Below, one piece after another: positions 1 to 41,232 of a DNA stretch of 41,232 nucleotides; the stretch's first letter is position 1; each line of letters opens with the position of its first letter. The notes under the pieces were generated by a model. It did no database searches. It was not told where the DNA came from and saw only the letters and a program-made list of their open reading frames with translations. Source of the stretch: a virus; IMG/VR virus record IMGVR_UViG_3300034158_000028, positions 1 through 41,232 of that record; one strand, given 5' to 3'. Made by a program: the position numbers and the translations under genes.

Positions 1-361
1 CAGTACCGCCGTCATCGTTGATCAGGCCGTCTGGAGAGCAGCCAAGCCAGTCGTACTTGGGGTGGACGATGAATTCGGAGGGGAGGACGATGTTGCCGGT
101 CAGCATTTCGTAGGCGTCCTGGGCCTTTTGTTCTTCGGCGTGTCCCCATTTCAGGGAGGCGCTGCTGACGTTGTGTTTGGACTTCTTTGCCAGCCGCTCG
201 AAGCACAGTTCGCGCATGTAGGAGGTGCGCGCGCCCATCGGCTCGCGCTTCCCATGTTTGTCAGGCTTTCCCCAGGCCAACACGTCTTTAAAGCGGCTGG
301 CTGTCACGCGACCAGATCGGTCTGCATGCCACTTGTCCGTGCCCTGAAGCTCAGTTCTCAC
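1..361 (-). CDS. YqaJ-type viral exonuclease (3' part cut by window edge)
   Basis: This is the N-terminal 120 residues of a RecB-like nuclease that would resect double-stranded DNA ends and hand single strands to the neighbouring RecT. The reading frame starts at a GTG whose G is the last base of the recT stop codon (TAGTG), so the two are translationally coupled. Visible family signs are TASRF near residue 20, a Trp-Gly pair followed by an acidic stretch (KWGHAEEQKAQDAYE) near residue 75, and the SPDGLI motif near residue 110, which carries one of the catalytic acidic residues in YqaJ/lambda Exo folds. The remaining catalytic residues lie outside the window. Pairing with RecT matches the Exo/Beta two-component recombination arrangement. 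The GTG start is inferred from the overlap; no strong Shine-Dalgarno is seen. Confidence 0.85.
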   Translation of the reverse strand, partial: MRTELQGTDKWHADRSGRVTASRFKDVLAWGKPDKHGKREPMGARTSYMRELCFERLAKKSKHNVSSASLKWGHAEEQKAQDAYEMLTGNIVLPSEFIVHPKYDWLGCSPDGLINDDGGT

Positions 362-1350
362 TACGCGGCCTCCTCTGAATGGGGCTGGTCTGCGTTGGAG
401 CCGCTCATGTCGGTGAAGTCAGCATCAACGGTCGCCGCCATGCTCTTGAGTGCTTCGTGGCATTCAAGACCGATTGCCGCTCGCTGCTTCGGCTTGAGGC
501 CCGCCCAAGCTGCTGCGTAGGCTTCGATGTCCTGGCGCTTCGCGACGACCAGAAGGTCCGCAAATACTCCGTCGATGTCAGGCGATGGTGATTTAGGCCC
601 GAACGACACTCCCGCCGCGGCAGCGGTGTTCGCAGTCTGCTTGGCGGGGGTGATGTCGATTTCGCCGCCGTACGAATCCTCGAATTCGTCAGGAGTGTAA
701 ACACCAAGGATCACGTCAGGGCAGAAGAGTCGCGCCCATTTTTTGGTGACCAGGTATGCGATTTGCTGCTTAGGGTCTTCCGCCCAGAGCGTAGAGTTGC
801 GTGTGCGAACCTGGGTTAGCAACAGCTCAAGAGTGCGCGGTTCGTCTTCGCCTTTGAAGGTTGCCCAGACCTTGATCCCGAGGCCTTTTTCGTCGTCAAA
901 GCTCCAGGCCGGGACACGATACTTTTTGGGCTCGCCTGTATCTTCGTCCTTCTTGGTCTTACTGGTGACTTCGCGCATCTTCCCGATGACGTTCTCCCAG
1001 GATCCGAACCACTCAAAGTTCAGGCGCCCCTTTACCGGCGCCTTGGCGGTGATAACGGCGTTTACGAGCTGGGCCTCATAGCTCAATGCGCCACCGTTGA
1101 CGATAAAGGTCTTCTGCGCCACCGCGAATGGGTTCATCTGCCATTGCATTGCTTGTAGTACTACCGCCATACAGTCAGCCTGGTTGCCCTTGAGGTGCTT
1201 AGGGACTGTTGTAACGCCCTTTGACATCATCATCGCGAGATCGCTCATCGACTTCATGGTGCCTGGGTCGAGGATGAGTGCTGCAGCGTTGTGCGATGGG
1301 TCGTGATAAGCGGCGAGGCCGGTTTGGGCTTGGGTGTCTGTGTCGGTCAT
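361..1350 (-). CDS. recT: RecT-family single-strand annealing protein
   Basis: A 329-residue RecT homologue, an ATP-independent protein that coats ssDNA and anneals complementary strands during phage recombination. Typical features are the N-terminal helical region, the GNQADCMAVVLQAMQWQMNP segment at about residues 55-75, the GGALSYEAQLVNAVI segment at about 85-100, and the KWARLFCPDVILGVYTPDE segment near 205-225. The last 100 residues are Ala-rich and less conserved, as is usual for RecT tails. I chose the ATG at 1350 because GGAG stands seven bases upstream; an ATG seven codons earlier has no ribosome-binding site. The gene lies between a coiled-coil gene and the YqaJ exonuclease, and its stop overlaps the exonuclease start. 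Confidence 0.93.
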   Translation of the reverse strand: MTDTDTQAQTGLAAYHDPSHNAAALILDPGTMKSMSDLAMMMSKGVTTVPKHLKGNQADCMAVVLQAMQWQMNPFAVAQKTFIVNGGALSYEAQLVNAVITAKAPVKGRLNFEWFGSWENVIGKMREVTSKTKKDEDTGEPKKYRVPAWSFDDEKGLGIKVWATFKGEDEPRTLELLLTQVRTRNSTLWAEDPKQQIAYLVTKKWARLFCPDVILGVYTPDEFEDSYGGEIDITPAKQTANTAAAAGVSFGPKSPSPDIDGVFADLLVVAKRQDIEAYAAAWAGLKPKQRAAIGLECHEALKSMAATVDADFTDMSGSNADQPHSEEAA

Positions 1351-1403
1351 AGCGCTCTCCGTAGCCAGCATGGGTTTTGCTGGCCGTCAGATGGAAAGGG
1401 TGG

Positions 1404-2564
1404 TTAGAAGCTGAGGGCACGCAGCCAAGTGCGAGCGGTGTCGATGTCAACGTCGAAGCCCAGGGCGACCACTTCGACAATTTCTTCAGCGGGGGGTGTA
1501 GTCGGGTCTACGTCGATGGAAGCCATGGAGGCGGCGACTACTGCAACAGGCGCAGTTTCAACTTCCTTTTCGATTGGAGCGGCAGCGACAGCCGCTACTG
1601 GAGCAGGCGCGGCAGCCTGGGCGCGCAGCCGTGCCAGCTCTTCCTGGTCGCGCTGATACTGTGCCTCGCGCTCGCGCTGCTGGCGTTGTTGCTCTTCCTG
1701 CTGCTCACGCTGCTGACGTTGCTGAGCCTCCATGTCACGGCGCTGCTGGTCCAACTCATCCTGTTGCTGCTTCAAGCGCTTGCGGTCTTCTTCTGCGCGT
1801 TGTTTGCGCAGCTCTTCAGCCTCGGCGTCGGCGATTCGCTGCTTCTCGCGCAGCTCATCAAGCTCCTTTTGCTGGGCCAGTAGCTTTTCGGCGGCCGCTT
1901 CGCGCTCCAGGGCAGACTTGTGCAGCACTTCCAGCTGATCAATCGCGTTGTCGCGAGCGATGGTGGCTTCAGCTTCAAACTCGCCATACTCCTCGGGCAG
2001 GATCACCGCTTCCTTGACGCCCTGCAGGATGTTAGAAACGTCGGCTGCGCTTCGGCTTGCATAGGCGGCAGCGACAGCGATGAAGCGGTTGATTTTTGCC
2101 CGGATGGCTTCGATGCGCTCTTGTTCAAGGCGCTCCTTCTCGGCCTTCGCATCGGCGATACGCTTTTCTTCGGCTTTGATGGCTTCATCAACTGGCTCTT
2201 CCAGGACCAAAACTCGAGCCTTCAACGCCTCGCCAAAATCCTTGACCTGATTAACTCGGGCCTGCGCTTCTTTCACCTTCTGCTGGTATGGCACCAGTGC
2301 TGTCTTGGTGGTGTTCGCCAGGGCATAGCGCACGTCGCGGATGTCAACGCGAACCTCTTTGGCATTTGCCAAACCTTCGCTCGTCGAGCAATCAACGACC
2401 AGCTTCGCGTAGGTGGTCTCCAGGCGAACGATCTGCTCTTCATGCGGCTGATATTCGACGATGTCGGTGATCGAAACAGCAGGCGCTACAGATTTATGCA
2501 CTTCTTGAGCCTCAGATGTTTCGAGCGATTCTTGTGCGAGTGCTTTGTTGGCATTTTTGGACAT
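1404..2564 (-). CDS. Phage coiled-coil protein of the recombination operon
   Basis: A 386-residue protein with an N-terminal helical part (about 40-190), where an acidic/basic pattern resembles the DUF1351 phage proteins often found beside RecT. A long heptad-rich coiled coil follows (about 190-310), extremely rich in Gln, Arg and Glu, then an Ala/Pro/Val linker and a short C-terminal domain of about 35 residues. No catalytic motif is recognisable. The ATG at 2564 is preceded by GAGGGA at good spacing; an ATG ten codons upstream is not. Only 53 bases separate it from recT, so the two are probably co-transcribed. A role as a helper of recombination or nuclease modulation is inferred from position only. 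The Gln/Arg-rich coil also resembles TolA-like linkers by composition, which is not evidence of homology. Confidence 0.8.
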   Translation of the reverse strand: MSKNANKALAQESLETSEAQEVHKSVAPAVSITDIVEYQPHEEQIVRLETTYAKLVVDCSTSEGLANAKEVRVDIRDVRYALANTTKTALVPYQQKVKEAQARVNQVKDFGEALKARVLVLEEPVDEAIKAEEKRIADAKAEKERLEQERIEAIRAKINRFIAVAAAYASRSAADVSNILQGVKEAVILPEEYGEFEAEATIARDNAIDQLEVLHKSALEREAAAEKLLAQQKELDELREKQRIADAEAEELRKQRAEEDRKRLKQQQDELDQQRRDMEAQQRQQREQQEEQQRQQREREAQYQRDQEELARLRAQAAAPAPVAAVAAAPIEKEVETAPVAVVAASMASIDVDPTTPPAEEIVEVVALGFDVDIDTARTWLRALSF

Positions 2565-2618
2565 GACGATCCCTCGCCGCGCTTGGCGCAGCATTGAAAG
2601 TGGTGTGGGTCAGCAGAG

Positions 2619-2846
2619 TTATGCGGCGGAAACGGTAGAGGCGTTGTGTTTGGCGTAGATCTGGTCAATTTGCGCCTGGTAATGACGGTGCTCAGCTTCG
2701 TCGATGGCTCTCAGCATAAAAGCCAGGGTTATGCATGACCGCGCCGCGGCGCTGGCATTTTCCTTACCCAGATCCCGGATCAGGTTTTCTATCTCGGCCT
2801 CTATCCAGCCCACGGCTATCTGGTGGTCTCGCTGGGCGATGTTCAT
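2619..2846 (-). CDS. Small phage protein, 75 aa
   Basis: A 75-residue, mostly helical, acidic protein (MNIAQRDHQIAVGWIEAEIE...) with no recognised domain. The start overlaps the preceding stop by four bases (ATGA at 2843-2846), which indicates translational coupling in the leftward early operon. Small proteins of this size and position are common between PL and recT in Pseudomonas prophages. I do not recognise a function. The coding frame is supported by the overlap and by co-orientation with its neighbours rather than by homology. Confidence 0.7.
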   Translation of the reverse strand: MNIAQRDHQIAVGWIEAEIENLIRDLGKENASAAARSCITLAFMLRAIDEAEHRHYQAQIDQIYAKHNASTVSAA

Positions 2847-3073
2847 TCAGCACCCCTTACTGGCGGGCAGATCAGTTCCATCTGCCCCATAGCAACGCTG
2901 ATACGCAGCTTTAGGCTGGCGCGCTCTTTGAGGCGACGCGCCTCACGCTCTGCCAGGTGATCTGCCGTGTACTCGTGGAACAGATCGATATGCTGAGTCT
3001 TCCCGAAGTTGGGCAAGTCCCAGCGCCTGTCGGATTCGCGGGCCTGGGCGCTATCCGCGTAGCTTGTTTGCAT
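2843..3073 (-). CDS. Small phage protein, 76 aa
   Basis: A 76-residue basic protein starting at the ATG at 3073, which has CTGGAG eight bases upstream. The centre (FHEYTADHLAEREARRLKERASLKLRI) is strongly helical with many Arg/Glu pairs, and the C-terminus ends in a short hydrophobic stretch. Its 5' end overlaps the upstream gene by 23 bases, and its stop overlaps the next start by four. No function can be assigned. It belongs to the tightly packed early leftward operon and is probably expressed before replication. Confidence 0.7.
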   Translation of the reverse strand: MQTSYADSAQARESDRRWDLPNFGKTQHIDLFHEYTADHLAEREARRLKERASLKLRISVAMGQMELICPPVRGAE

Positions 3074-3317
3074 GACGAGACTCCAGGGAGCGGGCAAGGG
3101 CGCAAGCTTCGTTGTGGTTGCGGCGAAAACCTTTCACCTTGCCGGTGGCGGAATCAACGACGTGGAAGAACTCATTCCCGGCCGGGATGACTCGAAAAAG
3201 CGGCGATTTCTTCGGGGCGCTGGAGCCGACCAGCCCAAGACAAAGGGCCAAGGACATATTGCGGCGCTGGTTCATTGCAAGTGCTACATCGCAGTGAGCT
3301 TGGTGACTTTGGATCAT
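3051..3317 (-). CDS. Small phage protein, 88 aa
   Basis: An 88-residue protein. The C-terminal half (FRVIPAGNEFFHVVDSATG followed by KVKGFRRNHNEACALARSLE) looks like a small beta-sheet domain in which a residue pattern reads as a quoted input attribute plus a helix, a type common among Pseudomonas phage early proteins. Start choice: ATG at 3317 has GGAGG at five bases; a GTG at 3362 preceded by GGGAGG is an alternative that would add 15 residues. Function unknown. It overlaps the downstream gene by 23 bases, so translation is likely coupled. Confidence 0.7.
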   Translation of the reverse strand: MIQSHQAHCDVALAMNQRRNMSLALCLGLVGSSAPKKSPLFRVIPAGNEFFHVVDSATGKVKGFRRNHNEACALARSLESRHANKLRG

Positions 3318-3362
3318 GATCGCCTCCAGTTTGGCGGGTTGTTCACCTGTATTCGTCAACAC

Positions 3363-3638
3363 TCATGCCTCCCGCTGGTTGCCGATGGGCGCGGGGGAGG
3401 AGTGCTGACGTAATAGAGGAGGGGAAGGGTGCAGGCGCCCGGCACTGCCCGGGATGTGTCGAGTCTGGCCAGCTATGCCCTCGGACTCGCCTGCGGTGTT
3501 CGTCTTCGCGTTGGTTGGGCCTACCTTTCGGCTGATGCGCGGTGACATCGTCGGCCCTGCTGTCCGCTGCCTGTCAGGATGATGGGCGAAGCCTTCAGGC
3601 TTGCTACGCCACGCGGGTGAATCGTTGATCTACTTCAT
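3363..3638 (-). pseudogene. Possible broken small gene, or a two-codon minigene (ATG AAG TAG)
   Basis: At 3638 a good Shine-Dalgarno (AGGAG, eight bases away) precedes ATG AAG followed at once by TAG. Beyond that stop the same frame stays open for about 88 further codons and ends at a TGA that directly abuts the GTG alternative start of the next gene. This could be a small early gene inactivated by a nonsense mutation at codon 3, or a two-codon minigene with a chance open frame behind it. The translated text (INDSPAWRSKPEGFAHHPDR...) is Pro/Arg-rich and not clearly protein-like. Apart from this, the interval 3366-3682 holds nothing I recognise. Confidence 0.3.
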
Positions 3639-3682
3639 GGCGGTCACTCCTATCGTTCGCTCACTGGGAAGGCAGCGGCCAC

Positions 3683-3883
3683 CTATCGAAGCTGCATTGG
3701 AATGTCGGTCCTGACTGTGACGATTGGCTGCGTCCGGGTGTATCGCATTGCTCGCCAATCCAGCTCAGCTTTTTTCATGACCCGCCGACATTCCGATGCA
3801 GCCTCTTTCGAGGTGATCGGGCAGTTAACGACAGGCTGTCGTGGCGCTGGTTGTTCAGCCGTCGTATGGGGGCTTTTCGCCAA
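3683..3883 (-). CDS. Possible small early protein (weak start)
   Basis: An open frame whose C-terminal half (KEAASECRRVMKKAELDWRA and the following MRYTRTQPIVTVRTDIP) reads like a genuine helical/basic small protein. Two starts are possible: a TTG at 3883 inside the preceding gene, giving 66 residues, or an internal ATG giving a 31-residue peptide. Neither has a convincing ribosome-binding site. It lies in the correct orientation immediately downstream of the 58-residue gene. Function unknown; it may be noise. Confidence 0.35.
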   Translation of the reverse strand: MAKSPHTTAEQPAPRQPVVNCPITSKEAASECRRVMKKAELDWRAMRYTRTQPIVTVRTDIPMQLR

Positions 3884-4031
3884 TGCGCTTCAGCTTTTCT
3901 TGCTGGAACGCTTCCGCGATATCGAAGGCTTTGCTGGGGATGAGTTCTGCTGGCAACGCACCGGCCGAGACAAGCCCGATCATCGCTGCCAGTGCGTAGC
4001 TTTCGACTTCTTCATGCTCATTGCGCGTCAT
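3855..4031 (-). CDS. Small phage protein, 58 aa
   Basis: A 58-residue acidic protein (MTRNEHEEVESYALAAMIGL...) starting at ATG 4031 with GGAG in ACGGAGAACCACG just upstream. It has one amphipathic or weakly hydrophobic helix (about residues 10-30) and a charged C-terminal tail rich in Lys/Glu. It follows one of three similar stem-loop/ribosome-binding segments in this operon. Function unknown. Codon pattern, ribosome-binding site and matched context make it a likely real gene despite its size. Confidence 0.65.
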   Translation of the reverse strand: MTRNEHEEVESYALAAMIGLVSAGALPAELIPSKAFDIAEAFQQEKLKRIGEKPPYDG

Positions 4032-4090
4032 CGTGGTTCTCCGTCTGATTTCCCGTCAGGCCCTCTTGCGAAGGCCTGCCAGTGAAAGCT
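4032..4090 (-). repeat. Stem-loop/RBS cassette 3 of 3
   Basis: Reading the minus strand: TTTCACTGG, then a stem CAGGCC/GGCCTG (plus-strand arms 4057-4062 and 4073-4078) with a 10-base loop starting TTC and ending GAG, then ACGGGAAATCAGACGGAGAA and the start codon of the 58-residue gene. The same order (CACTG, stem-loop, GGGAAA-like stretch, CGGAG, ATG) occurs at 4292-4353 and, more divergently, at 4552-4633. Confidence 0.6.
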
Positions 4091-4291
4091 TCATATGGGG
4101 ATGCTGACCGGCTGCTGGTCGATGATCGTGATTGAGCCTTGGTCAGTCACTGCGACTCTGGCCGTTAAGCCTGGATGCATCTTGGCAAGCCGTGGGTGAG
4201 CCTTGAAATCAACAACTCGTCCAGTGCGATCGCCCAGGCCGAGATAGATCACGTCACCTATTTCAATTTCGCTGCCGCGCTTCGTTGGCAT
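4091..4291 (-). CDS. Small phage protein, 66 aa, beta-rich
   Basis: A 66-residue protein beginning MPTKRGSEIEIGDVIYLGLG at ATG 4291, with CGGAGAGACGGAA as the ribosome-binding site. The pattern of alternating hydrophobics (GDVIYLGLGDRTGRVVDFK...) suggests a small beta-barrel of the SH3/KOW sort, but I cannot name a family. Stop TGA at 4091-4093 is followed directly by cassette 3. Probably an early host-takeover or regulatory protein; this is inferred from position only. Confidence 0.65.
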   Translation of the reverse strand: MPTKRGSEIEIGDVIYLGLGDRTGRVVDFKAHPRLAKMHPGLTARVAVTDQGSITIIDQQPVSIPI

Positions 4292-4353
4292 TTCCGTCTC
4301 TCCGGTTGTTTTCCCGCTGCACCCGTCACCAGGTGCATCAGTGAAAAGGTCCG
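4292..4353 (-). repeat. Stem-loop/RBS cassette 2 of 3
   Basis: Minus strand: TTTTCACTGA, stem TGCACC/GGTGCA (plus-strand arms 4318-4323 and 4332-4337, 8-base loop), then GCGGGAAAACAACCGGAGAG and the ATG of the 66-residue gene. The stem sequence differs from cassette 3 but the flanks match, so the helix rather than the sequence seems to be conserved. Confidence 0.6.
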
Positions 4354-4551
4354 TCACGCGGTCTCCATCTCGCAGCATTCCGCGTAATGCGCCATCGCAA
4401 TGGGCATGTGGTAGCTGTCCAGCGGCCATTTGCTAACTTTGCAGCCCTGGCCGGCAGGGCAATGAAAAACAAACAACTCACCCGCGTCCTTGTCCATCTC
4501 CATGCTCACCTGCGCCCCGCTTGTGAAGTCGTCTTTGATAATTGTGGTCAT
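4354..4551 (-). CDS. Small phage protein, 65 aa
   Basis: A 65-residue protein starting at ATG 4551 (MTTIIKDDFTSGAQVSMEMD...), with GGAG nine bases upstream. It contains three cysteines (in FHCPAGQGCKVSKW and near the C-terminus, AECCEM), a spacing that could bind a metal but matches no family I know. It is the second gene of the leftward operon and is followed by cassette 2. Function unknown. Confidence 0.65.
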   Translation of the reverse strand: MTTIIKDDFTSGAQVSMEMDKDAGELFVFHCPAGQGCKVSKWPLDSYHMPIAMAHYAECCEMETA

Positions 4552-4633
4552 TTCAGATTGCTCCGCTGTTCGGTTGTCATCCCAAGCAGCCCTCGCGAGA
4601 AGGCTGCTCAGTGATGCTTTCCGCCGTGACCCG
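4552..4633 (-). repeat. Stem-loop/RBS cassette 1 of 3
   Basis: Minus strand: AAGCATCACTG, stem AGCAGCC/GGCTGCT (plus-strand arms 4585-4591 and 4602-4608; inner TTCTCGCGAG), then TTGGGATGACAACCGAACAG, GCGGAG and the ATG of the 65-residue gene. The 10-base inner segment starts TTC and ends GAG, as in cassette 3. It is the most divergent of the three cassettes. Confidence 0.55.
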
Positions 4634-4780
4634 CTACTGGCGTCGGTCACCGGCTTGAATCAAATGTCTCTCCAGCCGCGGGCCTTTCGGCTTGTTCTCC
4701 CGCTGGATAACTGTTCTTGGCGCTTTACGCTGCACGCCCGGGTCAGTTGCCAACCCTCTGAACCGTTTAGGCCGGTTCAT
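4634..4780 (-). CDS. Small Arg-rich protein, first gene after PL (N-like position)
   Basis: A 48-residue, strongly basic protein (MNRPKRFRGLATDPGVQRKA...) starting at ATG 4780 with AAAGG seven bases upstream. About 14 residues are Arg or Lys. It is the first gene of the PL transcript, the place held by the Arg-rich antiterminator N in lambda. N proteins share little sequence, so position and composition allow an N-type role but do not show one. It could equally be an unrelated small DNA- or RNA-binding protein. The stop TAG is at 4634-4636. Confidence 0.5.
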   Translation of the reverse strand: MNRPKRFRGLATDPGVQRKAPRTVIQRENKPKGPRLERHLIQAGDRRQ

Positions 4781-4883
4781 CGCTGCCTTTGAATCTGGGC
4801 CGGTGGTGATCCGACAAGGGGTAAAACCAAAGAGCGGTGGGCGGATGCCCTTCGCAGTGGCTGGGTGCCGCTGCGGTGGAGTT

Positions 4884-4912
4884 AATTTAGCCCCAAGCTA
4901 AAATATCGTCAA
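4884..4912 (-). promoter_or_regulatory. Leftward early promoter PL
   Basis: On the minus strand TTGACG (plus 4907-4912) and TAAATT (plus 4884-4889) are separated by exactly 17 bases, a good sigma-70 promoter. A complete operator (4886-4902) lies in the spacer and -10, so repressor binding would occlude it. It would drive the leftward recombination operon. Confidence 0.75.
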
Positions 4913-4946
4913 TAGCTCCAAGCTAAATATTTAGCGATGGGCGAAA
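4886..4946. promoter_or_regulatory. Left operator array OL (three sites)
   Basis: Three 17-bp sites of the form TTTAGC-N5-GCTAAA: 4886-4902 (TTTAGC CCCAA GCTAAA, perfect halves), 4911-4927 (AATAGC TCCAA GCTAAA) and 4930-4946 (TTTAGC GATGG GCGAAA). The same motif occurs three times at PR, 3 kb away, so these are very probably CI/Cro operators. The tripartite arrangement parallels lambda OL. Confidence 0.8.
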
Positions 4947-5039
4947 TTATCGCGATTCGCCAGGTTTCGCCGAGCCGATGGCTGAGGTCCACAAACGCTT
5001 TACGCGCCCATTAGCAGTGAGCTATGATTTTTTAATTAA

Positions 5040-5055
5040 CTGTATGGATATACAG
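5040..5055. promoter_or_regulatory. LexA (SOS) box
   Basis: CTGTATGGATATACAG, a perfect CTGT-N8-ACAG match to the gamma-proteobacterial LexA consensus with an AT-rich centre. It sits 22 bases before the start codon of the DUF1654 gene, where bound LexA would block transcription. Confidence 0.85.
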
Positions 5056-5077
5056 CATTTAATTGGGAGGGAATTTT

Positions 5078-5389
5078 ATGGCGAAGAAGCAGGTGGCATC
5101 GGCAGCACGACAGGAAATGAGCGGCATGGAGCGGCTGGGGCTGCGCGTCTCATCCATGATTAACCACCCGGTGGCACAGGCTCAGCGCTGGGTGACGATC
5201 CATCGCCTGGACACAGACGGGGATCGGGAGTGGGAAGAGGTTCTGGGCGTGATCGCCGAAACCGACGAGCTTGAGTTGACGCTCAATGACGACGGCAGCG
5301 TGACAGTTAGGTGGGAGCAGCAAGAAGTCGAAGTGGCGGGCAGGGGAGAGGTTGAATTTGAGCAGGAAGAAGAGGCAGCACCTTTCTGA
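5078..5389 (+). CDS. DUF1654-family protein under LexA control
   Basis: A 103-residue protein. The core, from about residue 18 (MERLGLRVSSMINHPVAQAQ, then RWVTIHRLDTDGDREWEEVL and DDGSVTVRWE), matches the DUF1654 family that I know mainly from Pseudomonas chromosomes and prophages. Start: ATG 5078 with GGGAGGGA at good spacing. The C-terminus is Glu-rich. The LexA box just upstream predicts expression during the SOS response, i.e. at prophage induction and independently of CI. The gene is transcribed alone and ends at a pair of terminators. Its molecular function is not established to my knowledge; a link with DNA damage is inferred from the regulation. Confidence 0.85.
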   Translation: MAKKQVASAARQEMSGMERLGLRVSSMINHPVAQAQRWVTIHRLDTDGDREWEEVLGVIAETDELELTLNDDGSVTVRWEQQEVEVAGRGEVEFEQEEEAAPF

Positions 5390-5397
5390 CAGACATG

Positions 5398-5420
5398 AAA
5401 AAGCCCGCTCTATGGCGGGC
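5398..5420 (-). terminator. Terminator of the leftward DUF6978/DUF1828 operon
   Basis: GCCCGC-TCTAT-GGCGGGC hairpin (5403-5420) with A5 on its left side, so on the minus strand the stem is followed by a run of T. It terminates leftward transcription coming from the 5482-6758 gene pair. Confidence 0.75.
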
Positions 5421-5452
5421 TACGGATTCAGATCGGAAAGGGCAGATACAAG

Positions 5453-5477
5453 AAGCCCGGCGCTGGTCCGGGCTTTT
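5453..5477 (+). terminator. Terminator of the DUF1654 gene
   Basis: GCCCGG (5455-5460), loop CGCTGGT, CCGGGC (5468-5473), then TTTT. It serves rightward transcription; together with the previous hairpin it insulates two convergent units. Confidence 0.75.
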
Positions 5478-5481
5478 AGCT

Positions 5482-6246
5482 TCACGCTGCAAGCGACCTT
5501 ATGTCTTCGATTAGCTGAGACGCGGTCTTGAAAACCAGCACGCTTGCGCTTTCTGCCAGTGCAGACGCCGCCTTGCCCACATCCTGAGGGTTAGCCGACT
5601 CCAGAATTACCAAGCGCCGTGCTTGTGGCGCCGCATTCTTAAGGTCAACCATTTTCCCCAGGGTGCTGTAGACGGATAGCCAGTGCGGCTTGTCATCCTG
5701 AGCGCTGACGGTCTGGATGATCTGTGGATTCCCGGACTCGACATCAAGCGCGAACTGGAACTTTAGGTTATGACCGCTCGCACCCTGAACCTCATAGTCC
5801 CTTTTTACGCGCTTCGGAAATCCAGCACGAAGGGCCTTGGAGACAATCTTCTCGAATTTAGATATGGGCGCGGGTCGCCAAGCATCGCAAGCTTGGCTGA
5901 TCTGGCTGGCGGCTTCAATAAACCGAGCCATGTAGTACGGCACATCCTTCTCAGCACACGACGCATGCAACTCGCCGCTTTCGGATAATGCTATGTGACA
6001 GTCTGCGGCGATGCTGGCCAGTTTCGCAGCTTTGTTTGCATTTGGGCTCACACCCATAGTCATTGCGTGGAACAAGGTATCGGCGTTGTCGGTGATTCGA
6101 ACCCGACCTTGCCCAATATCCTGAACGTACGCACCGATCAGGGTGCCGTCAAAGGATAGGGAAATTGGGCTTTCTAGGTAAACGAGGCCGCTATTGATAT
6201 GCGTACACGCTAGACCGAAAGCCTCGGTAATATGTGTGCAGTTCAT
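5482..6246 (-). CDS. DUF1828/DUF1829-domain protein (candidate defence/toxin partner)
   Basis: A 254-residue protein. Residues about 15-120 follow the DUF1828 pattern (P-x-S-L-S-F-D-G, then a YVQD..GRVRITDNADTL stretch where the family has 'tD.G.t'). Residues about 125-250 fit DUF1829 (FEKIVSKALRAGF..., GHNLKFQFALDVES, LVILES). The start overlaps the stop of the upstream gene by ATGA at 6243-6246, so the pair is co-translated. Such pairs occur in mobile elements and prophages and have been suspected of toxin or anti-phage roles; the biochemical function is not established to my knowledge. Location beside the repressor implies expression in the lysogen. Domain names come from memory of the family pattern, without a search. 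Confidence 0.65.
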   Translation of the reverse strand: MNCTHITEAFGLACTHINSGLVYLESPISLSFDGTLIGAYVQDIGQGRVRITDNADTLFHAMTMGVSPNANKAAKLASIAADCHIALSESGELHASCAEKDVPYYMARFIEAASQISQACDAWRPAPISKFEKIVSKALRAGFPKRVKRDYEVQGASGHNLKFQFALDVESGNPQIIQTVSAQDDKPHWLSVYSTLGKMVDLKNAAPQARRLVILESANPQDVGKAASALAESASVLVFKTASQLIEDIRSLAA

Positions 6247-6758
6247 ATCAACCTCATTTGTGGCTCATCGTTTTCCGTCGGCAGATTTATTGGTGGTGCG
6301 CCGATGATATTGGCACGACTTAGGAATACCTGCCACAAGCTTGAGACGGGCTGCGCTTCTAGGGGCTCGATGTACCCGTATGATGCATCTGGAACTGGTA
6401 AATGTACATGCGGATGGGAAATCTTCTGCATGAAAAACTCCCTACCGATACCGACCTTGTTCACATGATTCGCCGACCCGTTCTCATCTATCCCGAACAC
6501 TCGAGCATTATTGACAAGCAGGGTCATGTAAAGCTTGTCCGGCACATCCTGGATTAGGCTTGGTTTGTAATCGAGCTGCAGGAATAGGCCCTCTGGTCGC
6601 ACATTACCGACTAGAAGCGCGGTTCGGAATTTGAAGCTTGAAGGCCAATGCTTGACTGATGTTTGAACCCACTCAATGGAGTCACCGGCATCCCAATGCT
6701 TTTCTACTTCAAGGCCAGCTATTGCTTCTTCATAGGGTATTTTTGAAGGCTTTGCCAT
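6243..6758 (-). CDS. DUF6978-like protein, partner of the DUF1828 protein
   Basis: A 171-residue protein beginning MAKPSKIPYEEAIAGLEVEK, with GGAG ten bases before ATG 6758. It is a mixed alpha/beta soluble protein. A His-rich segment (KISHPHVHLP, about residue 112) and a central strand-rich part (RTALLVGNVRPEGLFLQLDY) are the most distinctive parts. I associate this pattern with DUF6978, usually encoded directly upstream of a DUF1828 protein, as here. It overlaps its partner by four bases. Its GC content is lower than in the late genes, suggesting separate acquisition. A promoter must lie in 6759-6832 or upstream in the CI operon; no good consensus was found. Confidence 0.55.
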   Translation of the reverse strand: MAKPSKIPYEEAIAGLEVEKHWDAGDSIEWVQTSVKHWPSSFKFRTALLVGNVRPEGLFLQLDYKPSLIQDVPDKLYMTLLVNNARVFGIDENGSANHVNKVGIGREFFMQKISHPHVHLPVPDASYGYIEPLEAQPVSSLWQVFLSRANIIGAPPINLPTENDEPQMRLI

Positions 6759-6832
6759 TCACGCAATGCTCCGCATCTGCATTCCTTTGGCGTCCGCAAT
6801 GAGCTGCGCTCGCATACATTAAAAGAAAACGA

Positions 6833-7060
6833 CTATTCCGGTTTCGTCCTGGTGATGCGCTGATCCCTGACCTCATCCGCATACCCCACCAGCCTATCGG
6901 CCTCCTCACAGAGCGTACCCACCAGTCCCATCATGGCTATGGCGTCGGCATCGCTGAGCTTTTCTGCGAGCTTGCTCAGGTCGATACAGGACTGCTCAAG
7001 GTTAAAAGCGATCGCCTTGAGGTCGCGGCGCAGCTGCTGGTTGGGTTTGGTCAGAGCCAT
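6833..7060 (-). CDS. Small helical protein downstream of CI, 75 aa
   Basis: A 75-residue, almost entirely helical protein (MALTKPNQQLRRDLKAIAFN...) starting four bases after the CI stop codon, so it is probably co-expressed with the repressor in lysogens. No domain is recognised; heptad-like spacing of Leu/Ile suggests coiled-coil or helical-bundle pairing. The position after cI is where lambda has rexB/rexA, so an exclusion or repressor-modulating role is possible but unsupported by sequence. The ribosome-binding site is weak, which fits coupling to cI. Confidence 0.7.
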   Translation of the reverse strand: MALTKPNQQLRRDLKAIAFNLEQSCIDLSKLAEKLSDADAIAMMGLVGTLCEEADRLVGYADEVRDQRITRTKPE

Positions 7061-7064
7061 GGTG

Positions 7065-7901
7065 TTATACCGGTTGTCCGTTCCACACGTAGAGCACCCG
7101 GGCCAGGATATGTGTGTCATCCACACGGATGTCCTCTGGGTCGTGGTGCTTGTTGTCCGAGATCATCTTGAAGCGGTCCTTACCTTTCTTCTGCAGGCGC
7201 TTCACGTACAGCATTTCGTCGTGGGAAAAGAGGTAGATGCCGTCGCCGGTGAACTCCCGGATCGTGATATCCACGAGCAGGGGGTCGCGATCCTTGATCG
7301 TCGGGGCCATCGACTGACCCCATCCGGTGATCATCTTGAGGTGGAAGTGTTCTTTGAAGGTGACGCCCAGGTCGCGCAGATGCTTGGGGCTGACCCGTAT
7401 ATCCTGGAGCATTTCCGGGTATTCGTGCGGGATCTGTCCGCCGCCCATAGCCGCGCGCACGTCGTAGTGCGCAATCCACACCTCGTCACCAACCTGGCCG
7501 GGGCGAGAGAAGTCGACGGTTATGACGTTACTCGACTCGTCAGCGGCCGCAATAATCCTGTCACGAGCGGTGTTCGATAACCCTTTGACCTTCGAAAGCA
7601 TCTGCTTTATCTGGTCCGCCGCTGTCTGTGCGGATGTCTCGCGTGCGTGATCGCTGGAAGTCAGCTCGTCAGCTGGAGTTATCGACTCACCTGGCGATAC
7701 GGAGTCAAACCAACCTCTGGGCAGCCCCTCGATCGCCTCGATTCTCCGCGCTACGTCGTCTCCCAAATTCTTCGCCGTCTTGTCCGACAAAATCTGACTC
7801 AGGTGTGCAGGCGCCATTCCCCAGCGCTCGGCGCACGCGCCTTTTCGCTGGTTTCCTATGAGGCTGATCAGTTGCTGTTTACGAATCGCATAAATATCCA
7901 T
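7065..7901 (-). CDS. cI: CI-type repressor with S24 peptidase domain
   Basis: A 278-residue lysogeny repressor. Residues about 5-65 form the helix-turn-helix domain (CAERWGMAPAHLSQILSDKT). A linker follows, then the LexA/CI S24 domain with catalytic Ser197 in GWGQSMAPT and Lys234 in YVKRL. The usual Ala-Gly cleavage dipeptide is not obvious: the equivalent stretch around residue 150 reads RAAMGGG, so self-cleavage, if it occurs, would use an Ala-Met or Met-Gly bond. The ATG at 7901 gives the standard family N-terminus (MDIYAIRKQ) but has no clear Shine-Dalgarno; a GTG at 7946 with AAGGA ten bases upstream would add 15 residues and place operator 7921-7937 inside the gene. The gene is divergent from Cro across three operators, as in lambda. 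Confidence 0.93.
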   Translation of the reverse strand: MDIYAIRKQQLISLIGNQRKGACAERWGMAPAHLSQILSDKTAKNLGDDVARRIEAIEGLPRGWFDSVSPGESITPADELTSSDHARETSAQTAADQIKQMLSKVKGLSNTARDRIIAAADESSNVITVDFSRPGQVGDEVWIAHYDVRAAMGGGQIPHEYPEMLQDIRVSPKHLRDLGVTFKEHFHLKMITGWGQSMAPTIKDRDPLLVDITIREFTGDGIYLFSHDEMLYVKRLQKKGKDRFKMISDNKHHDPEDIRVDDTHILARVLYVWNGQPV

Positions 7902-7920
7902 GCGGGCAAGAATGCCAGCG

Positions 7921-7986
7921 TTTAGCTCAATGCTAAATGTGCTCACAGCTAAATATTCCTTGCTACGATATTAGCCATAAGCTAAA
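7921..7986. promoter_or_regulatory. Right operator array OR (three sites)
   Basis: Three 17-bp sites between cI and cro: 7921-7937 (TTTAGC TCAAT GCTAAA, perfect halves), 7937-7953 (ATGTGC TCACA GCTAAA, one good half) and 7970-7986 (ATTAGC CATAA GCTAAA). The last lies between the -35 and -10 of PR. The first, nearest cI, would correspond functionally to lambda OR3. Confidence 0.8.
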
Positions 7987-7988
7987 TT
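7960..7988 (+). promoter_or_regulatory. Rightward early promoter PR
   Basis: TTGCTA (7960-7965), 17-base spacer, TAAATT (7983-7988). The -10 and the embedded operator have the same layout as PL, so both promoters would be silenced by the same repressor. Transcription would begin near 7995, leaving a leader of about 20 bases before cro. Confidence 0.75.
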
Positions 7989-8013
7989 TCTCCTATGTTT
8001 AAGGAGAGATCCC

Positions 8014-8250
8014 ATGAATGACCATCTGCGTGACTGGCTCGCCAGCGCTTCAAACGAACGGCGCCAGTCAGTGGCTGCCGCTGCCAAGACGACGGTAGGG
8101 CACCTGTGGCAGCTGGCAGGCGGTCACCGAAAAGCCTCGGCCGACCTGGCAGAGCGCCTTCAGGACGCATCAGGTGGAGAGATCACCATCGCAGGTTTGC
8201 GACCGGATCTTCTCGACCTGGCGCACAAAGTCCTACGCGGCGCCGCCTGA
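8014..8250 (+). CDS. cro: Cro-like / YdaS-type HTH regulator
   Basis: A 78-residue DNA-binding protein, first gene of the PR transcript, with AAGGAG before ATG 8014. The segment VAAAAKTTVGHLWQLAGGHR forms the helix-turn-helix, typical of the YdaS/Cro group (transposase-like HTH), followed by a RLQDASGGEITIAGLRPDL tail that such proteins share. It would bind the TTTAGC-N5-GCTAAA operators and oppose CI. The symbol denotes functional position; the protein is not sequence-similar to lambda Cro. Confidence 0.85.
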   Translation: MNDHLRDWLASASNERRQSVAAAAKTTVGHLWQLAGGHRKASADLAERLQDASGGEITIAGLRPDLLDLAHKVLRGAA

Positions 8251-8300
8251 CATCCCTGCTCGCCGCTCCATTGAAGCCAGATTAGAAGAGAGCAATCCCC

Positions 8301-8918
8301 ATGCAAACGTCCAGTTCCAGACACACCGTACAAACCCGTGATCAGGTGCTGGTCGCCCACGCTGCAAACCAGATCGCACGCACCAGCTTGAGCCAGGACG
8401 ACTTCGCCCAGGCGTTGAGCCGCGAGCTGCATCTGTCGTGCCCGGAGAAGGCTATCGCCAAAGAGGTGCCGGACTTCGCCGCGCTTACCTTGCAGAACGA
8501 CGTGTCCGACTTTGTGAAGGCGACCGGGCGCTGGCTCAAACGTGTTCAGCGCTGGCTGTCCGGCGATCAGGAAATGCCGTCCTGGCTGGAAGAGTCGTGG
8601 GTGAACGCTCTTGAGCCTGAATTCCGCGACCACTGCTTGAACGAACTGGCGAGCCGCCACGGCTTGACTGGCGCCCGCCAGATGACCAGCGATCAATGCG
8701 CCAACAAGAGTTTCGGCGCGCTGATCCGTGCCCTCGGTGATGTGATCGACACGGGCAGCGAGGTGTTTGACGACCAGGTGATGTGCGAGCAGGACCTGCC
8801 GCACTTGCCGGCGTTCGTTAAACAGTGCCGCCAGGTTGAGGCGAAAGCGGGGGAGTTGGGGCGAAAGGCTGAGCAGTTGATCAAGGACGCACGGCCAAGT
8901 CTGAAATCCATCGCTTGA
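8301..8918 (+). CDS. Phage regulatory protein at CII position (YdaT-like?)
   Basis: A 205-residue helical protein with AGAGAG upstream of ATG 8301. The centre (DFVKATGRWLKRVQRWLSGD, then LEESWVNALEPEFRDHCLNE) resembles the YdaT/CII-like phage proteins that follow a YdaS-type repressor; the C-terminal 60 residues are a charged coil. In lambda this slot encodes CII. A role in the lysis-lysogeny decision or in host growth inhibition is inferred from neighbours. No clear HTH motif can be assigned by eye, and a simple replication accessory role cannot be excluded. Confidence 0.6.
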   Translation: MQTSSSRHTVQTRDQVLVAHAANQIARTSLSQDDFAQALSRELHLSCPEKAIAKEVPDFAALTLQNDVSDFVKATGRWLKRVQRWLSGDQEMPSWLEESWVNALEPEFRDHCLNELASRHGLTGARQMTSDQCANKSFGALIRALGDVIDTGSEVFDDQVMCEQDLPHLPAFVKQCRQVEAKAGELGRKAEQLIKDARPSLKSIA

Positions 8919-8956
8919 AATTTTTTTGGTGTGCGCGGGTTTTTATGCCGCGATTT

Positions 8957-9007
8957 GGGGGCTCGGTGCCTGCACTAGTAAAAGAAGCCCCCGAAAACTC
9001 CAGGCAC
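8957..9007 (+). promoter_or_regulatory. Possible RNA pseudoknot in the antirepressor leader
   Basis: Two 7-bp helices interlock: GGGGGCT (8957-8963) with AGCCCCC (8986-8992), and GTGCCTG (8966-8972) with CAGGCAC (9001-9007). The second helix uses bases in the loop of the first, the order that defines an H-type pseudoknot. It lies between the 205-residue gene and the antirepressor. Predicted by eye only. Confidence 0.4.
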
Positions 9008-9033
9008 AAAAAAGCCACCGGACGAGGGTGGCT
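9008..9033 (-). terminator. Minus-strand terminator in the antirepressor leader
   Basis: On the minus strand: AGCCACC, loop of seven, GGTGGCT followed by T6 (plus-strand A run 9008-9013, arms 9013-9019 and 9027-9033). The T run is on the minus side only, so it ends leftward transcripts and would not efficiently stop the PR mRNA. Confidence 0.7.
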
Positions 9034-9052
9034 GATTCGATAACACTTTGTG
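9008..9052 (-). ncRNA. Predicted antisense RNA opposite the antirepressor leader (sar-like)
   Basis: A sigma-70 promoter at 9059-9086 would start a minus-strand RNA near 9052, and a T6 terminator ends it at about 9008, giving about 45 nt. The RNA would pair with the antirepressor mRNA from the Shine-Dalgarno region (TGAGG, 9051-9055) upstream. P22 sar RNA, known to block antirepressor synthesis, has the same logic. No protein could be encoded. Ends are predicted from sequence, not measured. Confidence 0.6.
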
Positions 9053-9058
9053 AGGCCG

Positions 9059-9086
9059 ATTATATGCAAACCCAGTCACATATCAA
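9059..9086 (-). promoter_or_regulatory. Antisense promoter at the antirepressor start
   Basis: Minus strand TTGATA (plus 9081-9086), 16-base spacer, perfect TATAAT (plus 9059-9064). The -10 overlaps the ATG of the antirepressor. It is the closest match to consensus in the whole immunity region. Confidence 0.65.
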
Positions 9087-9918
9087 TACCCCTACAAATC
9101 TCGCGCCACGTTTTCCGCAATCTGAAAACGTGGCGCGGAATTACTCGGTGATTCCGTTCGACTTTGACGGCGCCGCGATCCGGGTCATCACCGACAAGGC
9201 TGGAGATCCTTGGTTCGTTGCCCGCGATGTTGCCGATGCCCTGGGTTACTCCAAGCCTGAGAACGCCGTGTCCCGTCACTGCAGGGCTGCGACCACTACC
9301 CCGAAACAGGGTGGTGGTTTCATGACCATTATCCCGGAGCGCGACCTGTACCGACTGGTGATGAAGTCGAAGCTGCCGGCCGCCGAGAAATTCGAAGAGT
9401 GGGTGGTGGGCCAGGTACTGCCGAGCATCCGCAAGACCGGCACCTTTTCCACTCAAGGCCCGAACAACTCCAAGATCGTCGGCGAGCTGGCCATTCTGGA
9501 GTGCTTTGACCGCCTGCTGAAGCCCGCACCGTCCAGCAAGATGCTGATGCTGGCCAAGATCGCCGCCAACAACGGTCTGGATGCGAAATTCCTCCCAGGC
9601 TACGCCGTCGACGCCGCTCCAGACGCTGCTGGCGGGTCTTCGATGCCAACCAAGGCAATCACAGCCCTGATCAAAGATCACGGCATTGCCAGCACAGCGC
9701 GCGGCTTCAATCTCGCACTGGAGGCCCACGGCTTCCTCAAGGTCCTCCAGCGCAAAAACTCCAAGCAGGAAATGGTGGACTTCTGGTCTGTGACCGAGAA
9801 GGGCCTAGCCTACGGCAAAAACCTCACCAGCCCTCAATGCCCCCGCGAAACCCAGCCTCACTGGTACGTGGATCGCTTTCTTGAATTGGCCGGCCTTGTC
9901 GGCAAAGGAGCGAAGTAA
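9064..9918 (+). CDS. Bro-N family phage antirepressor
   Basis: A 284-residue antirepressor. Residues about 28-130 are the Bro-N domain (IRVITDKAGDPWFVARDVAD, ALGYSKPENAVSRHC, then LYRLVMKSKLPAAEKFEEWV and VLPSIRKTG). The C-terminal half carries a KilA-C/ANT-like winged region (AITALIKDHGIASTARGFNL, WSVTEKGLAYGK). Such proteins inactivate phage repressors to trigger lytic growth. The ATG at 9064 has TGAGG as ribosome-binding site. Codons 14-25 contain a perfect inverted repeat with 14-base arms. The gene end overlaps the next start (TAATG), linking it to the replication operon. Strong RNA-level control is suggested by the leader structures. Confidence 0.87.
   Translation: MQTQSHINTPTNLAPRFPQSENVARNYSVIPFDFDGAAIRVITDKAGDPWFVARDVADALGYSKPENAVSRHCRAATTTPKQGGGFMTIIPERDLYRLVMKSKLPAAEKFEEWVVGQVLPSIRKTGTFSTQGPNNSKIVGELAILECFDRLLKPAPSSKMLMLAKIAANNGLDAKFLPGYAVDAAPDAAGGSSMPTKAITALIKDHGIASTARGFNLALEAHGFLKVLQRKNSKQEMVDFWSVTEKGLAYGKNLTSPQCPRETQPHWYVDRFLELAGLVGKGAK
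9102..9137. repeat. Perfect 14-bp inverted repeat inside the antirepressor gene
   Basis: Arms CGCGCCACGTTTTC (9102-9115) and GAAAACGTGGCGCG (9124-9137) with an 8-base loop. As RNA this is a very stable hairpin 38 bases after the start codon; as DNA it is a palindrome that a regulator could bind. Confidence 0.85.
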
Positions 9919-10667
9919 TGGCCGGTGACTGGATCAAATTTGAACTGTGCACCCTGGACAAGCCAGAGGTTTGCCAAATCGCAGAATGGGCCGGTATCGA
10001 CCCCGATGCGGTGGTGGGAAAGCTTATGCGCGTTTGGGGCTGGTTCGATCAGCAGACAGAAAATGGTAACGCCCCGAGCGTTACTAAAAAGTTGCTTGAT
10101 CGTCTCGTTGGCGTTAACGATTTCTGTGACTACATGAAATTGGTTGACTGGATGGTTGAGGGTGAGGGTGTTATCAGCCTTCCTCATTTCGACCGTCACA
10201 ACGGGAAGACCGCTAAAAACCGGGCTTTGACGGCTCGCAGGGTTGCCAGCCACAAGTCAGGTAACGCTAAAGGTAACGCTGCCAGCGTTAAAAGTGCGTT
10301 AGCTAAAGAAGAGAAAGAGAAGAATAAAGAACCTCTCTCTGCACGTGAGCCGGTTGACCCTCGCATGCCCAGCGAAATGACCCTCGACTGGAACCCCGAC
10401 GACAAGCTGCTGAAAACCTACTCGGTGCACTCAGGCATTGCGCTAGACCTTTTCACCGAAGAAGCACGACGCGCATTCACTGCTCACTACGAGCCGCGTG
10501 GACAGGTGAATACTCAGGCCGAGTGGGTGCAGATGCTGGTCAAGTGGGTGCTCAACGACAGGAATCGCGCAGCGGCGTCGAACGTCAGGCAATTCCCTCA
10601 GCGACAGGCAAACGGCCCTGACTTCGACGATCTGAGTTGGGCCGATGACTTGGGTGGCGCGCTATGA
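9918..10667 (+). CDS. DnaT-like phage replication protein
   Basis: A 249-residue protein at the lambda O position. Residues 1-110 (AGDWIKFELCTLDKPEVCQI...) form the N-terminal domain common to Pseudomonas phage replication proteins. After a basic, Lys-rich linker (ALAKEEKEKNKEPL), residues about 150-225 match the DnaT ssDNA-binding/primosome domain (MTLDWNPDDKLL... EWVQMLVKWVLNDRN). It probably marks the origin and recruits the helicase loader encoded next. The ATG overlaps the upstream stop (TAATG). Candidate origin repeats were looked for and not clearly seen. The linker, about 10200-10340, is more AT-rich than its surroundings, as origins inside initiator genes often are. Confidence 0.75.
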   Translation: MAGDWIKFELCTLDKPEVCQIAEWAGIDPDAVVGKLMRVWGWFDQQTENGNAPSVTKKLLDRLVGVNDFCDYMKLVDWMVEGEGVISLPHFDRHNGKTAKNRALTARRVASHKSGNAKGNAASVKSALAKEEKEKNKEPLSAREPVDPRMPSEMTLDWNPDDKLLKTYSVHSGIALDLFTEEARRAFTAHYEPRGQVNTQAEWVQMLVKWVLNDRNRAAASNVRQFPQRQANGPDFDDLSWADDLGGAL

Positions 10668-11449
10668 GCGACAAGCCAAAGCCACCACGAAGCGCCGCTC
10701 AACTGATGAAAGTCGCTGGTGCCGACAAAGACGTGCGCGCCGCCATGGCCGGCTACCAGCCGCCAGCGCTACCAGTCATTCCAAAAACCTTGCCGCCGGG
10801 CACGGCCGATGTCGTCAACGCGCTGTTCAAAGAGCTCCAGGCCATCTTCCCCGCATGGAAGCAAGCTTGGCCAACCGATACAGCTCTGGCCGCTGCCAAG
10901 CGCAGCTGGATCAAAGCGTTCATCGTCGCCGAGATCAACACCCTGGAGCAGATCCGTTTCGGGATTGAGCGCTGCCGTTCGTTGGGCACCGACTTCGCGC
11001 CGAGTGTCGGCAAGTTCATCAAGCTGTGCCTGCCCACGCCGGAGATGCTCGGGATTCCTCCGCACGACAAAGCGTTTCGCGAAGCTCTGGTGAATGCGCA
11101 CCCAAGTCGATTTGGTGACCGCACTTGGTCTCACTCGGCCGTACGTCACGCCGCGTTGCAATGCGAAATGCATAACCTGGGCGACCTGATCCCGGAGAAG
11201 GCCTGCGAGGTCTTCGACCGGGCCTACGACATCACCATTCGCATGTTGATGGAGGGGCAGCCGCTGGAAGAAATCGCCATCGGCATCGGCCATGACAGCC
11301 AGAAAACCGAATTGGAACTTGCCGAGGAGTTTGCGAGCCAGCGCCAAGCAAGACTGCTGGGCATTCAGGGTATCCCAACCACCGGTGCTGCCGCCCGCGC
11401 TCAGCTGATGGCCAAGTTCGGAAAGAAGATTGCGGAGCAACGGACATGA
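10664..11449 (+). CDS. Replication protein P-like helicase loader
   Basis: A 261-residue homologue of lambda P, which delivers host DnaB helicase to the phage origin. The N-terminus is disordered and Pro-rich (PPALPVIPKTLPPG). Residues about 50-120 hold the family core (VNALFKELQAIFPAWKQAWP and LEQIRFGIERCRSLGTDFAP), followed by SVGKFIKLC. The start overlaps the preceding stop (ATGA at 10664-10667), and its own stop overlaps the following start. It is slightly longer than lambda P (233 residues). The O-like/P-like pair implies bidirectional theta replication with host DnaB. Confidence 0.85.
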   Translation: MSDKPKPPRSAAQLMKVAGADKDVRAAMAGYQPPALPVIPKTLPPGTADVVNALFKELQAIFPAWKQAWPTDTALAAAKRSWIKAFIVAEINTLEQIRFGIERCRSLGTDFAPSVGKFIKLCLPTPEMLGIPPHDKAFREALVNAHPSRFGDRTWSHSAVRHAALQCEMHNLGDLIPEKACEVFDRAYDITIRMLMEGQPLEEIAIGIGHDSQKTELELAEEFASQRQARLLGIQGIPTTGAAARAQLMAKFGKKIAEQRT

Positions 11450-11775
11450 CCATCGACAAACAAAAACTTCAGAAACTGCTCTGGGCCGAGGCCGCGTCAT
11501 TCCGGGCTGACTGCGCAGGTTGGAAACGCAACACCGAGGCTCTGGATGAGTTCTTGGGTGAGAAGACCCTGGGGGAGGCGGCGCTGGAGCTGCTGGCCGA
11601 GAACGAGGTGCTGCGTCAGGTGTTGGCTGTCTCCCATGAATTCATCCTGAACGACGCCCGCACACGCCACATGTGCGACGAGACGGGCCAAGTATCGCCT
11701 TTGTTCCCGAAGCGGGCAGGGATTTTGGCAGCCATCGACGGCGCCATGGACAGGGGAGGGCATGTCAATGGCTGA
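11446..11775 (+). CDS. Small phage protein after P, 109 aa
   Basis: A 109-residue acidic helical protein (MTIDKQKLQKLLWAEAASFR...) overlapping both neighbours, by four bases with the P-like gene and by eight with the DUF1367 gene. Leu/Glu heptads at residues 38-65 suggest a coiled coil. Similar small proteins of the ead/nin type lie here in lambdoid phages. Function unknown. Confidence 0.75.
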   Translation: MTIDKQKLQKLLWAEAASFRADCAGWKRNTEALDEFLGEKTLGEAALELLAENEVLRQVLAVSHEFILNDARTRHMCDETGQVSPLFPKRAGILAAIDGAMDRGGHVNG

Positions 11776-12355
11776 GCTCGCCCTTATCCGCACCGTCCAA
11801 GGCCTTGTGCCGGCGACCGAGGCCGACCGCGAACTAACCCAAAAATGGAAGCTGGGCCAGGTGGTCCACGGCAAGTTCACAAAAATGCGCAACGCCAAGT
11901 TCCACGGCAAGTTCTTCTCGATGCTGGATCTGGCGTGGGAGTACTGGGAGCCGGTTGGCGGCTTGGTTCCTCGCCAGGAGATGCGTGGTATCCGTGGTCT
12001 GGCCAAGTTCTTCGAGGCGCAGAGCGGAAAGCCTGGGCAGTTGTCGCATGCAGTTGATGCGTACATCGCCGGTCTGGAGTTGGCCAGGGCCGAGCGCTTT
12101 CCGGCGGTGGACAAGTCCCGCGAGGCATTCCGTGAATGGGTGACGATCGAGGCCGGTCACTTCCACCTGGTGCGAACTCCCGACGGCGTGCGCAAGGAGG
12201 CCAAGTCAATTAGCTGGGCCTCCATGGATGACACGGCCTTCGAGCCGCTTTATCGCGACGTGTTCAACGCCTGCTGGCGCCTGGTCCTGTCTGCCCACTT
12301 TGAATCGGAAGAGGCGGCATTGAACGCTGCTGACCAAATCGGGAGCTACGGATGA
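11768..12355 (+). CDS. DUF1367-family nin-region protein
   Basis: A 195-residue protein matching DUF1367 (WKLGQVVHGKFTKMRNAKFH, FFSMLDLAWEYW, then ARAERFPAVDKSREAFREWV), a family found in the nin region of lambdoid phages next to NinG. The ATG at 11768 lies seven bases after GGAGGG; an ATG six bases earlier is too close to it. Its function has not been defined to my knowledge; co-occurrence with NinG suggests a part in recombination or DNA processing. The stop overlaps the ninG start by ATGA. Confidence 0.85.
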   Translation: MAELALIRTVQGLVPATEADRELTQKWKLGQVVHGKFTKMRNAKFHGKFFSMLDLAWEYWEPVGGLVPRQEMRGIRGLAKFFEAQSGKPGQLSHAVDAYIAGLELARAERFPAVDKSREAFREWVTIEAGHFHLVRTPDGVRKEAKSISWASMDDTAFEPLYRDVFNACWRLVLSAHFESEEAALNAADQIGSYG

Positions 12356-13026
12356 AGCGCACCCCATTACAGCGCAAAACCCCGCTTAAGTCCGGTGGCG
12401 CACGCCGCAAGCGCTGCCCAGTGTGCCGGGTGATGTTCACGCCGGCCCGCGCTGGGCAATCGGTTTGCGGGGCTATCGAGTGTGCCATCGCACACGGTAA
12501 GTCCGAGAAAGGGCAGGCGAGCGCCAAGAAGGCCCTGGCTGATGTCGGTCGCCGCGAGATCAAGGTGCGCAAAGAGGCGCTGAAGACCCGGGCGGACCAC
12601 ATGAAGGACGCAGAGAAGGCCGTGCGCGACTACCGGCGCACCTACGAGTTGAACATTGGTAGCGGCTGCATCAGTTGCGGCGAGTCGCAGGAATCAATCC
12701 TCAGCGCCCAGGGTTGGAAGACCGGCGGTGCTTTCGATGCAGGCCACTTCCTCGGTAAGGGCGCCCGGCCAGAGTTAAGGCTGGTGCCCAGCAATATCTG
12801 GCTCCAGTGCAAGAGCTGTAACGCAGGGTCGTCCAAGTTCGCCCGCAAAGGCGAGACGGTTTCCCAGGGTTTCCGCACCGGCCTTATCGCCCGAATCGGC
12901 CTGGAGGCTGTCGAGGCGATGGAAGCCGACCACACGCCACGCAAAGAAACAGTAGAGCAATTGAAAGCCATCACCGCCGAATACCGGGCAAAGACCAAAG
13001 AACTTAAGAAGGGGCTCGCAGCATGA
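12352..13026 (+). CDS. ninG: NinG/Rap recombination endonuclease
   Basis: A 224-residue NinG homologue (lambda Rap), a structure-specific endonuclease acting on branched recombination intermediates. The N-terminus is basic (MKRTPLQRKTPLKSGG) with a first Cys cluster (CPVCRVMFTPAR..SVCGAIEC, residues 22-44). The C-terminal half has ISCGESQ, DAGHFLGKGA (the HNH-like His), LRLVPSNIWLQCKSCN. These Cys pairs are the zinc ligands of the family. Start by ATGA overlap. Together with RecT and YqaJ it completes the phage recombination set. Confidence 0.92.
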   Translation: MKRTPLQRKTPLKSGGARRKRCPVCRVMFTPARAGQSVCGAIECAIAHGKSEKGQASAKKALADVGRREIKVRKEALKTRADHMKDAEKAVRDYRRTYELNIGSGCISCGESQESILSAQGWKTGGAFDAGHFLGKGARPELRLVPSNIWLQCKSCNAGSSKFARKGETVSQGFRTGLIARIGLEAVEAMEADHTPRKETVEQLKAITAEYRAKTKELKKGLAA

Positions 13027-13700
13027 AATTGATCAACGCAAGGCAGGTATGGACTGAGGCTCAGCACGAATCGAACGCGTCGATCAGCGCTGTGGCCATC
13101 GACAAAGCGCAGTCGGCACCGATCAAGAAGGGCCAGCGCATGCGCCGCGCCGAAGCGGTGTTCGCTGCGCTGGGGGATGACAAGGAGGAGCGCATTCAGG
13201 TTGTGCGCCAGAAGATCAGCATCAGCGAGACGCGCGGCACCCCCGCAGGCCGATCAACGGCGCGCGCGGCGCACCTGGCCACGATCGGCAAGGTGCTGCG
13301 GGCCATCGACACCCTCCCTTTTCAGGTGCAGCAGTTCGGGCACTACCTGTACCACCCGGCGATGAACATGAGGCACCTGTTGAACGCGGTGCTGCTGATC
13401 ACCGCCAAAGCGGCGCTGCCTGACCTGACTTCGGCCAAGCGCGTGAAAGCTCAGTACCTGGTGACCCTGGCCCTGCAATCGTATAAGGGAGAGGTCGCCG
13501 GATCGGCGGAGTGGGGGCCGGCGCGGGTAGCTGCCGAGATGAACACGTTCTTCGGCGTGACCATCGACCCGAAGAACTGGACGCGTGACTGGCTCGACCT
13601 GTGGGAGTCCCTGAAAAAAATGATCGAGGAAGTGGATATTCAGGCTCAACAACCACTATGGCAGGTGATCCACGCGGAAAAAGATCAAGATGCGGCATAA
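13023..13700 (+). CDS. Q-position protein, putative late antiterminator
   Basis: A 225-residue basic, helical protein (MKLINARQVWTEAQHESNAS...) coded by the last gene of the PR operon, immediately before a promoter-terminator pair. This is where lambdoid phages encode the late regulator Q, and its length is close to lambda Q (207 residues). Segments such as RAIDTLPFQVQQFGHYLYHP and ITAKAALPDLTSAKRVKAQY are distinctive, and I do not see a known zinc motif. The antiterminator role is therefore inferred from position and from the several terminators inside the late operon. The start overlaps ninG by four bases. Confidence 0.6.
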   Translation: MKLINARQVWTEAQHESNASISAVAIDKAQSAPIKKGQRMRRAEAVFAALGDDKEERIQVVRQKISISETRGTPAGRSTARAAHLATIGKVLRAIDTLPFQVQQFGHYLYHPAMNMRHLLNAVLLITAKAALPDLTSAKRVKAQYLVTLALQSYKGEVAGSAEWGPARVAAEMNTFFGVTIDPKNWTRDWLDLWESLKKMIEEVDIQAQQPLWQVIHAEKDQDAA

Positions 13701-13705
13701 TAATA

Positions 13706-13734
13706 TTGACATGACGGGGTTTTGCGCGTACTTT
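13706..13734 (+). promoter_or_regulatory. Late promoter PR'-like
   Basis: TTGACA (13706-13711), 17-base spacer, TACTTT (13729-13734). The -35 is perfect and the -10 weak, directly after the Q-position gene. A terminator follows 45 bases after the -10. Confidence 0.6.
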
Positions 13735-13778
13735 TCCCATAGTGCACAAGTAACGCGAAACGCACAGAGCTAAAGAAA

Positions 13779-13802
13779 GTCCGGTTTCTGCCGGGCTTTT
13801 TT
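13779..13802 (+). terminator. Early terminator tR'-like
   Basis: GTCCGG, loop TTTCTG, CCGGGC, then T6. It would stop transcripts from 13706 unless an antiterminator is loaded, as tR' does in lambda. Confidence 0.75.
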
Positions 13803-13858
13803 ATTTCCACAAAACAGTATTAGCTCTCTCTTTTTAGCATTTTGGAATAGAAAGCTTT

Positions 13859-14200
13859 ATGAGTCTTAGTGGTATTGCTGACCAGATGAGCGCGCTTGGT
13901 GCGCAGTTTCCGATGACAATGGTAGTCGCGGGCGTTTTAACCTATGCATTGTTGGCAGGCTACAAGCGCAGCTACGCCAGTGACGGAAAGTGGATAGTAG
14001 CTTTGCTGGTTTTGTTAGCCCTATGGGCCTTTTTTCCGCATGGCTACAACGCTTTATTTGCATCGAGCATGCCTGAGCGGCTTTTTGAAGAGTCAATCAA
14101 GGCGCCTTCGCAGAAGGCTCTTTTCTTTGCCGATATCTTCTGGACGGTGTTAGGTGCGCTTATCGGTTGGTTCGGATCCAGTAAATTTGACCATCATTGA
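13859..14200 (+). CDS. Small membrane protein, three predicted helices
   Basis: A 113-residue protein with hydrophobic segments at about residues 18-36, 46-60 and 88-106, separated by short charged loops. It is the first late gene. This size and topology fit a class I holin or a prophage membrane protein, but no lysozyme gene is next to it. The ribosome-binding site is weak (GGAAT 12 bases upstream). It is followed by its own strong terminator at 14254, so it may be an independent accessory gene. Function not assigned. Confidence 0.65.
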   Translation: MSLSGIADQMSALGAQFPMTMVVAGVLTYALLAGYKRSYASDGKWIVALLVLLALWAFFPHGYNALFASSMPERLFEESIKAPSQKALFFADIFWTVLGALIGWFGSSKFDHH

Positions 14201-14253
14201 TGTTCATTGCCGTCAGCATCACCAATTGAGGCTGTCGTAATGGTCCAAAAAAA

Positions 14254-14277
14254 GCCCCGCCTAGAGCGGGGTTTTTT
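14254..14277 (+). terminator. Intrinsic terminator
   Basis: GCCCCGC, loop CTAGA, GCGGGG, then T6, preceded by an A run, so it could act in both directions. Confidence 0.8.
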
Positions 14278-14318
14278 GTTGCCCACGGAAAGGGCGATTC
14301 AGCAAAAGGAATTTGCAG

Positions 14319-14507
14319 ATGTTGAAAGAATTCAGATGCGGTAACTGCAAAAGACTTCTCGCCCGTACGGGTGGGTTTACAGAGCTCCAGATCAAATGTT
14401 CCCGATGCGGGACGTTGAATCATTTGAAGGCCGCGAGCCTCGAGCAATCGCCTTTGAGCGACATGAAAGCGGAATTCTCCGCGAACAATCATTCAATTCA
14501 AAGGTGA
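14319..14507 (+). CDS. com: Com-like zinc-finger translational regulator
   Basis: A 62-residue protein closely resembling phage Mu Com: Cys7-x2-Cys10 (FRCGNCKRLLA) and Cys27-x2-Cys30 (IKCSRCGTLNHLKA) form a zinc ribbon. Mu Com binds the mom mRNA and opens its translation start. The ATG at 14319 has AAGGA eight bases upstream. The next gene begins five bases after the stop, as mom follows com, but that gene is not Mom. Com is therefore expected to control the 119-residue protein. The C-terminal 25 residues are longer than the minimal finger. Confidence 0.85.
   Translation: MLKEFRCGNCKRLLARTGGFTELQIKCSRCGTLNHLKAASLEQSPLSDMKAEFSANNHSIQR
14469..14482 (+). promoter_or_regulatory. Small hairpin before the Com-partner gene
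   Basis: GCGGA-ATTC-TCCGC, 31 bases before the ATG at 14513. A stem-loop in the translation initiation region is what Mu Com recognises on mom mRNA; whether this is the equivalent is inference. Confidence 0.35.
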
Positions 14508-14512
14508 AAAAT

Positions 14513-14872
14513 ATGAACGCAGTAAAAGTTGGTAAACACTTCGGCAATCTGTTTCCGAAGGGTGTTGTTCAGATCGTCTCGCCAGCCGAAAACGTGAACG
14601 GTCTGACCATCCAGACAGCCTCCATCGACCCAACCAGCGGGTACGTCAATCTGTACGCCTCGGAGACAGCGCCTAGCATTACCGGTGACGCCAGTACTCG
14701 CATGATTTTCAATGGCAATGGCCCGGCTGTTGCGAACAGCCATTCCCAAGTTCTCCTTCCGGCTCCACTTTTCGTACCTGCTGGTATGGGGCTTTGGGTG
14801 ACCGCTGGCTCCTGGATCCCAGGTATTACCGCTACTGGATCTCTGGCCATCACCTGGGACCTGGTTGCATAA
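14513..14872 (+). CDS. Com-partner protein, 119 aa, beta-rich
   Basis: A 119-residue protein (MNAVKVGKHFGNLFPKGVVQ...), with AAAGGTG before ATG 14513. The sequence is a succession of short beta strands with Gly/Ser/Thr turns (LTIQTASIDPTSGYVNLYAS, QVLLPAPLFVPAGMGLWVTA), similar in texture to phage decoration or receptor-binding jelly-roll modules. No catalytic motif and no similarity to Mom are apparent. Its start lies five bases beyond com, so translation is probably under Com control. Followed by a hairpin at 14892. Possible roles are virion decoration or a surface protein; the evidence is only textural. Confidence 0.7.
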   Translation: MNAVKVGKHFGNLFPKGVVQIVSPAENVNGLTIQTASIDPTSGYVNLYASETAPSITGDASTRMIFNGNGPAVANSHSQVLLPAPLFVPAGMGLWVTAGSWIPGITATGSLAITWDLVA

Positions 14873-14891
14873 AGGCTATCTGTAGCCACTG

Positions 14892-14910
14892 ACCCGGCCA
14901 TGTGCCGGGT
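14892..14910 (+). terminator. Hairpin after the Com-partner gene
   Basis: ACCCGGC, loop CATGT, GCCGGGT, followed by CTTCTATCT. The T tract is interrupted, so termination may be partial. Confidence 0.55.
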
Positions 14911-14990
14911 CTTCTATCTAGTGATTTTTATCTTAGGGCTTCGCCCAGACCGGCAAAAGCCTTTTTGATCATGCCCAGGGAGTCGAGCGC

Positions 14991-15326
14991 ATGGAGTATC
15001 TACAGCGCCTGCTCGACAAGATCGACAGGTTCGAATTGCTTATCGCGGGCCTTGTTGGAGCTGTGATCGCCAGTTGGTGGCACAAGGACGACTTGAACGA
15101 CTGGCGTGCCGGGATGATCTTCCTCATCACCGGCATGGCCTGCTCGATCTACCTCACGAGCATGGTCAGTACCTACCTGGGTGTGACAGAGCCGAAGATC
15201 GTCGCCGGCATTGGCTTCCTGCTGGGTGCTTTCGGCGGTTCGCTCCTGGCGGCCATTAATCGAGCCATCAAATCCGCTGACCTCTGGGCGCTTATCCGCC
15301 AGCGGTTCGGGGGAGGCAATCCATGA
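14991..15326 (+). CDS. Putative phage holin/membrane protein, 111 aa
   Basis: A 111-residue protein with GGGAG upstream of ATG 14991. Hydrophobic segments at about 15-30, 40-58 and 70-90 alternate with charged stretches (WWHKDDLNDWRAG), a topology typical of the holin-type proteins encoded before terminase in Pseudomonas siphophages. The stop overlaps the start of a second membrane protein (ATGA), so the two may form a holin/antiholin or membrane-complex pair. No endolysin is visible in the window; it is probably encoded beyond the right edge. Confidence 0.65.
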   Translation: MEYLQRLLDKIDRFELLIAGLVGAVIASWWHKDDLNDWRAGMIFLITGMACSIYLTSMVSTYLGVTEPKIVAGIGFLLGAFGGSLLAAINRAIKSADLWALIRQRFGGGNP

Positions 15327-15673
15327 ATCTTGAACTGATCAACTCCATTGCCTGCGGACTTATCGCGCTGTGGGCAGCCTGGTGCGTACTGAGCGGGAAG
15401 GTGAGGGACGGCATTCTCGGGAAGCTGATCTACTCGGCCATCGCTATCAGCGGTTTCGTCGTTATGGCGCGCAGCCAGAACATCTTCTTCGGTCCGAGCA
15501 GTGCTGGACTGACGCTTCATTTGTCCCTGGCCCTGGCCGGCGCCCGCCACATCTTCATGGTTACGTACTGGCAGCCGGTTAAAGCCTGGCTGTGCCGGAC
15601 ACTGAACTGCGAGCACTGCCTGCGCTCCGACAAAGCGCCGGGTGGTTTCGAGCGGCGCCGCCGCTCAAGGTAG
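15323..15673 (+). CDS. Second putative holin-type membrane protein, 116 aa
   Basis: A 116-residue protein with hydrophobic segments near residues 5-22, 35-50 and 60-85. Its basic Cys-containing tail (CRTLNCEHCLRSDK... RRRRSR) would stay in the cytoplasm. The CxxxxCxxC pattern near the end might bind metal. It is translationally coupled to the preceding membrane protein. Late expression and pairing suggest a part in lysis timing; a role unrelated to lysis is possible. Confidence 0.6.
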   Translation: MNLELINSIACGLIALWAAWCVLSGKVRDGILGKLIYSAIAISGFVVMARSQNIFFGPSSAGLTLHLSLALAGARHIFMVTYWQPVKAWLCRTLNCEHCLRSDKAPGGFERRRRSR

Positions 15674-15689
15674 CGGGTGGCTCAACTGG

Positions 15690-16514
15690 TCAAAATGTTG
15701 AATAGATATTGTGTCCTTCACCCTTTTCGTAGATCTTCAACTCGTCAATATGTCTTAGGTAACGCTCATAGCAGCTGTAAATTTTATCGATGCCTATTTG
15801 CTGCGCTTCGGTCAAGGTTGGCCGGAATGCGCTAACCAATAGTTTCATTTGGTACTGGTGCCCGTATTCGTCAAGTTCCCAACGATCCCGATTGGTCACT
15901 TCATCATAAATTGCCTTCAAACAACCTATAGCTTCATTTTGAATCGCAACCGTATGTGGATGGAGTGAGTGCAGAGGGTGTGTTGGTTTCCAGCGAGGAC
16001 CAGAGCAATTATCGAAAAACGTCCAAGTTTCTCGAATGCTATCTCGATTGAAAGTTGTGTTTTCCTTTCCTATCGAATAGAGCGTAAATCTAATCTTTCG
16101 AGCGGCTGTCAAAAAAGCGGAAAGCTTGGAGCACACTTCTTGGGTGCTTGCGTGGGTGCTGATCGGAGGTACGTACATCGCTCGACTAGCACGATTTTCA
16201 GCCGCTGATTGCCAGCCAGAAAGAATTCCTCGTGGAAACGATCGCGTATCCCGGTCTACCAGAGTGGCATCAGTAGCGCATAACCAGGCGCCATTTTCGT
16301 ATGCCCGGATTTGTTCCGGTGTTAGTGCGGGGTCGCTGCGAGGTCCACCCGGGGAAGCCGCTGCGTCATGGGCGGCTATGCCAATACTTATAACTCGGTC
16401 ACCAGCAGCAGTTGGGCCATTCGTGACCCTGTCACAGCCTGGATAAACGCACTTGAAGTTCACCCTGATGCCTAATTCTAGTTTCGTCGGCTTCGTGAAG
16501 TCTATTCGTGCCAT
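15690..16514 (-). CDS. HNH-like domain protein, minus-strand moron (candidate defence effector)
   Basis: A 274-residue protein encoded against the late operon. Residues 11-110 match an HNH-type nuclease subfamily: FKCVYPGCDR (Cys22, Cys27), GIAAHDAAASPGGPRSDPAL with the catalytic-type His49, then YENGAWLCATDATLVDRDT and a terminal W..AAE. This 'AAH..A.PGGPR' signature occurs, as I recall, in nuclease domains of bacterial conflict systems. The second zinc pair is incomplete (LCATD instead of LCxxC), so activity is uncertain. Residues 120-274 are an unassigned helical domain. GC is visibly lower than in the neighbours. ATG 16514 has only a weak GAG. Orientation, composition and position mark it as a moron. 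Confidence 0.65.
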   Translation of the reverse strand: MARIDFTKPTKLELGIRVNFKCVYPGCDRVTNGPTAAGDRVISIGIAAHDAAASPGGPRSDPALTPEQIRAYENGAWLCATDATLVDRDTRSFPRGILSGWQSAAENRASRAMYVPPISTHASTQEVCSKLSAFLTAARKIRFTLYSIGKENTTFNRDSIRETWTFFDNCSGPRWKPTHPLHSLHPHTVAIQNEAIGCLKAIYDEVTNRDRWELDEYGHQYQMKLLVSAFRPTLTEAQQIGIDKIYSCYERYLRHIDELKIYEKGEGHNIYSTF

Positions 16515-16610
16515 GGGATGCTCGTCTGCGAAGAGGGGGGTAGAAGAAAGGGCTTTAATTGGGGCAGTTGGCCAGCATTTCAATCATCGTTGTTAGGACT
16601 TTTAAAACCT

Positions 16611-17219
16611 ATGACAACCAAGCAACCCGACTGGGAGGCAATTGAGCGTGCCTACCGGGCCGGGCTGCTTTCCATCCGCGAGATCGCATCAACCCAAGGC
16701 ATCACCCACGGAGCCATCAACAAGCGCGCCAAGCGGGATGGCTGGGAGCGTGACCTTAAGGCGAAGATCCAAGCGAAGGCCGATTCGCTGGTATCCAAAC
16801 GCACGGTATCCACTGAGGTATCCACCAAACAGGCGGATACCGAAAGAGAGATCATCGAGGTTAACGCCGAGGTCATCGCCAATGTGCGCATGGCTCACCG
16901 GGGCGACATCTCTCGCGGCCGGCGGCTCACCAACAAGCTGCTGGACGAACTGGAAGGCCTGACAGATAACCGCGAGCTATTTGACCAACTTGGCGAGCTG
17001 ATGCGCGACCCGGACGACAACGGCTTCGACAAGCGCAACGATTTGTACAGCAAGGTCATCAGCCTGCCTGGCCGCTCCAAGACAATGAAGGAAATGGCGG
17101 AGACGCTGAAGACCCTGGTCTCCCTGGAGCGCCAGGCCTATGACCTCGACACCAAGTCTGGTAACAGCGATGCCGATGCACTCTCGAAACTGATGGACGA
17201 TCTATCGAAGGAAGCCTGA
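16611..17219 (+). CDS. Terminase small subunit
   Basis: A 202-residue DNA-recognition subunit. Residues about 5-45 (DWEAIERAYRAGLLSIREIA, then ITHGAINKRAKRDGW) form an HTH of the terminase/transposase type that would bind the packaging site. The middle is helical (SLVSKRTVSTEVSTKQADTE...), and the C-terminal part forms the oligomerisation and large-subunit contact region. I chose the ATG at 16611 because the conserved family N-terminus begins there. It ends one base before the large subunit begins, as expected. No cos or pac site could be identified confidently in 16515-16610. Confidence 0.88.
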   Translation: MTTKQPDWEAIERAYRAGLLSIREIASTQGITHGAINKRAKRDGWERDLKAKIQAKADSLVSKRTVSTEVSTKQADTEREIIEVNAEVIANVRMAHRGDISRGRRLTNKLLDELEGLTDNRELFDQLGELMRDPDDNGFDKRNDLYSKVISLPGRSKTMKEMAETLKTLVSLERQAYDLDTKSGNSDADALSKLMDDLSKEA

Positions 17220-17220
17220 C

Positions 17221-18708
17221 ATGAAGCCCGAGCACTTGAAGCTGCTCCGGGACAAATACTGGCGACTGAACAACCTCTACTTCATCACGGACAAGCAGGG
17301 CAAGAAGGTCCGCTTCCGGATGACGGACGAGCAGATCGAATACTTCGACGGGATGCACACCCGAAACATCATCCTGAAGGCTCGGCAACTTGGCTTCACC
17401 ACCGAGTGCTGCATCATCCAACTGGACGCGGCGCTGTTCGAGTCGGCCAAGTGTGCCCTGATCGCTCACACCCTCAACGACGCCAAGCGCCTGTTCCGGG
17501 AGAAGGTCAAATATGCCTATGACAACCTGCCTCCTGAGATACGCGCCGCCAACCCTGCTTCTAACGATGCTGCTGGTGAGCTTGTCTTCAGCAAGGGCGG
17601 ATCGCTCTACGTGTCCACGTCCTTCCGGGGTGGGACTCTACGGTATCTGCACGTATCCGAGTTCGGGAAGATCTGTGCCAAGTTTCCCCACAAGGCCAGA
17701 GAGATCGTCACCGGCGCCTTCGAGGCTGTCGCCACCAATTGCTTCGTCACGATTGAATCGACGGCGGAGGGCCGGGCGGGCTACTTCTTCGATTACTCGC
17801 AGAGCGCAGAACGCCAGCAATTGGCCGGCGTGCCCTTGGGGCTGCTGGATTGGAAGTTTTTCTTCTTCTCCTGGTGGAAGAACAAGGCCTACTGGCTTGA
17901 CCCGACTGACGCGGTCATCCCGCAGCGGCTGACCGACTACTTCAACGAGCTGTTCGCGAAGCACGGCATTGACACGAACCCAGGCCAGCGCGCCTGGTAC
18001 GCGGCCAAGGAGAAGACGCTCGGCGACGACATGAAGCGGGAATACCCGTCGATCCCCGTCGAAGCCTTCCAGCAGTCGGTCGAGGGCGCCTATTACGCCC
18101 AGCAGATGACCAGGCTCTATGCCCAGCAGCGCATAGGTGTAATTCCGAATAACAGCCACTTGCCGGTGATGACCTTCTGGGACATCGGCGTCGGCGACTC
18201 CACGGCCATCTGGTTCGTGCGCCAGGTCGGTGAAGAGTTTCACGTCATCGATTACTACGAGAACAGCGGCGAAGGCCTGCGGCACTACATGAAGGTCCTC
18301 AAGGACAAGGGTTACACCTACTCCGAGCACTGGGGGCCGCACGACATCGACAACCGGGAGTTTGGCAGCGATGCCAAGACGCGCCGGGAACTGGCCCGAG
18401 AGGGCTACGACATCGACGGCCAAAAATACTGCATGACGTTCCAGGTCGTTCCAAAGCTCGGCGTCAATGACGGCATCGAGCAGGTTCGGGAGATCTTGCC
18501 CAAGTGCGCTTTCGACGACTCGAAGTGCGAACAGGGCGTGTCCTGCCTTGAGAACTACCGCAAGGAGTGGGACGACAAGCGCGGCTGCTGGAAGGACAAG
18601 CCTCTTCACGACTGGACCTCTCACGGCTCCGACGGATTCCGGTACTTCGCCGTGGCCAAGAGTGCCAGGAAGCCGGTCAAATCAATCAAAATGGGATTCG
18701 CACGCTAA
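17221..18708 (+). CDS. Terminase large subunit
   Basis: A 495-residue DNA-packaging motor. The ATPase half has a Walker A variant at residues 53-61 (KARQLGFTT), Walker B with catalytic Glu147 in LHVSEFGK, and motif III ESTA (179-182). The nuclease half starts at about residue 315 (MTFWDIGVGDSTAIW, Asp321) with a second acidic cluster at 375-377 (HDID) and a third likely near DWTSHGSDGFRY. All expected catalytic acids appear present. Family length is normal. It couples ATP hydrolysis to DNA translocation into the prohead formed by the portal encoded next, with which it overlaps (TAATG). Confidence 0.95.
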   Translation: MKPEHLKLLRDKYWRLNNLYFITDKQGKKVRFRMTDEQIEYFDGMHTRNIILKARQLGFTTECCIIQLDAALFESAKCALIAHTLNDAKRLFREKVKYAYDNLPPEIRAANPASNDAAGELVFSKGGSLYVSTSFRGGTLRYLHVSEFGKICAKFPHKAREIVTGAFEAVATNCFVTIESTAEGRAGYFFDYSQSAERQQLAGVPLGLLDWKFFFFSWWKNKAYWLDPTDAVIPQRLTDYFNELFAKHGIDTNPGQRAWYAAKEKTLGDDMKREYPSIPVEAFQQSVEGAYYAQQMTRLYAQQRIGVIPNNSHLPVMTFWDIGVGDSTAIWFVRQVGEEFHVIDYYENSGEGLRHYMKVLKDKGYTYSEHWGPHDIDNREFGSDAKTRRELAREGYDIDGQKYCMTFQVVPKLGVNDGIEQVREILPKCAFDDSKCEQGVSCLENYRKEWDDKRGCWKDKPLHDWTSHGSDGFRYFAVAKSARKPVKSIKMGFAR

Positions 18709-20168
18709 TGGCAGACGTCACATACACCCGCCCGGAGTACGACGCGGCACAGTCCCGTTGGCGGCTGGTGCGCGACGTGTGCAAGGGCTCCGAAACGGTA
18801 AAGGGGCGCGGCGATGTGTATTTGCCCAAGCCCAATCACCACGACACCAGTCCTGAGAACGTCGAGCGATACAAGTCGTACAAGCAGCGCGCAGTGTTCT
18901 ACAACGCCACAGGCCGCACGAAGCACAGCCTGGTGGGGGCCGTGTTCCGTACCTGGCCTACGCTCACTGTTCCTGGTGCGCTCGATTATGTGGCCAAGGA
19001 TGTCGACGGGCAGGGCGTGAGTGTCTACCAGCAGTCGCAGTCGGTCATCGGGCATCTGCTCGAAGTCGGTCGTCACGGCCTGCTGGTGGATTACGCCGCG
19101 GTGCAGGCCGGTACGGTGAGCAAGGCGGATGAGCAGGCCGGGCGCGCCCGTGCGAACGTTGCGAGCTACCCGGCCGAGTCAATCCGGAACTGGAAGACAC
19201 GCAAGGTTGGCGGTCAGCACCTGCTGAGTCTGGTCGTGTTGCGCGAAGAGGCAGACATCGACACTGATGACGGCTTTGGAAGCGAAAAGGTCGTGCAGTA
19301 CCGCGTGTTGCGCCTGGATGTGACCGGCGTATATACCCAGGAGCTGTGGCAGGAAGGCTCAAGCGAAACGGCGATGGTCATCCCACCATTCACCCCGCTC
19401 AATGGCGCTGGGCAGCCATGGCGCGTGATTCCCTTTCAGTTTCTCGGCAGCGAGAACAATGACACCAGCATCGACGACTCTCCGCTGTACGACATGGCCG
19501 TGCTGAACATTGGTCACTACTGCAACAGCGCGGATTACGAGGATTCGGTGTGGTTTTCAGGCCAGCCGCAGTTCTGGATTTCGGGCCTTGATGAGGCTTG
19601 GCGCGACCACCTTGAAGCCAACGGCATCTATGTCGGCTCCAGGGCGCCGCTGACGCTTCCGGTCAACGGGTCATGCGGGTTTGCCCAGCCTGAGCCGAAC
19701 ACGCTTGTAAAAGAGGCCATGGACGCCAAGAAGCTGGACATGGTTTCGCTCGGCGCCCGGCTGATCGAGCGTGGTAGCGCGGTGAAGACCGCAACCCAGG
19801 CAGACAACGATAGCGCCGCCGAACACAGTGTTCTCTCCCTGGTGGTGAGCAACGTCAGCGAGGCATACAGCCAGTGCCTGGCCTGGATGGCTGAGTTCGT
19901 GAACGCCCCGGGCGAAGCGATCTACAAGCTCAACCAAGACTTCAGCCAAATCACCCTGGACGCAACGATCCTGGCCGCGCTGTTCAATGCGGTGCAGGGC
20001 GGCAAGCTGCCAGCGGGTGACTTCTGGCAGTACCTGCGCGACCGCGGGGTGATTGACCCGGAGAAGACTGACGAGCAGATCCGTGACGAACTTGAAACGG
20101 AGAACCCCGGACCTGACCTGGATGACGACGAGGCAAACCTAAATGGCGGCAAACCAAGCAATCCTTGA
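18708..20168 (+). CDS. Portal protein (DUF4055 family)
   Basis: A 486-residue portal, the dodecameric ring through which DNA enters the head. Family features are the N-terminal RPEYDAAQSRWRLVRDVCKG, the FYNATGRTKHSLVGAVFR segment, the helical stem/wing region near VLNIGHYCNSADYEDSVWFS, and the C-terminal LDATILAALFNAVQGGKLPA with an acidic tail. ATG 18708 overlaps the terminase stop. The 3' end overlaps the MuF gene by 26 bases. Confidence 0.92.
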   Translation: MADVTYTRPEYDAAQSRWRLVRDVCKGSETVKGRGDVYLPKPNHHDTSPENVERYKSYKQRAVFYNATGRTKHSLVGAVFRTWPTLTVPGALDYVAKDVDGQGVSVYQQSQSVIGHLLEVGRHGLLVDYAAVQAGTVSKADEQAGRARANVASYPAESIRNWKTRKVGGQHLLSLVVLREEADIDTDDGFGSEKVVQYRVLRLDVTGVYTQELWQEGSSETAMVIPPFTPLNGAGQPWRVIPFQFLGSENNDTSIDDSPLYDMAVLNIGHYCNSADYEDSVWFSGQPQFWISGLDEAWRDHLEANGIYVGSRAPLTLPVNGSCGFAQPEPNTLVKEAMDAKKLDMVSLGARLIERGSAVKTATQADNDSAAEHSVLSLVVSNVSEAYSQCLAWMAEFVNAPGEAIYKLNQDFSQITLDATILAALFNAVQGGKLPAGDFWQYLRDRGVIDPEKTDEQIRDELETENPGPDLDDDEANLNGGKPSNP

Positions 20169-21231
20169 TGCCACCATCCGGCATGCTGTCTTCCTGGAGC
20201 AACTGAAGTCGGGGGAAGTCGCTAAGTTTGGGCCTTTCCTCAAGGAGATTGACCGCTCGATCCGTGAGCGGCTGACCCGTGCCGATCTGACGGACTACAC
20301 CGTCGCGCGGCTGGAGCGCCTTTTGAGCGAGGTCGACAGCCTGTTGCTGGGCATCTTCGACCGTTACAGCGAGAAGCTGAACCTCGACCTGGTGGACATC
20401 GCCAACTACGAGGCCGAGTTTGAAGCGACCAGTTTGACCCGGGCGGCGCCGGTGGGCGTCACCTTCGATGCGGCGGTGCCGGGTGCTGCTGCGATCCGGG
20501 CGGCGATCCTCACCAATCCGCTCTGCGTGCGCGGGGCCGACGGCGGCAAGCTTCTCAAGTCGTTCATTGATGGCTTCACCGCCATCGAGCGGCAACGCCT
20601 CATAGGCGCGATCAGGCAGGGCTTCTTCGAGGGCCAGACGAACTTCCAGATCATCAAGAACATCCGTGGCACCAAGGCGCTTCAGTACAACGACGGCATC
20701 CTGGCCACGATCAACCGCAACGCCGGCGCCATTGTGCGGACGGCAGTGCAGCACGTAGCCACCCAAGCGCGCATGGAGACGCTGAAGGAAAACAGCGATG
20801 TCGTGCAGTCGGTGGAATGGGTCAGCACCCTGGATTCGAAGACTACCAGCCAGTGCCGCACGCTCGATAAGCGCCGGTTCAAGCTGACGGAGGGCCCCCG
20901 GCCGCCGATCCACATCAACTGCCGCTCGACGGTGGTGGCGGTGACGCGCTTCAGCGCTTTGTTCGCCAAGGACGCCACGCGGGCCTCCATCGGTGATGGT
21001 GGCGCCCAGCAGGTAAGGGCGGACCTCAGCTACTACGACTGGCTCAAGCAACAGCCGGCAGCGTTTCAGGACAAGGCCATCGGCCCGGTCCGCGCCAAGC
21101 TTTTTCGCGAAGGCGGCCTGAGCATCGAACGATTCTCCGAGCTGCAGCTCGATCGCAACTTTTCACCTCTGACCCTTGTGCAGATGAAGGCTCTTGAGCC
21201 TCTGGCGTTCGCGCGGGCGGGTATTCGGTAG
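20143..21231 (+). CDS. MuF-like head morphogenesis protein
   Basis: A 362-residue minor head protein of the Mu F/SPP1 gp7 group. The C-terminal MuF domain is recognisable around residues 215-275: VRTAVQHVATQARMETLKEN, WVSTLDSKTTSQCRTLD, and PPIHINCRSTVVAV with the paired Cys and His. The N-terminal 200 residues are helical. These proteins bind the portal and are packaged in the capsid. No extra C-terminal toxin domain is present; the last 80 residues (YYDWLKQQPAAFQDKAIGPV) are the usual family ending. Confidence 0.9.
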   Translation: MAANQAILDATIRHAVFLEQLKSGEVAKFGPFLKEIDRSIRERLTRADLTDYTVARLERLLSEVDSLLLGIFDRYSEKLNLDLVDIANYEAEFEATSLTRAAPVGVTFDAAVPGAAAIRAAILTNPLCVRGADGGKLLKSFIDGFTAIERQRLIGAIRQGFFEGQTNFQIIKNIRGTKALQYNDGILATINRNAGAIVRTAVQHVATQARMETLKENSDVVQSVEWVSTLDSKTTSQCRTLDKRRFKLTEGPRPPIHINCRSTVVAVTRFSALFAKDATRASIGDGGAQQVRADLSYYDWLKQQPAAFQDKAIGPVRAKLFREGGLSIERFSELQLDRNFSPLTLVQMKALEPLAFARAGIR

Positions 21232-21295
21232 GTGGAGTTGATTATTGGCTGGTTTGCGAGTTATCAAGGACGCTCCAATTCAAGGAATCTGTCTA

Positions 21296-21703
21296 ATGCA
21301 AACTGGAAAGCCTGAAGTCACAGCAGAGCAGCTCAAGATCACCCTGCGGGCATATTGCTTCATCGAGGATCGCTGGTTCTCCGATGAGGAGTCATTGCCT
21401 CTTCGCGCAGAGGTGGGGAAGGCTTGGTCTGGCCTTTTTACAGATTCAGTTAAAGCGGTGCTCGGTGTTAAGGCCCGCGTGTCTCATTGCGGACAATTAT
21501 TGAGCGTTTACCCACTACCGTTTGCAGCAGGTATCACCAATTACCCGTCTATTTCACAGAAACTGGCAGAAAAGTATGGCTACGTCGTGGTTTATGGCGG
21601 GGACGGTGCCGTAGGGGTTCAGCTTTATTTCGTCGAGCGAAGTGCATTGTCTCTGAATGAGGCTTTGTCGAAATTCGACCGAATCTCAAACCTAAAAATT
21701 TAG
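21296..21703 (+). CDS. Unknown accessory protein between MuF and scaffold, 135 aa
   Basis: A 135-residue protein starting at ATG 21296 with AAGGA ten bases upstream. It is a soluble alpha/beta protein (VTAEQLKITLRAYCFIEDRW, VSHCGQLLSVYPLPFAAGIT, YGYVVVYGGDGAVGVQLYFV) without recognisable motifs. A 64-base gap precedes it and a strong intrinsic terminator follows at once, unlike the surrounding head genes, which are packed tightly and lack terminators. It is less GC-rich than MuF and capsid. This marks it as a moron inserted in the head operon, possibly expressed on its own. Function unknown. Confidence 0.65.
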   Translation: MQTGKPEVTAEQLKITLRAYCFIEDRWFSDEESLPLRAEVGKAWSGLFTDSVKAVLGVKARVSHCGQLLSVYPLPFAAGITNYPSISQKLAEKYGYVVVYGGDGAVGVQLYFVERSALSLNEALSKFDRISNLKI

Positions 21704-21723
21704 TAAAAAAATTGAATCCAGAA

Positions 21724-21746
21724 CCCCGCACTAGCGGGGTTTTTTT
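21724..21746 (+). terminator. Terminator inside the head operon
   Basis: CCCCGC, loop ACTA, GCGGGG, then T7, directly after the 135-residue accessory gene. Late transcription must read through it to reach scaffold and capsid. Confidence 0.85.
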
Positions 21747-21791
21747 GTGTCCGCGGGCAGGGCCTGCACCTACGTCTCTGGGAGACAACCA

Positions 21792-22499
21792 ATGCTGAAA
21801 TTCCAACTGGATACCCTGGAAGGGGTAGATGAAGCCGTGCGCGCTCTTTACACCGAGAAGGGCGGCAAGTTCGTGCTCGGCATTGAAGGTTTGCCGCAGC
21901 AAGAAGATGTATCCGGCCTGAAGGCCAAGGTTGATGAACTGCTCGGCGAGAAGAAATTGGCCGAAAAGAAAGCACGCGAGGCGGAAGAGCTGGCCCGCAC
22001 CGAGCGTGAAGAAGCCGCTCGCAAGTCCGGCAACGTCGAAGAGCTCGAAAAGTCATGGTCCGAAAAGTACAACCGCCGCGAAGCTGAGCTGAACGGCATG
22101 CTGGAACAGGAGCGTGGGACGCTGAGTACTCAGATCCGGGATCTGACCGTCGGCCGTACCGCTACTGACATCGCGTCCGCTCTGGCAATCCCAGGCAGCG
22201 CCAAAGCCCTGTTGCCGCACATCGAACGCCGTCTGAGCGTCGAGCAGCGCGACGGGAAGCCTGTTGTGGTCGTCCTCGACCAGCAGGGCAAGCTCTCTGC
22301 TGCAACGCTGGACGAGCTGAAAGCAGAATTCGCAAACGACACGGCCTTCGCGCCGTTGATCGCGGGTAGCAAGGCATCTGGCGGCGGGGCTGCTGGTGCT
22401 GGAGGTGGCGGCGGGGCCGCAAAAGGAAAAATCGGCGGCACCAAAGAGGAACGCACGGCTGCTATCGCAAGCCGGTTCCCAGATATCCCTCAATCGTAA
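21792..22499 (+). CDS. Capsid scaffolding protein
   Basis: A 235-residue scaffold. After a short N-terminus (MLKFQLDTLEGVDEAVRALY), residues about 40-115 form a charged coiled coil (KKLAEKKAREAEELARTERE). A folded C-terminal part and a Gly/Ala-rich linker (GGGAAGAGGGGGAAKG) lead to a basic/amphipathic tail that would contact the capsid. GGGAGA precedes ATG 21792. It lies directly upstream of the capsid gene, the standard position. It guides prohead assembly and is expelled before packaging. Confidence 0.85.
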   Translation: MLKFQLDTLEGVDEAVRALYTEKGGKFVLGIEGLPQQEDVSGLKAKVDELLGEKKLAEKKAREAEELARTEREEAARKSGNVEELEKSWSEKYNRREAELNGMLEQERGTLSTQIRDLTVGRTATDIASALAIPGSAKALLPHIERRLSVEQRDGKPVVVVLDQQGKLSAATLDELKAEFANDTAFAPLIAGSKASGGGAAGAGGGGGAAKGKIGGTKEERTAAIASRFPDIPQS

Positions 22500-22510
22500 G
22501 GAAATAACTC

Positions 22511-23479
22511 ATGTCCCTGTCGCAAATGCAGGTTTTCAACGAATACATCATGCCGGCGACTCTCGAGACGCTGGACCAGTATCTCGCCGCTTTCAACGCC
22601 GCAAGCCGTGGTGCAATCGTGCTGTCTCCGGACGGTTTCACTGGCGACTTCCTCCAAGAGTCGTTCTTCCAGACCTTGGCCGCTGCCCAGCGCCGCGTGG
22701 ATCGCTACAGTGCGAACGCCGCGGTTGCTGCCACCGACCTGACCGAGCTGAAGAACACTTCGGTGAAAGTTGCCGGTGGCTTCGGTCCGATCCGCTACGA
22801 GCCATCGCAGATGACTTGGCTGGAACGTCCAACCGCGCAAGGCATCGAAGTCGCCAGCCGCGCGTTCGCTGAAATCCTGCTGAAGGACCAACTGAACACC
22901 GCGATCGCCGCCCTGGTCGCCGCTATCACTGCCCAGGCTGCTGCCGTCAACGATGTGTCGGCTACCGCTGGCATCACCTACGCCGGCCTGAACAACGCCC
23001 ACGCGAAGTTCGGCGACGCAAGCCAGAACCTGGTAACCCAGGTGATGCAGGGCACCAGCTACCACAAGTTGGTCGGCCAGAACCTGGCTAACCAGCAGCA
23101 GCTGTTCCAGGCCGGCAACGTCCGCGTGGTGGACATTCTCGGCAAGATCTCCGTTGTGACGGATGCCCCGGCGCTGATGCAGACCGGCACCCCGAACAAG
23201 GAAATCATCCTGTCCCTGGTGCAAGGTGCTGCGCTCGTTCACGACGGCCGCGACATCATCAGCAACGTCCAGACCGTCAACGGCAAGGAGCGTATCGAAA
23301 CTACCCTCCAGACCGACTACACCTTCGGCCTGGGCCTGAAAGGCTACACCTGGGACACCACCACCGGCGGCAAGTCGCCTACCGACGCAGAACTGGCGAC
23401 CGGCACCAACTGGGACAAGACCGCCACCAGCATCAAGCACACCGCCGGTGTGGCTCTGATCGGTGATGCCTCCAAGTAA
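22511..23479 (+). CDS. Major capsid protein
   Basis: A 322-residue coat protein of the HK97 fold, with AAGGA before ATG 22511. The sequence MSLSQMQVFNEYIMPATLET, the E-loop-like VKVAGGFGPIRYEPSQMTWL, the long spine-helix region (IEVASRAFAEILLKDQLNTA) and the C-terminal TDYTFGLGLKGYTWDTTTGG are typical of capsid proteins in P2-like to lambda-like Pseudomonas siphophages. Position after the scaffold confirms the call. No protease domain or propeptide is evident, which fits scaffold-directed assembly. Confidence 0.92.
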   Translation: MSLSQMQVFNEYIMPATLETLDQYLAAFNAASRGAIVLSPDGFTGDFLQESFFQTLAAAQRRVDRYSANAAVAATDLTELKNTSVKVAGGFGPIRYEPSQMTWLERPTAQGIEVASRAFAEILLKDQLNTAIAALVAAITAQAAAVNDVSATAGITYAGLNNAHAKFGDASQNLVTQVMQGTSYHKLVGQNLANQQQLFQAGNVRVVDILGKISVVTDAPALMQTGTPNKEIILSLVQGAALVHDGRDIISNVQTVNGKERIETTLQTDYTFGLGLKGYTWDTTTGGKSPTDAELATGTNWDKTATSIKHTAGVALIGDASK

Positions 23480-23480
23480 C

Positions 23481-23498
23481 CCCGACTGCTGAGTCGGG
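23481..23498 (+). other. Hairpin after the capsid gene
   Basis: CCCGACT, loop GCTG, AGTCGGG, without a T run. It may protect the 3' end of the abundant capsid message or terminate weakly. Confidence 0.4.
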
Positions 23499-23528
23499 CC
23501 CAGTGCCCGGCTTGGCGAGGAAACGATC

Positions 23529-24104
23529 ATGAGCAACAAGAACATCTGGTATCTGCCCGGCCCGTTTCATCAGTACCAGGAAGACGTGAAGGCGCTGGCC
23601 AAGGCGAATGGCTTGCGCATCATCGACGCGAGCATCACCGAAAGCCGTGAAGATGCTGCTGACGATGTGCCTGACGTGACGGTCAAGGAGCTGCCGACGG
23701 TGCTGCTGATCGGTGGCAGTAATTCCAGTGTCGATATCGACGCCTTCCGCGCCGAGCTTGAGTATGTCGGCCTGATCGTCGAGTCATTCGCTGATCAAGA
23801 GCTGGTGCGCCCCGAAGGCGAACTTGGCCCTATCGCTGACCGACTGTTTCAGGTGTTCGAGGCGGTGAACGCCGGCGTAGAAAGCCTCATCCGCGAGCGT
23901 GATGGTGAAGCTGAAAAGGCCAAGACTCTGCAGCATCAGGTGGATGACCTGCTCCAGCAAGCCGCCAAGGCTCGCTTGGACGACCCGGACGCGAAGGAAA
24001 TCGCCGACCTGAAAGCCAAACTCGACGAATCGAAGGTGCCGTACCGGGCCAACGCGTCGAAAGAATCCTTGGAAAAGCTCGTCGCTGATCTGCCCAAGGC
24101 CTGA
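23529..24104 (+). CDS. Head-associated protein with C-terminal HeH/LEM-like domain
   Basis: A 191-residue acidic protein with GAGGAAAC upstream of ATG 23529. The N-terminal half is alpha/beta (NIWYLPGPFHQYQEDVKALA... VTVKELPTVLLIGGSNSSVD). A coiled coil follows (about 120-150), and the last 35 residues (EIADLKAKLDESKVPYRANA, then SKESLEKLVADL) have the two-helix pattern of HeH/LEM/SAP-like domains commonly found at the ends of small phage head proteins, where they may touch DNA. It lies between capsid and connector genes. Confidence 0.7.
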   Translation: MSNKNIWYLPGPFHQYQEDVKALAKANGLRIIDASITESREDAADDVPDVTVKELPTVLLIGGSNSSVDIDAFRAELEYVGLIVESFADQELVRPEGELGPIADRLFQVFEAVNAGVESLIRERDGEAEKAKTLQHQVDDLLQQAAKARLDDPDAKEIADLKAKLDESKVPYRANASKESLEKLVADLPKA

Positions 24105-24163
24105 TAATGCTGGCTGTCGGTGATCCGGCGGCCAATCTTCAAACCATTCCAGCGAGTTGACGC

Positions 24164-24667
24164 ATGACACTCATCATCGAGGACGGGCAGGGGCTTCCCG
24201 ACGCCGAAAGCTACGCGAGCGCCGCGGACCTGGCCATGTATGCCGTGAAGTTCGGCACGGTCATTCCTGAGGGTGCTCCAGCGCAGGAAGCGTTGCTGCG
24301 CCGGGCCGCTTTGGCTATGGATGGCATGACCTGGAAGGGCCGCAAGACCAGCAGCGAGCAGGGCCTGGCCTGGCCGCGGCGGGAGGTGCTGCTGGATCAA
24401 GAGATCAAGCCGAACAACTACCTTCCGGCGAGGATCCAGTACGGGCAGATGGCCCTGGCCGCCGAAATCCATCAGGACGATATCGACCCGGTGGAGAAGC
24501 GCAAGGGCGCGGTTCTGCTGGATCGTGTCGAAGGTGCGGTGACGCGGCAGTACGCGGCGATCCCAAACACCAGCAATCGGCTACTGCCAGCGGCGCCCGA
24601 TCGGCCGAGCGCTACGCAGTTTGCCGACTACCTACAGAGGCGAGGTCTGTTTGCGGTCAGGGCGTAA
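24164..24667 (+). CDS. Head-tail connector / head completion protein
   Basis: A 167-residue protein beginning MTLIIEDGQGLPDAESYASA, the hallmark N-terminus of a family often annotated 'DnaT-like ssDNA-binding' but encoded in phage head-tail operons, where it acts as an adaptor below the portal. WKGRKTSSEQGLAWPRREVL is the most conserved stretch. The position right after the head genes supports the structural role; the DnaT label is probably misleading. It ends five bases before a minus-strand gene ends. Confidence 0.8.
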   Translation: MTLIIEDGQGLPDAESYASAADLAMYAVKFGTVIPEGAPAQEALLRRAALAMDGMTWKGRKTSSEQGLAWPRREVLLDQEIKPNNYLPARIQYGQMALAAEIHQDDIDPVEKRKGAVLLDRVEGAVTRQYAAIPNTSNRLLPAAPDRPSATQFADYLQRRGLFAVRA

Positions 24668-24671
24668 CGCA

Positions 24672-25157
24672 TTAATCGAATTTGATCTTCTTCAGGAAGT
24701 CGATTTCGTCGTCATCGAGAACACGGCCGCTGAAGTGGTTGTACTCGGCGTTCATGCGGTCTAACTCGTCAAAATGCCTGTTCGTGGAGTTGATGTTTAC
24801 AATCCACTGCCCCTTTTGGATTATCAAAAACTTGTCATGCGGTTCCGCAGATGTGTGGATGATTCTTGACGGCGCTCTACCTTCGCGCGGGGGGCACTTT
24901 GCATTGTCTAGATTGATCTCCTCAATCCTTTGGTAGTGGGCGTCGCTCGCTTCTGGACAAAGGACATATTCGCCGCCTTCAATTAACCCAAGAATCACGT
25001 ATTCGCCCAGCTCGACGTCTGGCTGGAGCATGACAATATGCCCATCTGCGTGAGATCGGCCTGTTATTAGTCCGCCAGCCCTTCCGTCCACGACCCATCC
25101 ATTGATAAAGGCCCGTAAAAACATATCGGCTGACCACTTGTATGCCTCTTCACTCAT
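24672..25157 (-). CDS. Unknown minus-strand moron between head connectors, 161 aa
   Basis: A 161-residue protein read against the late operon from ATG 25157 (MSEEAYKWSADMFLRAFING...), with AAGGA seven bases upstream. It is an acidic alpha/beta protein: hydrophobic strands (GHIVMLQPDVELGEYVILGL, EPHDKFLIIQKGQWIVNINS) alternate with polar loops, and the C-terminus is highly charged (LDDDEIDFLKKIKFD). No known domain is recognised. Lower GC, opposite orientation and isolation mark it as a moron, presumably expressed in the lysogen. Its promoter must lie in the 61-base gap 25158-25218 or inside the neighbouring gene; no good consensus was found. Confidence 0.7.
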   Translation of the reverse strand: MSEEAYKWSADMFLRAFINGWVVDGRAGGLITGRSHADGHIVMLQPDVELGEYVILGLIEGGEYVLCPEASDAHYQRIEEINLDNAKCPPREGRAPSRIIHTSAEPHDKFLIIQKGQWIVNINSTNRHFDELDRMNAEYNHFSGRVLDDDEIDFLKKIKFD

Positions 25158-25218
25158 CGCTTCATCCTTGTTTGATATCAACCATAACGCGGCAACTTTA
25201 GCCGAAACTGGAGCCGCC

Positions 25219-25587
25219 ATGGACTTCTACGACGAAATGGCCGTGATGGCTCTGGAGATGATCACAGAGTTCGGCCAACCTGTGACCATCAGCAAGACAG
25301 AGCAGGGAGAGTACGACCCAGAGCAGGGCGGCGAAGTACCAGGAGCAACCGTCGAGCAGATCGCCCAGGGCATCCTCCTTGACTTCACCGGCCTCGAATT
25401 TCAAAACAACAGCCTCATCCGGCAGGGCGACAAGAAGCTCAAGATTGCCGCGAACGGCTTGGCCTGGGTGCCCGGCCTGCTCGACAAGGTGATCGCCCAG
25501 GGCCGCACCTGGTCAATCGTCCCTCCGCTGAAGGAGGTCAACCCTGCTGGCACTCCGATCCTGTATGAACTGCAGGTACGGTCGTGA
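25219..25587 (+). CDS. Head-tail joining protein, 122 aa
   Basis: A 122-residue small beta-rich protein (MDFYDEMAVMALEMITEFGQ...) with TGGAG ahead of ATG 25219. The segments QPVTISKTEQGEYDPEQGGE and QGDKKLKIAANGLAWVPGLL and VNPAGTPILYELQVRS are typical of stopper proteins of the FII/gp16 kind that close the connector after packaging. Its stop overlaps the next start (GTGA), so it belongs to the connector operon. Confidence 0.8.
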   Translation: MDFYDEMAVMALEMITEFGQPVTISKTEQGEYDPEQGGEVPGATVEQIAQGILLDFTGLEFQNNSLIRQGDKKLKIAANGLAWVPGLLDKVIAQGRTWSIVPPLKEVNPAGTPILYELQVRS

Positions 25588-26180
25588 GTCGGGCAGGCGC
25601 CGGACAATCCGGCAGCTTCGCCCTGAGCCTGGCCGAGTTCGCCGCCCAGACCAGCGAAGCCATTGACGCCAGTGTGCGCGAAATCATCATCGAAGTCGGC
25701 AGCAGCCTGATTCGCATATCTCCCGTGGGTAACCCGGAGATCTGGGCACAGAACGCCGTAGCGACCCAGTACAACAAGGCCGTCGACGACCACAACAGCG
25801 CGCTGCGCAGCGATCCGGCCAACCTCACGAAAGGTGGCAGGCTCAAGAAGGGCCGCAAGTTGCACGACGGCATGGATGTCATCGCCCCAGGGGGCTATGT
25901 CGGCGGCCGGTTCCGGGCGAACTGGCACATCTCGCTCGGCGTGGTCGAAAACGTCACATTTGACGAGGTAGACCCCAGCGGCGCCGAAACCACTGCCGCG
26001 CTCGTCGCTGCAATGAGCGACTTCACCGCCGGCCAGATGGCCTACATCATCAACAACTTGCCCTATGCGATCCCGCTGGAGTTCGGCCATTCGACCCAGG
26101 CCCCTGGCGGCATGGTCCGGGTAACCGTGGCTCGCTTTCAGCAGATCGTGGTGGAGGCCATAAGGAACAACCAGGTATGA
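25584..26180 (+). CDS. Tail completion/neck protein (HK97 gp10-like)
   Basis: A 198-residue protein starting at GTG 25584, overlapping the upstream stop. The N-terminal helix (FALSLAEFAAQTSEAIDASV), the IIIEVGSSLIRISPVGNPEI stretch (positions about 33-52) and the late NLPYAIPLEFGHSTQAPGGM motif are diagnostic for the HK97 gp10 family of tail completion proteins. Residues 75-100 are basic. It would cap the tail tube at the head-proximal end. Confidence 0.87.
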   Translation: MSRAGAGQSGSFALSLAEFAAQTSEAIDASVREIIIEVGSSLIRISPVGNPEIWAQNAVATQYNKAVDDHNSALRSDPANLTKGGRLKKGRKLHDGMDVIAPGGYVGGRFRANWHISLGVVENVTFDEVDPSGAETTAALVAAMSDFTAGQMAYIINNLPYAIPLEFGHSTQAPGGMVRVTVARFQQIVVEAIRNNQV

Positions 26181-26593
26181 GTCACGCAATCATCGCTTCG
26201 ATCTACGAGGCCAAGCTCATCGCTTGGAGCGCTGCCAGGTCGGAGAAGCTGAAGATCGTCTTCGAGAACACGGCCTACACGCCGGCGGCGGGCGAGACCT
26301 ACCTGCGAGCCTTCACGATCCCGGGCGACACCGCGAGCAACACGCTTGGCGGTGATCACCGGCTGTTCACCGGTGTGTTCCAAGTGAGCATCATCGCGCC
26401 GGCGGGCACCGGCAAGACCAAGACGAACCCGATAGCAGTTGAACTGACAGATCTGTTCCCGCTGTACGCCAGGGACACCAAGGGCCCGGCCACCGTGGTG
26501 ACGATGTCGCCGGTCGACCAGGGCCCCGGTATTACCGGCGATTCCACCTATACCGTCCCGGTCTCGTTCCTGTACCGAGCCGACACGAACTGA
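26177..26593 (+). CDS. Tail terminator protein (DUF4128-like)
   Basis: A 138-residue protein whose start overlaps the preceding stop (ATGA at 26177). The pattern MSHAIIASIYEAKLIAWSAA, TYLRAFTIPGDTASNTLGGD, GVFQVSIIAPAGTGKTKTNP fits the DUF4128 group equivalent to lambda gpU, which forms the ring ending tail-tube growth. A GTGKT string at about residue 77 looks like a P-loop but lies in the conserved beta-turn of this family and is not expected to bind ATP. Followed by a terminator. Confidence 0.85.
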   Translation: MSHAIIASIYEAKLIAWSAARSEKLKIVFENTAYTPAAGETYLRAFTIPGDTASNTLGGDHRLFTGVFQVSIIAPAGTGKTKTNPIAVELTDLFPLYARDTKGPATVVTMSPVDQGPGITGDSTYTVPVSFLYRADTN

Positions 26594-26619
26594 TCCCGCC
26601 CATTGGGCAAACCCACGAG

Positions 26620-26641
26620 CCCGCCATTGAGCGGGTTTTTT
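26620..26641 (+). terminator. Terminator before the tail tube gene
   Basis: CCCGC, loop CATTGA, GCGGG, then T6. It could partially uncouple the head-tail genes from the strongly translated tube gene. Confidence 0.75.
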
Positions 26642-26665
26642 CATATCTGCAAAGAGGAAATACCC

Positions 26666-27322
26666 ATGGGCTACAAAATCCCGAATGGCGGCACCTTCCA
26701 GCACGCTGCAACCTATGCAGCTGCTCTGGCGTTTGCCACCATCACCAACGCCGCTGAGGCCGTGGCCACCGTTGTCGGCGGCACCCTGGCTGCGGGCGAC
26801 ATCGTCCTGCTCACTTCTGGCTGGAGCAAGCTGGATAGCAAGGTCGTGCGCGTGAAGGCGGCGACTGCTACTGCAATCACCCTGGAAAGTATCGACACTA
26901 CCGACACCCAGGCCTTCCCTGTCGGTGGTGGTGCCGGGACCATGCGCAAGGTGCTGACCTGGGTTCAGATCCCGCAAATCTCCGATGTGGCCTTCTCCGG
27001 TGGCGAGCAGAACTACCTCGACGTGGTTTTCCTCGAAGACGACCAGGGCAAGCAGATTCCCACCGATAAGTCGGCTGCCAGCATGGTACTGACCCTTGCC
27101 GACGATCCGATTCAAGACTTCAACAAGGTGTTGATGAAGGCCGATGCGGGCAAGCAGGTCGAGGCCGCACGTTTGAACCTGCCGGGCAATGACACGCTGC
27201 TGTACGGCGCCTACACGTCGTTCTCCAAACAGCCGGCGGTGTCTCGTAACAACCTGCTGACGCGCACCGTCAACCTTGCGCTACAGGCCGAGCCGACTCG
27301 CTACCTGACTGCGGTGGTGTAA
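26666..27322 (+). CDS. Major tail tube protein
   Basis: A 218-residue tail tube protein (lambda gpV role). GAGGAAAT precedes ATG 26666. Sequence is beta-rich and Ala/Thr/Val-rich (AAALAFATITNAAEAVATVV, VLTWVQIPQISDVAFSGGEQ, LVLTL ADDP...), with the DPIQDFNKVLMKADAGKQVE segment typical of phage tail tube proteins in lambdoid Pseudomonas phages. The position between terminator protein and chaperones is canonical. It polymerises in hexameric rings around the tape measure. Confidence 0.87.
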   Translation: MGYKIPNGGTFQHAATYAAALAFATITNAAEAVATVVGGTLAAGDIVLLTSGWSKLDSKVVRVKAATATAITLESIDTTDTQAFPVGGGAGTMRKVLTWVQIPQISDVAFSGGEQNYLDVVFLEDDQGKQIPTDKSAASMVLTLADDPIQDFNKVLMKADAGKQVEAARLNLPGNDTLLYGAYTSFSKQPAVSRNNLLTRTVNLALQAEPTRYLTAVV

Positions 27323-27325
27323 CCG

Positions 27326-27706
27326 ATGGCCAAGATCCGTATCGCGCAGAACGCCACTTTCACTGCGCCAGTGCTGATTCCAATTGTCGGCAGCGCGCCT
27401 GAGAAGGTTGAGTTCACCTTCAAGTACCGGGATCGCGCCGAGCTTGCCGCTTTGTTCGATGAATGGAACGAGAAGCGGGACAAGGCACGCACCGCACTTG
27501 GCGATAAACCGTCCTGGTCGGAAGTGGTCGCCGTGGACACCGAGCAGCAAACCCAGCAAATCAAGGACCTGGTAGTCGGTTGGGGCTTCGACGACGAATA
27601 CAACGACGACAACATCGTTGCATTCGTGAAGTCCTGCCAGGGCGCCGCCGAGGCGGTCGTTAAAGCCCATGAAGGCGCATACAACCAGGCCCGCCTGGGA
27701 AACTGA
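27326..27706 (+). CDS. Tail assembly chaperone (gpG-like)
   Basis: A 126-residue protein matching phage tail assembly chaperones (FKYRDRAELAALFDEWNEKR, VVGWGFDDEYNDDNIVAFVK). It binds the tape measure while the tube polymerises. The last two sense codons, GGA AAC before TGA, form with the preceding G the heptamer GGGAAAC in the correct frame for -1 slippage, producing a gpGT-like fusion with the downstream DUF1799-like frame. ATG 27326 follows the tube stop by a few bases. Confidence 0.88.
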   Translation: MAKIRIAQNATFTAPVLIPIVGSAPEKVEFTFKYRDRAELAALFDEWNEKRDKARTALGDKPSWSEVVAVDTEQQTQQIKDLVVGWGFDDEYNDDNIVAFVKSCQGAAEAVVKAHEGAYNQARLGN

Positions 27707-28026
27707 CCGACGCCGCCCGCGCCATGTACTCGCCGAGCGTGCCCGACGCCATTATCGGGATGTTCGGCCTTGCCCCGGGAGATCTGGTTGAGGAGGTGGA
27801 GGTCTGGCCCTGTAACTGGCCTGCCTTCCTCCTTTTCAACCGCATGTCCACCCAGTGGCGAGCAGGCGCCGGCGGCGCGATCGGCCTCGACTACAACTGC
27901 ATCCGCGACGTGGCCGGGTTCCTCGGCATCAAGAAAAAGAAGCTCGCTGAAATCTTCCCTGACCTTCAAGTCCTGGAAGGCGAAGCCCTTCGCGTCATGG
28001 CGGAGGAAAGGGAAAACAGCCCGTAG
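27326..28026 (+). CDS. Frameshifted chaperone fusion (gpGT-like), join at 27703
   Basis: Reading 27326-27703 in frame 0, slipping back one base on GGGAAAC and continuing at 27703 gives an unbroken product of 233 residues: 126 from the first frame, then LTDAARA leading straight into the 100-residue second frame. The second part (about MYSPSVPDAIIGMFGLAPGD, WPAFLLFNRMSTQWRAG, GLDYNCIRDVAGF) is the DUF1799-like 'T' domain that recruits tube subunits in lambda. The slip site is in exactly the right register and the two frames join without an intervening stop. Efficiency unknown. Confidence 0.8.
27697..27703 (+). promoter_or_regulatory. -1 ribosomal frameshift site GGGAAAC
   Basis: X-XXY-YYZ heptamer read as G GGA AAC in frame 0, directly before the TGA at 27704-27706. 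Lambda uses GGGAAAG at the same place between G and T. Confidence 0.85.
27724..28026 (+). CDS. Tail chaperone T domain (DUF1799-like), normally reached by frameshift
   Basis: A 100-codon frame whose first ATG (27724) has no good ribosome-binding site, so it is probably made mainly as the C-terminal part of the frameshift product rather than alone. The content (PDAIIGMFGLAPGDLVEEVE, WPCNWPAFLLFNRM, FLGIKKKKLAEIFPDLQVLE) fits DUF1799 phage proteins. It lies in front of the tape measure gene, as lambda T does. Confidence 0.75.
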   Translation: MYSPSVPDAIIGMFGLAPGDLVEEVEVWPCNWPAFLLFNRMSTQWRAGAGGAIGLDYNCIRDVAGFLGIKKKKLAEIFPDLQVLEGEALRVMAEERENSP

Positions 28027-28053
28027 CCACGGGCACTTATTCAAGGTGAGTCG

Positions 28054-31000
28054 ATGAACATTGCAGAACTCGGCGTCAAGATCGACTCGGCCGATGCAAT
28101 CCAGGCAAAAACGAGCCTAGATGAAATGGCGAAGGCCGGCGGCCGGGCCGAGCAGTCCGCTGTTTCGCTGATGAACGAAATGCAGGCCCTGGAGAAGTCG
28201 CTTTCCACCAGCGCCAAGACTACCCAGGACCTGGCAAAGCAGCGTGAGGCTCTTGCCAAGCTGACCAAGACCGGCGCCTATGGCGAGGCCGAGGCGGCGA
28301 AGATCTCCGCGCAGCTCGACAAGCAGCAGGTGGCTCTGGCCAAGTCTGCCTTGGACGAACAGAAGGCCCTGAACAGCCTGCTGGGCGCAATCGACCCGGC
28401 CCGCGCCGCACTGGCGAAGCTGGACACTCAGGTCGAGCAGCTTGGTAAGCACCTGGACGAGGGGCGCATCAGCCAGGATCAGTACAACAGTGCCCTGGGC
28501 AAGATTGACAAGGACTACGCCAAGCTCGAAAAGACCACCACTGGATTTGACAAGCTACGTCTCGGCACCCGTCAGGCTCAGGAAAACGTCGTCCAGCTGG
28601 GTAACGCGCTGTCGTCTGGCGACTGGGGTAGCGGCGTACGCGCCGTGGCTCAGTTGGGCGCGGGCGCCGGGGCGGGTGCAGCGGGGTTGCTTGCCATTCT
28701 GGGGCCGCTGGCCCTGGCCACAGCAGCCGTTGGCGGCCTAGCTGTTGCCTACTACAAAGGTAGTGAGGAGCAGGACCGCTACAACAAATCACTGATCCTC
28801 ACCGGTAACTACGCCGGCATCAGTGCTGGGCAGCTTGGCGATATGGCCCGGCAGGTGAGTGCCACTGTCGGCACGACCGGGCAGGCCGCCGAAGTTTTGG
28901 CCCTGCTGGCTGGTAACGGAAAGATCGCCGGCGAGAGCTTCACCGGCATCACCCAGGCTGCCGTTTCGATGCAGGAAGCCACCGGCAAGGCGGTGAGCGA
29001 GACGGTCGCCGAGTTCGTGAAGCTGGCCGACGACCCGGTCAAGGCGTCTGCCGCGCTGAATGATCAATACCACTACCTGACAGCCTCGGTTTACTCGCAG
29101 ATCGCGGCACTGGAAGAGCAAGGCGATCACGCCGGCGCGGTGAAGCTGGCCACAGAGCAGTACGCCGATGCCATCAATGAGCGTACACCGAAGATCCTGG
29201 AGAACCTCAGTTTTTGGGAGAGGGCTTATAACGCGGTTGCTCAGGCAGCCGATGGCCTCAAAAATGCCGGCCGCCGAGATATCAACGCGGACATCGAAAA
29301 TGCCCGCGCTGGATTGGCTGAAGCCCAGGGCATGGATGGCCTATTCCAAAACCAAAAGTCCAAGGATGCCTTGATCGAGTTCCGGCAAAACCGCCTGAAC
29401 ATGCTGGAAGATGAGAAAGCCGCCCAGGAAGATATCGCCAAGTGGGAGGGCGAGCAGGCCAAGGCACAGGGTGCGGCCGTTACTGCCATGACCAAAGTTG
29501 ACGCGCTGACCAAGTCGTCGTTGACCAATGAGCAAAAGCGGACCAAAGAGCTTGAGGACTACAAGCAGCAACTGGCTGATATCCGCAAGGTTTCGCCAAA
29601 CGATCCGCGCCTACAGCAGGACGTTGTCGATAAGAACATTGCGAACATCAACGCCAAGTTGAAAGACCCCAAAGCGCCCGGCACCCAGGTCGACCTGAGC
29701 AGCTTCAACAGCGCCAAGAACGACCTGGCTGCCATCACCGACACCTACAAAAACTACCAGAAGGAACTGGACGCGGCGCAGAAGGGCGGCCTGCTTTCAG
29801 AGGCTGATTACCTGCTGCGGCGCCAGGCGCTGATCGGCAATCAGCTCGACCAGACCACGGCAGCGTACGAGGCCGAGATTGCGGCGTTGGAAGCCGCCAA
29901 GGGCAAGAAGACAACGTCGGCTGCGCAGAGCATCCAGCTGGACCAGAAGATCGCAGTCGCGCGAGCAGGGATGGTAAAGGCGCAGAAGGACGCCGACAGC
30001 CAGCTAGAGGTGCTGGCTACCAATGAGGCCGGGCGACTCGCCAAGCAGGAGCGGGCGATCAGCTCGTACGTGCAGGCACTGGGGCAGCAACAGAGGGCCT
30101 TGGAGCTTGCAGGTCAGCGCGCAGTGCTCGGCGTGGGGCAGGGTGATCGCCAGAACGCGCTGAGCGGCGAGTTGAACAGCCAGCAGGACCGGTTTGCTCA
30201 GCAGTCGCTGGAGCTTGCCAACCAGAAGTCCGACCCATCGCGCAACATGTCGGAGGAAGAGTTTAAGCGGAAGTCGCAGGCACTCGCAGACGCGAACAAG
30301 GCCGCTACCGACCAGATCCGGCAGAACTATGCGGATGTGGAGAATGCCCAGGGCGATTGGACCAAGGGCGCGACTGCGGCGTGGGACAACTACCTGGATT
30401 CGGCGCGCAACATTGCCGGACAGACAAAAAGCCTGTTCGGTAATGCCTTCAGCTCCATGGAGGACTCGATCGTCAACTTCGCCATGACTGGGAAGCTTTC
30501 CTTTGCGGACTTCACCAAGTCGATTCTGGCGGACATGGCGCGCATTGCTACGCGTCAGGCCAGTTCGGCATTGTTGGGTAGTTTGGTGGGGGCAGCGGCC
30601 AGCTACTTGGGCGGCAGCGCCGCGGGTGGAGGCAATGGGCTGGCAGCTGGGTCTGCTGGTGCCACATCGTCAAACCTCGGCGCGTCCTCGGCCGGTTATT
30701 CAGGTACCTATCTCAGTGGCTTCAGGGCAACTGGCGGCCCCGTTGAGCCGAACTCTCTGTACCAGGTGAACGAGCTCGGTCCAGAGCTCTACAGCGAGGG
30801 TGGGAAGTCGTACCTGATGACGGGTGCAAATGGCGGGAGTGTCACGCCGCTTGCTACGGGAGGCGGGCCTGGGATGTCCGCATTGACTGGTCGCGGGGGC
30901 GGCGGTGGGACTTCGGTTAGCCTCACCATGCCGATTATGGTCATGACGGATGAAGAGTCAGGCAAGTCGGATGGCGACAAACTTGATACAGAACTCTTCC

Positions 31001-31098
31001 AGCGAAACATGCAGGAGCGCATGCGCAGCGTCGCGAAAGAAGAGATCGCCAAGTCTTGGCGCCAAAATGGTGTGAGCCGCCAAAACGCAAGAGGGTGA
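28054..31098 (+). CDS. Tape measure protein
   Basis: A 1014-residue tape measure (lambda gpH role), the longest helical protein of the tail. Residues 1-175 are a coiled coil (LDEMAKAGGRAEQSAVSLMN...), 195-235 a hydrophobic, Gly/Ala-rich segment that could cross the host membrane during DNA ejection, and 240-400 a lambda-H-like domain (YNKSLILTGNYAGISAGQLG, QAAEVLALLAGNGKI, SVYSQIAALEEQGDHAGAVK). Long coils follow to about 800, then the conserved C-terminal block (GNAFSSMEDSIVNFAMTGKL, FADFTKSILADMARIATRQA). A Gly-rich tail with YQVNELGPELYSEGG ends it. By the usual 1.5 Å per residue rule the tail would be near 150 nm. Confidence 0.95.
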   Translation: MNIAELGVKIDSADAIQAKTSLDEMAKAGGRAEQSAVSLMNEMQALEKSLSTSAKTTQDLAKQREALAKLTKTGAYGEAEAAKISAQLDKQQVALAKSALDEQKALNSLLGAIDPARAALAKLDTQVEQLGKHLDEGRISQDQYNSALGKIDKDYAKLEKTTTGFDKLRLGTRQAQENVVQLGNALSSGDWGSGVRAVAQLGAGAGAGAAGLLAILGPLALATAAVGGLAVAYYKGSEEQDRYNKSLILTGNYAGISAGQLGDMARQVSATVGTTGQAAEVLALLAGNGKIAGESFTGITQAAVSMQEATGKAVSETVAEFVKLADDPVKASAALNDQYHYLTASVYSQIAALEEQGDHAGAVKLATEQYADAINERTPKILENLSFWERAYNAVAQAADGLKNAGRRDINADIENARAGLAEAQGMDGLFQNQKSKDALIEFRQNRLNMLEDEKAAQEDIAKWEGEQAKAQGAAVTAMTKVDALTKSSLTNEQKRTKELEDYKQQLADIRKVSPNDPRLQQDVVDKNIANINAKLKDPKAPGTQVDLSSFNSAKNDLAAITDTYKNYQKELDAAQKGGLLSEADYLLRRQALIGNQLDQTTAAYEAEIAALEAAKGKKTTSAAQSIQLDQKIAVARAGMVKAQKDADSQLEVLATNEAGRLAKQERAISSYVQALGQQQRALELAGQRAVLGVGQGDRQNALSGELNSQQDRFAQQSLELANQKSDPSRNMSEEEFKRKSQALADANKAATDQIRQNYADVENAQGDWTKGATAAWDNYLDSARNIAGQTKSLFGNAFSSMEDSIVNFAMTGKLSFADFTKSILADMARIATRQASSALLGSLVGAAASYLGGSAAGGGNGLAAGSAGATSSNLGASSAGYSGTYLSGFRATGGPVEPNSLYQVNELGPELYSEGGKSYLMTGANGGSVTPLATGGGPGMSALTGRGGGGGTSVSLTMPIMVMTDEESGKSDGDKLDTELFQRNMQERMRSVAKEEIAKSWRQNGVSRQNARG

Positions 31099-31101
31099 AG
31101 T

Positions 31102-31440
31102 ATGGCAATCGAACGATTCACCTGGGCGACGGAGAAGGGCGCGGAAGGGGATGTTACCCAGCGCGTCCGCACCAAGCAGTTCGGGTACGGATACGAGCAG
31201 TCGGTCGAGGACGGTCTTAACAACCAGTCCCAGTCCTGGCCGCTCGTCTTCACTGGCGCCAAGCCTCGGGTGATGTTGATCAAGGCGTTCCTTGATCGGC
31301 ACAAGGGGGCAAAGGCGTTCCTCTGGACGCCGCCCCTCGGGGAGCTTGGCCTCTACAAATGCAACGGTTATAAGCCCGTGCACCGCGGCGGCCAGGTCTA
31401 TGCCATCACCGCCACCTTTCAGCAAACCTTTCACCCCTGA
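31102..31440 (+). CDS. Minor tail protein M
   Basis: A 112-residue protein homologous to lambda gpM (phage minor tail family). Diagnostic features are TKQFGYGYEQSVEDGLNNQS, the SWPLVFTGA strand and FLDRHKGAKAFLWTPPLGEL, ending in QVYAITATFQQTF. It is a tail-tip baseplate component that caps the distal tube. It begins three bases after the tape measure gene and is followed by L, K, I and J homologues, although I and J are displaced by accessory genes. Confidence 0.9.
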   Translation: MAIERFTWATEKGAEGDVTQRVRTKQFGYGYEQSVEDGLNNQSQSWPLVFTGAKPRVMLIKAFLDRHKGAKAFLWTPPLGELGLYKCNGYKPVHRGGQVYAITATFQQTFHP

Positions 31441-31451
31441 GATAACCGCCC

Positions 31452-32204
31452 ATGGCACTGATCACGGACATCCAGAAACTGGAGCCCGGCGGCGAAATTC
31501 GCCTGTTTGAAATTGACGGGACTGAGTACGGCGCGGATTACCTGCGCTTTCACGGGCACGCTATTCCGCATACACCCGAAGAACTGCTGGCCTACGAGCA
31601 TTCCGATGAGGAGCTCCCGGCCAAGTCGATTTGGTGGCAGGGCGAGGAGTACGCGGCCTGGCCGGTGCAGATTGAGGGTATCTCCTCGAGCAGCGACGGC
31701 ACCGCTTCTCGGCCGACTTTCGCCTCCGGCAACGTTAACGGGCGGGTCACCGCGCTTTGTCTCGCCTTCGAGGACCTGCTGAAGTTCAAGCTGACGGTTC
31801 GCGAGACGCTGGCCAAGTACCTGGATGCAGCGAACTTCCCCGAGGGAAACCCAACTGCTGACCCAACTCAGGAAGCGCTGGAGATCTGGTACATCGACCA
31901 GAAAACCAGTGAGGACGGCGAGGCCGTGGTCTGGGAGCTGTCCTCCCCTGGCGAGATCGACAACCACGGTCTGCCCGGGCGCCAGATGACAACGTTCTGC
32001 CACTGGGCCATGACCAACGGCTACCGCGGGCCAGACTGTGGCTACACCGGCGCGGCGATGTTCGACGACGAGGACAACCCCACGGATGACCCGGCCAAGG
32101 ATCAGTGCAAAGGCTGTCTGTCGTCCTGCAAGCTGCGCTTCGGCGAGAACAACGAACTGTCCTTCGGTGGATTCCCCGCCGTTTCCCTGATTGCCCGGAG
32201 CTGA
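31452..32204 (+). CDS. Minor tail protein L (Fe-S tail-tip protein)
   Basis: A 250-residue homologue of lambda gpL. The N-terminal two-thirds (ITDIQKLEPGGEIRLFEIDG... FASGNVNGRVTALC) is the tail-tip hub fold, and the C-terminal part carries Cys residues in FCHWAMTNGYRGPDCGYTG and QCKGCLSSCKLRFG, positioned like the ligands of the iron-sulphur cluster described for lambda L. The terminal FGGFPAVSLIARS is conserved. Upstream gap 11 bases. Confidence 0.9.
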   Translation: MALITDIQKLEPGGEIRLFEIDGTEYGADYLRFHGHAIPHTPEELLAYEHSDEELPAKSIWWQGEEYAAWPVQIEGISSSSDGTASRPTFASGNVNGRVTALCLAFEDLLKFKLTVRETLAKYLDAANFPEGNPTADPTQEALEIWYIDQKTSEDGEAVVWELSSPGEIDNHGLPGRQMTTFCHWAMTNGYRGPDCGYTGAAMFDDEDNPTDDPAKDQCKGCLSSCKLRFGENNELSFGGFPAVSLIARS

Positions 32205-32206
32205 CC

Positions 32207-32971
32207 ATGCGCAAGCACATCATTGCGGCTATCCAGGCGCACGCGGCGGCCCAGTATCCGAAAGAATGTTGCGGCCTGCTGCTCGCCACCGGGCGCAAGC
32301 AGAAGTATTACCCGTGCCGGAACATCGCAATGGAGCCGAACGAAGAGTTCCGGCTCGATCCCGAGGACTATGCTGCGGCCGAAGACCTGGGCGAGGTGAT
32401 CGGCATCGTTCATTCACACCCGGACGCCACCAGCAGGCCGTCGCCGCATGACCTTGCCATGTGCGAGGCCACGGCATTGCCCTGGCACATCCTGAGCTGG
32501 CCCGAGGGCGACCTCCGCACGATCACACCGACCGGCCGTACGCCGTTGCTCAAGCGTCCGTTCGTGCACGGCGCCTGGGACTGCTGGCAGGTCTGCGCTG
32601 ACTGGTACCAGCGCGAATGGGGTTTGGCGTTCGACACCTTCCAGCGCGCCGATGGATGGTGGGAGGGCGCCGACAACACCAGCTTGTACGAGGCGAACTA
32701 CGAGGAGGCAGGCTTCGTGCGCGTAGACAGCCCTCAGCGCGGCGACATGATCGTTATGCAGGTCGGGCGCACGGTTCACCCGAACCATGCCGGCATTTAC
32801 CTGGGTACCGATCCGGCGCTACCAGAGGAAGAGTCGGGCACCTTCGGGCCTGGCCCCTTTTTGCTGCACCACCTATACGGCAGGCCGTCCGAGATCATCG
32901 TCTACGGCGGGCCATGGCATGACCGGACACGCCTGATCCTCAGGCAAAAAGAAGCAAAACAACCAACATGA
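32207..32971 (+). CDS. Tail tip protein K: JAMM peptidase plus NlpC/P60
   Basis: A 254-residue two-domain protein like lambda gpK. Residues 1-110 are a Mov34/MPN JAMM metallopeptidase with Glu20 (KECCGLL), His69 and His71 (HSHP), Ser79 and Asp82. Residues 115-245 are an NlpC/P60 domain with Cys126 (WDCWQVC) and His194 (NHAGIYLG). These domains are thought to process tail-tip proteins or open peptidoglycan during DNA entry. All catalytic residues seem intact. ATG 32207 follows the L stop by two bases. The usual next gene (I) is 2.3 kb away because accessory genes are inserted here. Confidence 0.92.
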   Translation: MRKHIIAAIQAHAAAQYPKECCGLLLATGRKQKYYPCRNIAMEPNEEFRLDPEDYAAAEDLGEVIGIVHSHPDATSRPSPHDLAMCEATALPWHILSWPEGDLRTITPTGRTPLLKRPFVHGAWDCWQVCADWYQREWGLAFDTFQRADGWWEGADNTSLYEANYEEAGFVRVDSPQRGDMIVMQVGRTVHPNHAGIYLGTDPALPEEESGTFGPGPFLLHHLYGRPSEIIVYGGPWHDRTRLILRQKEAKQPT

Positions 32972-32996
32972 AGCGGCATGGCCGCAGGGATGGAAT

Positions 32997-33239
32997 ATGC
33001 AAGACAGCCAAAGCTATACGCTGACACTTAGAGATCTGTTTACCGTTTCGAGAGAAGGGGTAAGCGGCGCCGAGGCCGTAGTTTCCATTTTGGATGGCTC
33101 GCTCGAAATCGATCAGATCAGACTTTCTGGCAAGGTGGGCCCTGGCGAAAGTGTTTATCGCCGAGAGTACAAAGGAAAGCCAGGGCTGAAGGCTGAGCTT
33201 CTGACAGAGTTCGGTCAGATCACTTTTACGGCGATCTGA
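32997..33239 (+). CDS. Small accessory protein after K, 80 aa
   Basis: An 80-residue beta-rich protein (MQDSQSYTLTLRDLFTVSRE..., ending LLTEFGQITFTAI) with GGATGGA as a modest ribosome-binding site. It has no known motif. Positioned at the head of the accessory cluster between tail genes K and I, on the same strand as the tail operon. Function unknown; it could be either a late protein or part of the insertion. Confidence 0.55.
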   Translation: MQDSQSYTLTLRDLFTVSREGVSGAEAVVSILDGSLEIDQIRLSGKVGPGESVYRREYKGKPGLKAELLTEFGQITFTAI

Positions 33240-33249
33240 CCTGGAAAAA

Positions 33250-33462
33250 TCAGCTGCGCGGCTCGTCCTCTCTCAAGAATTCATCAGTGCCAGGCAGGTG
33301 GAAGATGTAGCTGACCTTGTAACCCTCTCCCATGGTCTGCGCTCTGGCTGCTGCAGCAGCTTTGGTTGGGAATGCTCCAACCATGATGTTGGGCTCGTCG
33401 CGCACTACTCCCCATGTATAGATCCAATCTTTTTTGCTTTGCGCGTAGTCGTCGTTGCTCAT
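33250..33462 (-). CDS. Small minus-strand accessory protein, 70 aa
   Basis: A 70-residue protein with a strong ribosome-binding site (GGAGG, five bases before ATG 33462). The pattern WIYTWGVVRDEPNIMVGAFP, TKAAAAARAQTMGEGYKVSY is a compact beta-alpha-beta unit of the kind seen in small single-domain regulators or inhibitors, but I know no family. Encoded against the tail operon in the K-I accessory cluster; candidate lysogen-expressed gene. Confidence 0.65.
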   Translation of the reverse strand: MSNDDYAQSKKDWIYTWGVVRDEPNIMVGAFPTKAAAAARAQTMGEGYKVSYIFHLPGTDEFLREDEPRS

Positions 33463-33541
33463 TTGACCTCCAGGTCATAAACGCGCCGATATTGGTGCAA
33501 CCCCAGTCCTTGGGCTTGCAGGCGAAGGACTGGGAAATCCT

Positions 33542-33802
33542 TTACGCTTTCGTTTGAGTTTTGACGATCAACTGCCACTGCACGGGAACCGCCTGGTTGA
33601 CGTGCTGGTGCCGGTTTTGAGGTGGGAATTTGTCGTCTTTGTTGGAAGTAATCTCGTCACCGCAACCTGTGCATCGGTATATGCCAGAAGCGGGTACCGT
33701 AGCTCCGATTCCGTAGGCGTTGTTCCATTCAGGAGCTCCGCCCAGAAGCGTGTTCCCGACTTTCGTAATATGCATTGCGCTTTCTGGGGTTACCTGTGCC
33801 AT
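33542..33802 (-). CDS. Zinc-ribbon-like minus-strand accessory protein, 86 aa
   Basis: An 86-residue protein from ATG 33802 (MAQVTPESAMHITKVGNTLL...), with GAGGGA seven bases upstream. Its core, VPASGIYRCTGCGDEITSNK followed by FPPQNRHQH, has CxxC and a later HQH that could bind zinc; the same 'SGIYRC.GCG.E' text is found in small bacterial proteins of unknown role (I recall them as YjzC-like or 'protein L' annotations). The ending PVQWQLIVKTQTK is a single strand. It probably forms a minus-strand unit with the 70-residue gene. Function unknown. Confidence 0.65.
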   Translation of the reverse strand: MAQVTPESAMHITKVGNTLLGGAPEWNNAYGIGATVPASGIYRCTGCGDEITSNKDDKFPPQNRHQHVNQAVPVQWQLIVKTQTKA

Positions 33803-34194
33803 GTTCATTCCCTCGAATGGCCTTGTAGGAGGCACAAAGCTACTACGGAGATCCTCGTCCCGGTTACTGGCATTCCATCCACGCTGGATGCCTGGACAGT
33901 CTGCAATCAGTTAGGCTATGGTTTGATCTGGGTTTCTTAAACGGTGCGAAAGCGGAACTGGCTTGAGGTAAATAGTCATAAAGCGACGACTTGTCAGTGC
34001 TAAGTTGTTTCAGCTAAATTTCTAGCTGACATCTACCTAGATATGAGTTTTAATGATCCCAAGTGATTTGCAGCGGACCAAGCGCAAGGTGTGCGTTTGT
34101 GTTTGTACATTCACTCTGGCATGACTTTTTGCTTCCCAACCGGCCGGTCCTCGGTCGATTCGTAATCATTAATTGCGATTTGGTGGATAACCTG
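33803..34194 (+). other. 392-base intergenic region upstream of the YafO-like module
   Basis: No convincing gene is seen here. It holds the start region of the minus-strand gene at its left end, the inverted repeat at 34010-34029, and a possible rightward promoter: TTGTCA (33991-33996), 18 bases, TAAATT (34015-34020), whose -10 falls inside the inverted repeat. The region is AT-richer than the tail genes. A seven-codon frame (ATG at 34043) is present but lacks a ribosome-binding site. Confidence 0.5.
34010..34029. promoter_or_regulatory. Inverted repeat, candidate operator of the YafO-like module
   Basis: TCAGCTA-AATTTC-TAGCTGA, perfect 7-bp arms and a 6-base centre. It overlaps the -10 of the possible promoter at 33991-34020, so a binding protein could autoregulate the module. 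Confidence 0.5.
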
Positions 34195-34323
34195 ATGAAA
34201 ACACGCCCACGTAGTGAGCGTAGACCCCGTCCAGAATTGCTGAACGACGCAGTTTTGACCCTAGCAGCTGAGCGTGGCCATGCTCGTTTGGTCGCCATGG
34301 GGCGTAAGCAAGAGAAGGAATGA
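34195..34323 (+). CDS. Very short partner of the YafO-like toxin (putative antitoxin), 42 aa
   Basis: A 42-residue, strongly basic peptide (MKTRPRSERRPRPELLNDAV...) with GGTGGA eight bases before ATG 34195. The N-terminal 15 residues are Arg/Pro-rich and the remainder predicts a single helix. Its stop overlaps the start of the toxin-like gene (ATGA), the usual antitoxin-toxin coupling. It is far shorter than E. coli YafN and has no resemblance to it, so if it is an antitoxin it is a different type. A longer version from a GTG at 34063 (86 residues) is possible but less likely. Confidence 0.55.
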   Translation: MKTRPRSERRPRPELLNDAVLTLAAERGHARLVAMGRKQEKE

Positions 34324-34766
34324 GGCCAGTCGTCATTTCGACGTCTCTAAAAGTTGACTTGGGAACGGAATCCTCTCTGGCACTAGCTTCTGAATTTAAG
34401 CTGTACAAGGCAGGGCAGACGTATCTCGGCGAATTTTTTGGTAAAGACGTCCCGTTCATCAAGCCTAAACCCGTGGTCGACCAAGAGCTTTGGCACGTTC
34501 ATATGGAAACGTCTCTTGTCACCAGCCGATGGGACAAGCTAGCGGAGCGCGGGGCTGATCAAGATCGATTCACCTCTGATCGGATCCTTGTTTACACGAT
34601 GCTTGGCGATTTCCATTTACAACCATTTTTGCTTGTGACGATCCTTGATCCTGGACATGAGAAAATGAAGGACGCAACCTTCATGAGAAGTCTGGCGGAT
34701 TTAACTGAACAAGAGCGAAAGGCATATTCTACAGCGTGCGCCAATGACAATTGGATCGTTGCCTAG
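34320..34766 (+). CDS. YafO-family toxin-like protein
   Basis: A 148-residue protein with the pattern of E. coli YafO, a ribosome-dependent mRNA interferase: a hydrophobic start, FKLYKAG (26-32), the FFGKD block (39-43; FGRD in YafO), LWHVH (57-61), a Trp at 71, RFTSDRILVYTMLGDFHLQP and FLLVTILDPGHEKM (108-116; YafO has ILKPEPH). It is slightly longer than YafO (132). The start overlaps the small upstream gene; a terminator follows immediately, so the pair is a self-contained unit. It would cleave translated mRNAs when freed, causing growth arrest, stabilising the prophage or aborting infections. Identification is by remembered sequence pattern. Confidence 0.72.
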   Translation: MRPVVISTSLKVDLGTESSLALASEFKLYKAGQTYLGEFFGKDVPFIKPKPVVDQELWHVHMETSLVTSRWDKLAERGADQDRFTSDRILVYTMLGDFHLQPFLLVTILDPGHEKMKDATFMRSLADLTEQERKAYSTACANDNWIVA

Positions 34767-34774
34767 ATACTCAA

Positions 34775-34800
34775 AGCCCAGCAGAGATGCTGGGCTTTTT
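34775..34800 (+). terminator. Terminator of the YafO-like module
   Basis: AGCCCAGC, loop AGAGAT, GCTGGGCT, then T5. A strong 8-bp stem. Confidence 0.85.
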
Positions 34801-34849
34801 GCATCCTCCCCTCAGTGCTAGAGTCCCGCCAAACCAAAGAGGGAACGAC

Positions 34850-35200
34850 ATGCGGATTTTGATAGCGGCGGTATTGGTGGCGATGCTGGCGGGGTGTATG
34901 GCGCCGACGATGAATGAGGCGCGTCAGGATGGTCCTTACAAAGTGTTGATTTCGAAGAAAACCGACGCGGCGCTGGCCAAGTGCGTTCACTACGAATGGC
35001 AGAATCAGCCGATCTTCGGCGGCACTCCTGGTGCAACGCTGCAGCCAGGACGAGATGCTGGATACACGGTATTCACTGAAGGCTCGCAGTATTTCGTTGA
35101 TATTCAGCCGAAAGGCGCGGGGTCTGAAGCGAAGTATTACGTGGTGGTTGGTAACTGGATCGCCAATAAAAGGCTGACCGCACTGCAAGGCTGCCTGTAG
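34850..35200 (+). CDS. Prophage lipoprotein, 116 aa
   Basis: A 116-residue protein with a type II signal peptide: MRILIAAVLVAMLAGC has a short basic start, a hydrophobic core and the lipobox LAGC, so Cys16 would be lipidated. The mature part is beta-rich (PYKVLISKKTDAALAKCVHY, YTVFTEGSQYFVDIQPKG, KYYVVVGNWIANKRLTALQG) with two further Cys that could form a disulphide. No Asp follows the lipobox Cys, so outer-membrane sorting is expected. AGAGGGAA precedes ATG 34850. It lies between tail genes K and I behind a terminator. Such phage lipoproteins often block receptors or DNA entry of related phages; this role is inferred. Confidence 0.8.
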   Translation: MRILIAAVLVAMLAGCMAPTMNEARQDGPYKVLISKKTDAALAKCVHYEWQNQPIFGGTPGATLQPGRDAGYTVFTEGSQYFVDIQPKGAGSEAKYYVVVGNWIANKRLTALQGCL

Positions 35201-35218
35201 CAGCACAACAACCTTTTC

Positions 35219-35243
35219 AAGGCTCGCTTCGGCGGGCCTTTTT
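35219..35243 (+). terminator. UUCG-loop terminator before tail gene I
   Basis: GGCTCGC, loop TTCG, GCGGGCC, T5. It is very stable, and is followed by TATTATCTGGAGAAAAGCAC and the start of I. Confidence 0.85.
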
Positions 35244-35262
35244 ATTATCTGGAGAAAAGCAC

Positions 35263-35874
35263 ATGGCGGCACTTGCCATCAACTATCAGCCCATGACGAC
35301 GATCCTTCTCTATGGCCAACTTCGCCAGTTTGGCAGGTCCTTCCGTATGGCCGTGAGGACGCCCGCTGAAGCAATCAAGGCTCTTTGCGTGCAGCTTCCA
35401 GGGTTTGAACGCTTCCTTTCGAATGCCAAGTCGCGAGGCGTTGAGTTCGCTGTCTTTCGAGGGAAGACCAACCTGGCGGAGAAGGAGATTGGCTTTTCGG
35501 GCGAAGGTGATATTCGTATTGCGCCGGTCATCACCGGCAGCAAGCGAGGCGGAGCGCTGCAGACCATCATCGGAGCAGTGTTGATTGTCGTAGGCCTTGT
35601 CATTACCGGTGGCACCTTCGGCGCAGGCGCGCCTTTTGGCTCGGCCCTGATCATGATGGGCGGCTCGATGGTGCTGGGCGGCGTTATTCAAATGCTCAGC
35701 CCCCAGGCCGGCGGACTGAAAACCAGCGCCGCGCCCGAGAACACCCCAGGCTATGCCTTTGGCAGCGCCAAGAACACTACGGCATCCGGCAACCCGGTCC
35801 CGCTGTGCATCGGCGAACGCCGCTGGGGTGGTGCAATCATCAGTGCCGCCATCTACGCCGAAGACCAGATGTAG
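35263..35874 (+). CDS. Tail assembly protein I
   Basis: A 203-residue homologue of lambda gpI. The N-terminal ubiquitin-like part (TTILLYGQLRQFGRSFRMAV, TPAEAIKALCVQLPGFERFL) is followed by a hydrophobic, Gly-rich central segment (TIIGAVLIVVGLVITGGTFG) and the conserved C-terminus (NPVPLCIGERRWGGAIISAA). It acts in tail-tip assembly just before J. TGGAG precedes ATG 35263. The gene is framed by terminators on both sides, and its leader closely resembles that of J. Confidence 0.9.
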   Translation: MAALAINYQPMTTILLYGQLRQFGRSFRMAVRTPAEAIKALCVQLPGFERFLSNAKSRGVEFAVFRGKTNLAEKEIGFSGEGDIRIAPVITGSKRGGALQTIIGAVLIVVGLVITGGTFGAGAPFGSALIMMGGSMVLGGVIQMLSPQAGGLKTSAAPENTPGYAFGSAKNTTASGNPVPLCIGERRWGGAIISAAIYAEDQM

Positions 35875-35894
35875 CCGTCACCCGCAGCACCGCA

Positions 35895-35916
35895 GCCGCC
35901 CCCGAGGCGGTTTTTT
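35895..35916 (+). terminator. Terminator between I and J
   Basis: GCCGCC, loop CCCGA, GGCGG, T6, just 21 bases after the I stop codon and 18 bases before the J start. Late transcription must pass it to express J. Confidence 0.75.
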
Positions 35917-35933
35917 ATTGCCTGGAGAAAAGC

Positions 35934-38900
35934 ATGGGCGCAGCACGCAAGATTGATATTTACGGCGCCAAGGGCGGCGAAAAAAAGCCGAAAATGCCAA
36001 CGGAAGCCCCGGATAGCCTGCGCTCTGTTGCCATCGCCAAGATGCTGATTGCCATCGGGGAGGGTGAGTTCGAAGGCACGCCCACCGCGCGCGACATCTA
36101 CCTCGACAACACTCCGCTGCAAGACCCCCAGGGCAACATGAACTTCCCGAACGTGAAGTGGGAGTGGCGCACCGGGGCGGTGGATCAGACCTATATCCAG
36201 GGCATCCCCTCGATCGAGAACGAAACCACCATCAGCACCGAACTACGAAGTGGCACACCGTGGGTCCGGGCGATCAGTAATACTCAGCTTTCTGCTGTGC
36301 GAGTACGCTTCGCCTGGCCGGCGCTACAGTCCGTGGATGCGAACAACAACATTAATGGTTACCGGATCCAGTACAAGGTCGAGCTGGCCACCGATGGCGG
36401 GGCCTATCAGGAAGTCCTGAGCGATGCGGTCGACGGCAAGACAACCAACCTGTACGAGCGAACCCGACGTATCGATTTGCCCAAGGCAACCAGCGGCTGG
36501 CTGATGCGGATAACGCGACTGACCGTCAATCAGAACAGTCCGGGCAAGTTCTCCGACATCATGCAGATAGCGGGCTTCACGGAGGTGATCGACGCCAAGA
36601 TCCGCTATCCCAACACCGCGCTGCTCTACATCGAGTTCTCGGCCGAGCAGTTCCGCAGCATTCCCGCGGTGACCGTTGGCTGCAAGGCTCGTAAATGGCA
36701 GGTACCAAGCAACTACGACCCAGTGTCGCGGACATACAACGGCATATGGGACGGTACGCTCAAAGAGGCCTACACCAACAACCCGGTCTGGGCTACTTAC
36801 GGAATTACTACGGTCGACCGCTTTGGCCTGGGGCGACGCATCAAGCCGTGGATGGTGGACAAGTGGGAGCTCTACCGCATCTCGCAGTACGCGGATCAGT
36901 TGGTGCCGGACGGGAAGGGTGGCCAGGAGCCGCGATTCATTTGCAACCTGAACCTGCAGAGCAAGGCCGACGCGTGGTCACTGCTGCGCGACATCTCTGC
37001 GATTTACCGGGCCATGACCTACTGGGCCCAGGGTCAGGTCTTTACCCTGGCGGATATGCCGCGTGCCACTGACTTCGACTTTGCCTACACCCGGGCGAAC
37101 GTCATCGACGGCAAGTTCACTTACTCCAGCGCATCGGAGCGCACCCGCTACACGCGGGTGCTGATCAGTTACGACGATCCGCTGAACAACTATGACACTG
37201 ACGTCACCGCGGTGACCGACCAGAAGCTGCAGCGGCGCTACGGCGACAATCCGCTGGAAATCAGTGCGATCGGTTGCACCCGCGAATCCGAGGCCCAGCG
37301 CCGCGGTAAGTGGGCGCTGCTGACGAACTCCAAGGACCGGGCCGCTACCTTCAAGGTTGGTCTCGACGGGCGCATTCCGCTGCCTGGATACGTGATCCCG
37401 ATCGCTGATGAACTGCTTGCGGGCCGGCCGGTGGGCGGGCGTATCTCGGCAGTGAACGGCAAGGTCATCACCCTGGACCGCGATACCCAGGCCAAGCCCG
37501 GTGACCGTCTGATCCTCAACCTGCCCGACGGCAAGTGCGAGGGGCGCACCGTGCAGTTGGTCAGCGGCCGGCAGGTCACCGTTACCGTTGCCTACTCCGT
37601 TGCGCCCGAGCCCGAACTGGTGTGGGCGCTGGATGCTGACGACCTGGCCATCCCGCTTTATCGCGTGGTCAGCGTGGCGCGGCCGGAGCCTGGTGTGTTT
37701 GAAATCTCGGCTGTGCAGTACGACCCGAGCAAGTTCGCGCACATCGACACCGGCGCACGCCTGGAAGAACGGCCGATAAGCGTTGTGCCGATCACCGTCG
37801 TTCCGGCGCCGGCGAGCGTCAACATCACGTCGAACGTCGCGATCGACCAGGGCCTGGCCATCAGTACCATGAACATCTCATGGCTCGCCGTTTCTGGCGC
37901 GGTCGCGTATGACGTGGAATGGCGCAAGGACAGCGGCAACTGGATCAAGCTGCAGCGCACTGGCTCGACGAGCGTGGACGTTACGGGCATCTACTCGGGG
38001 GCCTATCTGTCTCGGGTGCGTTCTGTGAGCGCCTTCGAGATATCTTCGATTTGGAAGAGCTCAAACCTGACCAACCTGGAAGGAAAGGTAGGCCTACCGC
38101 CGGCGGTGGCGTTCCTGACCACCACCAGCCTCGTCTATGGCATCGGCATCCAGTGGGGGTTTCCACCAGGTGCCGAGGACACCCAGCGCACGGAGGTCTG
38201 GTATAGCGAGTCGCCGGACCTGACGACGGCGATCAAGCTGAGCGACTTCAGCTACCCGCAGGCCTCGCACGAAATGCACAGCCTGCTGGCGGGGGCGAGC
38301 CTGTTCTTCTGGGCGCGCCTTGTGGACCGTACCGGCAACGTCGGGCCGTTCTTCCCGATCCCTGGCGCGGTCAATGGCCAGGCCAGTTCGGACCAGAGCG
38401 AATACGAGAAACACTTCGCCGACAAGATCGGCAAGGGAGCCCTGTACCAGGACTTGCGCGAAGAAATCGAGCTTATCTCGGGGGATGGTCCTGGCTCGAT
38501 GAATGCACGCTTGAAAGAGCTGGACACTCAGTTACAGGCGCAAATTGATGCGATTGCGGATATTGCAGACTCGGCGGCTTACGATCCTGAAAAGCCTTAC
38601 ACGGCAGGTCAAAGCGTGCTGTTCACTGACGGCATTTTGTATCAGGCCAAAGCTGATGTTCCGGCCGGCGCCGCGCCTCCAGATGCAAACTACTGGCTCA
38701 ACGTGGGGCAAGCTGTAACGACTGCCAATGGCCTCGCCGCGCGTGTCACTACGTCTGAAACCAAGATCACCAACATCGAGGGGGTGAACACCGCCCAGTC
38801 CACGGCAATCACGGGGCTTCAAACCAGCCTCACCACCACCAATGGCAACGTCACTGCTGCGCAAAATGCTGCAAACGCGGCCAATACACTGGCAGGCGGC

Positions 38901-40772
38901 AAGGGCAAGGTGCTGGTGCAAGCGGCTGCTCCAGGGGCTGCTGATCAGCTTGTGCAGAATCTCTGGATCGATATCACTGGAGGTGCAAACACGCCGAAAC
39001 GCTGGACGGGTTCCGCCTGGGCGGCTGTTAGCGACAAGGTGGCCACGGATGCAGCGACGGCAGCTGCCAATGCCTTGTCGGTCGCGCAAACCAAGGCAGA
39101 CGCGTCGGCGGTAAACAGCTTGACCAATCGAGTAACGGCGACGGAAGGCACGGTAACGAGCCAGGGTTCTGCCATCACCGCCCTCAACAACAGCCTCACG
39201 ACAACCAACACAAATGTCACCGCTGCCCAGAACGCCGCCAATGCTGCAAACACCCTCGCCGGCGGGAAGGGCAAGGTCATTGTTCAGGCCGCAGCACCGG
39301 CAGCTGCCGATCAATTGCCGCAAAACCTTTGGATCGATATCACCGGAGGCGCAAACACGCCGAAACGCTGGACCGGGTCCGCCTGGGTGGCTGTTAGCGA
39401 CAAGGTGGCCACGGATGCGGCTAAGGCTGCATCCGACGCGCTGGCAGTGGCAAACACCAAGGCAGACGCATCGACCGTCACCGCTCTGAGCAACACCGTG
39501 ACGCAGCAGGGCACCACCATCACGGCGCAGGGTGGGGCGATCACCAGTATTCGGGCTTCTATCGGCCAGCAGCTTGACAACCTGCTTATCCGGGGGAACT
39601 TCGAGGATGGCCTGGCAGATCCCTGGACCACTTCAACAGGGGCTCCAGCGACAACCGTTGTGCCCGCCACATCCAGTACGACAGCGTTTAGCAAGGCGCT
39701 TGCCTTCTATGCCAACAGCTTTTGCGGCATCAACTTCAACATCTTGACTGTGGCGGGGGAGCAGTTTGATGTGACGGCCGAGATTTCTGGGGATGAGATG
39801 TCGCCGGGGCAGACCGGCAACTTCCAGATGCAGTTCTACAACAGCGCCAACGTCAACCTGGGGTACGTGACAGCATTTTCATTTGCAGCCACAACCGGCG
39901 AGGGGTTCAAGCAGTTCTCTGGGCGTATCACTGCACCGGCCAATGCTGTTTCTGCTCGATTCGTCACCCGGATTATGGTCGCGAATGGTGTGGGTCGGGC
40001 GCTGTGGTGCAACATCGCGGCACGCCGAGTTACGGCTGCAGACGCTGCCAATGCGTCCGCCACGTCAAGCTTGGCAGCCACGGTTACCGATCTTGATGGA
40101 AAGATCACGGCTCAATCGACCAGTAACGAGGCGCTGCGGGCTTCAGTGCGGGGCGATGATGGTTCCGGTGACTTGGCTGCGGCAATCAAGGCTTGGGAGT
40201 CCACGGCTAACTTTGAGATCGAGAGGAAGGTGCAGGCCTCGGCGAATGAGGCCTTGGCCAGGACTACAGAAACCCTGCAATCGAACATCGGCGAGACCAG
40301 TGCATCCGTACAGGCTGTAAGTGAAACATTGGTCAATCTCGATGGAAGGGTGTCGGCCCAGACGACGATCAAAGCCCAGACCATTGCCAACGGCAAGAAG
40401 GTAATAGCCGGCCTGGCGTTGGGCAGTGACGGGGAAACATCGGAGATCCTGGCGTTTGCACAGCGCTTCGCGATTGTCGACGAGGTCAGTGGGCAGCTGA
40501 TAACGCCGTTCGTTGTGAGCGGTGGCCAGGTGTTCATCAACCAGGCGGTGATCAACAAGGCATTTATCCAGGAGATCATCCTGGGCATGACGCTGCGATC
40601 TGAGGCGGTTGACTCCAGGGGGCGCCCACTGCTGGAGATTAACGTCAAGGCGGGCACGTTCGTGCTGCGCGGTGATGGTACTGGCGGCTCGATCCTGCTC
40701 AATAACAACGGCCTTGCTGTGTATGACGGCAATGATGTACGCCGGACAATGACCGGCAATCTAAGACTTTGA
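35934..40772 (+). CDS. Tail tip / host specificity protein J
   Basis: A 1612-residue lambda J homologue that forms the central tail fibre and contacts the receptor. ATG 35934 has TGGAG in front. Domains in order: hub domains about 1-620 (SLRSVAIAKMLIAIGEGEFE, AIYRAMTYWAQGQVF), FN3-like modules about 625-710 and 715-810, a chitin-binding-like module about 880-930 (YDPEKPYTAGQSVLFTDGIL), a tandem 122-residue repeat (about 957-1200) rich in Ala/Thr helices, a carbohydrate-binding-like beta domain about 1215-1370 (LLIRGNFEDGLADPW...), then the conserved J C-terminal region (FAIVDEVSGQLITPFVVSGG, NKAFIQEIILGMTLRSEAV). It is longer than lambda J (1132), the excess being the repeat and sugar-binding modules, which probably set host range. 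Confidence 0.93.
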   Translation: MGAARKIDIYGAKGGEKKPKMPTEAPDSLRSVAIAKMLIAIGEGEFEGTPTARDIYLDNTPLQDPQGNMNFPNVKWEWRTGAVDQTYIQGIPSIENETTISTELRSGTPWVRAISNTQLSAVRVRFAWPALQSVDANNNINGYRIQYKVELATDGGAYQEVLSDAVDGKTTNLYERTRRIDLPKATSGWLMRITRLTVNQNSPGKFSDIMQIAGFTEVIDAKIRYPNTALLYIEFSAEQFRSIPAVTVGCKARKWQVPSNYDPVSRTYNGIWDGTLKEAYTNNPVWATYGITTVDRFGLGRRIKPWMVDKWELYRISQYADQLVPDGKGGQEPRFICNLNLQSKADAWSLLRDISAIYRAMTYWAQGQVFTLADMPRATDFDFAYTRANVIDGKFTYSSASERTRYTRVLISYDDPLNNYDTDVTAVTDQKLQRRYGDNPLEISAIGCTRESEAQRRGKWALLTNSKDRAATFKVGLDGRIPLPGYVIPIADELLAGRPVGGRISAVNGKVITLDRDTQAKPGDRLILNLPDGKCEGRTVQLVSGRQVTVTVAYSVAPEPELVWALDADDLAIPLYRVVSVARPEPGVFEISAVQYDPSKFAHIDTGARLEERPISVVPITVVPAPASVNITSNVAIDQGLAISTMNISWLAVSGAVAYDVEWRKDSGNWIKLQRTGSTSVDVTGIYSGAYLSRVRSVSAFEISSIWKSSNLTNLEGKVGLPPAVAFLTTTSLVYGIGIQWGFPPGAEDTQRTEVWYSESPDLTTAIKLSDFSYPQASHEMHSLLAGASLFFWARLVDRTGNVGPFFPIPGAVNGQASSDQSEYEKHFADKIGKGALYQDLREEIELISGDGPGSMNARLKELDTQLQAQIDAIADIADSAAYDPEKPYTAGQSVLFTDGILYQAKADVPAGAAPPDANYWLNVGQAVTTANGLAARVTTSETKITNIEGVNTAQSTAITGLQTSLTTTNGNVTAAQNAANAANTLAGGKGKVLVQAAAPGAADQLVQNLWIDITGGANTPKRWTGSAWAAVSDKVATDAATAAANALSVAQTKADASAVNSLTNRVTATEGTVTSQGSAITALNNSLTTTNTNVTAAQNAANAANTLAGGKGKVIVQAAAPAAADQLPQNLWIDITGGANTPKRWTGSAWVAVSDKVATDAAKAASDALAVANTKADASTVTALSNTVTQQGTTITAQGGAITSIRASIGQQLDNLLIRGNFEDGLADPWTTSTGAPATTVVPATSSTTAFSKALAFYANSFCGINFNILTVAGEQFDVTAEISGDEMSPGQTGNFQMQFYNSANVNLGYVTAFSFAATTGEGFKQFSGRITAPANAVSARFVTRIMVANGVGRALWCNIAARRVTAADAANASATSSLAATVTDLDGKITAQSTSNEALRASVRGDDGSGDLAAAIKAWESTANFEIERKVQASANEALARTTETLQSNIGETSASVQAVSETLVNLDGRVSAQTTIKAQTIANGKKVIAGLALGSDGETSEILAFAQRFAIVDEVSGQLITPFVVSGGQVFINQAVINKAFIQEIILGMTLRSEAVDSRGRPLLEINVKAGTFVLRGDGTGGSILLNNNGLAVYDGNDVRRTMTGNLRL
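38803..39534 (+). repeat. Two-copy 366-bp tandem repeat within J
   Basis: Two units of 366 bp (122 codons), 38803-39168 and 39169-39534. The best-matching part, 38850-39060 versus 39216-39426, encodes AAQNAANAANTLAGGKGKV and WIDITGGANTPKRWTGSAW in both. Many differences fall in third codon positions, so the duplication is not recent. A third, degenerate start follows at about 39535. Confidence 0.85.
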
Positions 40773-40800
40773 CCTGGTGGTTTTGGAGTTAAGGGTGGGC

Positions 40801-40817
40801 GGTCGCCTATGGCGGCC
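40801..40817 (+). other. Hairpin after J without a T run
   Basis: GGTCGCC-TAT-GGCGGCC, in the 90-base gap between J and the next gene. It may be a weak pause or processing site. Confidence 0.35.
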
Positions 40818-40862
40818 GTTGCACCTATATCCCTGGGTTGAAGTTGTAGGCGAGGTGTCGAT

Positions 40863-41232
40863 ATGGACTTTGGTTTAAGTGTATTTGATGCGAATGGCAT
40901 TAAAACATTGGGTATGGAGGATTTCACTCTACAGAAATTGGCCGTGATGATAGTTCCTGCTGCTAAGGGTGGAGGGCAGGGTTCTAACTATGAATACATT
41001 CTCATGGATGTTCCAGGTTATGACCCCGCGACCTGTTTTGTCACGATCACTCCGAAGGTCTATGCGCCGTATGACCAGCTTGGTTCCCCAGATACTTGGG
41101 GCGGTCTGCCTACTTATAGCAATTTGGGAGGGACGCGAATTGCGATTATTACCCAAATTAATTACCGAGAGCCAGACGGTGGTGGCGGCGGGAAAAACCG
41201 TGAGATGTGGACGCGCAATATCGTGGAGAGTG
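40863..41232 (+). CDS. Tail-associated protein downstream of J (cut by window edge)
   Basis: The first 123 codons of an open frame that runs off the window. GAGGTG six bases before ATG 40863 supports the start. The sequence (MDFGLSVFDANGIKTLGMED, YILMDVPGYDPATCFVTITP) resembles proteins encoded right after J in Pseudomonas siphophages, which are likely tail-fibre accessories. GC is lower than in J. A Gly-rich stretch (DGGGGGKN) lies near the cut. Confidence 0.75.
   Translation, partial: MDFGLSVFDANGIKTLGMEDFTLQKLAVMIVPAAKGGGQGSNYEYILMDVPGYDPATCFVTITPKVYAPYDQLGSPDTWGGLPTYSNLGGTRIAIITQINYREPDGGGGGKNREMWTRNIVES

Follow-up and report, generated by a model that had tools for sequence, protein, structure and literature searches.

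Many Pseudomonas prophages appear to carry a short oop-type antisense RNA gene at the start of the antirepressor gene

At the start of the antirepressor gene, an antisense RNA of about 44 bases appears to be encoded in many Pseudomonas prophages, as judged from a viral contig of 41,232 nucleotides (IMG/VR record IMGVR_UViG_3300034158_000028, hereafter the window) and its relatives. With a probability of roughly 0.7, we consider this locus to be an oop-type antisense unit (a promoter, an RNA of about 44 nt and an intrinsic terminator), positioned just ahead of the replication operon, between its first gene and a CII-like gene, which would damp the antirepressor. A preliminary description of the window had proposed a minus-strand promoter and a terminator opposite the antirepressor leader, and both are indeed present (TTGATA-16-TATAAT, followed by a stem-loop and a U-run at 9013-9008). 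Rather than being a single case, this locus belongs to a widespread family, represented by 174 distinct leaders.

The window is a temperate phage contig of the Pseudomonas type, and the genome relatives of its antirepressor are nearly all Pseudomonas. The antisense unit has the CII-like gene on one side and the replication genes on the other and would be transcribed in the direction opposite to these, with genes for a DnaT-domain protein and a lambda-P-like protein following 3' of the antirepressor gene (Table 1). Within the window alone, the promoter is the sole promoter-like site in 4 kb with 1.1 expected from shuffles, and six terminator-like sites are observed against 4.1 expected, so that neither count by itself is above chance. 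The significance of these elements thus derives from their head-to-tail arrangement and conservation in relatives, and it is this conservation, not the window sequence alone, that makes the promoter and the terminator convincing. For this comparison, 174 unique leaders were gathered via the antirepressor protein, the DNA repeat adjoining the unit and named phages; they share ancestry, and counts among them do not represent independent events.

Table 1. Coordinates of the antisense unit and neighboring features in the window
Feature	Position	Strand	Basis
CI repressor gene cI	7065-7946	-	
Cro-like gene	8014-8250		
CII-like regulator gene, upstream of the antisense unit	8301-8918	+	phrog_4834 CII-like transcriptional activator, E 4e-47
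Terminator U-run (A6 on the plus strand)	9008-9013	-	U-run of 5 or more in 174/174 relatives
Predicted antisense RNA, 44 nt (ACAAAGUGUUAUCGAAUCAGCCACCCUCGUCCGGUGGCUUUUUU)	9008-9051	-	promoter and terminator; start from lambda OOP spacing (PMC5869508)
Terminator stem-loop (9013-9033), 6-bp core stem, 7-nt loop	9014-9032	-	pairing 100%, covariation in relatives
Probable Shine-Dalgarno GAGG of the antirepressor gene, adjoining the antisense 5' end	9052-9055	+	sequence; inferred
-10 element TATAAT, overlapping A of the antirepressor ATG	9059-9064	-	sequence; class conservation of GATTAT
Antirepressor gene, N-terminal Bro-N; predicted target, overlaps the antisense promoter	9064-9918	+	Pfam PF02498, E 6e-22; phrog_130 anti-repressor Ant, E 1e-52
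-35 element TTGATA, 16 nt from the -10	9081-9086	-	sequence; -35 spacing of 16-17 nt preserved across leader classes
14-bp inverted repeat (arms CGCGCCACGTTTTC), antirepressor codons 13-25	9102-9137		fold z -6.7 as RNA

The window promoter (9086-9059, minus strand) matches the consensus at 11 of 12 positions, and a 16-17 nt spacer, with [CT]ATNNT lying on the start codon of the next gene, is found in 171 of the 174 unique leaders. The best leftward sigma-70 score has a mean of 11.4 in the leaders as compared to 4.0 at 1224 other gene starts of the same contigs, and with a weight matrix drawn from general knowledge of E. coli promoters only this comparison of leaders with controls is meaningful. 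With respect to antisense promoters, 98.9% of leaders score above the 95th percentile of the control starts, only about 1% of which score as high as a typical leader, and the combination of A at -3, T at -2 and a -35 TTG at 17 nt is present in 69.5% of leaders and in none of the 1224 controls. A high-scoring promoter is also retained in 19 leader classes whose spacers share less than 60% identity. In the class to which the window belongs, the six non-coding bases before the ATG (GATTAT, -6 to -1) are invariant (30/30), while the preceding UTR positions vary. When the start reads ATTATATG, the -10 becomes TATAAT through a two-base shift, the leader has one codon less and the spacer stays at 16 nt, a spacing rule broken by two leaders with a 19-nt spacer. 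Many relatives have weaker -10 elements such as CATGAT and CATACT.

As the promoter extends into the antirepressor reading frame, the contribution of the encoded peptide needs to be considered. The TTG of the -35 derives largely from a conserved Asn codon, and the -35 could in part follow from it; upon resampling of synonymous codons with the peptide fixed, the promoter signal was not in significant excess (Fisher p 0.29). Conservation beyond coding constraint, which the preliminary description put forward as a check, applies to the non-coding part of the -10 and to the hairpin, and for the codon-borne -35 it does not reach significance. At the same time, one leader class lacking the conserved Asn carries TGTACA at the same spacing, and in L286, where the hairpin directly precedes a Phage_rep_O gene (PF04492), TTGTCA-17-CATAAT is built from Asp-Lys codons. 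In L241 and L250, where the gene following the hairpin is an unrelated one, a leftward promoter with a strong score of 11.5 lies slightly inside that gene. These cases argue, at the level of sequence, that DNA rather than peptide is kept at the promoter.

All 174 unique leaders contain the hairpin followed by five or more U on the minus strand, as against a plus-strand T-run of at least four in only 50 of them. Among 31 distinct hairpins, the core stems differ widely in sequence and yet pairing is perfect throughout, with 100% of cells paired, 45 of them changed on both sides, and no shuffle out of 500 reaching as high a value. The loop has 7 nt in 162 of the 174 leaders. Loss of the promoter or the terminator in relatives, named in the preliminary description as the outcome that would speak against it, was examined, and both elements were found to be conserved. 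As an observation in its own right, the terminator can be a hairpin of the type GCCGGGGCGCAATCCCGGC or one that is exactly its reverse complement, GCCGGGATTGCGCCCCGGC (compare, e.g., L006 with L065), and this pair looks as if the stem-loop had been inverted.

The predicted RNA had been described as starting near 9052 and ending at 9008 after about 45 nt. Its end is retained, and applying the spacing of lambda OOP, in which the -10 lies 8-13 nt from the RNA 5' end (PMC5869508), places the start at 9051 and gives a length of 44 nt. Such an RNA would not cover the Shine-Dalgarno sequence as claimed before; instead, its predicted 5' end abuts the GAGG, with which the RNA would overlap if transcription began one or two bases earlier. 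In all leader classes the predicted start is at -10 to -13 of the downstream gene, and at about -13 in the window. The fold of 9007-9051 has an energy of -13.5 kcal/mol (z -2.95). The predicted RNA 3' end is located 3' of the upstream stop codon in all 143 assignable leaders, by 10-142 nt, and this distance amounts to 11 nt in 92 of the 143 and to 89 nt in the window. The corresponding gap in the window, between the CII-like gene and the terminator (8919-9007), holds a GGGGGCT...AGCCCCC inverted repeat near 8958-8990. A search of the window against Rfam at the gathering threshold and at E values up to 5 returned nothing credible.

The association of promoter and hairpin was also observed in other samples. 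A fresh genome set yielded 18 hairpin loci, 14 of them new, with the promoter in all, and 19 loci chosen by the hairpin pattern only and having an assignable start all gave promoter scores of at least 9.8, as compared to 1.6-7.1 for five unrelated hairpin loci. The genes upstream of the unit fall into several unrelated groups, and those downstream encode Bro-N, Rha (phiPSA1, PF09669) or KilA-N-like antirepressors, T5orf172 (psageB2), or O-type replication proteins behind a short leader ORF. By sequence comparison, the unit thus persists while both neighboring genes are exchanged. In L105, L279, L293 and L300, the leader ORF, which normally forms the antirepressor N-terminus, stands alone as a frame of 36-41 aa, and in L105 it is immediately followed by a replication gene of the O type.

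By its layout, the nearest known element is the pO-oop-tO of lambda and P22 and not sar. Lambda oop is likewise located between the CII gene and the next gene and reads leftward, and lambda pO, when computed in the same way, is TTGAGT-17-CATAAT with its -10 at -3 to +2 of the O start codon, the same placement as in the Pseudomonas unit. The P22 oop promoter is similarly annotated at 32346-32374 over the ATG of orf48 at 32349. An intrinsic terminator close behind or at the end of cII is common to the Pseudomonas unit and oop (in P22 it is annotated at the end of c1), and in L286 the next gene is Phage_rep_O itself, as O follows lambda oop. The HK022 and D3 stretches offered no usable cII-O junction for this comparison. 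The Pseudomonas unit differs in the length of its predicted RNA (about 44 nt against 77 for lambda OOP) and in having no overlap with the cII 3' end, whereas lambda OOP overlaps it by 52 bases (PMC5869508) and silences cII (PMC5869508). Furthermore, the downstream gene in Pseudomonas is usually an antirepressor, and the RNA would be directed against the region of its ribosome-binding site. A LexA-type site like that of lambda pO (CTGT-N8-ACAG, 0-1 mismatch) was not found within 800 nt of 9008-9086, which speaks against LexA control of the kind known from pO.

The analogy to P22 sar drawn in the preliminary description is sustained as far as a unit opposite the antirepressor leader is concerned. 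P22 sar (Rfam RF00262) is also a short leftward antisense RNA in an antirepressor leader, with its promoter at the 5' end of ant and its terminator in the intercistronic gap, and it represses ant (PMC12197685; precedent also in PMC13397905). In the P22 record, sar occupies 15021-15090 (70 nt) and the ant ATG is at 15091, and hence sar starts at -1 of ant and covers the ribosome-binding region, in contrast to the predicted start at about -13 in the window. In addition, sar belongs to an arc-ant operon and the window unit to a cII-O-type junction, and the Rfam sar covariance model found no match in the window at the gathering threshold or at E<=5, with P22 itself scoring 97.8 bits. Sar can be viewed as a functional analogue by target, and a unit that would work like sar and is built like oop describes the locus better. 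In P1 and P7, too, an antirepressor operon is under antisense control, through the c4 RNA, which is listed with a length of 77 nt and an action in trans (PMC12197685); at the gathering threshold, Rfam gave no match in the window. That the window antirepressor is unrelated to P22 Ant was too strong a statement: the Pfam domains differ (Bro-N versus P22_AR_N) and BLASTP between the two found nothing, but both match the antirepressor family phrog_245. A search of the open-access literature retrieved no report describing oop in phages of Pseudomonas or an antisense RNA directed at an antirepressor from this genus, and the terms antisense, promoter, terminator and antirepressor are absent from the PseuP_222 paper.

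We infer that the oop-type unit would act as follows. Located where the first replication-operon gene has its start codon, the promoter would fire leftward, as lambda pO does over O, and produce a short RNA with a 7-nt-loop hairpin, whose complementarity to the intercistronic leader extends as far as the Shine-Dalgarno sequence. Loop-loop pairing would be followed by duplex formation, and the duplex would hinder 30S binding at the antirepressor start and/or expose the cII-ant message to RNase III. Convergent transcription could additionally interfere with rightward read-through. The outcome would be a low expression of the antirepressor and the early operon, by which lysogeny is shielded from leaky or untimely induction.

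This reading competes with an unlikely though by no means far-fetched one, in which the key product is the convergent promoter and not the RNA, such that polymerase at the start codon blocks or dislodges rightward PR complexes and the terminator only halts the leftward complex before cII. In lambda, convergent pO indeed lowers read-through from pR, and extra oop RNA has little effect on plasmid copy number (PMC3985674). OOP also leaves O-P mRNA stability unchanged (PMC3985674), and hence an effect downstream of the promoter need not be due to RNA pairing. Moreover, the position of the promoter is the most constant feature (171/174), with variation in the RNA sequence and the loop. A 7-nt loop in 162 of the 174 leaders, however, goes beyond the need of a bare terminator, and the RNA ends near the Shine-Dalgarno sequence in all classes (predicted start -10 to -13), both of which favor a role of the antisense RNA. 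It is quite improbable that the hairpin serves chiefly as a rightward early-operon attenuator like tR1 with an incidental leftward promoter. A subset of 29 leaders reads TTTTTCTAC after the stem, giving T5 on the plus strand too, and judging by this sequence the hairpin can be bidirectional in these relatives, but no plus-strand T-run is present in the window (TGATTCG) or in most relatives, loss of the minus-strand U-run was not seen in any leader, and an incidental promoter would not recur in 171 of 174 leaders and in the fresh sets. Sense-strand, i.e., rightward, termination as the main function was rejected on the basis of this asymmetry of the U-runs.

The conserved block might be a recombination linker for swaps of regulatory or antirepressor cassettes, its similarity reflecting exchange and not function, which we regard as highly improbable. 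In its favor, the flanking genes to either side are of several unrelated groups and identity declines at the inverted repeat, but a linker should keep its primary sequence, and here the spacer and the UTR vary while the promoter hexamers, the U-run and the pairing persist. Of slighter probability still is a leftward promoter for repressor establishment, with read-through of the hairpin leading to a long transcript antisense to cII and cro and including cI. The cI gene does lie downstream in the leftward direction, as for lambda pRE, but a terminator with an invariant U-run follows only about 44 nt after the start, and the P22 annotation has a separate pRE upstream of oop.

The inverted repeat next to the promoter usually accompanies the unit, but the sequences compared show that the two can be separated. 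In relatives, it has a 12-bp arm with a fixed 10-nt center and covaries between GCGcCAC/GTGgCGC and GCGaCAC/GTGtCGC, swapping P to T together with A to S in the peptide, and it occurs in perfect form in 43 of 249 Pseudomonas genomes. In this form it is found with no antisense unit nearby in L117, L124, L228, L233, L237, L243, L251, L252, L255, L257 and L261-L263, and the unit is also found with no recognizable inverted repeat; each thus occurs alone, which rules out the repeat as a necessary part of the unit. Possible roles for the repeat are those of an operator, a recombination site or a mobile palindrome. Elsewhere in the window, a perfect LexA-type palindrome (CTGTATGGATATACAG) at 5040-5055, just upstream of the ORF at 5063-5389, suggests that this ORF is an SOS-controlled phage gene.

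The oop arrangement of lambda and P22 would thereby reach into Pseudomonas prophages, in which it lacks annotation and has no Rfam entry, and an antirepressor would be a different target for a unit of this type. A promoter placed on the start codon of the gene that comes first after cII is seen to outlast the exchange of flanking genes across phages, and a general role of pO-type convergent promoters in the lysis-lysogeny choice becomes testable in an easily grown genus using simple reporters. A more speculative and doubtful proposal is that Pseudomonas prophages have redeployed the unit to serve as a private and modular brake for antirepressor cassettes that can be exchanged, in which covarying stems and changing 7-nt loops would give each phage a specificity of its own and a resident RNA could silence the antirepressor of a matching superinfecting phage. 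If true, this would amount to an RNA-based immunity code like c4 of P1 and P7.
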